From Streptococcus pneumoniae (GTDB lineage Bacteria > Bacillota > Bacilli > Lactobacillales > Streptococcaceae), in NCBI RefSeq assembly GCF_001457635.1, contig NZ_LN831051.1:1550001-1614000 (forward strand): 64,000 nt of DNA, given 5' to 3'. The translations under genes were made by a program, and so were the position numbers. Shown here piece by piece: positions 1-64,000 of this stretch. Position 1 is the first letter of the stretch. Every line of letters starts with the position of its first letter. A model generated the notes under the pieces. That model was not told the origin of the DNA. It saw nothing but the letters and a program-made list of their open reading frames with translations, and did no database searches.

Positions 1-2
1 AT

Positions 3-476
3 GATAGCAACACTGAGAAAGCTATTTTTCGTGATATGCCAAATAGCGCCTTTGAGATGTTGTTTTCTCACATTGCACACTATCATAAAGATCTACTTAT
101 GGTTGTAGCCTTGGGAGCCTTTGTTGGTTTAAGACCATCAGAAGCATGCAACGTAAGACGTGAAGATAGTCCTCTAGGGCCAGGTATTTTATTTCACCAA
201 AGTGATGGCCAAGTATTTAAAATTGAAATTGACTTACGAAAAGAAATACCTCTTAGAAGCTATTTAAAGCCAACTGGACGAATTGAAAAGAAAAGGAAAG
301 ACTTCAAGCAGTACCTTATATCTTCTTAGAGGTCTTTTTAGACACCTACAATGACTATATGACTTATCTGGAAGGTAAGAAGTATGAGAAGGTCTATGGA
401 CCATTAAATCTTAATAGACGAGGAAAAGCATTATCATACGATGTATACTATCAACGATTTCGTATGAAAAATTTTT
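3..476 (+). pseudogene. Decayed tyrosine recombinase (integrase) remnant
   Basis: The frame is open from the window edge and includes a segment around GLRPSEACNVRRED that matches the Arg-I box of phage-type integrases (GLRxSEA). The frame stops at about 329. A second frame continues to 476 with residues like YNDYMTYLEGKKYEKVYG. The C-terminal HxxR and catalytic Tyr boxes are absent. The 5' end lies outside the window. I read it as a frameshifted, 3'-truncated integrase left by an earlier mobile element near the terminus. Family is fairly sure; the parent element is unknown. Confidence 0.7.
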
Positions 477-530
477 AATTTTCACTTTAATAAGGTACAT
501 TTTAGGCAATTTTGAACGAAAAAATTTTTT

Positions 531-643
531 TATACTCAATAAAAATCAAAAAGCAAACTAGGAAGCTAGCCGCAGGCTGTACTTTGTACTTGAGTATAGT
601 AAGGCGACATTGACGTGGTTTGAATTTAATTTTCGAAGAGTAT
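531..643 (-). repeat. BOX element (boxA-boxC type)
   Basis: The boxC end reads tatactcaataaaaatcaaa on the plus strand, followed by aactaggaagctagccgcag. The boxA end carries aaggcgacattgacgtgg and ttttcgaagagtat. The boxB middle is reduced to a short stretch around tactttgtacttgagtat. BOX elements are scattered through pneumococcal genomes. The A-to-C direction is on the minus strand. Confidence 0.88.
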
Positions 644-657
644 TAGTTATTTAGCTG

Positions 658-692
658 ACTTAGATCCGTATTACTCAGGTCTAAGTCTTTTT
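658..692 (+). terminator. Rho-independent terminator
   Basis: The stem gacttaga / tctaagtc is followed by a run of six T on the plus strand. It lies downstream of the integrase remnant and just ahead of dif and xerS, so it isolates xerS from upstream transcription. Confidence 0.7.
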
Positions 693-708
693 TAAAAAGC
701 TCTATAAC

Positions 709-739
709 ATCTTTCCGAAAAACTATAATTTTCTTGAAA
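709..739. other. dif: difSL chromosome-dimer resolution site
   Basis: A 31-bp site made of atctttccgaaaaac on the left and ataattttcttgaaa on the right with a one-base centre. It matches my memory of the unconventional single-recombinase difSL site of streptococci and lactococci. It lies 53 bp upstream of xerS, the expected arrangement. It marks the replication terminus, where XerS with FtsK resolves chromosome dimers. Confidence 0.88.
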
Positions 740-762
740 AATATACAAGTCTATGCTATACT
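734..762 (+). promoter_or_regulatory. xerS promoter, -35 inside dif
   Basis: The -35 TTGAAA (734-739), a 17-bp spacer and the -10 TATACT (757-762) lie upstream of xerS. The -35 hexamer is the last six bases of the dif right half-site, so recombinase bound at dif would cover it. Function is inferred from sequence and position. Confidence 0.65.
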
Positions 763-791
763 ACTAGTATACTTAATTATGGAGAAAATAC

Positions 792-1862
792 ATGAAACGT
801 GAGATTTTACTGGAACGAATCGACAAACTAAAACAACTCATGCCCTGGTATGTTCTGGAATACTACCAATCTAAACTGGCTGTGCCCTACAGTTTTACAA
901 CCCTGTACGAATACCTTAAGGAATATGACCGATTTTTCAGCTGGGTTTTGGAGTCTGGTATTTCAAACGCTGATAAAATATCCGATATTCCTTTATCAGT
1001 TTTGGAAAATATGTCTAAGAAAGACATGGAATCCTTTATCCTTTATCTACGTGAACGTCCCTTGCTGAATGCTAATACAACAAAACAAGGTGTTTCACAG
1101 ACAACTATCAATCGAACCTTATCAGCACTTTCTAGTCTTTACAAGTATCTAACCGAGGAGGTTGAAAATGATCAGGGGGAACCTTATTTCTATCGTAATG
1201 TAATGAAAAAAGTTTCAACCAAGAAAAAGAAAGAAACCCTTGCTGCCAGAGCTGAAAATATCAAGCAAAAACTCTTTCTAGGTGATGAAACAGCAGGTTT
1301 TCTAACTTATATCGATCAAGAGCACCCACAACAGCTTTCAAATCGAGCTCTCTCATCATTCAACAAAAATAAAGAACGAGATTTAGCCATTATTGCCCTT
1401 CTCTTGGCATCTGGTGTTCGCTTATCTGAAGCTGTTAATCTAGATCTAAGAGATCTCAATCTAAAAATGATGGTTATTGATGTTACTCGAAAAGGTGGCA
1501 AACGTGACTCAGTCAATGTCGCTGCTTTTGCTAAACCTTATTTAGAGAATTATCTGGCCATTCGGAATCAACGCTATAAAACGGAAAAAACAGATACAGC
1601 CCTTTTTTTAACTCTCTACAGAGGTGTTCCTAATCGTATCGATGCTTCTAGCGTTGAGAAAATGGTTGCTAAATACTCAGAGGATTTTAAAGTGCGTGTA
1701 ACACCCCATAAACTGCGCCATACGCTAGCAACTAGGCTCTATGATGCGACTAAATCACAAGTTTTAGTCAGTCACCAACTAGGACATGCCAGCACACAAG
1801 TCACTGACCTCTATACCCATATTGTTAATGATGAACAAAAGAATGCTCTAGATAGTTTATAA
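792..1862 (+). CDS. xerS: Tyrosine recombinase XerS
   Basis: This 356-aa recombinase acts alone at difSL to resolve chromosome dimers during division. The N-terminal SAM-like DNA-binding half (about 1-150) is followed by the catalytic domain. Visible catalytic boxes are [10 protein letters not shown] (Arg I), [12 protein letters not shown] (His-Leu-Arg) and [14 protein letters not shown] with the nucleophilic Tyr. Length equals the usual XerS length. The start has a GGAG ribosome site (tatggagaaaatacatg). It stands alone, bounded by the dif promoter and a bidirectional terminator. It differs from XerC/XerD by its pairing with difSL and the absence of a partner. Confidence 0.95.
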
Positions 1863-1894
1863 TTTTACGTATTTTAAATTATGTAAATAAATAT

Positions 1895-1933
1895 CAAAAA
1901 AAGAAGTTGGTTAGTTGGCCAACTTCTTTTTGA
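1895..1933. terminator. Bidirectional terminator between xerS and lplA
   Basis: The stem aagaagttgg / ccaacttctt has A-rich sequence on the left and T-rich on the right, so it can stop transcription from xerS on the plus strand and from the aco-lplA operon on the minus strand. Confidence 0.8.
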
Positions 1934-1934
1934 T

Positions 1935-2924
1935 TTATCCAACTACCGCTTCAGCGATTTCTTCACGGCTAATACCAGCGAAGTAGCGTGTGATATCAAT
2001 GGTTTTTAGCGCCTTAAGAACATCTTCGCGTTCGTATTTCACCCCACGAAGGACATCTTCTACTGCAGCAACGTCTTCAATACCAAAGAAGTCACCATAA
2101 ATCTTGATGTCTTGGATTTTTGATTCAGTAACGTTAGCAAAGACTTCAACCTTACCACTAGTGAATTTGGTTCCACGACGGACGTTAAATTCAGGTGATT
2201 TACCATAGTTCCAGTCCCAAGTTCCAAACTTAGTATCCTTGATGCGATTGATTTCGGCCAATTCTTCTTCTGAAAAGACGTATTCAGTCATCTCTGGGTA
2301 CTCTTTTTTCATGTATTCCAAGAGTAAATCACGGAATTTTTCGACTGTGATTTTTTTTGGTAATTCATTGATAATATTGGTTACACGGGCACGGACGGAT
2401 TTCACACCTTTTGATTCAAATTTATCTTTTGAAACCTTAAGGGCATTTGCGAGGACTGACAAATCAACGTCAAAGAGCAAGCAACCGTGGTGCATGATAC
2501 GGCCGTTGATATAGGCTTGGGCATTGCCACAGAACTTCTTACCATCAATCTCAAGGTCATTACGACCTGTGAACTCAGCTTTAACCCCAAGTTGAGCCAG
2601 GGTATTGATAACCGGAGTTGAGAAGCTCTTGAAGTCAAATGCCTTATTTTCATCTTCTTTGGAGATGATCGTGTAGTTGAGGTTATTTAAATCGTGGTAA
2701 ACAGCTCCACCACCACTAATACGGCGAACTACCTCAATACCATTTTCGCGAACATAATCACGGTTGATTTCTTCGATAGTGTTCTGGTGACGACCAACAA
2801 TGATAGATGGCTTGTTAATCCAAAGTAGGAAGATTTGATCCTCATCCAAAAGGTGTTTAAAGGCGTATTCTTCCAAGGCAATATTAAAAGCAGTGTCATT
2901 TGAATGATTGATAATGTATTTCAT
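1935..2924 (-). CDS. lplA: Lipoate-protein ligase A
   Basis: A 329-aa cytoplasmic enzyme that activates lipoate with ATP and attaches it to the lipoyl-domain lysine of dehydrogenase complexes. The BPL/LplA fold is recognisable from VGRHQNTIEEIN, the glycine-rich RRISGGGAVYHDLNNLNYT motif and the CGNAQAY segment. The C-terminal accessory domain begins near residue 245. It is the last gene of the aco/lpd operon, 63 bp after the E3 gene, and so modifies the lipoyl domain fused to that E3. Length is typical. Confidence 0.93.
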   Translation of the reverse strand: MKYIINHSNDTAFNIALEEYAFKHLLDEDQIFLLWINKPSIIVGRHQNTIEEINRDYVRENGIEVVRRISGGGAVYHDLNNLNYTIISKEDENKAFDFKSFSTPVINTLAQLGVKAEFTGRNDLEIDGKKFCGNAQAYINGRIMHHGCLLFDVDLSVLANALKVSKDKFESKGVKSVRARVTNIINELPKKITVEKFRDLLLEYMKKEYPEMTEYVFSEEELAEINRIKDTKFGTWDWNYGKSPEFNVRRGTKFTSGKVEVFANVTESKIQDIKIYGDFFGIEDVAAVEDVLRGVKYEREDVLKALKTIDITRYFAGISREEIAEAVVG

Positions 2925-2987
2925 GATATCCCTTTACTTTATATGATAGAAACTGGAAATAACCTTCCAGTCTAATCTATCTTCGTT

Positions 2988-4691
2988 TTATTTTTTCTTA
3001 GGTGAATGGATGGCCATTCCTAGAACATCTGCAAACGCTTCGTACATCACTTCAGAGTAAGTTGGGTGCCCGTGGATGGTCTTCAGCATTTCCTCAACAG
3101 TGATTTCCATTTCGATGATGCTTGATGCTTCGTTTATTAATTCTGCGGCTGCAGGACCAATAATGTGTACACCAAGGATTTCTCCGTATTTCTTATCAAC
3201 GATAACTTTTACGAAACCTTGAGCAGCGTCAGATGCAATAGCACGACCGTTAGCAGCAAAGTTAAACTTACCGATGGCAACATCGTATTTCTCACGGGCT
3301 TGTTCTTCTGTCAAACCTACTGCTGCTACTTCAGGGAGAGTGTAGATGGCTGCAGGAGTCAAATTCAATTTGGCAACTGCATGATTTCCTTTAAGGGCAT
3401 TTTCAGCGGAAACTTCACCCATGCGGAAAGCTGCGTGAGCCAACATCTTAGTACCGTTGATGTCACCTGGTGCATAAATGCCTGGAACTGAAGTTTCCAT
3501 GTATTCATTGACCTTGATACAACCACGATCCAATTCAAACTCAACCTCTCCAATACCTTCAAGGTCTGGCATACGACCAATTGAAAGAAGAGCTTTGCTT
3601 GCGATGATATCGTCTTTTCCTTCAACCTTGATACGAAGTTGACCATTTTCCTCAATGATTTCTTGCAGTTTAGTACCAGTCAAGATGGTCATTCCTTTAC
3701 GCTCAAGGATCAAGCGAAGGTTCTTAGAAACTTCCGCATCCATAGCTGGAACTATACAGTCCATCATTTCGATAACAGTCACTTTTGAACCAAATGTCAT
3801 GAAGGCCTGACCGAGTTCGATACCGACAACTCCACCACCGATGATAACAAGGCTTTCTGGCACTTCGTTCATTTCAAGAATGTCATCACTAGTCATGACA
3901 AGTGGAGATTCCATACCAGGGACGTTGATCTTGCTGACTTTTGAACCACCAGCAAGAATGATTTTCTTGGTTTCAAGCAATTCAGAGCCATTTACCAAGA
4001 CGTTCTTGTCTTTAGTGATTGTACCAATTCCTTTATGAACAGTAACTCCGTAGCTACGAAGAAGTCCTGCAACACCACCAACAAGAGTATTAACAACTTT
4101 AGATTTAGTTTCTAAAAGTTTTTCCATATCAACAGTGAAGTTAGGATTTTCAATCACGATACCACGATTTGCAGCATGACCGATATTTTCAATAATTTCA
4201 GCGTTATGAAGGTAGGTCTTGGTTGGAATACATCCACGGTTTAAGCAGGTTCCACCAAGTTCAGATTTCTCAACAAGGGCAACCTTACCGCCGAATTGGG
4301 CAGCTTTAATGGCTGCAACATAACCAGCAGGACCTCCACCAATCACAACGATATCAAAAGCATCATCGCTCTTATCATCATCGTTTGAGGTACTTGCTAC
4401 AGGTACAGAGCTAGCTTCTGGCGATGCTGCTCCAGCTGTTGGGATGTTTTCCCTTTCTTCACCAAGGTAACCGATAACTTCCGTTACAGGGACAGTTTCA
4501 CCATCTCCTTTGAGAATGGCAATCAAGTACCCATCTTCTTCGGCTTCCAATTCCATGCTGACTTTATCAGTCATGATTTCCAAAAGGATTTCTCCTTCTT
4601 TTACAAATTCTCCGACTTTTTTATTCCATTGGACGATTTGTCCTTCTGTCATATCCACGCCGGCTTTTGGCATAATTACTTCTAAGGCCAT
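2988..4691 (-). CDS. lpdA: Dihydrolipoamide dehydrogenase (E3) with N-terminal lipoyl domain
   Basis: A 567-aa E3 that reoxidises dihydrolipoamide with NAD+. Residues 1-75 form a lipoyl domain with the modified lysine in MTDKVSMELEAEEDG. A Ser/Pro/Ala linker precedes the flavoprotein, which has the FAD motif VVIGGGPAGYVAAIKAAQ, the redox disulfide GGTCLNRGCIPTK, the NAD motif IIGGGVVGIELGQ and the C-terminal HGHPTYSE catalytic His-Glu. A tethered lipoyl domain on E3 is known for the pneumococcal enzyme and fits the absence of one on the adjacent E2. Third enzyme-complex gene after acoB and acoC. Confidence 0.95.
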   Translation of the reverse strand: MALEVIMPKAGVDMTEGQIVQWNKKVGEFVKEGEILLEIMTDKVSMELEAEEDGYLIAILKGDGETVPVTEVIGYLGEERENIPTAGAASPEASSVPVASTSNDDDKSDDAFDIVVIGGGPAGYVAAIKAAQFGGKVALVEKSELGGTCLNRGCIPTKTYLHNAEIIENIGHAANRGIVIENPNFTVDMEKLLETKSKVVNTLVGGVAGLLRSYGVTVHKGIGTITKDKNVLVNGSELLETKKIILAGGSKVSKINVPGMESPLVMTSDDILEMNEVPESLVIIGGGVVGIELGQAFMTFGSKVTVIEMMDCIVPAMDAEVSKNLRLILERKGMTILTGTKLQEIIEENGQLRIKVEGKDDIIASKALLSIGRMPDLEGIGEVEFELDRGCIKVNEYMETSVPGIYAPGDINGTKMLAHAAFRMGEVSAENALKGNHAVAKLNLTPAAIYTLPEVAAVGLTEEQAREKYDVAIGKFNFAANGRAIASDAAQGFVKVIVDKKYGEILGVHIIGPAAAELINEASSIIEMEITVEEMLKTIHGHPTYSEVMYEAFADVLGMAIHSPKKK

Positions 4692-4736
4692 GTCTTCCTT
4701 CCTTTATCTATATCTTAAAAATGAATACTCTTGCTC

Positions 4737-5780
4737 TTAAATTAACATTGAGATTGGCGTTTCAATCAACTCTTTCAAGTCCTTCATAAACTTAGCACCA
4801 GCCATACCATCTACGACACGGTGGTCAATGGTTAATCCTAAACTCATGATTGGGCGAATCACAATTTCACCATTGACGACAACTGGCTTCTCGATTGTCG
4901 AACTGACACCAAGGATAGCTGAGTTGGGTTGGTTAATAATCGGACCAAAGGACTGAACACCAAACATTCCCAAATTACTGATTGTGAATGTTGAATTTTG
5001 TAACTCACTTGGAGCCAATTTACCATCCAAGGTACGGCCAATAACATCCTTAAAGGCTACAACCAGTTCTGAAAGACTCATTTTCTCAGCATTGTAAACA
5101 ACAGGTGTCATCAATCCATTATCCATCCCAACTGCCATGGCAAGATTGACATAGTTGTGAGTGATAATAGTCTTGCCATCTTCTGTCAATGAAGCGTTGA
5201 TGTATGGGTGTTTCATAAGAGTCTTAACAACTGCAAGCGAAAGAAGGTCTGTTACAGTAGTCTTCTTCCCAGTTGCTTCCATGATTGGCTCAAGAACCTT
5301 CTTACGAAGAGCCAACATTTCAGTCATATCAACTTCATAGTTGAGGGTGAAGGTTGGCGCAGTCAAGTAAGATTCAACCATGCGTTGGGCAATAACCTTA
5401 CGCATTGGTGTCATTGGAATACGCTCGATTTCACCATATGGTGTTACGTTATCAGGGACTTCTTCCACTTTTTCAATCTGAGCAGGAGATTTGATGCTAT
5501 CGTTTTCGATATTTTCAGGAAGCAGGGCCAAAACATCCTTCTTCATGATTTTACCACGATGACCGGTTCCTTGGATTTCCTGCCAAGCAATGTTATGTTC
5601 GAGGGCAATTCGTTTTGCAAGTGGCGAAATGCGAACCACGTTTGTGTCTTTATAAGTTTCCACGTCTTCTTTGTGGACACGACCGTTTGCACCTGAGCCA
5701 GAAACGTCGTAGAGGTTTATCCCTAAATCATCCGCTAACTTTCTAGCTGCAGGAGTCGCTCTTAGCTTGTCATCAGCCAT
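4737..5780 (-). CDS. acoC: Dihydrolipoamide acyltransferase (E2) lacking a lipoyl domain
   Basis: A 347-aa E2 acyltransferase core. The start MADDKLRATPAAR at 5780 is chosen because GGAGAGG lies just upstream; an upstream extension in this frame has no homology. Two tandem peripheral-subunit-binding domains are visible (about 5-40, LRATPAARKLADDLG, and about 48-85, ISPLAKRIALEHN), then the CAT-like catalytic domain with DHRVVDGMAGAKF near the C terminus. There is no lipoyl domain, which is unusual for E2; the lipoyl domain is on the adjacent E3. Whether the second oxoacid substrate is pyruvate or acetoin cannot be read from sequence. Confidence 0.9.
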   Translation of the reverse strand: MADDKLRATPAARKLADDLGINLYDVSGSGANGRVHKEDVETYKDTNVVRISPLAKRIALEHNIAWQEIQGTGHRGKIMKKDVLALLPENIENDSIKSPAQIEKVEEVPDNVTPYGEIERIPMTPMRKVIAQRMVESYLTAPTFTLNYEVDMTEMLALRKKVLEPIMEATGKKTTVTDLLSLAVVKTLMKHPYINASLTEDGKTIITHNYVNLAMAVGMDNGLMTPVVYNAEKMSLSELVVAFKDVIGRTLDGKLAPSELQNSTFTISNLGMFGVQSFGPIINQPNSAILGVSSTIEKPVVVNGEIVIRPIMSLGLTIDHRVVDGMAGAKFMKDLKELIETPISMLI

Positions 5781-5997
5781 GACCTCTCCAATTCTATTTA
5801 TGATACAAAGGGCGTCAAAAGCGACTGAAAAATAGGAAATCGACGATGGCTTCGATGAAGCCAAGGAGATTTATCTTTTTTCCGAGCTTTTAGCCCGTGC
5901 TCTAATCTAAGATATTAATGACGAAGAGCTCTGCACCTAAAAGATACAAAGTTTCTCGTCAGCTTTATTTTATTTACATAACTTATCTTATGTAACT
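5781..5997 (-). other. 217-bp intra-operon gap with palindrome
   Basis: Non-coding gap between acoB and acoC in an otherwise tight operon. It holds the palindrome tggcttcgatgaagcca (5847-5863) flanked by T-rich and A-rich runs. No intact ORF was found. It could be an intercistronic RNA structure or a small dispersed repeat. No identity is claimed. Confidence 0.4.
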
Positions 5998-6990
5998 CTA
6001 TTCTTTGTTATAAGTTTTTCGGATTGCATCTTTGATACTTTCAACTGTTGGAATCATTGCATTTTCTAGGTTTTGTGCATAAGGCATCGGCACATCTTCT
6101 CCTGCACAACGGCGAATTGGTGCATCTAGATAGTCAAATGCTTCTGATTCTGAAATAATAGCTGAAATTTCACCGATATAGCCACTTGTTTTGTGGGCAT
6201 CGTTGACCAGAACAACCTTACCAGTCTTCTTCACTGAGTTTATGATGATATCCTTATCAAGCGGAACAAGGGTACGTGGGTCAACAATTTCAACTGAAAT
6301 TCCTTCTTCTGCTAATTCTTCAGCAGCTTGAACCACACGGCGAAGCATTTTTCCATAAGTAACAACTGTTACATCCGTTCCTTGGCGTTTGATTTCACCA
6401 ACCCCAAGTGGAATTGTGTAGTCTGGATCAACTGGCACTTCCCCTTTTTGGTTAAATTCTGACTTGTACTCAAGTATAATAACTGGGTTTTTATCACGGA
6501 TAGAAGACTTAAGCAGGCCTTTCATGTCCGCAGGTGTTCCAGGTGCCACAACCTTAAGTCCTGGAATGTGAGTAAACCAAGACTCTAGAGATTGTGAGTG
6601 CTGGGCGGCAGAGCCAACTCCGTTACCAGCTGCACAACGAACAGTCATTGGAACCTGACCTTTACCACCAAACATGTAACGTGTTTTAGCAGCTTGGTTG
6701 ACGATATTGTCCATGGCAATAACAGAGAAGTCCATGAAGGTCATATCGACGATTGGACGAAGTCCTGTCATGGCTGCTCCTGCTGCTGCTCCAGAGATGG
6801 CAGCTTCAGAAATCGGACAGTCACGGACGCGTTCTGGACCAAATTCTTCAAGCATTCCAACAGAAGTACCGAAGTCTCCTCCGAAGACACCGACGTCTTC
6901 TCCCATCAAGAACACATTTTCATCGCGACGCATTTCCTCAGACATAGCAAGGATAATGGTGTCACGGAAGGACATTGTTTTTGTTTCCAT
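5998..6990 (-). CDS. acoB: Oxoacid/acetoin dehydrogenase E1 beta subunit
   Basis: A 330-aa transketolase-type beta subunit that pairs with AcoA to form the thiamine-diphosphate E1. Seen in sequence: the N-terminal pyrimidine-binding domain with FLMGEDVGVFGGDFG and DCPISEAAISGAAAGAAM (the Glu that activates TPP is expected in this block), and a C-terminal domain with VVLVNDAHKTSGYIGEISA. The start has no overlap problem: acoA ends 15 bp upstream of this start. Family is certain; pyruvate versus acetoin as the physiological substrate is not. Confidence 0.93.
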   Translation of the reverse strand: METKTMSFRDTIILAMSEEMRRDENVFLMGEDVGVFGGDFGTSVGMLEEFGPERVRDCPISEAAISGAAAGAAMTGLRPIVDMTFMDFSVIAMDNIVNQAAKTRYMFGGKGQVPMTVRCAAGNGVGSAAQHSQSLESWFTHIPGLKVVAPGTPADMKGLLKSSIRDKNPVIILEYKSEFNQKGEVPVDPDYTIPLGVGEIKRQGTDVTVVTYGKMLRRVVQAAEELAEEGISVEIVDPRTLVPLDKDIIINSVKKTGKVVLVNDAHKTSGYIGEISAIISESEAFDYLDAPIRRCAGEDVPMPYAQNLENAMIPTVESIKDAIRKTYNKE

Positions 6991-7005
6991 TTTATCTCTT
7001 TCTCC

Positions 7006-7974
7006 TTAGTCTGCGTAAATATCTTCAAAGGCTGATTCAAGCGGTGGGAATGGGCTTTCCTCTGCAAATTTAACAGAAGCTTCTACTGCTTCCTTTACTT
7101 GCGCTTGGATTTCTTCCAATTCTTCGGCACTTGCAATGTTATTTTCAATAAGGTAATTGCGGAGGTTTTCGATTGGATCTTTTTGTTTCCACAATTCCAC
7201 TTCTTCACGCGTACGATATTTACCAGGGTCAGATGATGAGTGACCGAGCCAGCGATAAGTTACACTTTCAATCAAGACTGGACCATTGCCACTGCGAACA
7301 TGGTCCACAGCTTTCTGAAATCCTTCATAGACATCGATGACATTGTTACCATCTTCGATGAACATTCCAGGAATTCCATAAGCGGCGCTACGTTGATGGA
7401 TATGTTCTATATTGGTCATTTTCTTGATATCCGCAGAGATACCGTAACCGTTGTTAATGCAATAGAAAATGACTGGCAGGTTCCAGATAGAAGCCATGTT
7501 CACTGCTTCGTGGAAAACACCTTCATTGGTCGCACCATCTCCAAAGAAGCAGACAACGATTTTACCGGTATTTTGCATTTGCTGACTGAGGGCTGCACCG
7601 ACAGCGATCCCCATACCACCACCTACAATACCATTGGCACCAAGGTTCCCAGCATCAAGGTCAGCGATATGCATAGATCCACCTTTCCCTTTACAGGTTC
7701 CAGTGTATTTACCAAGGATTTCAGCCATCATTCCGTTGAGGTCAATCCCTTTAGCAATAGCTTGCCCGTGTCCACGGTGGTTTGAGGTAATCAGATCATC
7801 TGGATTGAGAGCTAACATAGCCCCCACGTTAGCTGCCTCTTCACCAACAGAAAAGTGCGTCATTCCTGGCACTTTCCCTTTCTTTACTAATTGTGCAATT
7901 TTTAAGTCCATGCGACGGATTTCTTCCATCTTACGGAACATTTCTAGCAAAAGATTTTTATCTAAAGTTGACAT
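7006..7974 (-). CDS. acoA: Oxoacid/acetoin dehydrogenase E1 alpha subunit
   Basis: A 322-aa E1 alpha. The TPP/Mg2+ motif is clear: GDGATNEGVFHEAVNMASIW ending in INNGYG. The phosphorylation-loop region HRGHGQAIAKG precedes it. First gene of the operon acoA-acoB-acoC-lpdA-lplA; a TTGACA/TAAAAT promoter lies 35-63 bp upstream. The complex would oxidatively decarboxylate pyruvate or acetoin to acetyl-CoA. Length is normal for the AcoA/PdhA family. Confidence 0.93.
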   Translation of the reverse strand: MSTLDKNLLLEMFRKMEEIRRMDLKIAQLVKKGKVPGMTHFSVGEEAANVGAMLALNPDDLITSNHRGHGQAIAKGIDLNGMMAEILGKYTGTCKGKGGSMHIADLDAGNLGANGIVGGGMGIAVGAALSQQMQNTGKIVVCFFGDGATNEGVFHEAVNMASIWNLPVIFYCINNGYGISADIKKMTNIEHIHQRSAAYGIPGMFIEDGNNVIDVYEGFQKAVDHVRSGNGPVLIESVTYRWLGHSSSDPGKYRTREEVELWKQKDPIENLRNYLIENNIASAEELEEIQAQVKEAVEASVKFAEESPFPPLESAFEDIYAD

Positions 7975-8008
7975 CTTCTTGCCTTTCTAACTTTCTTCTT
8001 ACCTTACT

Positions 8009-8037
8009 ATTTTACCGTTTTTGGCAAATACTGTCAA
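8009..8037 (-). promoter_or_regulatory. Promoter of the aco operon
   Basis: A perfect -35 TTGACA (8032-8037), 17-bp spacer and -10 TAAAAT (8009-8014) on the minus strand, 35 bp upstream of the acoA start. Confidence 0.8.
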
Positions 8038-8065
8038 AGTTTTTCTAAAAGAAATTTCACAAAAT

Positions 8066-8101
8066 AAAAAAGAAAACCCCGTGAAAACAAGGGATTTTCT
8101 T
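8066..8101 (-). terminator. Terminator downstream of the MATE gene
   Basis: Hairpin aagaaaaccc / agggattttctt, with an A-rich plus-strand flank (T-rich on the minus strand). It closes the ung-to-MATE operon ahead of the aco promoter. Confidence 0.7.
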
Positions 8102-8127
8102 ATCAAGAATATTTTTTCACAAACTTT

Positions 8128-9489
8128 TTAGCGTTTGGATTTTGCTAAAGATTCAAATCTCTTCATAATCACAGTTAAACGCCAACGGTAGAGCGCCCCA
8201 CTCACAATCAAACTAATAATCAAGCCGATCCAGTAAGAATAAGCTCCAAAATCTGTTAGAGAATCAAATAGCGTAGCCACAGGGATTGCTACGCCCCAAT
8301 AACCAAGCAAACCAAGGTAAAAAGGAATAACTGTATCCTTATACCCCCGCAAAATTCCCTGAAGCGGCGCCGCAAAGGTATCTGCTAACTGGAAGAAAAG
8401 ACTATAAGTTAAAAAACGCACTGTCAAATCGATAAATTTTGGGTCGTTACCATAAAGACTGGCCACATTTCCCCTAAAAATGTAAAGGAAGGTTAAGGTG
8501 AAGGCCGCAAAAATGAGGGCAGTCCATCTTCCTAGACCAATATAGGTTTTCGCATCATCAAATCGCTTGGCTCCCACTTCATAGGAAACGACAATAGCCA
8601 TAGCCGATGAGATACTCATAGGAAAGGCGTACATAAGACTTGAAAAGTTCATAGCTGACTGGTGACTAGCTATAATCAAGGACGAAAACTTAGCCATAAT
8701 CAAGCCAACCACTGAAAAGATAGCCACTTCCGCGAAGACAGTTCCCCCAATAGGCAGACCTAAACGAACTCCTTCCTTAATTTTATCCATATTAAGTGGA
8801 ATTCGTTTCTCAAGGTGTAAGGCTTTGAGCTTCTCCTGTTTAAATAAAACCAGAACAGAAATCCCAAGCAAGACCCAGTAGGCCAAGGATGTTCCTAAAC
8901 CAGCACCAGCCCCTCCCAGTTCTGGAACACCAAAGGCACCGTAAATCAAGAGATAGTTAAATCCGCTATTGAGAGGGAGTAACAAAAGCATGAGGTACAT
9001 GGACAGTTTGGTCAAGCCCAGCGAATCCAGCAAGGAACGAATGACGCTAAAGAGCAACAAGGGGATAATCCCGATAGATAAAAACCAAAGATAGCGAACC
9101 GCTACTGCCGCTACTGCTGCTTCTAACCCAATATGATTCAAGATTGTTGGTGCCAAAAAAAGTACCATCCCCAGCAATACCACAGATAGGCCCAAGGCCA
9201 AATAAATAAATTGGTAAAAATCAGACGCAACTTCTTCCTTTTTTCCTCGACCAAGATGGTGACCAATGATAGGCACCAAGGCTGACACAATCCCTGTTAG
9301 AAATGTAAAGAAAGGATTCCAGATACTGGTTGCCATAGATACACCAGCCAAGTCCATAGTGTTGTATTGACCTGTCATTGCAGTATCAACAAAAGAGGCA
9401 GAATAATTGGCAAATTGGTAAATCAGGATTGGGAAGAAAATTTTTAAAAATAATACTAACTTCTCTCGTAAACACTTTGTCTTATACAT
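8128..9489 (-). CDS. MATE-family multidrug efflux protein
   Basis: A 453-aa integral membrane protein with about 12 hydrophobic segments. MATE features are the N-terminal FVDTAMTGQYNTMDLAGVSM and the internally repeated GLPIGGTVFAEVAIFS at the start of the second half. Such proteins export cationic drugs or metabolites using Na+ or H+ gradients. It is the last gene of a tight run (ung, mutX, pyrC, an 86-aa ORF), 10 bp after the preceding stop. Substrate is unknown. Confidence 0.9.
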   Translation of the reverse strand: MYKTKCLREKLVLFLKIFFPILIYQFANYSASFVDTAMTGQYNTMDLAGVSMATSIWNPFFTFLTGIVSALVPIIGHHLGRGKKEEVASDFYQFIYLALGLSVVLLGMVLFLAPTILNHIGLEAAVAAVAVRYLWFLSIGIIPLLLFSVIRSLLDSLGLTKLSMYLMLLLLPLNSGFNYLLIYGAFGVPELGGAGAGLGTSLAYWVLLGISVLVLFKQEKLKALHLEKRIPLNMDKIKEGVRLGLPIGGTVFAEVAIFSVVGLIMAKFSSLIIASHQSAMNFSSLMYAFPMSISSAMAIVVSYEVGAKRFDDAKTYIGLGRWTALIFAAFTLTFLYIFRGNVASLYGNDPKFIDLTVRFLTYSLFFQLADTFAAPLQGILRGYKDTVIPFYLGLLGYWGVAIPVATLFDSLTDFGAYSYWIGLIISLIVSGALYRWRLTVIMKRFESLAKSKR

Positions 9490-9499
9490 ACTTCTCTTT

Positions 9500-9760
9500 C
9501 TATTCTGATTTATCTAAACCAAAGAGTTTCAGACCATAGTTTTTCAAACTTAGCGGAGGTTTATTAGATTTTGAAGTAGTATGCCAACACGCACATGTAC
9601 GACAATAATAGCTTCTAACTAAACCTCCGTTATCATATTGAACCGCATGGTCAGCTTTTTCTTTAGTTTCATATTGAATTTTGGAACGATTAGCTGCGGG
9701 ACAGTAAATTCCACTATTAGATTTCGCTTGTCTCTCCCTACGTTTTCGAAAATAATTCAT
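9500..9760 (-). CDS. Small basic protein with zinc-ribbon-like cysteines
   Basis: 86 aa, basic, with YCPAANRSKIQYETKEKAD in the N-terminal half and YYCRTCACWHTTSK in the second. The spacing suggests a small zinc knuckle, perhaps nucleic-acid binding. I do not recognise the family. It lies between pyrC (13 bp) and the MATE gene (10 bp) and is probably cotranscribed. Its length and lack of a signal suggest a cytoplasmic protein. Confidence 0.7.
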   Translation of the reverse strand: MNYFRKRRERQAKSNSGIYCPAANRSKIQYETKEKADHAVQYDNGGLVRSYYCRTCACWHTTSKSNKPPLSLKNYGLKLFGLDKSE

Positions 9761-9773
9761 ATTCTAACTCCTA

Positions 9774-11042
9774 TCAAGCTTGATAGACGATTTGTCCCTT
9801 ACAGATGGTATATTTAACCTGCCCTTTTAAGGTTTCACCGATGAATGGTGAATTAGCTGCTTTGGAAGCAAAATGGGAGTCCACAAGGCGGTCAGCCTTG
9901 GCATCAAAAATAGTGATATCTGCTGGACCATTCTCAGCCAAGTAACCTGCTTCAAAGTTGTAAAGCTTGGCTGGGTTGTATGTCATTTTTTCAAGTAATT
10001 CCATCAAGCTCAACTCACCAGCTTCTACTAAATAGGTCAAGCTGAGAGACAGGGATGTTTCTAAGCCAGTCATACCAGATGGCGCTTTGGTAATATCCTC
10101 AACATTTTTTTCATCTACATGATGAGGGGCGTGGTCAGTCGCAATAACTGTGATGACACCTGATTTGAGACCTTCGATAACGGCACGACGGTCTGATTCC
10201 AAACGAAGCGGTGGATTCATCTTAGCATTGCTACCTTGTGTTAAAAAAAGTGCTTCTGTCTTAGAGAAATGCTGTGGCGCTACTTCTGCTGTGACTTCTG
10301 CACCTAACCCCTGAGCAAACTCCACTACTTTAACACTTTCTTCCTTAGACAAATGCTGGATGTGAACATGGGCTTTAGTTGCATAGGCAATCATGACATC
10401 ACGCGCCATCATAGCGTACTCAGCCACCCCAGTAGCACCGCAGATATGGAAATGTTCTCTAGCAATATTTTCATTAAAGCCAAGAACACCGTTCAAACCT
10501 GGATCTTCCTCATGAAGGCTGATAAAGGTATTGAGTTTTTTGGCTTCCTCCATGGCTTCCTTGACAATCTTACTGCTCTCAAGCGGAATACCGTCATCAG
10601 AGAAACCAGCCGCACCAGCTTCTAAGAGCGCCTTAAAGTCAGTCAAGTTTTTACCATTAAAGTTTTTAGTAATGGTCGCAACTGTCTTGACATTAATCTT
10701 CTCTTTGGCAGCTGACTGGAGAACTGCTTGCAAAGTCTCCACGTCTGAAATGGTTGGACTGGTATTAGCCATCATGACGACAGTAGTAAAACCACCTGCA
10801 GCGGCTGCCAGGGCACCAGTATGAATGTCTTCTTTATGTGTTTGACCAGGTTCACGGAAATGCACATGAATATCGACCAAACCAGGAGCAACCACAAGAC
10901 CAGTAGCATCAATCGTTTCTGCTCCTTCTTCCGTGATCTCAGGCGCAATTTTGATAATTTTCCCATCTTGAACTAAGACATCACAAACTTGATCCAAACC
11001 AGACTTGGGATCCATTACACGACCATTTTTGATTAGTAGCAT
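9774..11042 (-). CDS. pyrC: Dihydroorotase
   Basis: A 422-aa amidohydrolase that cyclises carbamoyl aspartate to dihydroorotate in pyrimidine synthesis. Metal-binding and substrate motifs are visible: [20 protein letters not shown], the SLHEEDP and [10 protein letters not shown] histidines, and the [12 protein letters not shown] catalytic Asp segment. Length is typical of the class I enzyme. It lies 12 bp after mutX in the same operon. No pyrR attenuator was seen upstream, so any pyrimidine control is unclear. Confidence 0.94.
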
Positions 11043-11054
11043 CTGCTTTCTCCT

Positions 11055-11519
11055 TTATTCATAGAAATCAACTTGGGTATCCAACAATTTATCCCCATCA
11101 TAAACAAACTTGGCTGAAAAGAAGGGTTTATCCTCTAAAAGCCACTCAACAAAGGTGTGGTCACCTTCCCAAGTCGGCTTGCTCAAAACCTCATCATAGG
11201 GAACCCATTCTAGCGTCCCCTCATTGCAGTCAATCAAGTCGCCCTCAAACTCCGTCACCTTAAAAACATAGGTGTACCAGTCTAAATCTGGTGTAAATTC
11301 AGGAAAAGTGATGACACCTTTTAGAACTGGCTTGGCTTTGAGCCCTGTTTCTTCAAGGATTTCACGCGCCGCGCATTCCTGGGGCGTCTCTCCTCTCTCT
11401 AGCTTACCACCCACACCAATCCATTTCCCTTCATGGACATCATTGGGTTTCTTATTACGATGGAGCATGAGCAGTTCTTTCCCATTATCAATGTAGCAAA
11501 TCGTCGCTAACTGAGGCAT
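11055..11519 (-). CDS. mutX: NUDIX hydrolase, MutX (8-oxo-dGTP diphosphatase)
   Basis: A 154-aa NUDIX protein. The Nudix box is GGKLERGETPQECAAREILE followed by ETGL, matching GX5EX7REUXEEXGU. The sequence resembles pneumococcal MutX, which hydrolyses 8-oxo-dGTP and lowers mutation. Its neighbour ung also guards against DNA damage, so the pair forms a nucleotide-pool/DNA-repair cassette. It is 9 bp from ung and 12 bp from pyrC. Confidence 0.85.
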   Translation of the reverse strand: MPQLATICYIDNGKELLMLHRNKKPNDVHEGKWIGVGGKLERGETPQECAAREILEETGLKAKPVLKGVITFPEFTPDLDWYTYVFKVTEFEGDLIDCNEGTLEWVPYDEVLSKPTWEGDHTFVEWLLEDKPFFSAKFVYDGDKLLDTQVDFYE

Positions 11520-11528
11520 ATTTTCTCC

Positions 11529-12182
11529 TTATCTAAGCCAATCGATTGGCTCTTGTCCTGTCTCTTTTAAGAATGCATTGGCCTTGGAAAAGGGCTTGGA
11601 ACCCCAAAATCCTCTATAAACCGACAAAGGACTTGGATGGGCTGATTCGATAATCAAGTGATGAGGATTGGTAACTAATGCCTTCTTCTTACGTGCATAA
11701 GCTCCCCAGAGTACAAAAACGACTGGTCTATCTAGATGATTGACCACCTGAATCACAGCATCAGTAAAAGGCTCCCAGATTTGACCAGCATGACCATTGG
11801 CCTGTCCAGCAGGAACAGTCAAACAAGCATTAAGAAGCAAGACTCCTTGCTCAGCCCAAGATGTCAAATCATGAGATTTCTTAACTCCGATATCATCTGA
11901 CAATTCTTTCAAGATATTTTGCAAGGATGGTGGAGCTGGGATAGAGTCAGGTACAGAAAAACTCAAGCCCTGCGCTTGACCTGGTCCGTGATAGGGGTCT
12001 TGCCCTAGAATTACCACCTTAACTTCTTCAAGCAGTGTTGTCAAGAGAGCCTGAAAAACCTTTTCCTTGGGTGGATAAATAATCCCCTGAGAATAGACCT
12101 GCTCCATAAACTGATTGATTTTCCCGAAATAACCCTCAGGTAATTGCGCCTTAATCAAAGCATGCCAAGACGAGTGTTCCAT
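11529..12182 (-). CDS. ung: Uracil-DNA glycosylase
   Basis: A 217-aa family-1 UDG that removes uracil from DNA. The water-activating motif [18 protein letters not shown] and the C-terminal [11 protein letters not shown] leucine-loop motif are both intact. The start MEHSSW at 12182 is preferred over an upstream ATG because AAGGAG lies 7 bp before it. First gene of the ung-mutX-pyrC-ORF-MATE operon. Confidence 0.95.
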
Positions 12183-12218
12183 AGCCGACTCCTTCATTTT
12201 TACTGCCTCTATTATAGC

Positions 12219-12245
12219 AAAAAGTGGCTATGGAAACCACTTTTT
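12219..12245 (-). terminator. Terminator upstream of ung
   Basis: Stem aaaaagtgg / ccacttttt with an AT-rich flank. On the minus strand it ends transcription from the two genes at 12320-13694 before the ung promoter. Confidence 0.7.
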
Positions 12246-12319
12246 ACAGTTTATCTAAAGATTTAATAAATCGACTATATATACGATTTGAATACGTGAA
12301 TACAGTTTATAAAGACTGG

Positions 12320-12967
12320 CTATTTTTTATAATTACTTTTTAAATCATTAAGCATTTTACTACCTCTTTCGAAGATTATCTTTTCTGAAATATTTTTAAA
12401 CATATTAAAATCCATTTCAGAAAAAGGAGTTTCTTTAGAAACTTGCCATATAGTCTTTAAATAATTTTTTTCTAAAAAGTCGTCAAAATTAGAAAAAAAT
12501 CGAAAATACAATGCATTCTCTTGGTGTAAAATCGCTCTTTTTAAAGGATAATACTCTTTAATATTATTAACTTTTTGTTCGTAGGCATATTTTGCTACAT
12601 GATCTAGGTATATATCAAAAAAGTCATGAGGAAAATCTCCCATACAGCCATTACGATTCATATTGAGGCTATATTTTCGATTAGTAAGATAATTCGGAAA
12701 TATATTTCCTATTACTCTAAGATTATCTACTTGTGAATCCCTTCTCCCAATATAATCCCCTTCTTTGACTAATGATGGAGATTTCCAAGTAAAAATTAAA
12801 TCGCCAGAGAAATTTTTCTTATCAAAAAACTTAAAAAGAGATTGATAAATACTATTTGCTAATTGACAAGTGTCAGATGTAAATTCATAATTAACAGCTT
12901 CATTAAAATCAACTTCAGACATTTCAATGTACTCTTCAATAGTAATATTAGCTTTTTTTGTAGTCAT
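12320..12967 (-). CDS. Hypothetical protein, AT-rich accessory gene
   Basis: 215 aa, no signal peptide and no membrane segment. I do not recognise the family. Visible are an acidic N terminus (ITIEEYIEMSEVDFNEA), an aromatic middle (IFPNYLTNRKYSLNMNRNG) and a Lys-rich C terminus. Codons are clearly more A/T-rich than in ung or the HAD gene on either side, which suggests a recent transfer. It follows the HAD gene by 13 bp and ends before a terminator. It could be a defence, immunity or phage-derived protein; nothing decides. Confidence 0.7.
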   Translation of the reverse strand: MTTKKANITIEEYIEMSEVDFNEAVNYEFTSDTCQLANSIYQSLFKFFDKKNFSGDLIFTWKSPSLVKEGDYIGRRDSQVDNLRVIGNIFPNYLTNRKYSLNMNRNGCMGDFPHDFFDIYLDHVAKYAYEQKVNNIKEYYPLKRAILHQENALYFRFFSNFDDFLEKNYLKTIWQVSKETPFSEMDFNMFKNISEKIIFERGSKMLNDLKSNYKK

Positions 12968-12980
12968 TAGCTAATCTCCT

Positions 12981-13694
12981 TTAAAATGTGATCTTTTCAA
13001 GAATATTTTTATCTAAACAATCCAGCAAGTCTTGGTAAGAATAGACTTCGTAAGTCGGCTGGGCTTGTGTGTGATTTTCGAGGTGATGAGGATTATACCA
13101 GATAGTGTCAATCCCCGCATTATTGCCACCTTGAATGTCGGCGGTTAGAGAATCTCCAATCATCAGCGTCTTTTCTTTACTAAATCCAGCAATTTGCTGG
13201 CCAATCTTTTCATAAAAGAGAGCATCCGGCTTTTGAGTTTGCAACTGTTCTGAGATAAAGACTTGATTGAAATAAGGTACTAGACCAGATTGAGCCAAAC
13301 GTCCTGTCTGAATGGCAGTAATGCCATTTGTCGCAGCATACAAGTTATAATCACGCTCAATGAGGCTGTCCAAGAGATCATGAGCGCCCGATAGTGTTTG
13401 TCCCTGCTGAGCGAGATAAAATTGGTAACGCTGGGCAAGAAAACTACCGTCTTTTTCCTGTCCAAAATGAGAAAATAAACGAGAAAAGCGCGTGTTAACC
13501 AGCTCTTGTTTACTGATTTTCTTCAGCTCCAAGTCTTTCCAGAGAGCCTTGTTCATAGGAACGTAATAATCTTTATAAGCCTGAATATCCGCAACTCCTT
13601 CTTCTTTTAGAAGTTGGGTCAAAGCCACATCCTCAGCAGCATCAAAATCAAGAAGAGTGTGGTCGAGGTCGAAGAGTAGAAATTTGTAGAACAA
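12981..13694 (-). CDS. HAD-family nucleotidase (YjjG-like)
   Basis: 237 aa HAD-superfamily phosphatase. Motif I is FLLFDLDHTLLDFD, motif II is YAATNGIT, and motif IV is LMIGDSLTADIQGG; the conserved Lys lies in the QKPDALFYEK segment. The architecture and length match YjjG-type pyrimidine 5'-nucleotidases that dephosphorylate non-canonical nucleotides. An extended TGATATAAT -10 lies upstream. The exact substrate is inferred. Confidence 0.85.
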   Translation of the reverse strand: MFYKFLLFDLDHTLLDFDAAEDVALTQLLKEEGVADIQAYKDYYVPMNKALWKDLELKKISKQELVNTRFSRLFSHFGQEKDGSFLAQRYQFYLAQQGQTLSGAHDLLDSLIERDYNLYAATNGITAIQTGRLAQSGLVPYFNQVFISEQLQTQKPDALFYEKIGQQIAGFSKEKTLMIGDSLTADIQGGNNAGIDTIWYNPHHLENHTQAQPTYEVYSYQDLLDCLDKNILEKITF

Positions 13695-14151
13695 TTTGAG
13701 GTTTTCCTTTCTGAAAATTCATTAAGAACATTATATCATAAAGCACCTCATACAATTAACTAATTTAATCACTTAAAAAAATTCGAACACTTTCTATACA
13801 ACTGACAGCTCAAATCTTTCAGAATAGAACAATACTAACTATCGAGCACCCCGTATTCATAAATATATGTGTAATTCTAGACCTAGAATTCCTATAAACT
13901 AAATGCTTTCATACTCTTCCAAGTAATTGATTGCCTTAAATTTTAATTTTTGAAGGTTTCTAAAGCTAGAATAGCCCCATCACAATCAGTTTTGATTGAT
14001 TCACAATTTAGAAACACTATAGTTTCACTCCTGTTAAAATAAAAAGGAACTGCATAAAGCAATCCCTTTCTGATTTTGAAATCATTTACTTAACATTTTA
14101 TAGTTGAGATAATCAATAGCTTACCTATAAAAAGAGTTATAGTAAAATTCC
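13695..14151. other. Intergenic region, degenerate sequence
   Basis: About 450 bp with no intact gene. It holds the HAD promoter (TATAAT near 13730), a weak hairpin near 14040-14070 (aaaggaactgcataaagcaa / tcccttt), and short frames such as LKFKAINYLEEYESI on the minus strand that hint at a decayed gene. No further identity is supported. Confidence 0.4.
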
Positions 14152-14532
14152 TTATTTATTGATTTCAAGCTCCGCTAACTGTGTTTGAATAACTGACAGT
14201 TCTGCACCAGCCTGAAGAAGAGCAGCTGCATTATAGGCACCTTCTACAATTGGAACCCTGTTGATGATGATACTTTTATCACTGAAATCAGTCACCATTT
14301 TTAAGTTCATTTTAGCAAAACCTAGGTCAAAAAAGGCAAGTAAAGTATCTGCTGTATTTTCGGAAACAACCCTATCTACTTAATCAAAACTCGTTCCAAT
14401 TCCTCCGCCCTCGGTTCCTCCTACATAAGTAATCGGAACATCTTTAGCTACTTTACTAATCAGTTCAACAACACCTTCTACAATGTATTTGGAATGTGAA
14501 ACGATAACAAGACCAATACCAATACTTTCCAT
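14152..14532 (-). pseudogene. dhaM: dhaM relic (PTS-dependent dihydroxyacetone kinase subunit)
   Basis: The frame encodes a 126-aa DhaM-like EIIA-mannose domain: GIGLVIVSHS with the phospho-accepting His, GGTEGGGIGTSFD, and the C-terminal VEGAYNAAALLQAGA. An in-frame TAA at 14380-14382 replaces codon 51, so the product would end at half length. DhaM transfers PEP-derived phosphate to DhaL. No dhaK or dhaL lies nearby; upstream sequence is an unrelated fusion, so this is an orphaned relic. Confidence 0.82.
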
Positions 14533-14548
14533 CAAACCACCCCAGTTT

Positions 14549-14677
14549 CTAAAATAGCAGTAAAGAGTAATCCTGATGAGAATGATCCAGGATCAATATG
14601 TCCAAGAAACCACATGCTCCTAAGACAAGAGCTAACAGACTGGCCATCAATAATAGTATTGTTCTTTTTTTCATCAT
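14549..14677 (-). pseudogene. Lipoprotein signal-peptide remnant fused to foreign sequence
   Basis: A 42-aa frame opens with a clear lipoprotein signal, MMKKRTILLLMASLLALVLG then AC (lipobox LGAC), preceded by an AAGGAG ribosome site. After about residue 23 it runs into sequence that in another frame reads GHIDPGSFSSGLLFTAILET, belonging to the region upstream of dhaM. I infer a deletion that joined the 5' end of a lipoprotein gene to a dha-cluster fragment. Confidence 0.6.
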
Positions 14678-14694
14678 TACTCCTTAACTAGTGT

Positions 14695-14706
14695 TTAACT
14701 GATCAA
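14695..14706. promoter_or_regulatory. Degenerate AdcR-like box
   Basis: ttaactgatcaa matches 10 of 12 positions of the zinc-repressor consensus TTAACYRGTTAA. It sits upstream of the lipoprotein remnant, as the perfect boxes do upstream of the pht genes, suggesting that the lost gene was zinc-regulated. Confidence 0.35.
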
Positions 14707-14750
14707 TTAGCCAGTAAATAGTTTATCTTTATTTACACTATCTGTTAAGA

Positions 14751-14843
14751 TATAGTAAAATGAAATAAGAACAGGACAGTCAAATCGATTTCTAACAATG
14801 TTTTAGAAGTAGAGGTATACTATTCTAGTTTCAATCTACTATA
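14751..14843. repeat. RUP element with 14-bp internal deletion
   Basis: 93 bp running from tatagtaaaatgaaataag to gtttcaatctactata. It is colinear with the 107-bp RUP at 43320-43426 except that 14 bp around the cgatttgtcctga segment are missing. RUP is a pneumococcal non-autonomous repeat. Confidence 0.85.
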
Positions 14844-14860
14844 TTTTGCACATTTTCATG

Positions 14861-14902
14861 AAAAAAATGAGAACTAGAACTCACATTCTGCTCTCATTTT
14901 TC
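14861..14902 (-). terminator. Terminator of the downstream pht gene
   Basis: Stem aaaaatgagaac / gctctcattttt with A/T tracts at both ends, 50 bp past the stop of the first pht gene. Confidence 0.65.
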
Positions 14903-14953
14903 GTTTTCCCGTTCTCCTATCCTGTTTTTAGGAGTTAGAAAATGCTGCTACCT

Positions 14954-17488
14954 TTACTTACTCTCCTTTAATAAAGCCAATAGTTTTTCAGCTTCTGCCA
15001 TAATAGTATTGTTGTCCTGGGTGCCAAATAGTAAATTATTTTTTAATCCTGTGAGAGTCTCTTTGGCATTGGACTTGATAATTGGATTCTGGATTTTTCC
15101 AAGTAAATCTTCAGCCTCTCTCAGTTTTTCTTTAACCTTTTCAGTCTCGACCTGAGGTTCTTCTGATTCCTCTGGTGATTCTTCTGGTGATTCTTCTTCT
15201 GGTTCCTCTGTTGGTTTTGGAGACTCTGGTTTCTCGCTTTGCGGTTTCTCTTCTCGAGGGGTTTCTTCCTCAGGTTTTTCTGTCTGAGGTTTCTCCTCGT
15301 TTGGTTTTTCCGTTTGATTGGTATCAGCTTGACCATTTTTGTTTCTTTGAACATGGTCGCTAGCGTTACCAAAACCATTATCTGAATGCGGACGTTCGTT
15401 TGGATGTTCGACATAGTACTTGACAGTCGCCAAAAGATCCTCAAGACTATACCCCTTAGGTGCCTCATAAAGGCCTTCGTCAAACCACTCAAATTTGATG
15501 TTATGGTAATGGTCATAATGAGGTATGATTAAACTACCGTTTTTGACTTCTACAGTATATTGAAGATTGTAAGGCATACGATCAAGTGGCACCTTCTTAG
15601 CTGCTTTCACGCGGTTGTAGATAGCTTCTGCTCCTTTTGCCTCAGTATTTCCTGAATCCTGATGGTCTGTCGAAGGAGGGGTCAAACCTTTCTCTTTAGC
15701 ATAAGCCTGGGCTGCCGCTCTCTCAGCTTCAGACAAACTATCTTTTTTAATCCAGTGGCTATGGGTCATATGTGGAGTTACATAGGCATCCCCCTCATCA
15801 CTGGTTATATCACGAGGATCAAAGATATAACCGTCTTCTGTTGTGTACTTGCCTGCCAACTTGGCTACTTGAATCTCATCATCAGTGTAGGTAATTTGCG
15901 CATTTGGTTTTCCTAAACGTTCTGGATGACGAATCGGAGCTAAGAAGGCAAGAATATCTTCCACTAACTTGACTTTATCACTTGAGACATCCTTGAGTCG
16001 TTCCAACAGGTTATCCAAAGCCTCAAAATCAACTTGTCGACCTTTATTATCAAGTAAATCTTGATGAATTCTTGCTAGTAAGTCATAAGCCTTATTGTAA
16101 AATTCTCTATCACTAGATGGGAGGTCAGTTTTCTTAGCTCCTAGCTTATGAGATAAACTTTCCTGCTTGGCCAGTTTGCTATCAATGCCTGCTGCTGTTT
16201 CTGCTGAAAGATCCTTGGCTGGGATATAACGAGGAACTCCATTCTCCTCAAAGACATAACCATCGCCTACTTTTCGAACAGCTTCTTTGACCAATTTCTC
16301 ATCAATTGGATTGCTTGGAGCTGGTTGAGGATTTGGTGCAGGTTGCGGACTTGGACTAGGTTCCGGAGTCGGTTGTGGACTTGGTTGTTCTGGTCTTGAA
16401 TCTGGTACCCAATGGTTTGAACGATAACGAAGGGGAATAATACGAGCCAATTTTTCTTCCAAAGGTGACAGTTGTGAATAAGGAATAAAGTGATAATGGT
16501 CTCCGTGCGGTACAGCAACACCATTGGCGGTTCGACTTGTGATTTGCGCTGGGTCGAAAATAAGGCCATCAGATTCTACATGGCGTTGACTCAAAGGCAG
16601 TTTGTAGAGCTGTTTCAAGAGACTATCAATGTCATTACTTTGACTTGCTTGACTGTTAGTGTTGCTGTTGTTGCTTGTGTTAGTATTTGTAGTTCCTGGA
16701 TTGCTTACAGAAGGTACCCAGTTTGTTCTTGAAGTGTTATCGCTATTTTGTCGGCGATAGGTTCTTGAATTTGACAGATTTCCCCGACCAGATAGGAAGG
16801 CTTTTGCAGCAGCTAACTCGCTAGCTGATAACTCATTCTTAGGAATGTAATGGTAATGGTCGCCGTGAGGAACGATATAAGCATCACCAGTATCTTCAAT
16901 GATATCAGAAGCATTAAAGATATAACCATCATCTGTGGTGTAGCGTCCCTGTGAACGTGCCAAGGCAACAGCACCATCGTTTCTTGGAGTCCCACCTTCA
17001 CGATGTTGACTATGCTCTTGTTTTTGTCGATTGATTTCTTCTTTTGTACGGACATTATCCGCATGAGCTGCATCCTTAAGGTAAACATAGTATTTTCCAT
17101 CTACCTTAATCACATAACCACCCTTGATTTCACTGATAATATCCTCGTCCTTTAGCTGGTAGTTTGGATCCTTCATCAGCAATTCTTCACTGATGATAGC
17201 GTCATAAGGAACCTTACCATTGTAATAATGATAGTGGTCCCCATGTGAAGTGACATAGCCTTGGTCTGTTATTTTGATGACGATTTGTTCGGCATTGATT
17301 CCTTCACGCTTGCTAACCTCATCAGGATTCAAATTCTCCGTTTTTTGCGTCGCTTGTTTTCCATCTATATAGGAAACACGATTATTTTCTTTTACAGTTT
17401 GAGCTTGATGCAAACCTAGTTCATAAGCACAGACACTTAAAACAAGTGTAGCTACTGACCCAGCTAGATATTTTTTATTGATTTTCAT
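14954..17488 (-). CDS. phtB: Polyhistidine triad protein (PhtB/PhtD-like)
   Basis: 844 aa from the start MKINKKYL, chosen for the GAGGAAAG site just upstream. The N terminus is a signal peptide with an LxxC-type motif (LVLSVCAYELG). Five HxxHxH triads are visible: three HGDHYH, then HMTHSH and HYDHYH. Pro-rich linker SPQPTPEPSPSPQPAP lies mid-protein. A long Glu/Pro-rich tail (EEKP repeats, about 720-785) precedes a helical C terminus. Pht proteins are surface zinc-binding proteins involved in zinc uptake and in binding factor H. Its genome position next to phtA suggests phtB; length and acidic tail recall phtD, so it may be a mosaic allele. An AdcR box lies upstream. Confidence 0.85.
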   Translation of the reverse strand: MKINKKYLAGSVATLVLSVCAYELGLHQAQTVKENNRVSYIDGKQATQKTENLNPDEVSKREGINAEQIVIKITDQGYVTSHGDHYHYYNGKVPYDAIISEELLMKDPNYQLKDEDIISEIKGGYVIKVDGKYYVYLKDAAHADNVRTKEEINRQKQEHSQHREGGTPRNDGAVALARSQGRYTTDDGYIFNASDIIEDTGDAYIVPHGDHYHYIPKNELSASELAAAKAFLSGRGNLSNSRTYRRQNSDNTSRTNWVPSVSNPGTTNTNTSNNSNTNSQASQSNDIDSLLKQLYKLPLSQRHVESDGLIFDPAQITSRTANGVAVPHGDHYHFIPYSQLSPLEEKLARIIPLRYRSNHWVPDSRPEQPSPQPTPEPSPSPQPAPNPQPAPSNPIDEKLVKEAVRKVGDGYVFEENGVPRYIPAKDLSAETAAGIDSKLAKQESLSHKLGAKKTDLPSSDREFYNKAYDLLARIHQDLLDNKGRQVDFEALDNLLERLKDVSSDKVKLVEDILAFLAPIRHPERLGKPNAQITYTDDEIQVAKLAGKYTTEDGYIFDPRDITSDEGDAYVTPHMTHSHWIKKDSLSEAERAAAQAYAKEKGLTPPSTDHQDSGNTEAKGAEAIYNRVKAAKKVPLDRMPYNLQYTVEVKNGSLIIPHYDHYHNIKFEWFDEGLYEAPKGYSLEDLLATVKYYVEHPNERPHSDNGFGNASDHVQRNKNGQADTNQTEKPNEEKPQTEKPEEETPREEKPQSEKPESPKPTEEPEEESPEESPEESEEPQVETEKVKEKLREAEDLLGKIQNPIIKSNAKETLTGLKNNLLFGTQDNNTIMAEAEKLLALLKESK

Positions 17489-17543
17489 TCTTTCCTCTTT
17501 TCTTAAGTATATTTGATTCACTATAAAGTAATAAACCGGTTAA

Positions 17544-17555
17544 TTAACTAGTTAA
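17544..17555. promoter_or_regulatory. AdcR zinc-repressor box
   Basis: ttaactagttaa is a full match to TTAACYRGTTAA, 56 bp upstream of the phtB start. A second imperfect palindrome (aaaccggttaat) overlaps it on the left. It should give zinc-dependent repression by AdcR. Confidence 0.8.
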
Positions 17556-17606
17556 TAGTTTACTCTTTTTAATATTGCTTGTCAAGAATTTTACATATAT
17601 ACATAA

Positions 17607-17643
17607 TAAAAATGAAAGCCTCTTTATCGAGACTTTCATTTTT
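17607..17643 (-). terminator. Terminator between phtA and phtB
   Basis: Stem aaaatgaaag / ctttcatttt with A/T tracts on both sides, only a few bases after the phtA stop. The two pht genes are therefore likely to be separate transcription units. Confidence 0.75.
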
Positions 17644-17645
17644 CA

Positions 17646-20096
17646 TTAGTTTATTTTTTCCTTACTTACAGATGAAGGATTACTTCCTTTTAACAACGCA
17701 AGTAATTTTTCTGCTTCTGCCATGATACTATTGTTATCCATAATTTGAAGAGTCAAATTATTTCGTAAACCAGCTAGAGTTTCTGTTGCATTGGCTTTCA
17801 GACTAGAATCCGTTACTTTCGCAAGCAAAACTTCTGCTTCTTTGAGTTGGGCTTCTACTTTTTCAGTCTCTACTTGAGGGACTTCTGGCTCAGCAGGTGT
17901 TTCCTCTACTGGCTCTTCATCCGCTTTGAAGTTCTTATTTGGATCTTCACTGTGGTCTTTCTTGCCTAACACATGCTCACTGGCATTGCCCCATCCATCA
18001 TTAGAATGTGGACGTTCGTCAGGGTGTTCTACGTAGTACTTAATCGTCGCAAACAAATCTTCCAAGGTATAGCCATTTGGAGCTTTGTATGTGTGATCAT
18101 CAAACCAAGCAAATTTAATATTATGGTAATGATCCTTATGAGGAATAATCAAATTACCGTTTTTAACCTCAACTGTATGCTCAACCATATATGGAAGTCG
18201 AACGAGTGGAATTCGTTTTTCCCCTTTCACACGATTGTAAATAGCTGCTGCACTATCTCCAGTTGGATTTGCTTTAACATCTGCGTCTGGAGATGGAGGT
18301 AGGATACCTTTTTCTTTAGTATAGGCTTGAGCTGCAACTTTTTCCTTATCAGAAAGGCTATCTTTTCCAATCCAGTGACTATGGCCCATATGAGGCGTTA
18401 CATATGCATCTCCTTCATCACTGATTATATCATGTTCATCAAAAATGTAACCATCTGACGTTGTATACTTATCAGCTAATTGAGCAATACGAACTTCGTC
18501 TTCAGTATACTCAATTTGAGAATTTGGCTTGCCAAGTCGCTCTGGATGGGTAATTGGTGCTAGGAATGCCAATAAATCATCTACCAATTTTTCTTTATTA
18601 GTCGATTCATCATTCAAGCGTTCTAATAATTTGTCTAAGGCTTGGAAATCAGAATTACGACCCTTATTTTCAAACAAGGCTTTATGAGCCTCAGTTAACA
18701 GATTATATGCTTTATCATAAAATTCTTGGTCACGAGGAGCAACATTTTCTTTTTTAGCAGTTAAAGTGTGTGAAACACTCTCTTGTTTTGATAACTTACT
18801 TTCAAGATTTTTAACAGTTTCAGATGGTAAATCTTTCGCAAAGACATAACGAGAGATGCCCTTTTCTTCGAATACATATCCTTCCCCAACTTTTCGTACC
18901 AGCTGACTAACCAAAGAAGAATTTGAGTCTATTTTAAGATTTGGTGCAGGTTGCGGGCCTGGACTAGGTTCCGGAGTCGGTTGTGGACTTGGTTGTTCTG
19001 GCCTTGAATCTGGTACCCAATGGTTTGAACGATAACGAAGGGGAATAATACGAGCGATTCGTTCTTCCAATTCAGACATGTGAGAGTAAGGGATGAAGTG
19101 GTAATGATCTCCGTGTGGCACTGCAACACCTCTAGCTGTTCGACTTGTGATTTGCGCTGGGTCGAAAACAAGGCCATCAGATTCTACATGGCGTTGACTC
19201 AAAGGCAGTTTGTAGAGCTGTTTCAAGAGACTATCAATGTCATTACTTTGACTTGCTTGACTGTTAGTGTTGCTGTTGTTGCTTGTGTTAGTATTTGTAG
19301 TTCCTGGATTGCTTACAGAAGGTACCCAGTTTGTTCTTGAAGTGTTATCGCTATTTTGTCGGCGATAGGTTCTTGAATTTGACAGATTTCCCCGACCAGA
19401 TAGGAAGGCTTCTGCAGCAGCCAACTCGCTAGCTGATAACTCATTCTTAGGAATGTAATGGTAATGATCTCCATGAGGAACGATATAAGCATCACCAGTA
19501 TCCTCTATGATATCAGAAGCATTAAAGATATAACCATCATCTGTAGTATAGCGTCCTTGCGAACGTGCCAAGGCAACAGCACCATCGTTTCTTGGAGTCC
19601 CACCTTCACGATGTTGACTATGTTCTTGTTTTTGTCGATTGATTTCCTCTTTTGTACGGACGTTATCCGCGTGGGCAGCATCCTTAAGGTAAACATAGTA
19701 TTTTCCATCTACCTTGATAACATATCCACCCTTGACCTCATTAACAATATCCTCATCTTTTAGCTTATAGTTTGGATCTTTCATGAGTAATTCTTCACTG
19801 AAAATCGCATCATAAGGAACCTTACCATTGTAATAATGATAGTGGTCGCCATGTGAAGTGACATAGCCTTGGTCTGTTATCTTGATGACGATTTGCTCAG
19901 CATTGATTCCTTCACGCTTGCTAACCTCATCAGGAGTCAAATTCTCCGTTTTTTGCGTCGCTTGTTTTCCATCTATATAGGAAACACGATTATTTTCCTT
20001 AACCGTTCTAGCTTGATACAGTCCCAACTCGTAAGAACAAACACTTAAAATCAAAGCTGCCGCAGAACCAACAAGGTATTTCTTATTAATTTTCAT
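17646..20096 (-). CDS. phtA: Polyhistidine triad protein PhtA
   Basis: 816 aa from MKINKKYL, the length I recall for PhtA; the upstream in-frame extension lacks homology. The signal region has LILSVCSYELG. Five HxxHxH triads are seen (HGDHYH three times, HMGHSH, HKDHYH). The N-terminal half is nearly identical to the neighbouring pht gene, including the stretch around NSRTYRRQNSDNTSRTNWVP; the C-terminal half diverges and has a shorter acidic linker. Role: zinc-binding, surface-exposed, vaccine-candidate family. AdcR box upstream. Confidence 0.9.
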   Translation of the reverse strand: MKINKKYLVGSAAALILSVCSYELGLYQARTVKENNRVSYIDGKQATQKTENLTPDEVSKREGINAEQIVIKITDQGYVTSHGDHYHYYNGKVPYDAIFSEELLMKDPNYKLKDEDIVNEVKGGYVIKVDGKYYVYLKDAAHADNVRTKEEINRQKQEHSQHREGGTPRNDGAVALARSQGRYTTDDGYIFNASDIIEDTGDAYIVPHGDHYHYIPKNELSASELAAAEAFLSGRGNLSNSRTYRRQNSDNTSRTNWVPSVSNPGTTNTNTSNNSNTNSQASQSNDIDSLLKQLYKLPLSQRHVESDGLVFDPAQITSRTARGVAVPHGDHYHFIPYSHMSELEERIARIIPLRYRSNHWVPDSRPEQPSPQPTPEPSPGPQPAPNLKIDSNSSLVSQLVRKVGEGYVFEEKGISRYVFAKDLPSETVKNLESKLSKQESVSHTLTAKKENVAPRDQEFYDKAYNLLTEAHKALFENKGRNSDFQALDKLLERLNDESTNKEKLVDDLLAFLAPITHPERLGKPNSQIEYTEDEVRIAQLADKYTTSDGYIFDEHDIISDEGDAYVTPHMGHSHWIGKDSLSDKEKVAAQAYTKEKGILPPSPDADVKANPTGDSAAAIYNRVKGEKRIPLVRLPYMVEHTVEVKNGNLIIPHKDHYHNIKFAWFDDHTYKAPNGYTLEDLFATIKYYVEHPDERPHSNDGWGNASEHVLGKKDHSEDPNKNFKADEEPVEETPAEPEVPQVETEKVEAQLKEAEVLLAKVTDSSLKANATETLAGLRNNLTLQIMDNNSIMAEAEKLLALLKGSNPSSVSKEKIN

Positions 20097-20167
20097 CGAA
20101 ACTCTCTTTCTATTTGATATTTCTAGTTGCAATTCATTTCTAAATTGCAGAAACTCCTCTCTATTAC

Positions 20168-20179
20168 TTAACTGGTTAA
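20168..20179. promoter_or_regulatory. AdcR zinc-repressor box upstream of phtA
   Basis: ttaactggttaa is a full match to the AdcR consensus TTAACYRGTTAA, 72 bp upstream of the phtA start. Confidence 0.8.
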
Positions 20180-20311
20180 TAGTTTACTCCTAAATCTCCA
20201 ACTTGTCAAGAATTTTATGAACCATTTAAGTATTTTTTGTTCTGACCACTACTTTTTCAAGGTTGGACTTTTTATAAGAAAGATTTTCTTGAAAATTCTT
20301 TTTAAAATATC

Positions 20312-20347
20312 AAAAAAAGTCCCTGTAACTGAGTTGCAGGGACTTTT
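20312..20347 (-). terminator. Terminator of ptsHI
   Basis: Stem aaaagtccctg / cagggactttt, starting 4 bp after the ptsI stop on the minus strand. Confidence 0.85.
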
Positions 20348-20350
20348 CGA

Positions 20351-22084
20351 TTAATCAAAATTAACGTATTCTTTTTGAAGTTCAAGAACTTCTTCCATTG
20401 TTGAGCATTCTGTAAGGGCACGGTTTGCGTACTCTTCCATCTTAGCTGTGTCGAGTTTCTTCATCAAGCTGCGTGTACGAAGTACAGATGTTGCTGACAT
20501 AGAGAACTCATCCAAGCCCATTCCGACAAGAAGTGGAACAGCTTGTTGGTCACCAGCCATCTCACCACACATACCAGCCCATTTACCTTCAGCGTGAGCT
20601 GCTTTGATCACATTGTTAATCAAGCGTAGGATTGATGGGTTGTATGGTTGGTAAAGGTATGAAACTTGTTCGTTCATACGGTCTGCTGCCATTGTATATT
20701 GGATCAAGTCATTTGTACCAATTGAGAAGAAGTCAACTTCTTTAGCAAATTGGTCTGCAAGCATAGCCGCTGCAGGAATCTCGATCATGATACCAACTTG
20801 AATGTTATCCGCAACTGCAACACCTTCAGCAAGAAGGTTTGCTTTTTCTTCATCAAAGACTGCTTTCGCTGCACGGAATTCTTTCAAGAGCGCAACCATT
20901 GGGAACATGATACGCAATTGACCGTGAACAGACGCACGAAGAAGAGCACGGATTTGTGTGCGGAACATAGCATCTCCAGTCTCAGAGATAGAGATACGAA
21001 GAGCACGGAATCCAAGGAATGGGTTCATTTCGTGAGGCATATCGAAGTAAGGAAGTTCCTTATCTCCACCGATATCCATTGTACGAACGACAACAGGTTT
21101 ACCGTTCATTCCTTCAAGAACAGCCTTGTATGCTTCATACTGCTCATCTTCAGTTGGGAAGTCTTGAGAATCCATGTACAAGAACTCTGTACGGTAAAGT
21201 CCAACAGCTTCTGCACCGTTGTTGTTAACACCTTCAACGTCTTTTGGAGTACCAATATTGGCAGCCAACTCGAAGTGTTTACCGTCAGCAGTCACTGTTT
21301 GAGCATCTTTCAAAAGTGCCCATTCAGCTTTTTGTTTCGCATAGGCTTCACCAGCTGCTTTAAATTCTGCCGCTTGTTCATCTGTTGGGTTGATAATCAC
21401 TTCTCCAGTGATCCCGTTAACAGCAAGGATGTCACCGTCTTTAACGATTTCAGTGATGTTGTTTGTACCTAATACAGCAGCAATTTCAAGTGTACGTGCC
21501 ATGATAGCTGAGTGGCTTGTACGTCCACCAATGTTGGTTACAAAAGCTTTTACAAAGTTTTTGTCCAATTGAGCTGTATCTGAAGGAGTCAAGTCATGCG
21601 CAATCACAATCACTTCTTCATTGATAGAAGCTGGGTTTGGCAATTTTTTACCAAGAAGGTTTGCCAATACACGTTTTGTCACGTCGCGGATATCCGCTGC
21701 GCGTTCTTGCATGTATGGGTTGTCTTCCATGCCTTCAAAGATAGTGATAAACATATCTGTAACTTCTTTCAGACCTGCTTCTGCATTCACTTTCTTCGCA
21801 CGGATAGTTTCCTTGATTTGGCTGATCATTTCTGGGTCAGCAAGAACCATTAAGTGAGCATCAAAAACTTGAGCTGCTTCTTCACCGAGCGTACCTACTG
21901 CTTTCTCGCGAATAACAGAAAGCTCGTCTTGTGATGCCTGTAGAGCGGCATCAAGGCGAGCTTCTTCTGCGTTTGTATCTTCGACTGTAATAGTCTCAAA
22001 TGACAAATCCGGCTGAACGAGTAGATATGCTTTTGCAACTGCAACACCGTCAGATGCTGCGATTCCTTTAAGCATTTCTGTCAT
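20351..22084 (-). CDS. ptsI: PTS enzyme I
   Basis: 577 aa phosphotransferase that takes phosphate from PEP to HPr, the first step of all PTS sugar import. The phosphohistidine motif is [15 protein letters not shown]-binding motifs [16 protein letters not shown] and the Cys-containing [13 protein letters not shown] are at the C-terminal domain. It lies 5 bp downstream of ptsH. It powers the nearby LacEF system. Length is typical. Confidence 0.97.
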
Positions 22085-22089
22085 TTCCC

Positions 22090-22353
22090 TTATGCCAATC
22101 CTTCTTTTTCCATTGTTTCTGAGATTGCAGCGATAGCGTCATCTGCATCTGCACCTTCAGCTGAGATAGTTACGTCAGCACCTTGACCAACACCAAGACT
22201 CATAACACCCATAATTGATTTAAGGTTAACTGATTTACCTTTGTACTCAAGAGTGATATCTGAAGCAAATTTGCTAGCAGTTTGTACCAACAATGTTGCT
22301 GGACGTGCGTGAATACCTGTTTCTGCCACTACGTGGAAATCTTTAGAAGCCAT
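22090..22353 (-). CDS. ptsH: HPr phosphocarrier
   Basis: 87 aa. His15 ([10 protein letters not shown]) accepts phosphate from enzyme I, and Ser46 ([12 protein letters not shown]) is the HPr-kinase site that makes P-Ser-HPr, the CcpA corepressor. It is first in the ptsHI operon. A TTGAAA/TATAAT promoter lies upstream. Confidence 0.97.
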
Positions 22354-22416
22354 AGTTTGACTCTCCTTTTGTTCTTTCTTTTTTTGAGTTATATGTGATA
22401 ACCCTTACAATTTAGT

Positions 22417-22445
22417 ATTATACCATCTTCTAGGATTTTTTTCAA
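22417..22445 (-). promoter_or_regulatory. ptsHI promoter
   Basis: -35 TTGAAA (22440-22445), 17-bp spacer and -10 TATAAT (22417-22422) on the minus strand, 64 bp upstream of ptsH. A tgtaagggttatcaca motif just downstream has weak cre (CcpA-site) likeness. Confidence 0.75.
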
Positions 22446-22577
22446 GCATTTTCTGGATTTTCCTTCAATTTCCTTTCAGATAACTTGCTGAAAATCTTCT
22501 ATCCTAGATAACAAAACACAGGATATAGTTTCTTTAAAAACAATTTATAGGATAATCATTGCTATTTCACAATACAA

Positions 22578-22593
22578 ACACTATATATTGTGT
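22578..22593. promoter_or_regulatory. NrdR-box-like palindrome
   Basis: acactatatattgtgt is close to the NrdR box consensus (acaCwATATATwGtgt). A second degenerate copy with cactatat starts at 22621, 42 bp further on, just before the nrdH promoter. Paired boxes upstream of nrd genes are the NrdR hallmark. The rest of 22446-22641 shows no other feature. Confidence 0.55.
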
Positions 22594-22641
22594 TTATATA
22601 TAAAAACAACAAAAGAACACCACTATATTTAGTTCAAATCA

Positions 22642-22669
22642 TTGACAAAATTTTATTTTCTGATATACT
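22642..22669 (+). promoter_or_regulatory. nrdH promoter
   Basis: -35 TTGACA (22642-22647), 16-bp spacer and -10 TATACT (22664-22669), 34 bp upstream of the nrdH start. Confidence 0.78.
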
Positions 22670-22703
22670 AAGATAGTATTAAATTTTGAAGAGGAGTTAC
22701 ACA

Positions 22704-22922
22704 ATGGTAACCGTTTATTCTAAAAACAATTGTGTCCAATGTAAAATGACCAAGCGTTTCTTGGACAGTAATAATGTCTCTTATCGTGAAATCAATCTTG
22801 ATGAGCAACCTGAGTACGTCGATCAAGTTAAAGAGCTCGGTTTTAGCGCAGCTCCTGTTATCCAAACACCAACTGAAGTCTTTTCAGGTTTCCAACCAGG
22901 AAAACTGAAACAATTAGCATAA
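22704..22922 (+). CDS. nrdH: Glutaredoxin-like NrdH
   Basis: 72 aa redoxin with the CxxC site YSKNNCVQCKMTKRF and the substrate-binding segment FSAAPVIQTP. It is the electron donor to class Ib reductase. The start at 22704 follows GAGGAG; an upstream in-frame TTG is ignored. First gene of nrdH-nrdE. Confidence 0.93.
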   Translation: MVTVYSKNNCVQCKMTKRFLDSNNVSYREINLDEQPEYVDQVKELGFSAAPVIQTPTEVFSGFQPGKLKQLA

Positions 22923-23002
22923 TCTTAGTACATCATCCAGAAGAAACTGCTTTTAGGGCTAACTTAGAAGCCTTTCTTTTGTAATTAGATAAGGGAAATT
23001 TT

Positions 23003-25162
23003 ATGGGATTAAAACATCTTGAAGACGTGACTTACTTCCGTCTTAATAACGAAATTAACCGTCCTGTTAATGGACAAATCATGCTTCATAAAGATAAGGA
23101 AGCCTTGGATGCTTTCTTTAAAGAAAATGTAGTTCCAAACACTATGGTTTTTGATTCAATCAAAGACAAAATCAATTACCTCATTGAACACAACTACATC
23201 GAAACAGCCTTTATCAAGAAATACCGTCCAGAGTTCTTGGAAGAATTGGCTCAATTTATCAAAGACCAAAACTTCCAATTCAAGTCATTCATGGCAGCTT
23301 ATAAATTTTACAATCAATATGCCTTAAAGACTAATGACGGTGAATACTATCTTGAAAATATGGAAGACCGTGTCTTCTTCAACGCCCTTTATTTCGCTGA
23401 TGGGAATGAAGCTGTTGCAATCGATATTGCCAATGAAATCATCCACCAACGCTACCAACCTGCTACTCCTTCCTTCTTGAATGCTGGACGTGCTCGTCGT
23501 GGGGAGTTGGTATCTTGTTTCCTAATCCAAGTGACGGATGATATGAACTCTATCGGACGTTCTATCAACTCAGCTCTTCAACTTTCACGTATTGGTGGTG
23601 GTGTGGGAATTACCCTCAGCAACCTTCGTGAAGCTGGTGCACCTATCAAAGGCTATGAAGGAGCTGCTTCAGGTGTCGTTCCTGTTATGAAGCTTTTTGA
23701 AGACAGCTTCTCTTACTCCAACCAATTGGGGCAACGTCAAGGTGCTGGTGTTGTCTACCTCAACGTCTTTCACCCAGATATCATCGCTTTCCTTTCAACT
23801 AAGAAAGAAAACGCTGATGAAAAAGTACGTGTCAAGACTCTATCACTTGGTGTTGTAGTACCTGATAAATTCTACGAATTGGCTCGTAAAAATGAAGAAA
23901 TGTACCTCTTCAGCCCTTACTCTGTAGAAAAAGAATACGGTGTGCCATTCAATTACATCGACATTACTGAAAAATACGATGAATTGGTCGCAAATCCAAA
24001 TATTCGCAAGACAAAAATCAAGGCGCGGGATTTGGAAACTGAAATCTCTAAATTGCAACAAGAGTCTGGCTATCCTTATGTAGTCAACATCGATACGGCT
24101 AACCGTGCAAATCCTGTTGATGGAAAGATTATCATGAGTAACTTGTGTTCTGAGATTCTTCAAGTTCAAGAACCAAGCTTGATCAACGATGCTCAAGAAT
24201 TCCTTCAAATGGGAACAGATGTTTCATGTAATCTGGGTTCAACCAACGTGGTTAACATGATGACTTCACCTGATTTTGGTCGTTCTATCCGTGCTATGGT
24301 TCGTGCCCTTACTTTCGTTACAGATAGTTCACATATCGTAGCTGTACCAACGATTGACCATGGAAATAGCCAAGCCCACACCTTTGGTCTCGGTGCCATG
24401 GGACTGCACAGCTACCTTGCCCAACAACTCATTGAATATGGTTCACCTGAGTCTGTTGAATTTACAAGCATCTACTTTATGCTTATGAACTACTGGACCT
24501 TGGTAGAGTCAAACAATATTGCGCGTGAACGTGGTATTACCTTCCACAACTTTGAAAAATCAGACTATGCTAACGGAAGTTACTTTGACAAGTATGTAAC
24601 TGGTGAATTTGTTCCAACATCAGACCGTGTTAAAGAACTCTTCAAAAATGTTTTTATCCCTGGTGTTGCTGATTGGGCTGAACTTCGCGACAAGGTTCAA
24701 GAAGATGGTCTTTACCACCAAAATCGCCTTGCTGTAGCGCCAAATGGTTCTATCAGCTATATCAACGACGTTTCTGCTTCTATCCACCCGATTACGCAAC
24801 GTATCGAAGAACGCCAAGAGAAGAAAATTGGTAAAATCTACTACCCTGCTGCTGGCTTGTCTACAGAAACCATTCCTTACTACACTTCTGCCTACGATAT
24901 GGATATGCGTAAAGTCATCGATGTTTACGCTGCTGCGACTGAACACGTGGATCAAGGACTTTCACTCACCCTCTTCATGCGCAGTGACATTCCAAAAGGC
25001 CTTTACGAATGGAAGAGGGAAAATAAACAAACGACACGTGATTTGTCCATCCTTCGTAACTATGCCTTTAACAAGGGAATCAAGTCTATCTACTACGTCC
25101 GTACCTTTACAGATGACGGTGGAGAAGTCGGCGCCAACCAATGTGAAAGCTGTGTGATTTAG
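23003..25162 (+). CDS. nrdE: Class Ib ribonucleotide reductase large subunit
   Basis: 719 aa catalytic alpha subunit reducing ribonucleoside diphosphates. Seen: LVSCFLIQVTDDMNSIGRS (catalytic Cys region), NLCSEILQVQEPS (the NxCxE radical residues), and the C-terminal redox pair GANQCESCVI. It follows nrdH by 80 bp; nrdF comes after a hairpin. No nrdI lies here. Length typical. Confidence 0.96.
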   Translation: MGLKHLEDVTYFRLNNEINRPVNGQIMLHKDKEALDAFFKENVVPNTMVFDSIKDKINYLIEHNYIETAFIKKYRPEFLEELAQFIKDQNFQFKSFMAAYKFYNQYALKTNDGEYYLENMEDRVFFNALYFADGNEAVAIDIANEIIHQRYQPATPSFLNAGRARRGELVSCFLIQVTDDMNSIGRSINSALQLSRIGGGVGITLSNLREAGAPIKGYEGAASGVVPVMKLFEDSFSYSNQLGQRQGAGVVYLNVFHPDIIAFLSTKKENADEKVRVKTLSLGVVVPDKFYELARKNEEMYLFSPYSVEKEYGVPFNYIDITEKYDELVANPNIRKTKIKARDLETEISKLQQESGYPYVVNIDTANRANPVDGKIIMSNLCSEILQVQEPSLINDAQEFLQMGTDVSCNLGSTNVVNMMTSPDFGRSIRAMVRALTFVTDSSHIVAVPTIDHGNSQAHTFGLGAMGLHSYLAQQLIEYGSPESVEFTSIYFMLMNYWTLVESNNIARERGITFHNFEKSDYANGSYFDKYVTGEFVPTSDRVKELFKNVFIPGVADWAELRDKVQEDGLYHQNRLAVAPNGSISYINDVSASIHPITQRIEERQEKKIGKIYYPAAGLSTETIPYYTSAYDMDMRKVIDVYAAATEHVDQGLSLTLFMRSDIPKGLYEWKRENKQTTRDLSILRNYAFNKGIKSIYYVRTFTDDGGEVGANQCESCVI

Positions 25163-25247
25163 TTTCTAGCATAGAAACATTATTTTTCCCTAAGCAGCAC
25201 TGATAAAATCAAATCTACTATGTCATAACATAATTTATGTAACATTT

Positions 25248-25273
25248 TAAAAGTCGGGCTTCCGACTTTTTGT
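25248..25273 (+). terminator. Terminator/attenuator between nrdE and nrdF
   Basis: Stem aaaagtcgg / ccgactttt with a TTTTT run, 85 bp after nrdE and 77 bp before nrdF. It may reduce read-through and set nrdF separately; no clear strong promoter follows it. Confidence 0.75.
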
Positions 25274-25349
25274 GCGATACTCCTATAGAATTATGGTAAA
25301 GTAGAAATAATTGTGAGTTCGCAATACTAAACACAGAAAGAGATTTTAA

Positions 25350-26312
25350 ATGGAAACTTACTACAAAGCCATTAACTGGAATGCCATCGAAGATGTCATC
25401 GACAAATCAACTTGGGAAAAACTGACGGAGCAATTTTGGCTCGATACACGTATTCCCTTATCAAACGACTTGGATGACTGGAGAAAGCTATCTAACAAAG
25501 AGAAAGACTTGGTCGGAAAAGTTTTTGGTGGTTTAACCCTTCTTGACACTATGCAATCTGAAACTGGGGTTCAAGCCCTTCGCGCAGACATCCGTACACC
25601 ACATGAGGAAGCTGTTTTCAATAACATCCAATTTATGGAATCTGTCCACGCTAAATCTTACTCATCAATCTTTTCTACCTTGAATACTAAGGCTGAGATT
25701 GAAGAAATTTTCGAATGGACCAATACCAATCCTTACCTACAAAAGAAGGCTGAGATTGTCAACGAAATCTACCTAAACGGCAGCCCACTTGAAAAGAAAG
25801 TTGCCAGCGTCTTCCTCGAAACCTTCCTCTTCTACTCTGGTTTCTTCACTCCCCTCTACTATCTCGGTAACAACAAACTAGCCAACGTTGCAGAAATCAT
25901 TAAATTGATTATTCGTGACGAGTCTGTTCACGGAACCTACATTGGTTACAAATTCCAACTTGGTTTCAATGAATTGCCTGAAGAAGAGCAAGAAAAACTC
26001 AAAGAATGGATGTACGACCTACTCTATACTCTTTATGAAAATGAAGAAGGCTACACAGAGAGTCTTTATGACGGTGTTGGTTGGACTGAAGAGGTTAAAA
26101 CCTTCCTTCGCTACAATGCCAATAAAGCTCTCATGAACATGGGACAAGATCCACTTTTCCCAGATTCAGCTGAAGATGTCAACCCAATCGTTATGAACGG
26201 TATTTCAACAGGAACTTCCAACCATGACTTCTTCTCTCAAGTCGGAAATGGTTACCTTCTTGGCGAAGTTGAAGCCATGCAAGACGATGACTATAACTAC
26301 GGTTTAGACTAA
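25350..26312 (+). CDS. nrdF: Class Ib ribonucleotide reductase small subunit
   Basis: 320 aa beta subunit that holds the metal cofactor and tyrosyl radical. Metal ligands occur in MQSETGVQAL, ESVHAKSYSSIF and RDESVHGTYIGYKFQ. The acidic C terminus (EAMQDDDYNYGLD) should bind NrdE. It follows nrdH-nrdE and precedes lacR, separated by a strong terminator. Confidence 0.96.
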   Translation: METYYKAINWNAIEDVIDKSTWEKLTEQFWLDTRIPLSNDLDDWRKLSNKEKDLVGKVFGGLTLLDTMQSETGVQALRADIRTPHEEAVFNNIQFMESVHAKSYSSIFSTLNTKAEIEEIFEWTNTNPYLQKKAEIVNEIYLNGSPLEKKVASVFLETFLFYSGFFTPLYYLGNNKLANVAEIIKLIIRDESVHGTYIGYKFQLGFNELPEEEQEKLKEWMYDLLYTLYENEEGYTESLYDGVGWTEEVKTFLRYNANKALMNMGQDPLFPDSAEDVNPIVMNGISTGTSNHDFFSQVGNGYLLGEVEAMQDDDYNYGLD

Positions 26313-26371
26313 TTCTCCATCACTCTCAATCATCAAAAAGTAAACTAGAAACATCAAAGTTATAACCCAAC

Positions 26372-26415
26372 AAAAATATCGAAAGTTTTGAAAACAAACT
26401 TCGATATTTTTGTTT
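26372..26415 (+). terminator. Terminator after nrdF
   Basis: Stem aaaaatatcgaa / ttcgatattttt followed by T-rich sequence. Confidence 0.8.
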
Positions 26416-26440
26416 TTGTTTCATTTTGTTGTTTTTGTAT

Positions 26441-26469
26441 TTGAATGATGAGTTTGTTTATGGTAAGAT
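26441..26469 (+). promoter_or_regulatory. lacR promoter with LacR-operator-like repeats
   Basis: -35 TTGAAT (26441-26446), 17-bp spacer, -10 TAAGAT (26464-26469). The upstream DNA (26410-26440) repeats TTTTTGTTTTTGTTT-type units resembling LacR operators (TGTTT..TTTGTTT), and similar units lie upstream of lacA, suggesting autoregulation. Confidence 0.6.
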
Positions 26470-26493
26470 AGTAGTAGGAAACGAGGTGATAAT

Positions 26494-27255
26494 ATGCTCA
26501 AACAAGAAAAATTAACCAAAATTTTAGAGATAGTAAATAGTAAAGGAACCATAACAGTTAAACAGATTATGGACGAAATAGCCGTTTCAGATATGACTGC
26601 AAGGCGCTATTTACAGGAATTAGCTGATAAAGATTTGCTGATTCGTGTGCATGGTGGAGCTGAAAAACTTCGAACCAACTCCCTTTTGACTAATGAGCGA
26701 TCAAATATTGAAAAACAAGCCCTCCAAACGGCAGAAAAACAAGAAATAGCCCATTTTGCAGGCAGTCTAGTAGAAGAAAGAGAAACTATTTTCATTGGAC
26801 CAGGAACAACATTAGAGTTTTTTGCGCGTGAGTTGCCTATTGACAATATCCGCGTCGTAACCAACAGTCTACCTGTTTTTCTGATTTTAAGCGAACGAAA
26901 ATTAACAGATTTGATTTTAATAGGTGGAAATTATCGCGATATTACAGGTGCTTTTGTTGGTACATTGACCCTACAAAATCTCTCTAATCTCCAATTTTCT
27001 AAAGCTTTCGTTAGCTGTAATGGTATTCAAAACGGAGCTCTAGCTACTTTTAGCGAGGAAGAGGGAGAGGCTCAACGCATCGCTTTAAATAATTCTAATA
27101 AAAAATATTTACTCGCAGATCATAGCAAGTTCAATAAGTTTGATTTTTATACTTTTTATAATGTATCAAATCTTGATACTATTGTTTCAGATTCTAAACT
27201 AAGTGATTCAATCCTTTTTAAGCTATCTAAACACATTAAAGTCATCAAGCCTTAA
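26494..27255 (+). CDS. lacR: Lactose PTS repressor, DeoR family
   Basis: 253 aa. The N-terminal winged HTH is TVKQIMDEIAVSDMTARRYL; the C-terminal sugar-phosphate sensor domain has FIGPGTTLEFFARELP and the ADHSKFNKFDFY block. DeoR-type LacR binds tagatose-6-phosphate and represses the lac genes. It sits convergent to lacG and beside the lac operon. RBS GAGGTG precedes the ATG. The paralogue question (LacR1 versus LacR2) cannot be settled here. Confidence 0.9.
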   Translation: MLKQEKLTKILEIVNSKGTITVKQIMDEIAVSDMTARRYLQELADKDLLIRVHGGAEKLRTNSLLTNERSNIEKQALQTAEKQEIAHFAGSLVEERETIFIGPGTTLEFFARELPIDNIRVVTNSLPVFLILSERKLTDLILIGGNYRDITGAFVGTLTLQNLSNLQFSKAFVSCNGIQNGALATFSEEEGEAQRIALNNSNKKYLLADHSKFNKFDFYTFYNVSNLDTIVSDSKLSDSILFKLSKHIKVIKP

Positions 27256-27318
27256 TAAACTGAAAGAGCCTGGGTAACAACTCAATTTCAGAAGAAAAAA
27301 AGTAAATCTTCCCACAAT

Positions 27319-27365
27319 AAAACGCATAATATCAGGTGTTGAAACACCTGATACTATGCGTTTTT
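27319..27365 (+). terminator. Long-stem terminator after lacR
   Basis: Stem aaaacgcata..tcaggtgtt / aacacctgata..tgcgtttt of about 20 bp with a short loop and T-run. A half-degraded relative occurs near 38262-38305. This stem-loop type is common in pneumococci. Confidence 0.85.
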
Positions 27366-27421
27366 CTATATCAAAGACTTTTTGCCCAATTCCTCAAAGC
27401 TATGCATTGAGAAATCTGCGA

Positions 27422-27466
27422 CTCGCTTCCTAGTTTAAAGTTGCTCTTTGATTTTCATTGAGTATA
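27422..27466 (+). repeat. boxC-type BOX remnant
   Basis: gcttcctagtttaaagttgc followed by tctttgattttcattgag is boxC alone; boxA and boxB are absent. The remaining sequence to 27533 shows no other feature. Confidence 0.75.
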
Positions 27467-27533
27467 AGCAACGTGATTAGATAAGAGTTTTACAGAGTAC
27501 TAAATATAAGATTTAACTTTTTTGAGAAATTGG

Positions 27534-27793
27534 TTACGATTGTTGAAACGGCATAAAATCTGAATCAAAGGAGATAGTATCCCATTCTTCAGGATTGATA
27601 AAATTTAAAAATAGATTTTTAAATTCTTCCAGCTCATCATCTGAATGACAAATCCATTCTTTACCAGTCGAGACATACCATTTTCCAAGACTTTTCAATT
27701 CTTCACTCGTCAAACACGGTATTTGAGAGCATTTTTCGAAATTTATAATATAAACTTTTTTTCATAAATAGATTGGATAAAATCTTTGAACAT
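27534..27793 (-). pseudogene. Small acidic ORF with frameshift at A-tract
   Basis: A frame opens at 27793 (MFKDFIQSIYEKK) and stops soon after a run of seven A. One extra A would join it to a frame running to 27534 with SEELKSLGKWYVSTGKEWIC and a Trp/Asp-rich end. The product would be about 86 aa, acidic and without a signal peptide. I do not recognise the family. No strong RBS is seen. Probably a pseudogene, or less likely a slippage-controlled gene. Confidence 0.5.
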
Positions 27794-27835
27794 CTTTTTG
27801 ACTCACTAAAATTCTATATCTAATGACTAATTCTA

Positions 27836-29456
<1,621 letters not shown>

Positions 29457-31151
29457 TTAATCGAATTGCTCTTGTACGAATGCTAGGGCACCTTTTCCAT
29501 CACGAGTTAATTTGATGTATTGAGCGCCTTCTGTCTTAGCAAGTTTAATACCGAGCTTATCTGTTTCTGCCTTCATATCTTCAAAGTTTGAAGCAACTTG
29601 AGGAGCAAGGATAACCAAATCAAACTCTGGCAACATTTCACGGTGAGCACCATAGCCGCCTGCTGCTGCTTTCACAGGGACATTGTATTCTGCTGCTGCC
29701 TTATTCAAAGCATTTGCAAGGAGTCCACTTGTACCTCCACCAGCACAGAGAACGAGGACATTTGTTTCTTCAGTGATGGTATTTTGTGCTGCATCGACAC
29801 CCGCTTTTTCAAGAATAGCATCCGCTTTTGCAGTGTTGAAGTTTGCAGCAACTTTTTCTTTCAATTCAGATGAAGAGTTTCCTTTCCGTTCTTCTTCTAA
29901 AATTTGATGGTCATAAACTTTAACAAATGGATAATAGATTAAAGTGTCGATAATGATTAAAGTTATAGCCAAGACGAATGACAATGGAGCCAGCGCCGTT
30001 CCCATAACAATACCAATTGGAGCAGGTGTTGTCCAAGGTAAAATAATACTGAAACTATTCATTTGTAGAACATCTACAAAAAATTTCATAATCCAAACAT
30101 TGATAATAGGAGCAGTAACAAACGGAATAAAGAAGATAGGATTTAAAACAATTGGAGCACCAAATAGGATTGGTTCATTTACGCCAAAGAAAGTAGGAAC
30201 TACAGACGCACGTCCGACAATTCTATTTCTTTTTGATTTACATAACCACATAAACATAAATGGAACTACTAGTGTTGCACCAGTACCACCCATTGTTACA
30301 ACAAAAGTTTGAGTAACTGGATTTAAAATTTTATCTGCGTGCATACCAGCTTGCACAAGCTGAACATTAGCTTCTATATTTGCATAACTGATAGCTACAA
30401 TTAAAGGTTCTACAACAGATGGCCCATGAATTCCAACAAACCAAAAGAAAGCATAAGCACCAAATACAATAGCTAAACCGATATAACCATCAGTAGCTGA
30501 AAATAGAGGGGCTAATATTTTACCAACAGATTCTGCTACATTTGTACCAAAAATATTTCTAACAATTAAATCCAATCCATATATTGAAAGAACAGATAAG
30601 GCAAACGGAATAACATCTTTAAAAACTTGTGCAATATTTGGTGGAACCTCTTCAGGAAGTCTAATGGTTACATTATTTTTAATACATACTTTATAGATAT
30701 TTACTGTAATAAAAGCTGCCAAAAATGCAGTAAGTAATCCTCTAGTACCTAAAAGACCATTAGCAAATCCACCTTCAATTGGATCAGCTGCCAGTATTAA
30801 CAATCCAACAACAGCTGCTAAAAAAGTTGACATGTAGTTGATTTGGTTGGTTTTCTCCATACTACGTGTATTAACTGAATCTGTTAACGATTTTGCAGTT
30901 GTCCCAGCTACTAAGAGAGCTAAAATTCCCATTGAGTAGTTGTAAGGTTTCAAAATAAAAGCTAACTGTTCATCAGACCATTTAAACCCAAAAATATTGG
31001 GCACAGCAGCTATTAGTATAAAAATACTTGAGAATAATACTGCTGGCATACTGGAAATAAAACCATCTTTTATCGCTCTTAAGTATATATTTCTCGATAA
31101 TTTCTCAAAGAAAGGCTTTCCTTTCTCAATAAAAATTATTAACTTATCCAT
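29457..31151 (-). CDS. lacE: Lactose PTS enzyme IICB
   Basis: 564 aa: an EIIC membrane domain (about 1-430, 8-10 hydrophobic segments) and a C-terminal EIIB domain with the phosphocysteine in [16 protein letters not shown]. Start [13 protein letters not shown] at 31151 has GAGGAG upstream; a longer frame start is not supported. Imports and phosphorylates lactose. The stop of lacF lies one base before this start, so the two are translationally linked. Confidence 0.96.
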
Positions 31152-31152
31152 T

Positions 31153-31470
31153 TTATTTAACTCCTCTCTTGTAAAGTTCAATTAAATGGTGCATTAGGTC
31201 TTTTAACAAGATAGTTGTCATCAAGTGATCTTGACCATGCATCATGGTCACACTATACGCTAAGTCCTCACCAGAAGCTTCCTTAGTCAATAGACTTGTT
31301 TGCGCGTGGTGAGCCTCTGCAATACAGCTACCAGCTTCCTCTACCAGAGCGTCCGCTTTTTCAAAATCACCAGCTTCAGCAGCCTTCAAGGCTTCCAATA
31401 GTTTTGAACGAGCATCGCCAGCATAGGCTACGATTTCAAAACCTAACAATGTTACTTCTTCTCTATTCAT
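31153..31470 (-). CDS. lacF: Lactose PTS enzyme IIA
   Basis: 105 aa IIA-lac family. The phosphohistidine is in [18 protein letters not shown] and the trimer metal-binding Asp in [14 protein letters not shown]. It passes phosphate from HPr to LacE. RBS AAGGAG upstream. Confidence 0.96.
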
Positions 31471-31505
31471 GATAGAATTCTCCTTATATAGTTTTAAATA
31501 AATTT

Positions 31506-32342
31506 TTATGACAATAAACGTTGGATATGTAGAACTAGATAAACTCGTTCACTTTTATACAAATCAAGACCCGTATGTTGCGTAATCACATCATAGATCT
31601 TGGAACCAATCTCGAAGGCTTTTGGATAGGATTGTTTAATATGATCTTCCATATCCAGAAGTGATTGGTTATCATCTCTAGATCTGTCTAAATAATCCAA
31701 GAAATAATTCAAATGGATCATAAAGCGATCATAGAAATGGTTATTCTTTTTAGTTCGTTGAATTGCATAGTCCGTTAAAACTTCTTCAACATTCCTGAGA
31801 ATTTCTTTCCTCTTATCAATCGACTCCACAAGTTCCACTTCATTTTCACCTTCAGCATTAATGAAATGATAAGCAATCCGAATAATTTCGTCCTCAGGAA
31901 AATGATCTGCTAGCTTCTGACGGTAAATTTCAAAAGCTTCATTTGCGATTTGAAAAGCGACAGGATACTTAGCGGAAATATCTGGCAGATTACTATCCTT
32001 GTACCTTCCTTGAGTTAGAGCTTGATAAGAACAGTAAATATGATCTGTCAAGGTTACATAGAGATACTCTTGAATCGGATAATGATATTTCTTTGATAGC
32101 TTATCAATGATTTCATAGGTCACTGTGATAAAATCAAGCGGAACATCTTTGAGAAGAGCCATAAAGTTTTCTCTGGACTCTTCGGTCTTCATCCGAAAGA
32201 TTTTCTCAACCTGATTTTCAGCAATCAAATCCCCCTTCCTTTTTCCGAATGCAATCCCCTTACCAATTATAATCACCTCTTCTCCCTTATCATTTCTGAC
32301 AAGCGAGACATTGTGATTCATTGGATTTAGAATTCGATACAT
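31506..32342 (-). CDS. lacT: BglG-family antiterminator LacT
   Basis: 278 aa. The N-terminal RNA-binding domain starts [20 protein letters not shown]; two PRD domains follow with histidines in [11 protein letters not shown] and [20 protein letters not shown]. It binds the leader RAT site when PTS phosphorylation signals sugar, allowing read-through of the upstream terminator into lacTFEG. RBS AGGAGG overlaps the leader end. Confidence 0.93.
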
Positions 32343-32385
32343 GTCAACCTCCTTTTATATCTTAAAGGTATATGAGTACAAAAAA

Positions 32386-32464
32386 TGACCACAAATGAAC
32401 TAGAAAATCAGCTGATTTCTAATTCACCTGTGATCATGCCTAATATTACTTAGTAACACTCACC
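32386..32464 (-). promoter_or_regulatory. LacT RAT site and leader terminator
   Basis: On the minus strand the leader first shows a RAT-like region (ggtgagtgttactaagtaat, then attaggcat; 32435-32464). It overlaps the start of a long stem of about 24 bp formed by tgatcacaggtgaattagaa and ctagttcatttgtggtca, followed by a T6 run near 32380. This is the BglG/LacT arrangement: RAT and terminator are mutually exclusive. Confidence 0.8.
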
Positions 32465-32484
32465 TTGTATTAACTTGTGATTTA

Positions 32485-32513
32485 AGTATAGCACAAGTCG
32501 GTTGTTTTGTAAA
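32485..32513 (-). promoter_or_regulatory. lacTFEG promoter with cre-like palindrome
   Basis: -35 TTTACA (32508-32513), 17-bp spacer, -10 TATACT (32485-32490). The palindrome tgtaaacctttaca (32508-32521) overlaps the -35 and resembles a CcpA cre site. The segment 32471-32522 is repeated almost exactly at 33510-33561. Confidence 0.75.
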
Positions 32514-32579
32514 CCTTTACATACAACTTTTTTTAAAACTTAACTATGTTCTAAAATTCATCAAACAGAGGCTCTGTTT

Positions 32580-32726
32580 TTATTTATTTTTGTAAATCAA
32601 AACAAAAACAGGAAGACAGAAAAATAAAAAAGTAGCTACATTTTTAAAATTCATTAAGTCTAATAAACAAAGAACACAAGAAACTATAAAACAAAATACA
32701 GTTATTTTTTTAAAAGAATGATTCAT
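32580..32726 (-). CDS. Small two-helix membrane protein, candidate bacteriocin immunity protein
   Basis: 48 aa starting MNHSFKKITVFCFIVSCVLC and ending FVLIYKNK; two hydrophobic stretches (about 9-24 and 30-44) around a short loop, Lys at both ends. It starts 14 bp after the stop of the bacteriocin-like gene with an AGAGGTT site upstream, and is followed by a small hairpin (aaacaga/tctgttt). Size, topology and position suit an immunity peptide; no sequence family is recognised, so function is inference. Confidence 0.6.
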   Translation of the reverse strand: MNHSFKKITVFCFIVSCVLCLLDLMNFKNVATFLFFCLPVFVLIYKNK

Positions 32727-32739
32727 AAAGAAATAACCT

Positions 32740-33357
32740 CTAAGGTAAATCTATGGTGTAAACAAGGTTCACAAACGGCACTTCTACTGTAGCTACAGCA
32801 ACTGTCCAATAATTTTCTACAGCAGTTTTTACAGCCCAGCCAATCGCACCACTTATTACAGCAACAAATCCAGATGTAACAGGATTAACCGCAAATTGTT
32901 TCAAATGCCATCCAGCATATCCAGTAGCGAAAGCTCCAGCAGCCCAGCCACCCATCCCCCTCACTTGAGGACCAAGATTGAAACGAAAACCTACAGGACC
33001 TCTTTCGTAAACGTTGGGCAACTCTTTTACAGCTTCATACATCAAACTTGCTTCTTGTACAGAAATACCAATATTTTTTGCTAACTCTTCAGGAGTGCCT
33101 TTTAAATTTATATTTCCAAATTTATCTACATAAAAATAATCTTCCAAAATTTGACCAGCATTTACAATATCTTCTGAAACCGAAACATTATAAAATTTAT
33201 TCCCATCAACATTCAAAACAATATCATTTGCTTTATCTACTGTAGTTAGGGCACTATCTGCAAATACAGAACCACTAAGCATAGGTAAGGCTGATGAGAA
33301 TATTGAAACAATACCTAGTCCTACAACTAACGCTTTAAAACTCTTTTTAGTAGCCAT
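32740..33357 (-). CDS. Secreted bacteriocin-like protein
   Basis: 205 aa. The signal peptide is KSFKALVVGLGIVSIFSSAL with a likely cleavage at SVFA|DSAL. The mature half has a Val/Asn-rich N part, and a Gly/Ala-rich hydrophobic C part: GMGGWAAGAFATGYAGWHLK and FVAVISGAIGWAVKTAVENYW. There are no cysteines. This pattern recalls large linear bacteriocins such as streptococcin A-M57; the match is from general likeness only. RBS AGGAGA. It has its own lac-type promoter and is followed by a possible immunity gene, all between lacD and lacT. Confidence 0.7.
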   Translation of the reverse strand: MATKKSFKALVVGLGIVSIFSSALPMLSGSVFADSALTTVDKANDIVLNVDGNKFYNVSVSEDIVNAGQILEDYFYVDKFGNINLKGTPEELAKNIGISVQEASLMYEAVKELPNVYERGPVGFRFNLGPQVRGMGGWAAGAFATGYAGWHLKQFAVNPVTSGFVAVISGAIGWAVKTAVENYWTVAVATVEVPFVNLVYTIDLP

Positions 33358-33401
33358 TTATCTTCTCCTTTTATAGAACAATGAATGAAATGTGCATCTA
33401 A

Positions 33402-33466
33402 ATATAGTTTATTCTGGCAATATTGTTTCCGTATTTTTCCTTCCTAGCTCGTAAAATAAACTATAT
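33402..33466. repeat. 65-bp inverted repeat upstream of the bacteriocin-like gene
   Basis: Ends atatagtttatt and aataaactatat form a 12-bp inverted repeat around a 41-bp loop, in the 5' leader of the bacteriocin-like transcript. Could be a leader structure or a miniature mobile repeat. Confidence 0.45.
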
Positions 33467-33523
33467 CCTATTTTTATTATACTTCATATAGTTATTTTCT
33501 AATTCATATTAACTTGTGATCTA

Positions 33524-33552
33524 AGTATAGCACAAGTAAGTTATTTTGTAAA
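33524..33552 (-). promoter_or_regulatory. Promoter of the bacteriocin-like gene, copy of lacT promoter
   Basis: -35 TTTACA (33547-33552), 17-bp spacer, -10 TATACT (33524-33529), with the cre-like tgtaaacccttaca at 33547-33560. It belongs to a 52-bp segment (33510-33561) differing at only about 5 positions from the lacT promoter at 32471-32522. Confidence 0.75.
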
Positions 33553-33615
33553 CCCTTACATGTAGCTTTTTTAAATTTTTTTTTAGATTCATGTTCCTAA
33601 ACCGGAAGGGCTTTC

Positions 33616-34596
33616 TTACACTCGTTCTTTCCATGAAGTCGCTGTTGTTTGAAGAACTTTATTGAGTTCGTCAATGTTTTCAAATCCAGTTGTGCGAAGC
33701 CATTCGCGTGCTGCTTCTTCACCATCTTTGATGTAAGCTTCAACCGATCCAGCCCATGTAGCACGGCCACAAAGAACTCCGTTAAAGTTTGCACCTGATT
33801 CGTGAGCAAATACAAGAGTATCTTGGAAGAGTTTAGCTGATACACCAGCACTCAAGTAGATGTATGGCAAGTTAGTTGCTTCATCTTGAGCTTTGAAGAA
33901 GGCTGCTGCTTCTTCACGTGTATAAACTACTTCACCTTCAGCAAAACCTTCAACATATTTAATGTTAACAGGAACTTCAACTTTCAAGACATCAATGTTA
34001 AAGCGTGGGTCTGAGAAGACTTTCATAGCACCGATAACTTTGTGTGGTTTTACTTTAGCGTATTCTACAGAACCAGCGTCAGCAATTTTTTCATCGTAAG
34101 CAAGGATTTCAAGGAAGAATGGGATATCTTCAGCCACACACTCAGAACCGATACGCTCGATATAAGCTTGTTTTTCTTGGTTGAGTTCGTCTGAACTATC
34201 TACATCATAGTAAAGCAAGAATTTAACTGCATCTGCACCCTCTTCTTTAATACGTTTTGCAGACCAAACATCCAAGCAGTCTGGCAAGCGTTTTGTACTT
34301 GTTGTGTCATAACCTGTTTTTTCATAAGCAAGGAGAAGACCAGCTTTTTCATCAAGAGCTTTAGTTGCTGGAAGTCCATACTCAGGGTCAAGAAGCATTG
34401 ATGAAGCGTATTTAGTCAATTCATCTGCTACCAAGACTTTCAGTTCTTCCATTTGAGCCACAGTTGGTTCTTCTGTTTGGTGTTGAGCCATGAGGCGTTT
34501 CAAAGCACCACGTTGGTCAAATGCAAGAGCTGAGATGATACCATTTTCATCAGAAAGTTTTTCTAAGCGTGCACGTTTTTGTTCTGTTAAAGCCAT
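33616..34596 (-). CDS. lacD: Tagatose 1,6-bisphosphate aldolase
   Basis: 326 aa class I aldolase. Lys205 in [13 protein letters not shown] is the expected Schiff-base lysine. It splits tagatose-1,6-bisphosphate into DHAP and glyceraldehyde-3-phosphate. It follows lacC by one base. RBS AGAGG. Length and sequence fit LacD. Confidence 0.96.
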
Positions 34597-34597
34597 T

Positions 34598-35527
34598 TTA
34601 TACCTCTTTTACTATTAATTGATCATATAGAGCTTGATAGTTGGCCATGTTGACATGACCAGTCATTTTTTCTTGAGCATTGAGCATACCAAGGACATTT
34701 GCCTTGATGAGTAATGCTGCATCCGATTCTTTGTGAAGAAGTCCTGAAGAAATCCCTGCCACAGTAGAATCTCCAGATCCAACAGGATTTACCACCTGAA
34801 TTCTAGGAATATCTACCTTGTAGAAAGTGTCACCATGTTTGGCAAAGGCACCGTTGGCACCAAGCGAAACGATAATCCATTCAATCCCTGCAAACAAAGG
34901 TTCTTGAAGGACTTCTTTTAATTCATCCAAATCTTCAGAAACTTCTCTTCCAAGAAGCTGAGATAATTCCTCATTATTTGGTTTGATGACTGTTGGTTTA
35001 TGTGGTGATTCAAGAACCGCCTGAAGTGCTGCACCAGAGCAGTCCAAGACAACAGGCTTGCTAGCTTGATTAGCAAGTTCTACCAAGCTGGCGTAGTAAT
35101 CAACTGGAAGGCCAGCTGGCAGACTACCTGAGATAGCTACTACTTCAACTGACTCCAAGAGTTTTTTGAAATGTTCCAAAAAGTCTTGACCTTCCTGTTC
35201 CAATACCTCGGGACCTTTTTCAAGAACTTCTGTTTGGTTATCTCCATGAAGAATAGCGATACAGTTCCGAGTTTCTCCCTGAATTGAGAAGAAATCTTTC
35301 TTTACTTGATTATCGATATGTTCAACCAAAAACTCACCAAGTTTGCCACCTACTAAACCAGTAGCAAGAACAGAATCGCCAAATTCTGAAAGTACGCGTG
35401 TAACATTGAGCCCCTTACCACCAGCCGTTTTGGTTACATCTACCACACGATTGACAGTATCAATCTTCAACTCATCCAAGGGATAGGAAATATCAATGGA
35501 TGGGTTCATTGTGACTGTTAAAATCAT
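34598..35527 (-). CDS. lacC: Tagatose-6-phosphate kinase
   Basis: 309 aa PfkB-family kinase. N-terminal motif [18 protein letters not shown] and C-terminal catalytic motif [18 protein letters not shown] with the base Asp. It phosphorylates tagatose-6-phosphate. 10 bp after lacB, tightly coupled to lacD. Confidence 0.96.
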
Positions 35528-35537
35528 AGGTCACCTC

Positions 35538-36053
35538 TTAGTCGTGGTATTCTCCGCGATCCCATTTTTCAAGGAATTCAGTGAAGAAGTTTGCATCTGT
35601 TTGTTGAGCATTGTGTGTTTCAACATGTTCAATTTTCGCAATCAATTTTTTGTTTTCTTCAGATGGTTTGTATTCAGCATGGATGAAAGCTTCGATGATA
35701 TCGCACATGAGCAATTCACCAGTAATCTTACCACCAAAACCGATAACGTTGGCGTTCAATTGTTCTTTAGCATAAAGGGCTGTTGTCATATCACGAACCA
35801 AGGCAGAACGAACACCTGGAACTTTATTTACAGCGTTGTTGATACCAACACCAGTACCACAGATACATACCCCGAGATCAGCTTGACCACTAGTTACTGC
35901 TTCCCCTACTTTTTTACCAAAGATTGGGTAGTGAGTACGTGTATGGTCATAGGTACCAAAGTCAATGACTTCATATCCTTTTGATTTCAAAAATTCTGAA
36001 ACCGCCATTTTTTCATCTGTTACGATGTGGTCACATCCAATTGCAATTCTCAT
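35538..36053 (-). CDS. lacB: Galactose-6-phosphate isomerase subunit B
   Basis: 171 aa RpiB/LacAB-family subunit: [19 protein letters not shown] at the N terminus and the active-site segment [20 protein letters not shown]. With LacA it converts galactose-6-phosphate to tagatose-6-phosphate. Confidence 0.96.
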
Positions 36054-36083
36054 TTTTAACTTACCTTTCTTACTATAATCTAA

Positions 36084-36509
36084 TTAGCCCATTTTGTTCA
36101 ACATGTCAACCCGGATTTGGTGACGACCACCGTCGTATTTACCATTAACAAATCCTTTAGCGATGTTTTTAGCCAATTCATCACCAACAAGTTGTGCCCC
36201 CATAGTGATCATACGTGAGTTGTTGTGGCCACGAGTCATATAAGCTGAACGTTCGTCAGATACTTCTGCAGCAACCATTCCTTTGATCTTAGTTGCAACC
36301 ATAAATGGACCAGCTCCATAAGCATCAATCACGATACCAAGGTTTTGTTCTTCTTTGTTTACTTCTGCAGCAACAGCGAGAGTCACATCAACAAAGTCTT
36401 GACCTTCAGCTGTAACATCCACAAGGTGGAAGTTTTCTTTTTCTAAGAAGTCTTTCACAACTTCTTTCAATCTCAAACCTGCAGCATCTGCACCGATAAC
36501 AATAGACAT
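36084..36509 (-). CDS. lacA: Galactose-6-phosphate isomerase subunit A
   Basis: 141 aa LacA, opening [20 protein letters not shown]. It lacks the Cys loop of LacB and has [19 protein letters not shown] instead, as usual for LacA; the active site is made with LacB. First gene of lacABCD; RBS AAGGAG. Confidence 0.95.
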
Positions 36510-36599
36510 ATTGTATACTCCTTTTTATTTTTTCTATGCTGGATTCCAGCAGTGTATTGGCTGTCTTTAAAAAAACAGTCAATTAGTCCTCACAAACAT

Positions 36600-36628
36600 A
36601 ATATACTACTATTGTTTGAAGAAGTCAA
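36600..36628 (-). promoter_or_regulatory. lacABCD promoter with LacR-operator-like DNA
   Basis: -35 TTGACT (36623-36628), 17-bp spacer, -10 TATATT (36600-36605). Upstream (36631-36650) is gtttgtgtttgtttttgtta, and cacaaacata lies at 36591-36600, both like the repeats before lacR. Confidence 0.7.
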
Positions 36629-36666
36629 TAGTTTGTGTTTGTTTTTGTTATTTATTTTTTGCTTTT

Positions 36667-37164
36667 TTATAAAACTTCTATCTCAAACCCTAATTCTTCA
36701 ACCTGATTGGCTTCTAAGAGACAAACATTCTTCTTATCTTCTAAATGATCTCCTTCTTCAAGGAATGTTGACAAGCCAGACCATGGTTCAAAGGTAATGA
36801 AAGGTCCCTTGTTCAAAGTTGACCAGATGATGAGGTTTGGAAATTCTGCAAAATGCACTTTCAATCCCTTATCATGTTTAAGAGAACGAAGGGCAATTGT
36901 TCGAGATTGCAATTCATCCAAAGTCACTGCATCTGTGCTGAAAAGATCATAACTAAGATCTATTTCTTTTTGTCCCTCTAGCCATGGACTTCTATCTTGG
37001 AAATCCAACATACCTGTTTCTGGGAAAAGACGTGGAACAGAGCAAATCTCTTCTTTCTCAAACTCTAGATAATAATCTTCATAGACTTCATCATCAAGTA
37101 GAGGACAATTAAATCCTGGATGTCCACCAATAAAGTAAGGCCTGACCTTGCTAGTTTCTTTATT
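36667..37164 (-). pseudogene. lacX: lacX-like aldose 1-epimerase, 5' end removed by IS1381
   Basis: The frame is open from the IS1381 border: PYFIGGHPGFNCPLLDDE carries the catalytic His, then VPRLFPETGMLDFQDRSPWL. About 165 codons remain of a protein usually near 300 aa. It has no start codon of its own in the conserved region; the IS replaces the N terminus. Such genes accompany lac operons and act on sugar anomers. Confidence 0.82.
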
Positions 37165-37179
37165 AGACTTCCTGCAAAA

Positions 37180-37609
37180 CTAGAATCCTAGTTCATGATT
37201 GATAATGCCAGCAATCAAATTCATTCGTAATCCGAAGCGTTTACGATGATTTCGATAGGTTGTTGAAAACATTTTAAACGTTTTTACTTTGGCAAAGATG
37301 TTCTCAACCTTGCTTCTCTCCTTGGATAGCGCATGGTTACAGGCTTTATCTTCAGCTGTTAGCGGCTTGAGTTTGCTGGATTTACGTGGAGTTTGTGCTT
37401 GAGGATATATCTTCATGAGCCCTTGATAACCACTGTCAGCCAAGATTTTACCAGCTTGTCCGATATTTCTGCGACTCATTTTGAACAACTTCATATCATA
37501 ACAAATAGTTCACAGCGATATCCAAAGAAACAATTCTCCCTTGACTTGTGACAATCGCTTGAGCCTTCATAGCGTGGCATTTCTTTTTACCAGAATCATT
37601 CGCTAATTC
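37180..37609 (-). pseudogene. IS1381 transposase orfB, frameshifted
   Basis: The DDE C-terminal half: KKKCHAMKAQAIVTSQGRI, LADSGYQGLMKIYPQA and NHALSKERSKVENIFAKVK (Glu region). An extra T near 37495-37510 shifts the frame (AVNYLL stop instead of AVNYCYDMK), so even frameshifted translation from orfA would not give a full enzyme. Confidence 0.75.
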
Positions 37610-37985
37610 TTTTTTTAGGGCGATTGATTTGTACTTCCGTCGCATCAATCATTACCGTGTCCTCAGAGCTGAGAGGAGTTCTTGAAATCGTAACACCACT
37701 TTGAACAAGAGTTACTTCAACCCATTGGCTCCGACGGATAAAGTTGCTTTCGTGGATACCAAAATCAGCCGCAATTTGTTCATAAGTTCGATATTCTCGC
37801 ACATATTGAAGAGTAGCCATAAGAAGGTCTTCTAGGCTTAATTTAGGTTTTCGTCCACCTTTTGCGTGTTTAAGTTGATAAGCTGTTTTTAATACAGCTA
37901 ACATCTCTTCAAAAGTCGTGCGTTGAACACCAACAAGACGCTTAAATCGTGCATCAGTTAGTTGTTTACTTGCTTCATCATTCAT
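37596..37985 (-). CDS. IS1381 transposase orfA
   Basis: 129 aa: MNDEASKQLTDARFKRLVGV, the HTH-like YRTYEQIAADFGIHESNFIR, and the first catalytic Asp in DTVMIDATEVQINRPKK. It ends in a CCTAAAAAAAG tract, the likely slippage site into orfB. Confidence 0.85.
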   Translation of the reverse strand: MNDEASKQLTDARFKRLVGVQRTTFEEMLAVLKTAYQLKHAKGGRKPKLSLEDLLMATLQYVREYRTYEQIAADFGIHESNFIRRSQWVEVTLVQSGVTISRTPLSSEDTVMIDATEVQINRPKKRISE

Positions 37986-38022
37986 AGAACTACTATACCA
38001 TGTTTTGTTTCGCAGGAAGTCT

Positions 38023-38298
38023 AATCTAAAAAAGGTAAATTTAAGATTGGCAATACGAACATTAAACAGAATTCCATTTCTCTTTTTAGAATCAAAACGA
38101 CAATATTGTGGAATCTCTACAGGAACAATAGACTGCGACACTAAAATATCCTCCCTTAGTTTTACTTTACTAATAGTATATAGGAGGAGAGCCCTGAATC
38201 CTAGACCCTTTGTTATGATGCGCTTACAAACAGAGTTGGAAAAAATCTTAAAAGCAGAAAAACGCATGATATCAGCCCCTAACACTTGATACAATGCG
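38023..38298 (-). other. Truncated unidentified frame beside IS1381
   Basis: A minus-strand frame enters IS1381 from the right, containing VKLREDILVSQSIVPVEIPQ and RFDSKKRNGILFNVR. I do not recognise it. It is cut by the IS at 38023 and lacks a convincing start. A degraded copy of the aaaacgcat...atgcgtttt terminator lies at about 38262-38305. Confidence 0.45.
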
Positions 38299-38339
38299 TT
38301 TTATTATGAAAAGATCTACTGGATTTTTTCATAATAAAC
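38299..38339. terminator. Terminator after map
   Basis: Stem tttattatgaaaa / ttttcataataaa about 25 bp past the map stop. Confidence 0.7.
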
Positions 38340-38363
38340 TTCCAGTAGTCTTTTCACTTTTTA

Positions 38364-39224
38364 TTAATAAGTTCCTTCTTCACCTTGGCTAGTCAAGATA
38401 ACAGGTCCATCTTTCGTAATGACAAATTGGTGTTCATACTGACATGACAATCCACCGTCAATGGTCTTATGCGCCCAACTAGTTTTCATATCTGTATCAA
38501 TTTCCCAATCGCCTGTATTGATCATTGGTTCAATGGTTAAGACCATTCCTTCACGAAGACGGAGTCCACGACCTGCAATACCATAGTTAGGAACCATTGG
38601 TTCTTCGTGCATAGTTGGGCCAACACCATGACCAACCAAATCACGCACTACACCGTAACCACGACTTTCAGCGTATTCTTGAATAGCCGCACCGATATCA
38701 CCGATACGATTTCCAACAACAGCTTGCTCAATACCCTTGTACATAGCTTCTTTGGTTACATCCATCAAGTTTTTGACTTCTTCGGACGGTGTACCAACAG
38801 CATAAGCCCAACATGAGTCTGCTAAACCACCAGAATAGCTCTGAGTGTATTTTTTCATTTGTTCAACATTGTTGAAGTTTAATTTTGAGACATTTAGGTC
38901 AGATTTAGCAATGGGACCTCCCAAAACCATATCAACTTTGAGCAAATCACCATCTTTCAAGATATAATGACGAGGGAAAGCGTGAGCCACTTCATCGTTA
39001 AGAGAGCAACAGGTAGCATAAGGATAGTCCATCATGGCACCGTCAACCCCAATCTGAAGTGGAAGGAAATTTTCTTCTTTACAACGACGGCGGACATATT
39101 CTTCAACTTCCCACATATCTACGCCAGGCTTAATCAAATCACGCAAGCCAATATGGATACTTGCTAAAAAATCACCGGCCTTATCCATAGCTTCGATTTC
39201 ACGAGCTGATTTTAATGTTATCAT
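38364..39224 (-). CDS. map: Methionine aminopeptidase, type I
   Basis: 286 aa. Removes initiator Met. Metal-binding and catalytic segments: DLLKVDMVLGG, RDLVGHGVGPTMHEEPMVPN, LTIEPMINTGDWEID and QYEHQFVITKDG. It is the last gene of murA-GNAT-CBS-map. An extension of about 30 residues relative to E. coli Map lies around residue 110, typical of streptococci. Confidence 0.95.
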   Translation of the reverse strand: MITLKSAREIEAMDKAGDFLASIHIGLRDLIKPGVDMWEVEEYVRRRCKEENFLPLQIGVDGAMMDYPYATCCSLNDEVAHAFPRHYILKDGDLLKVDMVLGGPIAKSDLNVSKLNFNNVEQMKKYTQSYSGGLADSCWAYAVGTPSEEVKNLMDVTKEAMYKGIEQAVVGNRIGDIGAAIQEYAESRGYGVVRDLVGHGVGPTMHEEPMVPNYGIAGRGLRLREGMVLTIEPMINTGDWEIDTDMKTSWAHKTIDGGLSCQYEHQFVITKDGPVILTSQGEEGTY

Positions 39225-39239
39225 TTTTTCTCCTAGTTT

Positions 39240-40517
39240 CTAATTAATTTTAACGGTTACATTTGCTTTTGAAACAATCTGATGACCATGATAAATATCG
39301 TAATCAATAATAGCTGACCGTCTCGTATGATGGATAATGCGTGCTTGAATGCGCAGTATATCATCTATCTGAACAGCCTGCAAAAAGTAGATTAGCATCT
39401 GCTCGATAATGAGATTGCGACCACTATTAACAACCAAATCTTGGGTCATATGGGTCAGAATTTCTGCCAATACACCATTAGCCAAAACACCGTTCTTCTC
39501 AAGCATAAAGGGTTCCACTGTAATCACTACTTCATCATGGTGGTAAGAAAGTTTTTGACCAATCTGCTCAGAAAAAGTAGGTAGAGCCGAAACTTGGGAA
39601 CGACTCATCTTCTCCATGACATCTCGTCGTGTCACAACTCCAAGCAAGGTTTGATTATTCCGAACAACTGGTACCATTTCAAAGTCTTCAGCAATCATCC
39701 GTTGACTCACATTGGCAATATTTGTTGATAATCCAACAAAAAATAAACTACGAGACATGACCTTATCAATTGTCGTGCTTGGTGATTTATCACCAGCGTC
39801 TCTCATGGTTACAATTCCAACAACAACCTGATGTTGATTAATAACAGGGAAACGACTGCTACGATTCTTACGTACCAAGTCCAAATAATCTTTAACAGTG
39901 TCAGTCTCTCTTAGAAATCCATATTCGTGACAAGGGCGATAAAGTTTCTCAACTGTCAAAATATCTGTTTTAATTTGAACATTTGACAAGGCTTTATTGA
40001 TCATGGTCGCGACAGTGAAAGTATCATGCTTGCTTCTCAGAACAGGAATCCCTTTTTGATTAGCCAGTTTTAGCACATCATCATGGACCTGAAATCCACC
40101 TGTAACTAGAACTGCATTTTCATTTTCCAAGGCTAGCAACTGAATACGGGTTCGGTCTCCGACAATCAAGAGCCCCCCATCATGAAGGTAAGACAAGATA
40201 TTTTGTTCAGTCATGGCACCAATTGAAAACTTACTAAATTCTCTCTCTAAACCTTCTTGCCCAGCCAGAACCTCAGAAGAAGTCACTTCTGCAATTTCAG
40301 CAAACGTTAATCTCTCTATAGCAACTTTCTGGGATTTAACACGAATTGTTCCACTTCTAGGACGGGTCTCCACAATTCCACGGTTTTCAGCTTCTTTAAT
40401 AGCCCGATAGGCTGTTCCATCACTAACTCCTAGATGATTCGAAATGCTACGAACACTGACCCTTTTACCTACTGGTAATTCCTCCAAATAGCTTAGAATT
40501 TCCTGATGCTTACTCAT
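39240..40517 (-). CDS. HTH-DRTGG-CBS-hotdog regulatory protein (YtoI-like)
   Basis: 425 aa with four parts: N-terminal HTH (ISNHLGVSDGTAYRAIKEAE), a DRTGG-like domain (about 70-180), a CBS pair (FPVINQHQVVVGIVTMRDAG and MVPVVRNNQTLLGVVTRRDV) and a C-terminal thioesterase-like hotdog (VVITVEPFMLEKNGVLANG). Likely binds an adenine nucleotide at the CBS pair and DNA with the HTH. Its start overlaps the acetyltransferase stop by 8 bp. Function unknown. Confidence 0.85.
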   Translation of the reverse strand: MSKHQEILSYLEELPVGKRVSVRSISNHLGVSDGTAYRAIKEAENRGIVETRPRSGTIRVKSQKVAIERLTFAEIAEVTSSEVLAGQEGLEREFSKFSIGAMTEQNILSYLHDGGLLIVGDRTRIQLLALENENAVLVTGGFQVHDDVLKLANQKGIPVLRSKHDTFTVATMINKALSNVQIKTDILTVEKLYRPCHEYGFLRETDTVKDYLDLVRKNRSSRFPVINQHQVVVGIVTMRDAGDKSPSTTIDKVMSRSLFFVGLSTNIANVSQRMIAEDFEMVPVVRNNQTLLGVVTRRDVMEKMSRSQVSALPTFSEQIGQKLSYHHDEVVITVEPFMLEKNGVLANGVLAEILTHMTQDLVVNSGRNLIIEQMLIYFLQAVQIDDILRIQARIIHHTRRSAIIDYDIYHGHQIVSKANVTVKIN

Positions 40518-41061
40518 TGAACTCTCCTTTTACATACCGAAATTCAAGATAATCCCGCATTTTTCTTGTGTAACGATCACTTCCCTTAAACTGACGGAAC
40601 AAACTAAATCCAGACTTAAGAGCAACTCTTTGGCTAGCTTCATTTTCAAGGTGGGTAATGATAGATAATTGTTTTAAGCCAAATTCCTCAAAAGAAAGCT
40701 GACAAATTTTTCTAACAACCTCTGTCATAAATCCTTGCGACCAAGCATCTTTTCTCAAAAAATAGCCAAGCTCAGCTTCTTTTTTGATTTCATCTAACTT
40801 CTCAAATTTAATAGAACCAATCATTTGTTGATTTTTCTGGTCACAAATTGCCCACACTCCCAAAGGGGACTTCATAAAGTAATTGGCCAGTGCATATTGA
40901 CTTTCTTCCAGACTTGCCTGCGTTGGGAAAATAAATTGAAGATTTTCTGGATTTGAAGCTATCTCGCGGAAGTCCTGACTATCACTAAAAAAGAAAGGAC
41001 GCAAATACAAGCGATCCGTTTCAAAAAAAGAAAACATTGCTAATTTGGTCCAAATATTCAT
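40510..41061 (-). CDS. GNAT acetyltransferase, RimJ-like
   Basis: 183 aa from ATG 41061 (GAGGTG site). N-terminal FFETDRLYLRPFFFSDSQDF and the acetyl-CoA region LGYFLRKDAWSQGFMTEVV are typical of the RimJ/RimL class. Substrate could be a protein N terminus or a small molecule. Between murA and the CBS gene. Confidence 0.85.
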   Translation of the reverse strand: MNIWTKLAMFSFFETDRLYLRPFFFSDSQDFREIASNPENLQFIFPTQASLEESQYALANYFMKSPLGVWAICDQKNQQMIGSIKFEKLDEIKKEAELGYFLRKDAWSQGFMTEVVRKICQLSFEEFGLKQLSIITHLENEASQRVALKSGFSLFRQFKGSDRYTRKMRDYLEFRYVKGEFNE

Positions 41062-41076
41062 AAACACCTCTACGGT

Positions 41077-42336
41077 TTAATCCTCAACAAGTCTAATATC
41101 CGCTCCTAAATTACGTAATTTTTCGATAATATCAGAATAACCACGTAAGATAAACTCGATATTGGTAATTTCAGTTTTACCTTCAGCCATAAGCCCAGCA
41201 ATGACTAGTGCAGCCCCAGCTCTTAAGTCGGTCGCTTTAACACTGGCCCCACGTAAATCACGTCCACCCGTGTACAAAATATGACCATTTGTTGTCGAAA
41301 TATCCGCATCCATCTTTGCTAGTTCAAAAACATGATTTACACGTTTTTCGTAAATCGTATCGACAATTGTACCACGACCATTCGCTCTTAGTAAAAGAGG
41401 GGTAAGCGGTTGTTGCAAATCAGTTGCAAAGCCTGGGTAAGGAGCTGTCTTAATATTGATTGCTTTCAAATTAGACTGTTCCTCGACAAAAATGCTGTCT
41501 TCAGATACAGTCATTCTCACTCCCATTTCTTCCAACTTAGCAATAAACCCTTCCAGGTGTTCGTAAAGAACATTATTTATACGAATTCCTTTACCAACTG
41601 CAGCAGCTAAAGATATATATGTTCCAGCTTCAATGCGGTCTGGAATCACCTGATGACGTGTCCCATGTAATCTTTCAACACCATCAATAATGATGATATT
41701 AGTTCCTGCCCCACGGATATGGGCACCCATATTATTCAAGAGAGTAGCTACATCAATAATCTCAGGTTCACGGGCTGCATTTTCAATAATAGTACGACCA
41801 TTTGCTTTAACCGCAGCAATCATCGTATTAATCGTTGCTCCCACACTAACCGTATCCATGTAAATACTTGCACCATGAAGTCCTGTATCTTTAGCAGATA
41901 ACTTCATGTTATCTCCCTCGTAGCTAGCAGTGGCACCCATAGCTTCAAACGCCTTAAGGTGTAAGTCAATCGGACGAGGACCAAGATCACATCCTCCCGG
42001 TAGACCAACTGTCGCTTCACCAAAACGGCCTAAGAGGCTCCCATAAAAATAGTAAGATGCACGAAGACTGTTAATTTTACCATAAGGCATTGGAATATTT
42101 TGAACACCTCTTGGGTCAATCTCCAATACATCGTCATAACGCTTAACAGTAGCTCCCATCAATTCCATGATTTCGACAAGACTGGCTACATCCGAAATAT
42201 CTGGAACACAATCCAAAGTCACCACATCATCAGCCAATATAATAGCTGGAATTAAGGCCACAACACTATTTTTAGCACCACTAATAGTAATTTCACCTTG
42301 CAGTGGTAATCCACCATTGATAACAATTTTTCTCAT
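41077..42336 (-). CDS. murA: UDP-GlcNAc 1-carboxyvinyltransferase
   Basis: 419 aa, first committed step of peptidoglycan synthesis. Catalytic Cys in [21 protein letters not shown]-sugar contacts in [11 protein letters not shown], and the PEP-site Arg in [18 protein letters not shown]. Streptococci have two MurA enzymes; by context I think this is MurA2 (MurZ). Starts an operon with the acetyltransferase, CBS protein and map. Confidence 0.93.
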
Positions 42337-42471
42337 TCTAAGTTTTCAATACTCTTTCAAGATTTCTAATAAGGTCTTCAAAATAAAGTATATCATAAAT
42401 TTATCCTTTTTTCCATCCTTTTCAATTTTATTGGATAAATCAGAGTTGACGAGTTAGTAACTGAATTACTA

Positions 42472-42624
42472 ATACTCAATAAAAATCAAAGATCAAACTA
42501 GGAAACTAGCCGCAGGTTGCTCAAAACACTGTTTTGAGGTTGTAGATGGAACTGACGTAGTCAGTATCCTACACGTACGGCAAGGCGATATTGACGTGAT
42601 TTGAAGAGATTTTCGAAGAGTATA
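42472..42624 (-). repeat. Full BOX element (A-B-C)
   Basis: boxC (tactcaataaaaatcaaag, aactaggaaactagccgcag), boxB (aaaacactgttttgaggttg, aactgacgtagtcagt) and boxA (acggcaaggcgatattgacg, ttttcgaagagtat) are all present. Read A to C on the minus strand. Confidence 0.92.
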
Positions 42625-43319
42625 ATCTTTCTCGAATCGCTATTGCCCCTTTTTTATCCCCTGAAACCGAGTAGGAGCTAAGACTAGATCTCTTATCTAA
42701 ATATCGGAATACGGCTGTTCAACTAAATTTTAGCAAGAACTTCTCTCCCTTCTCTCAGTTCACAGAAGCGTTTTATACATACCGTCCTATATTTCATGAA
42801 CAAGACGTTTTCAGGCTAGCATCCTATCAGACAATCTATTTTAAAGATAACCGTGACTCAGGATCACTTCTATCTGTCGTTTTCTCTTTATAGTGATAGA
42901 CCTCACGGGATAAGTCGTACATCTTTTCTCGTGTATACAAGATATGAGGACGTTAAAAGGTTACAGTGAAAATAGAAAATCTTAGTACGAATTCAATTAC
43001 TCTCGTGATTTACGCATATAGGTTACGACTACCTTTTTGGACTTTAGAATTTGAGGCCCTCTTATCCGCTATATACGCCTTATTATCACGTTCCTGTTCG
43101 TAGAGCCACGATTTCGCTATCCCTTCTTCTGACGATTCTTATTTCCAGCGTCAGACTTAAAACGGTCTATCCCCAGACCATTTTAATCCGCTACCTCACG
43201 ATAGTCAGGCTTGGGAATCACTATTTGACTCGCCGAGAACTTTGACATCAGATATACTATAACAAATTGAAATAAGAATAAAACAATTTAATTTTGAAAT
43301 TCAAATCAATTTATAGCAA
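42625..43319. other. 695-bp unexplained intergenic region
   Basis: No ORF longer than about 65 codons and no recognised family on either strand. Its base composition looks more GC-rich than the surrounding non-coding DNA, without long A/T tracts until about 43250. Stops occur in all frames. It may be a decayed gene or an RNA region. Confidence 0.5.
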
Positions 43320-43426
43320 TATAGTTGATTGAAACTAGAATAGTACACCTCTGCTTCTAAAACATTGTTAGAAATCGATTTTACTGTCCTGATCGATTTG
43401 TCCTGTTCTCATTTCATTTTACTATA
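43320..43426. repeat. Full 107-bp RUP element
   Basis: Runs from tatagttgattgaaactaga to catttcattttactata; exactly 107 bp, the published RUP length. Contains the cgatttgtcctga segment missing from the RUP at 14751. Confidence 0.9.
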
Positions 43427-43486
43427 TTTTAGAAGATATGCTGTGCTATTCCAGATTCAGTTCGCTATACATGCCCGTCGTACCAC

Positions 43487-43519
43487 AAAATCCTGTGTCT
43501 GATGAGGCACGGGATTTTT
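43487..43519 (+). terminator. Terminator interrupted by IS1167
   Basis: Stem aaaatcctgtgtc / ggcacgggatttt. Its T-run is part of the 8-bp target duplicated by the IS. Confidence 0.7.
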
Positions 43520-44906
43520 GGCTCTATAATATTTGTAGTGGGTAAATCCCCTATAGATATTATGGAGCCTATTTTTGTGTAGAAAAAAAGTCCCATATGA
43601 CCTATAATGAAAAGCGACAAAACAACTCATTAGAAAGAATCATATGGAACAATTACATTTTATCACAAAATTACTAGACATTAAAGACCCTAATATCCAG
43701 ATTTTAGACATCATCAATAAGGATACACACAAGGAAATCATCGCCAAACTGGACTATGAAGCTCCATCTTGTCCTGAGTGCGGAAGTCAAATGAAGAAAT
43801 ATGACTTTCAAAAACCTTCTAAAATTCCTTATCTTGAAACAACTGGTATGCCTACTAGAATTCTCCTTAGAAAGCGTCGTTTCAAGTGCTATCATTGTTC
43901 TAAAATGATGGTCGCTGAAACTTCTATCGTCAAGAAGAATCACCAAATCCCTCGTATCATCAACCAAAAGATTGCTCAAAAGTTAATTGAAAAGATTTCT
44001 ATGACTGATATTGCCCATCAGCTTTCCATCTCAACTTCAACTGTTATTCGTAAGCTCAATGATTTTCACTTTAAACATGATTTTTCTTGTCTTCCTGAGA
44101 TTATGTCTTGGGATGAGTATGCTTTTACAAAGGGAAAGATGAGCTTCATTGCGCAAGATTTTAACAATCTCAATATCATCACTGTTCTTGAGGGAAGAAC
44201 ACAAGCTATCATTCGAAATCACTTTCTTCGCTACGATAGAGTTGTCCGATGTCGCGTCAAAATTATTACTATGGATATGTTTAGCCCTTACTATGGCTTG
44301 GCTAAACAGCTTCGCTTTCACATTGTACAACATCTTAGCCGTGCTATGAGTCGTGTGCGTGTTCAAATCATGAATCAGTTTCATCGAAAATTCCATGAAT
44401 ACAAGGCTATCAAGCGCTACTGGAAGCTCATACAACAGGATAGCCGTAAACTGAGTGATAAGCGATTTTATCGTCCTACTTTTCGTATACATTTAACCAA
44501 TAAAGAGATTTTAGACAAGCTTTTGAGCTATTCACAAGACTTGAAACATCACTATCAGCTCTATCAACTCTTGCTTTTTCACTTCCAGAATAAGGAACCA
44601 GAGAAATTTTTCGGGCTTATTGAGGACAATCTTAAGCAGGTTCATCCTATTTTTCAGACTGTCTTTAAAACCTTCCTCAAAGATAAAGAAAAGATTGTCA
44701 ACGCCCTTCAACTACACTATTCTAATGCCAAACTGGAAGCGACCAATAATCTCATCAAACTTATCAAGCGCAATGCCTTTGGTTTTCGAAACTTTGAAAA
44801 CTTCAAAAAACGGATTTTTATCGCTCTGAATATCAAAAAAGAAAGGACAAAATTTGTCCTTTCTCGAGCTTAGCTGACTTCAACCCACTACAATTGACAA
44901 AGAGCC
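43520..44906 (+). mobile_element. IS1167 copy (ISL3 family), with perfect 8-bp target duplication
   Basis: Ends ggctctataatatttgtagt and (reverse) ggctctttgtcaattgtagt share ggctct and ttgtagtggg. Flanks ggattttt (43512-43519) and ggattttt (44907-44914) are identical 8-bp duplications, typical of ISL3. Length 1387 bp; the transposase carries a small in-frame deletion. Confidence 0.92.
43644..44873 (+). CDS. IS1167 transposase, internal deletion
   Basis: 409 aa ISL3 transposase. N-terminal zinc finger CPECG...CYHCS, HTH MTDIAHQLSISTSTVIRKLN, first Asp in SWDEYAFTKG, and Glu in SNAKLEATNN. At AKQLRFHIVQHL I expect AKQL-(about 9 residues)-DRFHIVQHL; the second catalytic Asp before RFH is therefore missing. 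I recall about 418 aa for an intact copy. Probably inactive. Confidence 0.85.
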   Translation: MEQLHFITKLLDIKDPNIQILDIINKDTHKEIIAKLDYEAPSCPECGSQMKKYDFQKPSKIPYLETTGMPTRILLRKRRFKCYHCSKMMVAETSIVKKNHQIPRIINQKIAQKLIEKISMTDIAHQLSISTSTVIRKLNDFHFKHDFSCLPEIMSWDEYAFTKGKMSFIAQDFNNLNIITVLEGRTQAIIRNHFLRYDRVVRCRVKIITMDMFSPYYGLAKQLRFHIVQHLSRAMSRVRVQIMNQFHRKFHEYKAIKRYWKLIQQDSRKLSDKRFYRPTFRIHLTNKEILDKLLSYSQDLKHHYQLYQLLLFHFQNKEPEKFFGLIEDNLKQVHPIFQTVFKTFLKDKEKIVNALQLHYSNAKLEATNNLIKLIKRNAFGFRNFENFKKRIFIALNIKKERTKFVLSRA

Positions 44907-44922
44907 GGATTTTTTAGCTTCT

Positions 44923-45081
44923 TTACTGAGATGGATTTTCCTTTTTAGTTCGTGCCAATCTCAAGGCACGATTTGGATTGAGACGATTAAATAGTTCTTC
45001 CAATTTCTTTTCATTCCAAACGTCTGCGGCGGAAACAAAATTACCATCCGCATCTCGGAAAGATATCGGTTTATCTCCCAT
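44923..45081 (-). CDS. Small conserved hypothetical protein
   Basis: 52 aa starting MGDKPISFRDADGNFVSAAD and ending RTKKENPSQ, with a GGAG site upstream. Basic C terminus, acidic middle. It follows obgE by 9 bp, so cotranscribed. IS1167 lies 16 bp past its stop. Family unrecognised. Confidence 0.75.
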   Translation of the reverse strand: MGDKPISFRDADGNFVSAADVWNEKKLEELFNRLNPNRALRLARTKKENPSQ

Positions 45082-45090
45082 ACCAGTCTC

Positions 45091-46401
45091 CTAGTCTACA
45101 AATTCAAACTCAAATTTACCAATGCGGACCAAATCCCCATCTTTAGCTCCACGCGCACGAAGGGCTTCATCAACCCCCATACCACGAAGCTGACGGGCAA
45201 ATTTCATGACAGATTCATCACGATCAAAGTTGGTCATATTAAAGAGTTTCATGAGTTTTTCACCAGAAAGTACCCATGTCGCATCGTCATCACGACTAAT
45301 TTCAAAGGCTTTTTCTTCTTCGTCAAATCCATAGTAAGCTTCTTCTTCCATATCGGACTCGTCGTAGAGCAAAAATTCTGGTGTCTTGTCTAACAATTCA
45401 GCTGTAGCATCTAAAAGTGTTGCCAGACCTTGCTTGGTCAATCCAGAAATTGGGAAGATAGCTGGTAACTCTTCAAATTCATCATAATTTTCAGCCAATT
45501 TTTTCTTAAATTCTTCAAGATTTTCCTGACTCTCAGGCATGTCCATCTTATTAGCTACAATAATCTGTGGACGCTCCATGAGGCGAAGATTGTAAGACTC
45601 CAGCTCTTTATTGATAGCTAGGTAATCCTCATATGGATCACGGCCTTCGCTAGCTGACATATCAATGATGTGAAGGATAACACGTGTACGCTCGATATGA
45701 CGGAGGAACTGAGTTCCCAAACCAACACCTTGACTAGCCCCTTCAATCAAACCTGGCAAGTCGGCTACTGCAAAGGATTCACCTGATTGGGTGCGAACCA
45801 TACCTAAATTTGGTACAATAGTGGTAAAGTGGTAGGCACCAATTTTAGGCTTAGCTGAGGTAATAACACTTAAAAGTGTTGACTTCCCTACAGATGGGAA
45901 TCCTACTAAACCGACATCTGCCAAGATTTTTAGTTCCAATTGTAACTCACGTTCCTGACCTGGTTCTCCATTTTCAGAGATTTCCGGTGCAGGATTTTTT
46001 GGTGTCGCGAAACGAATATTTCCACGTCCACCACGACCAGCGTGGGCAACGATAAATTCTTGCCCATGTTCAATCAAATCTGTTAAAACCTTGCCAGTCT
46101 CCGCATCACGAACAGTCGTACCTTGTGGTACTCGAACTCTAAGGTCCTCAGCACCACGACCATGCATCCCTTTGGTCATCCCTTTTTCACCAGAATCAGC
46201 CTTGAAATGACGATTGTAGCGGAAATCCATCAAGGTACGTAGTCCTTCGTCTACAACGAAGACCACATTGCCTCCACGACCACCATCACCACCCCAAGGG
46301 CCTCCATTAGGGACATATTTTTCACGACGAAAGGCAACCATACCATCGCCACCATTACCAGCCTTGACCTTAATCTTAGCTGTATCTAAAAACATACTCA
46401 T
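45091..46401 (-). CDS. obgE: GTPase ObgE
   Basis: 436 aa: glycine-rich Obg fold (about 1-158; [17 protein letters not shown]), G domain with [20 protein letters not shown] and NKMD, and a C-terminal OCT domain. Functions in late 50S ribosome assembly and stress control. Length typical. Confidence 0.96.
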
Positions 46402-46464
46402 TATTTCTTCTCACTTTAAAAAAGGGCTGGGAAATCCCAGTCACTAAATTTTCTTGAATCTATT

Positions 46465-46599
46465 TTATAGATTACTGAGGGCACCAATTGCAGTTGCAAA
46501 AATTCCCAATAAACTTGCTACTAGCATGATAATCACGATAAACAAGGTTATTTTCTCAAACATAGTTTTTTTACGATTTCCATTATCTCCAAATGCCAT
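46465..46599 (-). CDS. DUF4044 small membrane protein
   Basis: 44 aa: MAFGDNGNRKKTMFEKITLF then a single hydrophobic helix (IVIIMLVASLLGIFATAIGA). Basic N terminus should stay in the cytoplasm. RBS AAGGAG upstream. I recognise it as the DUF4044 type; function unknown. Lies upstream of obgE. Confidence 0.8.
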   Translation of the reverse strand: MAFGDNGNRKKTMFEKITLFIVIIMLVASLLGIFATAIGALSNL

Positions 46600-46657
46600 T
46601 TTTCTCTCCTTCGTTACATTCTATTTTCTATTATCTTAGCATGAATTGAGCTAGTTT

Positions 46658-46834
46658 TCAATAGTCAGTTGCTACTGGTGCGATAATCCATAAAATAATG
46701 TAAGCTACAATTCCAGCTCCGTAACAGCAAGTAAGAACACCCCAAATGACTCGAACGATAGTCGGATCCATATCCAGATAATGGGCCACCCCAGCACAAA
46801 CACCCGCAATCTTTTTATCACGACCGCTTCTCAT
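46658..46834 (-). CDS. PspC-domain membrane protein, possible frameshift at start
   Basis: 58 aa beginning MRSGRDKKIAGVCAGVAHYL, then DPTIVRVIWG and a hydrophobic helix: the PspC domain (envelope-stress type, not the choline-binding PspC). The only good ribosome site (AGAGGA) precedes an ATG at 46850 followed by seven A; with six A that start would read MKKQLMRSGRDKK in frame. So the gene may be frameshifted, or use the internal ATG at 46834. Confidence 0.7.
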   Translation of the reverse strand: MRSGRDKKIAGVCAGVAHYLDMDPTIVRVIWGVLTCCYGAGIVAYIILWIIAPVATDY

Positions 46835-46864
46835 TAATTGTTTTTTTCATAGCTGTTCCTCTTT

Positions 46865-48190
46865 CTATTCTTCATGGTCTTTCCAATAGTCTCTCATACT
46901 GATCAACTGTGTTTTTGAAGCCTTCAACATGCGTCTAGAACCTTTTACAGGTACAGCAACCACCTGTTGCGGAAGATACAAAACTGTCTTAAAGATACGC
47001 TGACTGACCGTATCATCTTTAGCCAAATCTTTCTGGAAGTTATTTGAAATAATAGCATCCAGATAAAACTCATGCACTCGTTTCCCAAAGTTCTCCGCTG
47101 AAATCTCATACAATTTCTCTGATAAGGTATGCTCGTTCATGTCTGGTGTTGCAATCAGGGCTTCCAAAATAGCACCAGCCAAATCATGTTCTCCATAGTA
47201 CAAGGTTCCAAACATTTTATCACTGATGAGGTTGTTCAAATAAGGATTTCCGTGAGCAATGACAGGTGTTCCACTGGCTAAGCTTTCCAAGTAGGTCAAA
47301 CCTTGCGTTTCGCTTGTCGATGCCGAAATGAAGAAATCCGCCGCTTTATAGTAAAGAGCCGTCTCACTAGGAGCAATCATCCCTGTAAAGATGACTGAGT
47401 CTTGAATCTCTAGGTTCTGAGCTTGCTCTTTGAGGTCATTCAGATAAGGGCCATCCCCAGCTACTACCAGTTTAACCTTGTCTTCCTCTTTCAGAACATC
47501 AGCAAAGGCTGCTAAAACTGCTTGAATATTTTTTTCATAGGAGATTCTCGAAAGACTAAGCAACGTCTTTTCACCATCTTGAATCCCTAGTTTACTACGC
47601 AGTTCTTTCAAATTTTCCTGCTTGATTTCCGGACGCTCAAACTTGGCTAATTCAATCCCAGTAGGAATGACCCGTTTTTCAACCTTGACCTTATAATCAG
47701 ATAGCAAGTCACGGACAATCTCACTAGGACAAATAACCCCATCCACATCATGCAGGAAACCTCTAACCAGATACTTGACCATACTCGGCCGGATCAACAT
47801 CCCCTTAGCAATATAATGGACATAGTCTTCATACTGGGTGTGATAGGTATGGATGACTGGAATTTTCAATTCACGCGCAATCCAAATCCCCAACAGGCCA
47901 AGAGAAAATTCTGTCTGAGTATGGATAATATCTAGCTGATACTGTTTAGCAATTTCAAGTGCCTTGCTAAAACCTCGGTAGGCAAAGCGACGATCCTTAA
48001 AAGCAAAGAAAGGAACACTTGGAATGCGGATAATTTGCCAATCTTCGTAGCGATTGACATCCTTATCTGTCGTCGTAAAGATAAAAACAGCATGTCCCTG
48101 CTTTTCAAGTTCTGTTTTCAAGGTTCGAATACTGGTCGCAACACCAGAAACCTGAGGAAAATAGGTATCTGTAAATAAACCAATTCGCAT
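46865..48190 (-). CDS. Glycolipid glucosyltransferase (GT4)
   Basis: 441 aa GT-B enzyme. N-terminal FTDTYFPQVSGVATSIRTL and C-terminal SETQGLTYLESLASGTPVIA donor motif. By homology and by pairing with cpoA it should transfer glucose to diacylglycerol to make alpha-monoglucosyl-DAG. Its start is 16 bp after cpoA. Acts at the inner membrane face. Confidence 0.88.
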   Translation of the reverse strand: MRIGLFTDTYFPQVSGVATSIRTLKTELEKQGHAVFIFTTTDKDVNRYEDWQIIRIPSVPFFAFKDRRFAYRGFSKALEIAKQYQLDIIHTQTEFSLGLLGIWIARELKIPVIHTYHTQYEDYVHYIAKGMLIRPSMVKYLVRGFLHDVDGVICPSEIVRDLLSDYKVKVEKRVIPTGIELAKFERPEIKQENLKELRSKLGIQDGEKTLLSLSRISYEKNIQAVLAAFADVLKEEDKVKLVVAGDGPYLNDLKEQAQNLEIQDSVIFTGMIAPSETALYYKAADFFISASTSETQGLTYLESLASGTPVIAHGNPYLNNLISDKMFGTLYYGEHDLAGAILEALIATPDMNEHTLSEKLYEISAENFGKRVHEFYLDAIISNNFQKDLAKDDTVSQRIFKTVLYLPQQVVAVPVKGSRRMLKASKTQLISMRDYWKDHEE

Positions 48191-48205
48191 AGATTACCTC
48201 ACTTT

Positions 48206-49249
48206 TTACTTTCTCCCTAAAGCGGCTTGTTTCTCATAAAAGTCCAACCAGATTTGTAACAGATGCTCTTCAGAATACTCTCTGGAAATATTCTTAGCCT
48301 TTTCTTTGAGATCTTTTAAGGCAGCAGGATTTGCTTGATATTCCAAAATAGCCTCTTTCATCTCTTCTCTACCCGCTGTCGCCCGATAATTTCCCTCCAA
48401 AATCACCTTATAGAGATCTAAATCACGCAACATAATAGGAGCCTCACAACTCGCAGCTTCTAAAATAGTCATAGGAAAGAGCTCATTGTAACTAGGCAAC
48501 AAGAAAAGATCCGCTAGAGCATACAATTCGCGCATCCGCTCTGGCGATACAATGCCTGGAAAAATCAAATTTTTAGGGGGATTTTCCATAATTTTCTTAT
48601 AGTGTTCATAACCATCTGTCATACCACCAAAAGAGAAGCCACCAGCCCAGATAAAGGTAATCTGAGGCAATTCCTCAGCCAGACGGATAAAGTCATCAAT
48701 CCCTTTACGTTTCTGAACTTGCCCAGCACCTACTACGATAAACTGATTGTCACTAAGACCAAGATCTGTGCGCAGTCTAACTACCTCTTCTTGTGGTAGA
48801 GGATGCCATTTTTCCTTGTTGACAAAGTTAGGAATATAGGTTACTTTTTCACGTGGAATACCAGCTGCTACCAAATCCTCAATAAACATAGGATTGACCA
48901 CAACCAAGTGCTCCATCCGGTTGTAAAAAGAAAATACATAGCGTTTCACAATTCCCTTTAAGAAAAATGGAATTTTCAAACTTCCCTCAAGTGTAGCTGG
49001 CAAGAAATGCACATAGCCAATCTTTCTCCCTGAGCGTTTCTTTTGGAAGGTTGATAAATAATAGGGAAAATCAATCGTATGAAAGTGAGTCACATCTGCC
49101 TCGATTGGAAGATTTTCTGTAACAATCAATTGGTCCTTGGCAGCACGGTGAAGAAGACGAACTAATTCACGGTAAGCACCTGAAACTCCCTGTCCTGCTA
49201 CTTTCTCACTTGAACTCAACATATTGATGCGTAATTTCTTTTTCTCCAT
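48206..49249 (-). CDS. cpoA: Glycosyltransferase CpoA (galactosyl-glucosyl-DAG synthase)
   Basis: 347 aa from MEKKKLRINMLSSSEKVAGQ. GT4 motifs VVVGAGQVQKRKGIDDFI and YNELFPMTILEAASCEAPIM. CpoA adds galactose to the glucosyl-DAG made by its partner; mutants alter beta-lactam susceptibility. The start codon is only 7 nt from a TATAAT, so the transcript may be leaderless. Family clear; substrate from known homologue. Confidence 0.87.
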   Translation of the reverse strand: MEKKKLRINMLSSSEKVAGQGVSGAYRELVRLLHRAAKDQLIVTENLPIEADVTHFHTIDFPYYLSTFQKKRSGRKIGYVHFLPATLEGSLKIPFFLKGIVKRYVFSFYNRMEHLVVVNPMFIEDLVAAGIPREKVTYIPNFVNKEKWHPLPQEEVVRLRTDLGLSDNQFIVVGAGQVQKRKGIDDFIRLAEELPQITFIWAGGFSFGGMTDGYEHYKKIMENPPKNLIFPGIVSPERMRELYALADLFLLPSYNELFPMTILEAASCEAPIMLRDLDLYKVILEGNYRATAGREEMKEAILEYQANPAALKDLKEKAKNISREYSEEHLLQIWLDFYEKQAALGRK

Positions 49250-49256
49250 AACTACT

Positions 49257-49262
49257 ATTATA
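49257..49262 (-). promoter_or_regulatory. -10 element just before cpoA
   Basis: TATAAT on the minus strand with 7 nt to the ATG and no Shine-Dalgarno between. A convincing -35 is not seen at 16-18 bp. Confidence 0.45.
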
Positions 49263-49296
49263 TCATTTTCTTTGAATAAAATCAGCAAAAGAAAGG

Positions 49297-49347
49297 AGAG
49301 ACTAGAGGAAAAGAGGGGAAATTTCCTCGCTTTTCCAACAGTCTCTC
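49297..49347. terminator. Long imperfect hairpin after the DUF59 gene
   Basis: Outer stem gagagact / agtctctc and inner ggaaaag / cttttcc; no strong T-run. Probably separates the rpoD transcript from cpoA. Confidence 0.5.
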
Positions 49348-49363
49348 ACATGCTTTTATATGT

Positions 49364-49693
49364 TTACTTAATGCCTAGGGCAATGCGGGCATAGCGACTC
49401 ATTTTTTCAACTGTCCAGGCTGGATACCAGACTAATTTAACCTCAGTATCCGTTACTTCTGGAACCTCTATCATAGCATCATAAATCTGGTCTGTCAAAA
49501 GGTCTGCTAAGGGACAACCCATAGTTGTCAAAGTCATGTCAATCTCTGTTTGCCCTGTGTCACCGTCAAAACGAATCTCATAGATCAAACCAAGATTGAC
49601 AATATCGATTCCCAACTCAGGGTCGATGACTTCTTCCAAGGCTGTTAAAATCCGTGTTTTGATGTTTTCAATTTGCTCTTCTGTATAAGCCAT
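49364..49693 (-). CDS. DUF59/MIP18-like Fe-S assembly protein
   Basis: 109 aa from MAYTEEQIENIKTRILTALE. DUF59 features: EEVIDPELGIDIVNLGLIYE and the Cys in TTMGCPLADLL. Related to SufT/PaaD proteins in iron-sulfur cluster maturation. RBS GAGGAAA; 13 bp after rpoD, cotranscribed. Confidence 0.88.
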   Translation of the reverse strand: MAYTEEQIENIKTRILTALEEVIDPELGIDIVNLGLIYEIRFDGDTGQTEIDMTLTTMGCPLADLLTDQIYDAMIEVPEVTDTEVKLVWYPAWTVEKMSRYARIALGIK

Positions 49694-49706
49694 ATTTTCC
49701 TCACTC

Positions 49707-50816
49707 TTAGTCTTCAATAAAATCACGAAGCGGTTTGCTGCGGCTTGGTTGGCGTAGTTTTCTCAAAGCCTTTGCTTCAATCTGACGGATACGCTCACGA
49801 GTTACGTTAAAGACTTTCCCCACATCTTCAAGTGTGCGCATTTTTCCATCATCTAGTCCAAAACGTAGACGCAGAACATTTTCTTCACGGTCTGTAAGAG
49901 TATCTAAGATTTCATCCAATTGCTCACGCAAGACGATACGAGTCGTATAATCCACTGGATTTTCAATCACTTCATCTTCGATAAAGTCTCCAAGGTGGCT
50001 ATCGTCCTCTTCACCGATAGGAGTTTCAAGAGATACTGGTTCTTGGGCAATCTTCAAGATTTCACGAACCTTATCAGGTGTCATATCCATTCGTTCAGCA
50101 ATCTGTTCTGGTGTCGGATCTTGCCCCAATTCTTGAAGGAGATTCCGCTGTTCACGAACCAATTTATTGATAGTTTCAACCATGTGAACTGGGATACGGA
50201 TGGTACGAGCTTGATCCGCAATAGCACGAGTGATAGCCTGACGAATCCACCAAGTTGCATAAGTTGAAAACTTGAACCCTTTAGAATAGTCAAACTTGTC
50301 AACCGCCTTCATCAAGCCCATATTTCCTTCTTGAATCAAGTCAAGGAACTGCATGCCACGACCGACATAGCGTTTGGCAATAGAAACAACCAAACGAAGA
50401 TTGGCTTCCGCAAGACGTTGTTTGGCTTCGATATCGCCAGCTTCAACAGCCAGTGCCAACTCTTTCTCCTCTTCATTGGTCAAGAGAGGAACGACCCCTA
50501 TTTCTTTCAAGTACATACGGACAGGGTCATTGACCTTAGCAGAAGTTGACCCAACCAAGTCCTCATCGCTGAGTTCTGGTTCTTCTTCATTGCTAAGAAC
50601 ACGCGCACTTGGATTTCCTTCGTTATCTGTGATAGAAATGCCTGCATCCTGAATCCGTTGCAAGAGATCTTCAATCCCATCAGCGTCCAAGGTAAAAGGA
50701 ATAACCAGACTTGCATTGATTTCATCATCTGTTGCTGTCCCTTTTTGCTTATGATTACGGATAAATTCTGCTACCTGTACGTCAAATGTTGTTACTTCTT
50801 TTTGTTTTGTTGCCAT
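49707..50816 (-). CDS. rpoD: RNA polymerase primary sigma factor
   Basis: 369 aa sigma-70. Region 1.2 [11 protein letters not shown], region 2 [20 protein letters not shown] and [17 protein letters not shown], region 4 [20 protein letters not shown]. Recognises TTGACA/TATAAT promoters as seen in this window. Short N-terminal region 1.1, usual for streptococci. Follows dnaG by 2 bp (macromolecular synthesis operon). Confidence 0.97.
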
Positions 50817-50818
50817 TA

Positions 50819-52579
50819 TTACTCCATTCTTCTCTTTTGGGAAATTAAACGTTCCAATTCTTCTAGGGCTGTATCTGTATCTCCTACATGGCTAGCTTCC
50901 TGCACCTTCTTTTTGATTCTCATATTGTCCTGATTCAAGAGAGCCTTGTTTCGAGTCATCTCTACTTCACTAAGTTCCTGCGGCGATATCTCAGCAGGCA
51001 AATCCTGAGCTAAAACTTGGTACCAAGCTCTTTCAACTTCCTCTGTCTGCTCTGCTAAAACTTCTGGAGGAAGATTTCCATACTGGCCAAGCAAGTCATA
51101 TAAGACCTGAAATTCAGGTGTAGCAAATGCAAAGTCTTCTCGCAAACGGTAATCGTTCAAAACAAGAGGGGATTCCATCATCCGATAGAGTAGATGGGCT
51201 TCTGCCCTCATAATAGCCGATAACTGCTTGGTGATAGGCATGGTGATTGGCGTCGGTCTGGAAATTCCTTCCATGCGATTCTGCCTTTGCACCTGACGAC
51301 TCTCATTAACAATCTGCTCAATCTGGGCATAATCAAAGGACGCCAGACTGTCAGCTAAAATATGAATATAGCTGTTTTGAGCAGCGATGGACTTTTCTTG
51401 AACAATCAAGGGAGCTATTTTTTCAATAAACTCAATCTGAGCCTGCAGATTTTCACTGTTTTCAGGTTTGTACTGATGAATGTAGAACTCAATCGGACTA
51501 ATACGAGTTTTCGTTAATAGATAGGCCAAGTCTTCTGGACCATTTTTTTGTAGATACTCATCAGGATCCAAGTTATCAGGCATGCTAACGATTTGCACAG
51601 GCATATCACCAATTTCATCCAATGCTTTCAATATCGCGGCTTGCCCAGCCTTATCTCCATCGTAAACAAGAACCAATTTCTTGGTTAACCTTTTCAGATG
51701 CTCAACATGCTCTCGACTCAAGGCCGTTCCCATCGACGCCACAGCATTTTCGATTCCAGCCTGATAGGCTGCAATAACATCCATGAATCCTTCCATCAGG
51801 TAAATCTCACTAGTTTTTCCAGAAGATTTTTTTGCCCTATCCATATGATATAATTCGTAACTTTTGTTAAAAATTGCAGTCGATCGGCTGTTTTTATACT
51901 TAGAAGTTTGTGAATCTGTTTTTTGCCAGATACGACCTGAGAAGGCAATGACCTTTCCTTGGTCATTTGTCAGGGGAAACATAATGCGATTGTGAAAGGT
52001 GTCTACAAATTGATTGGCATCCGAGAGATAAAACAGGCCTGAATCCAGTAAATCTTCTTCACGATACTGATCAGACAAACGTTGATAGAGATAGTTTCGT
52101 TCTGGAGGTGCTAAACCAATCCAAAAATGTTTAAGCACTTCATCTGTCAAACCCCGCTGATAAAGGTAATTTCTGGCCTCTTCGCCCATAGTCGTTGTCA
52201 TGAGAATAGCATGGTAAAATTTGGCTGCATCTTCGTGCATATCATAAAGAGCTTGGTGAGGCGAGGCTGGCTTCTGTTCACTATAAAGCGGTTTTTCAAC
52301 CTCAATCCCGACACGCTGACCTAAGATTTGGACAGCCTCCATAAAGGTAACCCCTTGGTACTCCTCGATGAATTTAAAGACATCACCTGAGCGACCACAA
52401 CCAAAACAGTGGTAAAACTGCTTGTCCTCTACAACGTTGAAAGAAGGTGTTTTTTCACCATGAAAAGGACAGAGCCCTAGATAGTTCCGTCCTGCCTTTT
52501 GTAAAGAAATCACATCTCCTATGACTTCCACAATGTTGGCATTGTTTTTGATTTCTTCAATGACTTGTTTGTCAACCAT
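50819..52579 (-). CDS. dnaG: DNA primase
   Basis: 586 aa from [13 protein letters not shown]; the preceding MEVLC extension is dropped as the family begins here. Zinc-binding domain [18 protein letters not shown] and [22 protein letters not shown] and [12 protein letters not shown]-terminal helicase-binding region. Makes RNA primers for DnaB-loaded forks. Confidence 0.96.
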
Positions 52580-52668
52580 ACACAATACCTCCATGTTATC
52601 ATAGTTTACTTTATATAGTATACTTTATTTCAGAAAAAAAGTAAACCATTTCACTCATTTTCCCTACT

Positions 52669-53427
52669 TTATTCAAAGAGTTGATAATAATCAGAGATTT
52701 TCATTTTTGCTTTTTCTTCTTGGTTTAAATCTTGGATAATCCGTCCTTCTTTCATGACAATCAAGCGATTGCCGTATTTGAGAGCATCTTCCATATGATG
52801 AGTAATCATAAGGGCTGTTAGCTGATCTTTCTTAACAAATTCATCTGTCAATTCCATCAAAGCAACACTAGTCTTTGGATCCAGGGCAGCAGTATGCTCA
52901 TCTAACAGGAGTAATTCAGGTCGCTTCAAGGTTGCCATCAAGAGACTCAAAGCCTGTCTTTGTCCACCTGATAAGAACTCAATCGGTGTATTCAAGTGTT
53001 TCTCAAGACCATTTCCTACTTTTTCAATGGTTGCCTGAAATTCATCCTTATAGCTAGTCAAGCGTCTTGGTAACAATCCACGCTTTTCACCACGAAACTT
53101 GGCGATTAAAAGATTTTCAGCGACCGTCATACGGGGAGCTGTCCCCATCTTTGGATCTTGGAAGACACGAGACAGGTACTTGGCACGCTTCTCGGGTGAA
53201 AACTTAGTGAGATCTTCACCTAAAATACGGATAGTTCCACTAGTTAGTGATAAGGTCCCTGCTATAGTGTTAAAGAGAGTTGATTTTCCAGCACCATTTC
53301 CGCCCAAAATCGTGATAAAGTCCCGTTCAAAAATTTCTAAGGAAACATCATTTAAAATAATCTTTTCTTCATCAAAGCCATTTTTAACGATTTTGGTTGC
53401 ATTTTTTAATTCTACAATTGCTGTCAT
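52669..53427 (-). CDS. ABC transporter ATP-binding protein (tryptophan-type importer)
   Basis: 252 aa. Walker A GGNGAGKSTLFN, signature LSGGQRQALSLLMA, Walker B LLLLDEHTAALDPK, and switch His ITHH. Overlaps the permease stop by 4 bp (ATGA). Specificity taken from the T-box and gene order. Confidence 0.9.
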   Translation of the reverse strand: MTAIVELKNATKIVKNGFDEEKIILNDVSLEIFERDFITILGGNGAGKSTLFNTIAGTLSLTSGTIRILGEDLTKFSPEKRAKYLSRVFQDPKMGTAPRMTVAENLLIAKFRGEKRGLLPRRLTSYKDEFQATIEKVGNGLEKHLNTPIEFLSGGQRQALSLLMATLKRPELLLLDEHTAALDPKTSVALMELTDEFVKKDQLTALMITHHMEDALKYGNRLIVMKEGRIIQDLNQEEKAKMKISDYYQLFE

Positions 53428-54290
53428 TTGCTTAACTTGGCTCCTTTCAAGATTGTTTGCTTAAATGTTGGAATCATGAGGCAGACTGCTAAAATCAAGG
53501 CACTGTATAAACGAAGGTAACTTGTATTAAAGCCAAGTGCGATAACTGCCCACACTAAAAATTGATAAGCGATAGAACCTACAACGATAGTAACCAAACG
53601 CTCTGCCAAGCTCAAACTCTTGAAAATAACTTCTCCAATAATCAAACTTGCAAGCCCCACAACGATAACCCCGATCCCTCGAGACACATCGGCATAGCCT
53701 TCTTGCTGAGCAATGAGGGCACCTGCAAGGGCAATCACACCATTTGATAAGACCAAGCCCATGAGCTCCATGCGTCCAGTATGAATCCCGAAACTTCTAG
53801 CCATATCAGGATTATCCCCTGTAGCAATATAGGCTTGTCCGAGTTTAGTGTCCAAGAAAAAGAGCATGAGAGCAATAACAATACTCACAAAGATGAGACC
53901 TGTCAAGAGTTGATTCAAATCCGAATCAAAAGGCAAAACATCCTGAATTTGCTTGGTTCCAAGCAGGCCTAAATTCGCACGTCCCATAATCAAGAGCATG
54001 ATTGAGTGACAAGAAGTCATCACCAAAATCCCTGAGAGCAAGGTTGGGATCTTCCCTTTTGTATAAAGAAGGCCTGCTGCCATTCCAGCCAAACAACCTG
54101 CTCCTACAGCAACAAGTGTCGCTAAAAATGGGTTCACGCCTTTGGTTATCAAAGTGACAGCAACAGCTCCCCCAAGAGGGAAGGAACCTTCTGTCGTCAT
54201 ATCTGGAAAGTTTAAAATCCTAAATGTCATAAAGATTCCCAGACCTAGAATAGCCCAGACAAATCCTTGAGAAATAATGGAAACAATCAT
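53424..54290 (-). CDS. ABC transporter permease
   Basis: 288 aa with about 8-9 hydrophobic segments; branched-chain-type permease fold with EGSFPLGGAVAVTLI, DNPDMARSFGIHTGRMEL and NGVIALAGALIAQQ. Works with the ATPase and the binding protein. Confidence 0.9.
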   Translation of the reverse strand: MIVSIISQGFVWAILGLGIFMTFRILNFPDMTTEGSFPLGGAVAVTLITKGVNPFLATLVAVGAGCLAGMAAGLLYTKGKIPTLLSGILVMTSCHSIMLLIMGRANLGLLGTKQIQDVLPFDSDLNQLLTGLIFVSIVIALMLFFLDTKLGQAYIATGDNPDMARSFGIHTGRMELMGLVLSNGVIALAGALIAQQEGYADVSRGIGVIVVGLASLIIGEVIFKSLSLAERLVTIVVGSIAYQFLVWAVIALGFNTSYLRLYSALILAVCLMIPTFKQTILKGAKLSK

Positions 54291-54358
54291 ATTTTATTTA
54301 ATCCTTTCTATATTCATCTTTTTAAAAAATGGGAAGAGTCTCCTCCCCCCTACCTTAT

Positions 54359-55363
54359 TTATTCGATGACTTGTCCTGCTTCTTTGAGAACAGACTCAGG
54401 AATAGTAATACCTAGTTCTTGTGCTATTTTTTTATTGATGACTGACTTACCAATTGAAAAGACATTGACTGGGGTATCGGCTGGTTTTGCACCTTTCAAG
54501 ACTTGCACAATCATTTTACCTGTTGCCACACCAAGGTCATGTTGGTCAATTACAACTGATGCCAAACCACCTACTTCTACCATAGCTGTCGCACTGGGAT
54601 AAACTGGTTTCTTAGAACTTTGATTGCTAGAGACAACCGTTGGAAATCCTGATGCAATGGTGTTATCAATTGGAACCCAAATAGCATCTACCTTGCTAGT
54701 CATAACAGTGACAGTTGAGGCAATTTCATTTGTTGAAGGAACTGCAAATGTTTCCACTGTCAGACCTGCTTTTTCAGCATAAGCCTTAAATTCTTCGACC
54801 TGTGTTTTTGAATTGTCTTCGCTACTTGAGTAAAGAGCTCCGATTGTTTTCACATTCGGTGTCAGAGCCTTGATGAGTTCAACTTGTTGTTGAGCTGGAT
54901 TGTGGTCAGATACCCCTGTAACGTTGCCACCTGGTTTTTTCAAATCTTTAACCAAGTTAGCACCAATTGGGTCTGTAATAGCGGCCATGATAACCGGTAG
55001 GTCTTTTGTTGCACTAGCCAACCCTTGGGCTGCTGGTGTTGCGATACCAACCACAAGGTCATTCCCATTTGCAACCAATTGTTTACTCATTGTCGCAACC
55101 TTACTTTGGTCACCTTCTGAGTTCATAAAATCAATTTTAACTTGATCATCTTTATATCCTTCTTCTGCAAGTCCATCTTGGATCCCTTTATAAATCAAAT
55201 CAAGGGATGGATGGCTCACAAATTGAAGCACACCAATCTTGGTTATTTTCTTCTCATCCTTATTATTCTGAACTTCTGATTTATTCATTGAAGAATAAAT
55301 CAAGCTTCCTGCTACTAAGACTGCTAATGCAGCAATAATTCCAATTAAACGTTTATTTTTCAT
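54359..55363 (-). CDS. ABC substrate-binding protein (TrpX-like)
   Basis: 334 aa from MKNKRLIGIIAALAVLVAGS with an AAGGAG site. The N-terminal helix lacks a lipobox Cys, so it stays as an uncleaved or type-I-cleaved anchor. Type-I fold: IGVLQFVSHPSLDLIYKGIQ and ITDPIGANLVKDLKKPGGNV. The family with T-box control is assigned to tryptophan import (TrpX). Confidence 0.85.
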   Translation of the reverse strand: MKNKRLIGIIAALAVLVAGSLIYSSMNKSEVQNNKDEKKITKIGVLQFVSHPSLDLIYKGIQDGLAEEGYKDDQVKIDFMNSEGDQSKVATMSKQLVANGNDLVVGIATPAAQGLASATKDLPVIMAAITDPIGANLVKDLKKPGGNVTGVSDHNPAQQQVELIKALTPNVKTIGALYSSSEDNSKTQVEEFKAYAEKAGLTVETFAVPSTNEIASTVTVMTSKVDAIWVPIDNTIASGFPTVVSSNQSSKKPVYPSATAMVEVGGLASVVIDQHDLGVATGKMIVQVLKGAKPADTPVNVFSIGKSVINKKIAQELGITIPESVLKEAGQVIE

Positions 55364-55449
55364 TCTGTTTCTCCTTTTTATTTCCTTTAACATATTTCAC
55401 TTATCTAAACAAGCGACGCCATCGTTTTCTTTCCATACTAACCTCCATC

Positions 55450-55687
55450 AAAAAAATCCTCACACAAAAAACTTGTGTGAGGACGTCGATGCGCGGTACC
55501 ACCTCAATTATAGGGAATTTCCCTATCGCTCAGTCTCGCAATAACGAGATGCACTGTAAGGTGTGCTTACCGAATTTTTATAATTTCAAATTCTAAATAG
55601 CATTCAGCCCAATTTTCATCATCGCCACTTATCTGTTTTCAGCTACCACAGACTCTCTAAAAAGTTTGTATGATTACTTTTCTGAAT
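55450..55687 (-). promoter_or_regulatory. T-box riboswitch
   Basis: Minus-strand leader with the T-box core aattgaggtggtaccgcg (plus 55492-55509), a terminator hairpin cctcacacaa / ttgtgtgagg with T7, and a long stem I. Uncharged tRNA binding favours antitermination. A TGG triplet lies in the stem I region (minus-strand attgggctgaa); I take this as the Trp specifier but have not folded it. Confidence 0.9.
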
Positions 55688-55693
55688 GGTTAA

Positions 55694-55721
55694 ATTATAT
55701 CATTTTTAAACTACTTGTCAA
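55694..55721 (-). promoter_or_regulatory. Promoter of the T-box ABC operon
   Basis: -35 TTGACA (55716-55721), 16-bp spacer, -10 TATAAT (55694-55699). Confidence 0.82.
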
Positions 55722-55775
55722 TAGTCTATTAGAATTTTTTTGATATTCACTTTTAGCATTCACTCTTGAAAATTA

Positions 55776-58472
55776 TCAACCTGAATTACGCAATCCTGTC
55801 GCAATTCCGTTGATCGTGATATGAATCAATCGTTCTTGATCACTGGACAATTCTCCACGACGTTGGCGTTTAATCAACTCCAACTGAATATAGTTGAGAA
55901 TATTAAAGTAAGGCATACGGTAATCCAGACTAGCTTTTAGATATGGATTGTCAGCTAAGAGTTCGTCATGTCCTTCAATAGCCAAGATAACGTTCTTAGT
56001 AACTTGCCATTCATTTAAAATAGTCTCATAGATGGCCTTAACTTGCTCGTCTTCACAAAGTTTAGCATATTCAAAAGCAATATTCATATTTGATTTTGAC
56101 AAAACCATATCAACATTTGAAAGAAGCGATTGGAAGAAAGGCCAATTTTGGTACATATCTCGTAAGATAGCAATATTCTCTGGATTTTTATTGATAAATT
56201 CCTTGAAGCTTGAACCAACCCCGTACCATCCAGGGAACATAACACGACTCTGTGACCATGAGAATACCCAAGGGATGGCACGCAAACCACCGATTTCAGT
56301 AATAGTCTTACGAGCGGCTGGACGAGAACCAATATTAAAACTTGAAATAGCCTTGATTGGACTTGACTCGAAGAAATAATCATAGAAATGCTCATTACCA
56401 AAGACCAAATCACGGTAGATATCGTAACTACGGTCCACTACTTGATCCATAATGGCTTCATAACGATTTGGGGTATTGGTATCGCTCTTCTTCTGAGTAA
56501 TCATACGGTTAATAGCTGCCGATACTAGCATTTCAAGGTTATAGTAAGCGGCGTCTTTGTTACCGTATTTATTCCCAATTACTTCACCCTGCTCCGTCAA
56601 ACGGATACGATCCTTGATAGACTTGAGCGGTTGAGATGTAATGGCTTCATAGGTTGGCCCACCACCACGACCGACAGTACCACCACGACCATGGAAGAAG
56701 GTAACCTTAACGCCAAATTCATCTCCAATAGCAGTCAATTGTTGTTGAGCCTTGTAGAGGGTCCAACATGATGACAAGTAACCGCCATCTTTATTACTGT
56801 CAGAGTAGCCAAGCATGATTTCTTGGTAGTTATTTCGTGAGTCAATCCATTTTTTGGCAAGGCTAAGAGAAAGATATTTTCTCATTGTTTCCTCTGAATG
56901 ATCCAAGTCTTCAATTGTTTCAAAAAGGGGAACAATCTGAACACGCGCCCTTTCCGTATCCACCAGTCCTACTTCTTTTAACAGAATAGCTAATTCTAGC
57001 ATATCAGAAAGGTTGGTTGCATGTGAAATGATGGTCTGACGGATGACATCATCTCCCAACTTATCTTTCAAAACACGAGCCGTCTTAAAAATAGCTAATT
57101 CTTTTGCTAATAATTCTGATTTTTCTGCGTGAGTCGCAGAAAGAATTCGGGGATCTTCTTCTAATTCTTTCAAGAGAAGGTCACACTTTTCTTCTTCGCT
57201 CAACTCGCTATAACGAGAATGAATTCCTGCTGATTTCAAGAGTTCTGCCACACAGGCTTCATAGACGCTAGAGTCTTGTCGCATATCAATTGATGCTAAG
57301 TAAAAACCAAATATCTCTACTGCCTGCAATAATTCCACAAAATCACCTGAAATCAAGGACTCGCCCTTATTTTCTAGTAGAGAATCTCGAATGGCAATCA
57401 AATCCTTGTAGAAATCATTGGCGGTTTCATAACGAGTCCCAACTTCTTCATCCTCAATCAGATAGGTTTTAGTTGCCTGAATTTTTGATTGAATATCAAA
57501 CAAGGCACGACGGTAAAGCTCTTTTTCGCGGTAAATCGAGTTATCCTTGGATTGACGAGCCATTTCTCTGACTTGCTTGCTGACGTTGACAATGCTAGTT
57601 GAAAGAGAAAATTCACGATAAAGTTGGTAAATCTTTTTATCATAGTAGTTCATGATGACTTCACACTGAGTGAGTGCAGACTGCTTCAAGGTCTTTGCTG
57701 TAACAAATGGATTTCCATCACGGTCACCACCTATCCACATACCCATGGTGATTGGTTTAGCCTGTTTTAAATTCAGACCATGCGCTTGCGCTAAGCGCTT
57801 ATACTCCGTCGTCAAATGAGGTACAGCTTTCAAAAAGGAGCTGTTATAATATTCCATAGCATTCGTGATTTCGTTAGTCACTTTTAATTTTTTCTCACGA
57901 ATCATGTCTGTCTGCATGATAATTTCGATGTAACGACGCAAATCATTGTACCATTTATCTTTATTGATCAACCCCAACTTAACATCACGGTATTTACGCA
58001 AAAGACTATGAATATGATTTGTTAAATCCAACATACTTTTGCGTTGCACTTGTGTTGGATGGGCTGTCAAAACAGGGACAACATTCAAGTGTTCTAGGAT
58101 CTCAACGGCATTTTCCTTTTCTGCTACCAATTTAATCGTTGTAGATAATTTACCTAAATAGTCCTGATCAATATTATTTTGATGATTGATTTCATAAGCT
58201 AAATCCACATCCTCTGAAATATTAATCAAAAGAGGCAAGATAGAGAAATAGCGTGAAATATAGACCATTTCATCATTTGATAAGCTAGTCACTAGACGGT
58301 TTAGACCTTGATAATCTTCCTGCGTTGATAATTCTTTCAACTGTATTATTTTTTCAAAGGTCTCTGGGGCAAGCATATTTTTAGTAATATCTTCCAGTAA
58401 TTCTGTTAGAATCAAGACTTCTTCTTGCACAACACTTTTATTACTATAATTTTCTAATTTTTGAAGAGACAT
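55776..58472 (-). CDS. ppc: Phosphoenolpyruvate carboxylase
   Basis: 898 aa. Catalytic His region [19 protein letters not shown], glycine-rich [35 protein letters not shown] and the C-terminal RNSG terminus (LRNSG). Forms oxaloacetate from PEP and bicarbonate. 19 bp after ftsW; unrelated function but likely shared transcript. Confidence 0.97.
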
Positions 58473-58491
58473 AAACTATCCTTTCTTTATC

Positions 58492-59721
58492 CTACTTCAA
58501 CAGAAGGTTCATTGGTTGATTTTCCAATTCTCGGTACAATTTAGCGCGTTTTTCACTGGCATCAATATTTAAGACAAAGGCTACTGCCACTGATAAGACT
58601 AGAAGACTATTTCCACCCTGGGATAAGAAGGGGAAAGTCACTCCTGTAGATGGAATCAAGCCCGAAATCCCTCCGATATTGACAAATACCTGAACCAACA
58701 TCATCCCTCCGACACCGAGTGCAACCATGGCATTGAAAGGATTCTCCGCTCGGATACCGACCAAGATAATCCGCAAAATCATGAAAAACAAGAGAGCTAA
58801 AATAAGACTGGCACCAACAAAGCCAAATTCTTCAATCACGATAGAAAAGACAAAGTCTGTATGAGCTTCTGGCAAATAACCTCGTTTTTCAATCGAGTTT
58901 CCAAGACCTAGACCAAACCAACCGCCATTGACCATGGCAAAATAAGAATTAGCTAACTGGTGACCTGCATCAGCACGATCGGCAAAAGGATTAAAAAAGG
59001 CACTAAAGCGCTTGGCTACATAGCCAAATACTGGAATTTTTGAAAAGGTCTCAACACCGATTAGGCTGATAGTGGTCAAGACAAAGACAGAAGTGGCAGA
59101 TACGAGCGCCAGAATGGTTGAAAACCAGCGATAAGCGATTCCACTAACTGTATACATAATCAAGGAAACCAAGACTAAAATAGTCGCATTTCCTAAATCA
59201 GGGAAAATTCCCAAACTTCCAATCAGAACTAGGAGAACGAATCGCCAATCATTAAAAGCACGGGGAAGCCATTGATTTTGAGTCAAAACTTGAAAATCAT
59301 AAGTAGCTATTTCTTCTTGCTGTTTGGAGAATCGGTGAGCTAAATACCAAATAATAATGATTTTTAAGTACTCAGCTGGCTGAATAGTTACTCCTGCAAC
59401 CGAAATCCAACCGTATGCCCCGTTTACTGAAATACCAATAAAACGAGCCAAGAACAATAAAAGCATTTCTATTAATATAACTAAAATGATTAGTCGCTCA
59501 TTTCTCAAAAAATCTAGTCTCAATTTATAAATTAAGGCAATCAGTATCAAACTAACAATCCAAAAGATTCCTTGGTTTCGAACCAACTGCAAGGCGCTCT
59601 TGCCTTCTTCAATTAAAATAGCACTGGTGGTCGAATAGACCACAATCAAGCCCAAAATAGATAAAAGCAAGTAGGGAATCAAGATGGAATAATTTAATAA
59701 GTGCCTCTTACTAATCTTCAT
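58492..59721 (-). CDS. ftsW: Cell division SEDS protein FtsW
   Basis: 409 aa with about 10 membrane segments. SEDS features: the periplasmic HTDFVFSIVIEEFGFVGASL and IGGISGLIPSTGVTFPFLSQ then GGNSLL. Polymerises septal glycan with its class B PBP partner. A TATAAT -10 lies near 59795 upstream. Confidence 0.93.
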   Translation of the reverse strand: MKISKRHLLNYSILIPYLLLSILGLIVVYSTTSAILIEEGKSALQLVRNQGIFWIVSLILIALIYKLRLDFLRNERLIILVILIEMLLLFLARFIGISVNGAYGWISVAGVTIQPAEYLKIIIIWYLAHRFSKQQEEIATYDFQVLTQNQWLPRAFNDWRFVLLVLIGSLGIFPDLGNATILVLVSLIMYTVSGIAYRWFSTILALVSATSVFVLTTISLIGVETFSKIPVFGYVAKRFSAFFNPFADRADAGHQLANSYFAMVNGGWFGLGLGNSIEKRGYLPEAHTDFVFSIVIEEFGFVGASLILALLFFMILRIILVGIRAENPFNAMVALGVGGMMLVQVFVNIGGISGLIPSTGVTFPFLSQGGNSLLVLSVAVAFVLNIDASEKRAKLYRELENQPMNLLLK

Positions 59722-59876
59722 AGTATCACCACTCTACTAGGATACAGACAAATCTGTTCCAAATTCCGTTTTATTTTCTAGTTTTGATTGCTATTATACC
59801 ATTTTTTCAGAAAGAAAAAAACTCTTACCTTACAATCCTTCGAATTTTACTGTTTTTACAGAATTAAGGCAGAATT

Positions 59877-60220
59877 TGAAATCGTAAAACCATTTTGAAT
59901 AAGAGTTGCTTCAATCCATTGACTCCGACTAATTATGTTGCTTTCGTGAATGCCAAAATCAGCCGCAATTTGTTCATAAGTGCGCTATTCTCGCATGTAT
60001 TGAATAGTTACCATAAGGAGATCGTCTAGGCTTAATTTGCTTTTTCGTCCACCTTTTGCGCGTTTACGTTGATAAGCTGTTTTTAACACCGCTAACATCT
60101 CTTCAAAAGTCGTGCGCTGAACACCTACAAGGATCTTGAAACGGCTATCGCTCAATTGTTTACTTGCTTCATCATTCATAGTTTTATTGTATTATATTTT
60201 TGTTTCGCAGGAAGTCTATT
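59877..60220 (-). mobile_element. IS1381 3'-truncated remnant
   Basis: The right inverted repeat gcaggaagtct (60210-60220) and the 5' part of orfA (MNDEASKQLSDSRFKILVGV) remain. A TAG replaces the REYRTYEQ codon and orfB is missing. Colinear with the copy at 37165-38022. Confidence 0.85.
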
Positions 60221-60241
60221 ATTCCTTTCGTTCCAAGGTTT

Positions 60242-60374
60242 TTACGCTTTTAGCAACAAGCTTACACACTCCACGTGATGCGTCTGTAGAACTCAAAAGG
60301 TTCGGGGAACCTTTTGAGGATTAATTGCGTTTATCTAACAAACTCACACATTCAACATGGCATGACTGATGAAG
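60242..60374 (-). other. Two tandem rumA-tail / ICE attachment-like scars
   Basis: Minus-strand tail 1 (60242-60292) reads VLQTHHVECVSLLLKA-stop; tail 2 (60321-60374) reads LHQSCHVECVSLLDKRN-stop. Both have a stop just upstream of the homology. The 15-bp core tacacactccacgtg (60263-60277) differs by one base from CACGTGGAGTGCGTA, the attachment core I recall for ICEs in the 3' end of the rumA methyltransferase gene. Core 2 is at 60345-60359 (11 of 15). Sequence from 60375 to 60626 shows nothing recognised. Confidence 0.6.
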
Positions 60375-60626
60375 TCATCATAAGAATTTCACTTGCTGCT
60401 CTTTTACGGTGGCAGCCTGAACGGTCAGAAGTATCATTGTATATCATTTGTATCATGGCATATAAAGTATCGCTCTATTTTATTGATGGTTTTAATATCG
60501 CTCTTATCATGGCGAACCATTCAAATCTGCTCCACAAATGAGGAAAGTACCATTTTGGACTATTCAATTGTCAAAGAACAAATAAAAAAAATCTTCGCAT
60601 TTTCACACTCTATGAAATTGAGGAGA

Positions 60627-60848
60627 TTATTTTCTAAAGCGAATTTTATCAGGAAAATCCGTCAATCCCAATAGGTAGTCTGTACTGACATCGTAAAAGT
60701 TTGAGAGAGTTACCAATATATCTGCTGTTAACGTATGCTCACCCCGTTCAATTTTAGCATAAGCTGAGTCTGTAAACGAAAGTATTTTAGCTATTTGTTT
60801 TTGGGTCAAATCGTGATCTTCCCTCAAATCTCTCAAACGTCTGTACAT
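60627..60848 (-). CDS. XRE-family transcriptional regulator
   Basis: 73 aa Cro/CI-type HTH: LREDHDLTQKQIAKILSFTD then AYAKIERGEHTLTADILV, and the YLLGLTD end. RBS AGGAGA. A palindrome overlaps its promoter (60898-60920), suggesting autorepression. Such genes are common in ICEs and PPI-1-like islands. Confidence 0.85.
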   Translation of the reverse strand: MYRRLRDLREDHDLTQKQIAKILSFTDSAYAKIERGEHTLTADILVTLSNFYDVSTDYLLGLTDFPDKIRFRK

Positions 60849-60870
60849 CTAGCTTTCTCCTGAGAAAAGT

Positions 60871-60920
60871 ATAATATATAAAACTAAGAAATCATTCAAA
60901 GTGTCCAAACTGGACATTTT
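60871..60920 (-). promoter_or_regulatory. XRE gene promoter and palindromic operator
   Basis: -35 TTGAAT (60894-60899), 17-bp spacer, -10 TATTAT (60871-60876). The palindrome tgtccaaactggaca (60902-60916) abuts the -35. Confidence 0.65.
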
Positions 60921-61527
60921 GAACTAAAATTAATTTATTAAACATATCTCATAAGCATATCTATTATAGGTAAGACAATATTAAGAAAGACGGTCAAAAT
61001 CTATTAACCGTCTAAAGATGTTATAAGCTATTAAAAAATCAGCAGTAATCCGGTAACAAAAGTCACATAATTTTGTTAAGGAAGGGATTAATGATGTCCA
61101 GATTACTACTAACCAGCAAATTGAAAAATGGTCAACATGATATTTCTAATGTGAATCTCTTACTTTCAGAACCTAAAAGCTGAATAATAGCCACCCCCTA
61201 CTTATCAATAAAATTTTCCGTTGCATTAACAGATGTATATAGACCACTCCATGGATTTCAAAGCAATTAACTAGACTTTATTTGTCAATAACCACAAAAT
61301 TAGATTAGAAAAATCATTAAAAATTAATTGGAGTCCTTTGTGATGCTTTTTCAATAAAAGTAATACTTCTCAATATTTTAACTGAACTAAAGAAATAGCA
61401 TAATGGTATCTTGATTGTATTCTTCTAAAAAGGATTGCCCTTCACATTCAACTGTGATTGATTAAATTCCAAAAATATATTCCAAAGGCGCTCTAAATTC
61501 TCTATATCAGCTATTTTTTATCATCTA
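60921..61527. other. Non-coding accessory stretch
   Basis: About 600 bp, very AT-rich. A hairpin agacggt / accgtct lies at about 60989-61015. Short frames such as HKGLQLIFNDFSNLILWLLT occur on the minus strand near 61290-61360 but are stopped. No gene supported. Confidence 0.4.
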
Positions 61528-62739
61528 TCAACTTCTATCATACCTCTTCAATAGCGTGCTAAATATTAGCGATAATATCGTAATAGATACACCAATAATA
61601 AAAAAATTAAAAGTATTGTTAGGATTTAAAACTACTGAGAAAAAAACAGTACCTAGTGGCATAAAAAGAATAGCTACCGTAAAGATGATTCCAAATACTC
61701 TGCCAAGAAACTCATTATCTACGTCTCTTTGAACAATAGAGAAAAATTGGATATTAAAAATGGAAAGAAATAGACTAAATAATGCTGGAGTAAAGGCTAA
61801 AATAATGACGTTGCGGAACATATAATAGATCGGCGCTGTTAGCATTAACATCAAACCTGAATATGCTAAAAAGAGCATTAAACGTTTGCTTGACAAGGAT
61901 TTATTGATAAATCCACTTAATATCGCACCAATAAAGCCACCAATCGCTTCGGCTGTTAAAAAGGTTCCATATAGCCCACTTGAAATACTTCCAAACATTT
62001 GATTACTGTATGGCAGCAACAAATTATAGGCTGCTAGGAAAAAGTTAACAAGTGCTGAAAGGGCAATTATAGTGAGAATTTGTTTATGACTATATACATA
62101 CGTAAATCCTATTTTTAAATCATCAAAGATTCCTCTTATCGTCATATTCTCTTTTGTATCCACCTCCTCATTTACAGGAGTAATGAAGAAAATTAGTGAG
62201 GCAGCAATTAAAAACGATAATCCATCTAGTAATAACACACCATGTATTCCAAGTAACTTATATAAGAAAATTGCAATCATAGGAATTGTTACTTTAATCA
62301 CAGTACTTGTTGTTTCTAGCAATGAATTAAGTTATGATATACTGTCCTTTTTTACAATTTCTTTCGTAAAAGCTTTGTATGATGGCCCTGAAAAAGCACT
62401 CATAAAAGCCAAAATGACATTTGTTATGACTATCGCATAAACCAACCATTTTTCTTGGGATATAAATGAAAGAGTTATGCAAGCAATACCACATAAGATA
62501 TTTGTAGTAATAATAATTTTTTTCCGCTTGAAACTATCTGCAATAACTCCACCAAATAAATTAAATAGAACACCTATCATACTTTCTAATGATTGATAAA
62601 TTGCAACCACTGATAGAGATGTTGGATTAAGACCAGCAAGAAAGGTATTATTGGCGAAATCAAACATGATATCTCCGATTCGAGATATCATCCTACTAGC
62701 TACAATGGATAGAATATTGTGATGTTCTTCTCTAATCAT
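61528..62739 (-). pseudogene. MFS exporter split by an in-frame stop
   Basis: 403 codons with an in-frame TAA at 62332-62334 (codon 136). Both halves are in one frame: VASRMISRIGDIMFDFANNT, VIADSFKRKKIIITTN, then after the stop LNSLLETTSTVIKVTI and DGLSFLIAASLIFF. Twelve hydrophobic segments are expected; the class is the MFS_3/enterobactin-type exporters. It starts just after the ATP-grasp stop (1 bp). Probably non-functional, unless the stop is read through. Confidence 0.85.
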
Positions 62740-62740
62740 T

Positions 62741-63985
62741 TTATTCTCCCGAATCAGTAATCACATATTTAAACTTTTGTGATATGTGCTTAAGTTCATC
62801 TAACCTTTTCTCAAATTCACAACTATTTTTGCAATTAAATTGGACAAACATTGAATTTTCGACTACATTTTCAGATACTTTATAGTAAGTATTTGGTTTA
62901 ATAAATATGTACACTTTTTTTGCCCAAGCCAATTCTTTTTCATCAGGTACCTCGATAACCTTACCTTGCTTTCTATATAAAGCAAACGTTGCTGAGATAT
63001 TAGCAGGTCTAGAAATCACTTTAGAAAAATTTATTTTTTTCAATCCTTGTGAATTAGTCAAAATATCCCAATATTCTTTAATTACATCAACTCCATGACT
63101 ATCCTCAATTAACTGGGGAATATCTCCCCCTCCAAATCTTTTTCCAACTTCACAAAAGACTATTTTACCAGTTGATAATTCAAGGAACCATTCAAAATGA
63201 AAAGGGGTTATTTCAGAATTGATAGAAAAAACATTCAAAACTTTGCGACATTCTTCCAATGCTTTTTCTATGTATTCAATTTTTTCACTATCATTATATA
63301 ACGAACTAGTCCTTACAAGATAATATCCACTAGAACTTAAGGTATTGAACAATAGTTCCTCATATTCGTGAACATAAAATCGCTTAATCTCACTTCCAAT
63401 TGAATAACCATCACATGTTATCATGTTATCGATATCAATGTATTCCTCTATAATATAGTTTTTTTCAAAATACACTGAATCAATTTTCTCGTTAGGGTAA
63501 ACTTTTTTTATTCCATTACTTCCTGCTTCATTTCTAGGTTTTAAAATTGCAGCAGAAGATTTACAATTATTCCAAAAAACACGTAAATCATTTTCTGATT
63601 CTAAAAGCCTAAAATACGGTTGATTTACTACTCCAACTAAAAATGAACGCATGAAGTATTTGTCTTTAAATAATAAATTAGACACAGAGTGAGTATTTTT
63701 TTCTACAAAATGATCATTCAAAAAACCTACTATATCCATGTCTTCCTCACTCAAGGTTGTAATACTCTCAACTTCTGTATTTTGACTTATCCTTCTAATT
63801 TCTAAGATGATATTTGGTAGAATAAAATCTTCTAAAAAAATGACCTTAGGTAGATTATTTCCTTCAGCTAGATAATCTTCATATTTTTTTCTTTGAACCT
63901 CAGGTGCAATAATTACTACATTTCTGTTATACAGATATTTTAGTTTAACAACCCGTGCAGAATATCTAAATAATACTATATGCAT
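62741..63985 (-). CDS. ATP-grasp carboxylate-amine ligase-like protein
   Basis: 414 aa. ATP-grasp features: SAAILKPRNEAGSNGIKKVY (nucleotide Lys and glycine loop) and FCEVGKRFGGGDIPQLIEDS (metal-binding acids). N-terminal pre-ATP-grasp fold VVIIAPEVQRKKYED. Related proteins join amino acids or small acids (BacD-type ligases); often annotated as phosphoribosylglycinamide-synthetase-like. RBS is weak and the operon may start outside the window. Followed by the MFS exporter. Confidence 0.8.
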   Translation of the reverse strand: MHIVLFRYSARVVKLKYLYNRNVVIIAPEVQRKKYEDYLAEGNNLPKVIFLEDFILPNIILEIRRISQNTEVESITTLSEEDMDIVGFLNDHFVEKNTHSVSNLLFKDKYFMRSFLVGVVNQPYFRLLESENDLRVFWNNCKSSAAILKPRNEAGSNGIKKVYPNEKIDSVYFEKNYIIEEYIDIDNMITCDGYSIGSEIKRFYVHEYEELLFNTLSSSGYYLVRTSSLYNDSEKIEYIEKALEECRKVLNVFSINSEITPFHFEWFLELSTGKIVFCEVGKRFGGGDIPQLIEDSHGVDVIKEYWDILTNSQGLKKINFSKVISRPANISATFALYRKQGKVIEVPDEKELAWAKKVYIFIKPNTYYKVSENVVENSMFVQFNCKNSCEFEKRLDELKHISQKFKYVITDSGE

Positions 63986-64000
63986 GTTAATCCCAATCCT

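Follow-up and report, generated by a model that had tools for sequence, protein, structure and literature searches.

Introduction

Among the systems that bear comparison with the locus reported here, streptococcin A-M57 and dysgalacticin both contain a cysteine pair forming a disulfide, while CibABC and CabABC are small peptide bacteriocins, the cab genes lying upstream of comAB. Dysgalacticin is a class III bacteriocin synthesised as a 220-aa precursor exported by the Sec pathway, its gene adjoining that of a membrane-associated immunity factor, DysI, and it acts on the glucose/mannose PTS and on the membrane (PMC8308785). Within the geobacillin-26 family, alicyclobacillin 24 (Ali24) has been proven to be a class III bacteriocin; it and geobacillin 26 are secreted proteins made as precursors of 238 and 245 aa respectively, in which the C-terminal part is hydrophobic, and the main text on Ali24 makes no use of the word 'immunity' (PMC13176240). 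CibABC and CabABC combine killer genes with an immunity gene and are expressed in competence (PMC13059744). ScrM of S. dysgalactiae is described as a murein hydrolase of competence with its own immunity protein, ScrI (PMC13192262). The CIN-box consensus is given as TACGAATA; in S. dysgalactiae the variant TTCGAATA stands upstream of dprA and of cclA (PMC11288034).

Here we analyse a two-gene cassette lying within the lac operon of Streptococcus pneumoniae, in a 64,000-nucleotide stretch of contig NZ_LN831051.1 (positions 1,550,001 to 1,614,000; hereafter the window, in whose numbering all coordinates are given). A preliminary description, made from the DNA letters, had taken the pair for a bacteriocin and its immunity gene under a borrowed, sugar-controlled lac promoter. 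In the literature accessible to us on A-M57, geobacillin 26 and pneumococcal bacteriocin clusters we found no published description of the pair, and the terms lactose, lacT, lacD and class III are missing from the main text of two surveys of pneumococcal bacteriocins (PMC6120550, PMC10438807).

Results

The lac genes and the cassette follow one another on the minus strand in the order lacABCD, a 205-aa ORF (32740..33357), a 48-aa ORF (32580..32726), lacT, lacF, lacE and lacG, in which the labels lacB, lacC and lacF are given by place and sequence and not by the family scan. The upstream neighbour lacD (33616..34596, minus strand; PF01791) and the downstream neighbour lacT (31506..32342, minus strand; PF00874 and PF03123) are typed by Pfam and, with the ORF itself, agree with the earlier account of a cysteine-free 205-aa ORF with a secretion signal between these two genes. 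The putative signal peptide (residues ~1-33), assigned by eye, has a lysine-rich start followed by a hydrophobic stretch, Ala33 is invariant across 19 aligned sequences, and the mature part contains no cysteine at all. The second ORF, a putative immunity protein with two hydrophobic helices, is present as described, at a spacing of 13 nt rather than 14 bp. Upstream of lacA, at 37180-38294, the ORF list shows by eye pieces of transposase-like ORFs.

The putative secreted killing protein encoded by the first ORF has no match in Pfam or NCBIfam at E <= 1 and matches PHROG only at chance level; when 18 family members were scanned the best E-values were 0.0011 in Pfam and 0.011 in NCBIfam, each from one member and none convincing. 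A first protein search returned 22 relatives and a second, alignment-based search 57, fragments included. The matching database proteins are unnamed or called 'hypothetical' or 'secreted protein' and, where named, come from Streptococcus and Carnobacterium; one cluster (P0001) has 244 member sequences. A homologue on a Weissella cibaria plasmid is 38.8% identical over 79%, and further homologues are found in Viridibacillus, Psychrobacillus and Fervidibacillus (Bacillales). By genome, the gene is present in 13/284 streptococci (two broken or partial), in 8/395 genomes of the order and in 1/398 of a sample of the class, the last being the window itself. Conservation across the family is concentrated in the C-terminal ~90 residues. 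The AlphaFold2 model, built with 43 sequences (mean pLDDT 76, with 82-95 in the blocks after residue 120; pTM 0.45), places after an N-domain (~62-116) a strand (119-128), a hydrophobic hairpin of two helices (137-155 and 159-181) and a beta hairpin (186-204), and has no match at E <= 0.001 among solved and viral structures. Beside distant family members lie a divergent Rgg-type regulator (TIGR01716; L060, 2270-3160) and, in the S. mitis SK667 locus, a divergent HTH protein (L011, 2483-3382), which suggests yet other controls of family genes.

The small partner recurs. At 14 of the 17 intact family loci (a count that omits the broken or partial L008, L020/L025, L024, L061 and L063, the weak L062 and same-genome duplicates) an ORF of 40-135 aa containing two or more hydrophobic stretches is found on the same strand within 300 nt, as against 4/182 when ORFs of 130-320 aa from 400 kb of the genome to which the window belongs served as controls (Fisher p 2e-15, a nominal value since the loci are related). 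Homologue pairs do occur in other genomes, as the killer/immunity reading of the preliminary description implied. In ten loci, such as those of S. didelphis (L004), L006, L016 and the window, the partner is downstream; in L005, L007, L018 and L058 it is upstream, L058 having one on each side. The association is thus kept through rearrangement. The proteins encoded upstream in L005, L007 and L018 are similar to the one downstream in L016. Three or four hydrophobic stretches, not two, are present in some partners, and the script found no partner at three of the 17 loci (L010, L021 and L060), L021 showing a 78-aa candidate by eye. Among seven aligned partners the 48-aa ORF is 96% identical to its counterpart in S. 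mitis 1001175st1_H6 and 13-26% identical to six distant ones, so that the pairing rests on place and topology. A database search with the 48-aa ORF returned one cluster (P0059), a 54-aa variant with 23 members in which the C-terminus differs.

A search with LacT found matches in 34/78 relatives' genomes, and 30 lacT loci were read. The ~1.04-kb cassette is present in two of these, that of the window (G000) and that of S. mitis 1001175st1_H6 (G096), in which lacD and lacT are separated by 1276 and 1279 nt respectively; the gap measures 186-486 nt in 24 of the 30 loci, and in three no lacD is in reach. The closest relatives with a short gap (L028-L032, 236-240 nt) show by eye a single promoter copy with the leader behind it. 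From these comparisons the cassette is best taken as gained by an insertion in which ~70 bp of the lacT promoter were duplicated, and the idea of a borrowed lac promoter is backed by the empty sites. It is possible that the cassette was instead lost from all other loci through recombination between the repeats, and we can only guess that the repeats came from the integration, by one crossover, of a circular molecule that bore a piece of lac. One further locus (L054, genome G275) has a lacD-lacT gap of 1086 nt, the sole family match of that genome lying on another contig.

Compared with the window, the S. mitis 1001175st1_H6 copy encodes a 97% identical 205-aa protein and keeps the full reading frame, its gene differing by six synonymous and six non-synonymous codon changes; the 48-aa ORF differs by no synonymous and two non-synonymous changes, and constraint on it is thus not evident. 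Database proteins P0014, P0020, P0054, P0056 and P0057 represent truncated versions of the window gene or fusions of it to lacT; they may reflect a cassette prone to deletion or decay, or errors of assembly or gene calling.

Copy 1 of the promoter segment (33507..33575, minus strand) stands before the cassette and copy 2, the ancestral lacT promoter (32468..32536, minus strand), before lacT. The two near-identical flanking copies of the preliminary description are confirmed and are longer than the 52 bp given there, extending over 69 nt of which 60 are identical; when the region was shuffled base by base 20 times, no 69-nt repeat exceeded 39/69. Both copies have the form TTTACA-17-TATACT with TG ahead of the second hexamer (-35 at 33552 and -10 ending at 33524 in copy 1, -35 at 32513 and -10 ending at 32485 in copy 2). 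Over the whole scan, promoter-like sites number 7 against 5.3 in shuffles, a count not above background, so the weight for a promoter rests on conservation across relatives. In both copies a palindrome (33546-33561 and 32507-32522) that we take to be cre-like is seen by eye to overlap the -35 box.

Behind copy 2 only lies an antiterminator leader of the BglG/LicT type (32365..32476, minus strand; RF03530, E 0.003, under the gathering score), and the region 32343-32490 that contains it folds with a z of -4.2; no such leader is found behind copy 1. Given this difference, the cassette promoter is expected to be open to CcpA and not to LacT, that is, to be repressed by glucose through CcpA with no LacT-dependent induction. 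The sugar control proposed earlier would therefore hold for the promoter and cre-like site, which were copied, and not for induction by lactose or galactose via LacT, whose antiterminator leader was left behind. Transcription of the cassette by read-through from lacABCD is also possible.

Between copy 1 and the 205-aa gene is an inverted repeat (33402..33466, minus strand) with arms of 12 nt each (33455-33466 and 33402-33413) and a 41-nt loop. Nine loci (the window, L004-L007, L012, L016, L018 and L020) have a comparable 5' leader with pairing flanks around a core, AAGGA being present in 9/9 and CGGAAA in 5/9, with stems whose sequence varies from group to group. When duplex energies were compared with those of shuffled flanks, the six groups together reached p = 5e-7 (window alone 0.04, G096 0.07, G075 0.17), values obtained with flanks chosen after the sequences had been seen and with single-base shuffles. 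The window leader alone folds no better as a single sequence than its shuffles, and Rfam has no credible match for it in the window. We treat the leader hairpin as a lead, not as a result.

Of the 13 streptococcal genomes with a match, 7 have the family gene next to scrM, intact in six and broken in one (G163). The neighbour in question, which carries the NCBIfam name ScrM, is a CHAP protein, and 3/4 scanned also have an SH3_5 domain; against a cut-off of 400 bits the ScrM model scores 619 at L004, 559 at L005, 584 at L007 and 591 at L018, and 303 at L006, where the protein is truncated. ScrM is above the cut-off in G075, G162 and G163, and in pieces in G275. Viewed from the hydrolase, scrM is over the cut-off in 12/162 genomes searched, and three of those 12 (G075, G162 and the broken G163) have the family gene within the ~4 kb read, which makes it an optional companion of scrM.

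All seven scrM-side loci have a CIN-box-like site at -121 to -136 before the family gene, against 0/9 of the others, in a test of 16 loci from which L002 and L060 were left out and in which L058 and L059 had 256 and 154 nt upstream; the background in the window's own genome is 0.013 per 200 nt. Four of the sites have the form TTCGAATA and three the form TACGGATA, which is off the published consensus and was admitted after the sequences had been seen. From this pattern the family gene beside scrM probably belongs under the SigX competence regulon. In G075 the CIN-box pattern was not found before scrM itself, which suggests that scrM and the family gene there form one operon. The window gene and its G096 counterpart have no CIN-box in the 320 nt upstream.

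Discussion

We consider it rather probable that the cassette is a killer/immunity pair of the class III bacteriocin type, controlled by competence in the scrM-side relatives and placed under a copied lacT promoter here. The support for the bacteriocin/immunity assignment of the preliminary description is comparative in kind: 57 matching proteins, the partner's recurrence, the scrM side with its CIN-box-like sites, the empty sites with the promoter copy, the modelled hairpin and a layout similar to that of Ali24, of other geobacillin-26 loci and of dysgalacticin with DysI. Against it stand the lack of a link in sequence, profile or fold to a proven bacteriocin, the low identity of the distant partners and their varying number of hydrophobic stretches, the loci at which the script found no partner, the codon changes in the 48-aa ORF, the three off-consensus CIN-box-like sites and the broken or partial copies.

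In such a system the 205-aa protein (~18.5 kDa) would be exported via Sec with removal of its signal peptide, its C-terminal hydrophobic hairpin and beta hairpin would insert into or perturb the membranes of related bacteria, and the 48-aa two-helix membrane protein would shield the producer. Copies on the scrM side would be members of the SigX regulon and contribute, alongside the murein hydrolase, to the lysis of neighbours that are not competent. The lineage of the window acquired the pair by insertion before lacT, and the duplicated promoter would give a CcpA-repressible transcription independent of LacT antitermination.

The neighbourhood of scrM and the CIN-box-like sites in seven relatives, together with the missing homology to a proven killer, would also suit a secreted surface or cell-wall protein that aids competence, for example through wall remodelling or ScrM targeting, with the two-helix protein as its membrane anchor or export partner. 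We think this rather unlikely, as the window pair is part of a lac operon and lacks an scrM neighbour, the family extends to a Weissella plasmid and to Bacillales, and a large secreted protein with a tiny membrane partner is the layout of known bacteriocins. The idea that the cassette is a passenger, a mobile or recombined fragment decaying and with no present function in this lineage, draws on its presence at so few lacT loci and on the truncated and fused database versions; it is made highly improbable by a reading frame that is full both in the window and in S. mitis 1001175st1_H6 and encodes proteins 97% identical, by the size of the P0001 cluster and by the intact promoter copy.

A true member of the geobacillin-26, A-M57 or dysgalacticin group that has diverged past detection would have the comparable size, the secretion and the small membrane neighbour seen here, and the window family does have a weak match to Ali24, over 42 columns at a probability of 9%. 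Model NF035925, on which Ali24 scores 123.7 bits, does not match the window protein, nor does it appear among the families listed for the 18 members (0/18); it was found in 24/398 genomes of the class, 17 of them over the cut-off, and in 0/279 streptococci, a set in which the control genomes gave no match either. Aligned by hhalign to 17 geobacillin-26 sequences, the mature parts gave a probability of 2.8%, with a score of 21.6 that exceeds those of 40 column-permuted controls (best 18.4) but falls below that of the reversed control (23.7). Membership of the geobacillin-26 family, which the preliminary description had put up for a search, is not borne out by these comparisons, and we hold so distant a kinship to be improbable.

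Returning to the killer/immunity pair, we would tentatively go further and propose an unrecognised family of large, competence-linked killers with two-helix immunity partners, acting as a companion of ScrM in fratricide, its leader hairpin kept while the stem sequence varies between species, and with the window copy shifted to carbon-catabolite control under the duplicated lac promoter. If this is true, streptococci make use of a class of large bacteriocin that has escaped annotation, its gene adjoining scrM, the gene of the competence hydrolase, in several species; one lineage would have shifted bacteriocin control from a quorum signal to the sugar state, and a lac operon would have gained a candidate factor in competition. 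Whether lysis of the ScrM type has a protein partner would become directly testable, and the small membrane proteins would be immunity candidates both for this family and for geobacillin-26.

The last point draws on a parallel in loci of the geobacillin-26 family. As in the window pair, a small two-helix ORF lies beside the gene in 10/17 of them, Ali24 included; 19 of 30 loci were taken, of which L100 and L103 had no ORF by script, and the remaining 17 contain two pairs that share genomes (L090/L113 and L088/L112) and one doubtful short member (L104). These ORFs are of ~52-72 aa (L085, L086, L090, L092-L095, L099, L112 and L113). The one that follows the Ali24 gene, of ~52-62 aa depending on its start, resembles an ORF of 54 aa that follows the A. 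fastidiosus gene, and we regard such two-helix ORFs behind geobacillin-26 genes as candidate immunity genes.

The other systems differ from the window pair each in its own way. The 205-aa protein is a larger, Sec-type protein than the products of CibABC and CabABC. The seven relatives with CIN-box-like sites adjoin scrM, as named for the CbpD-ComM-like ScrM-ScrI system of S. dysgalactiae, whereas the window copy has neither a scrM neighbour nor a CIN-box, and ScrM is a CHAP hydrolase with an SH3 domain, of which the 205-aa protein has no counterpart. Geobacillin 26 and Ali24 show no significant homology to it, and Ali24 has two cysteines, as dysgalacticin and streptococcin A-M57 have their cysteine pair, where the mature window protein has none. 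Dysgalacticin and streptococcin A-M57, both class III, are moreover plasmid-encoded, the window pair being a lac-operon cassette. The resemblance of the cassette to Ali24/geobacillin-26 and dysgalacticin appears to lie in its layout.
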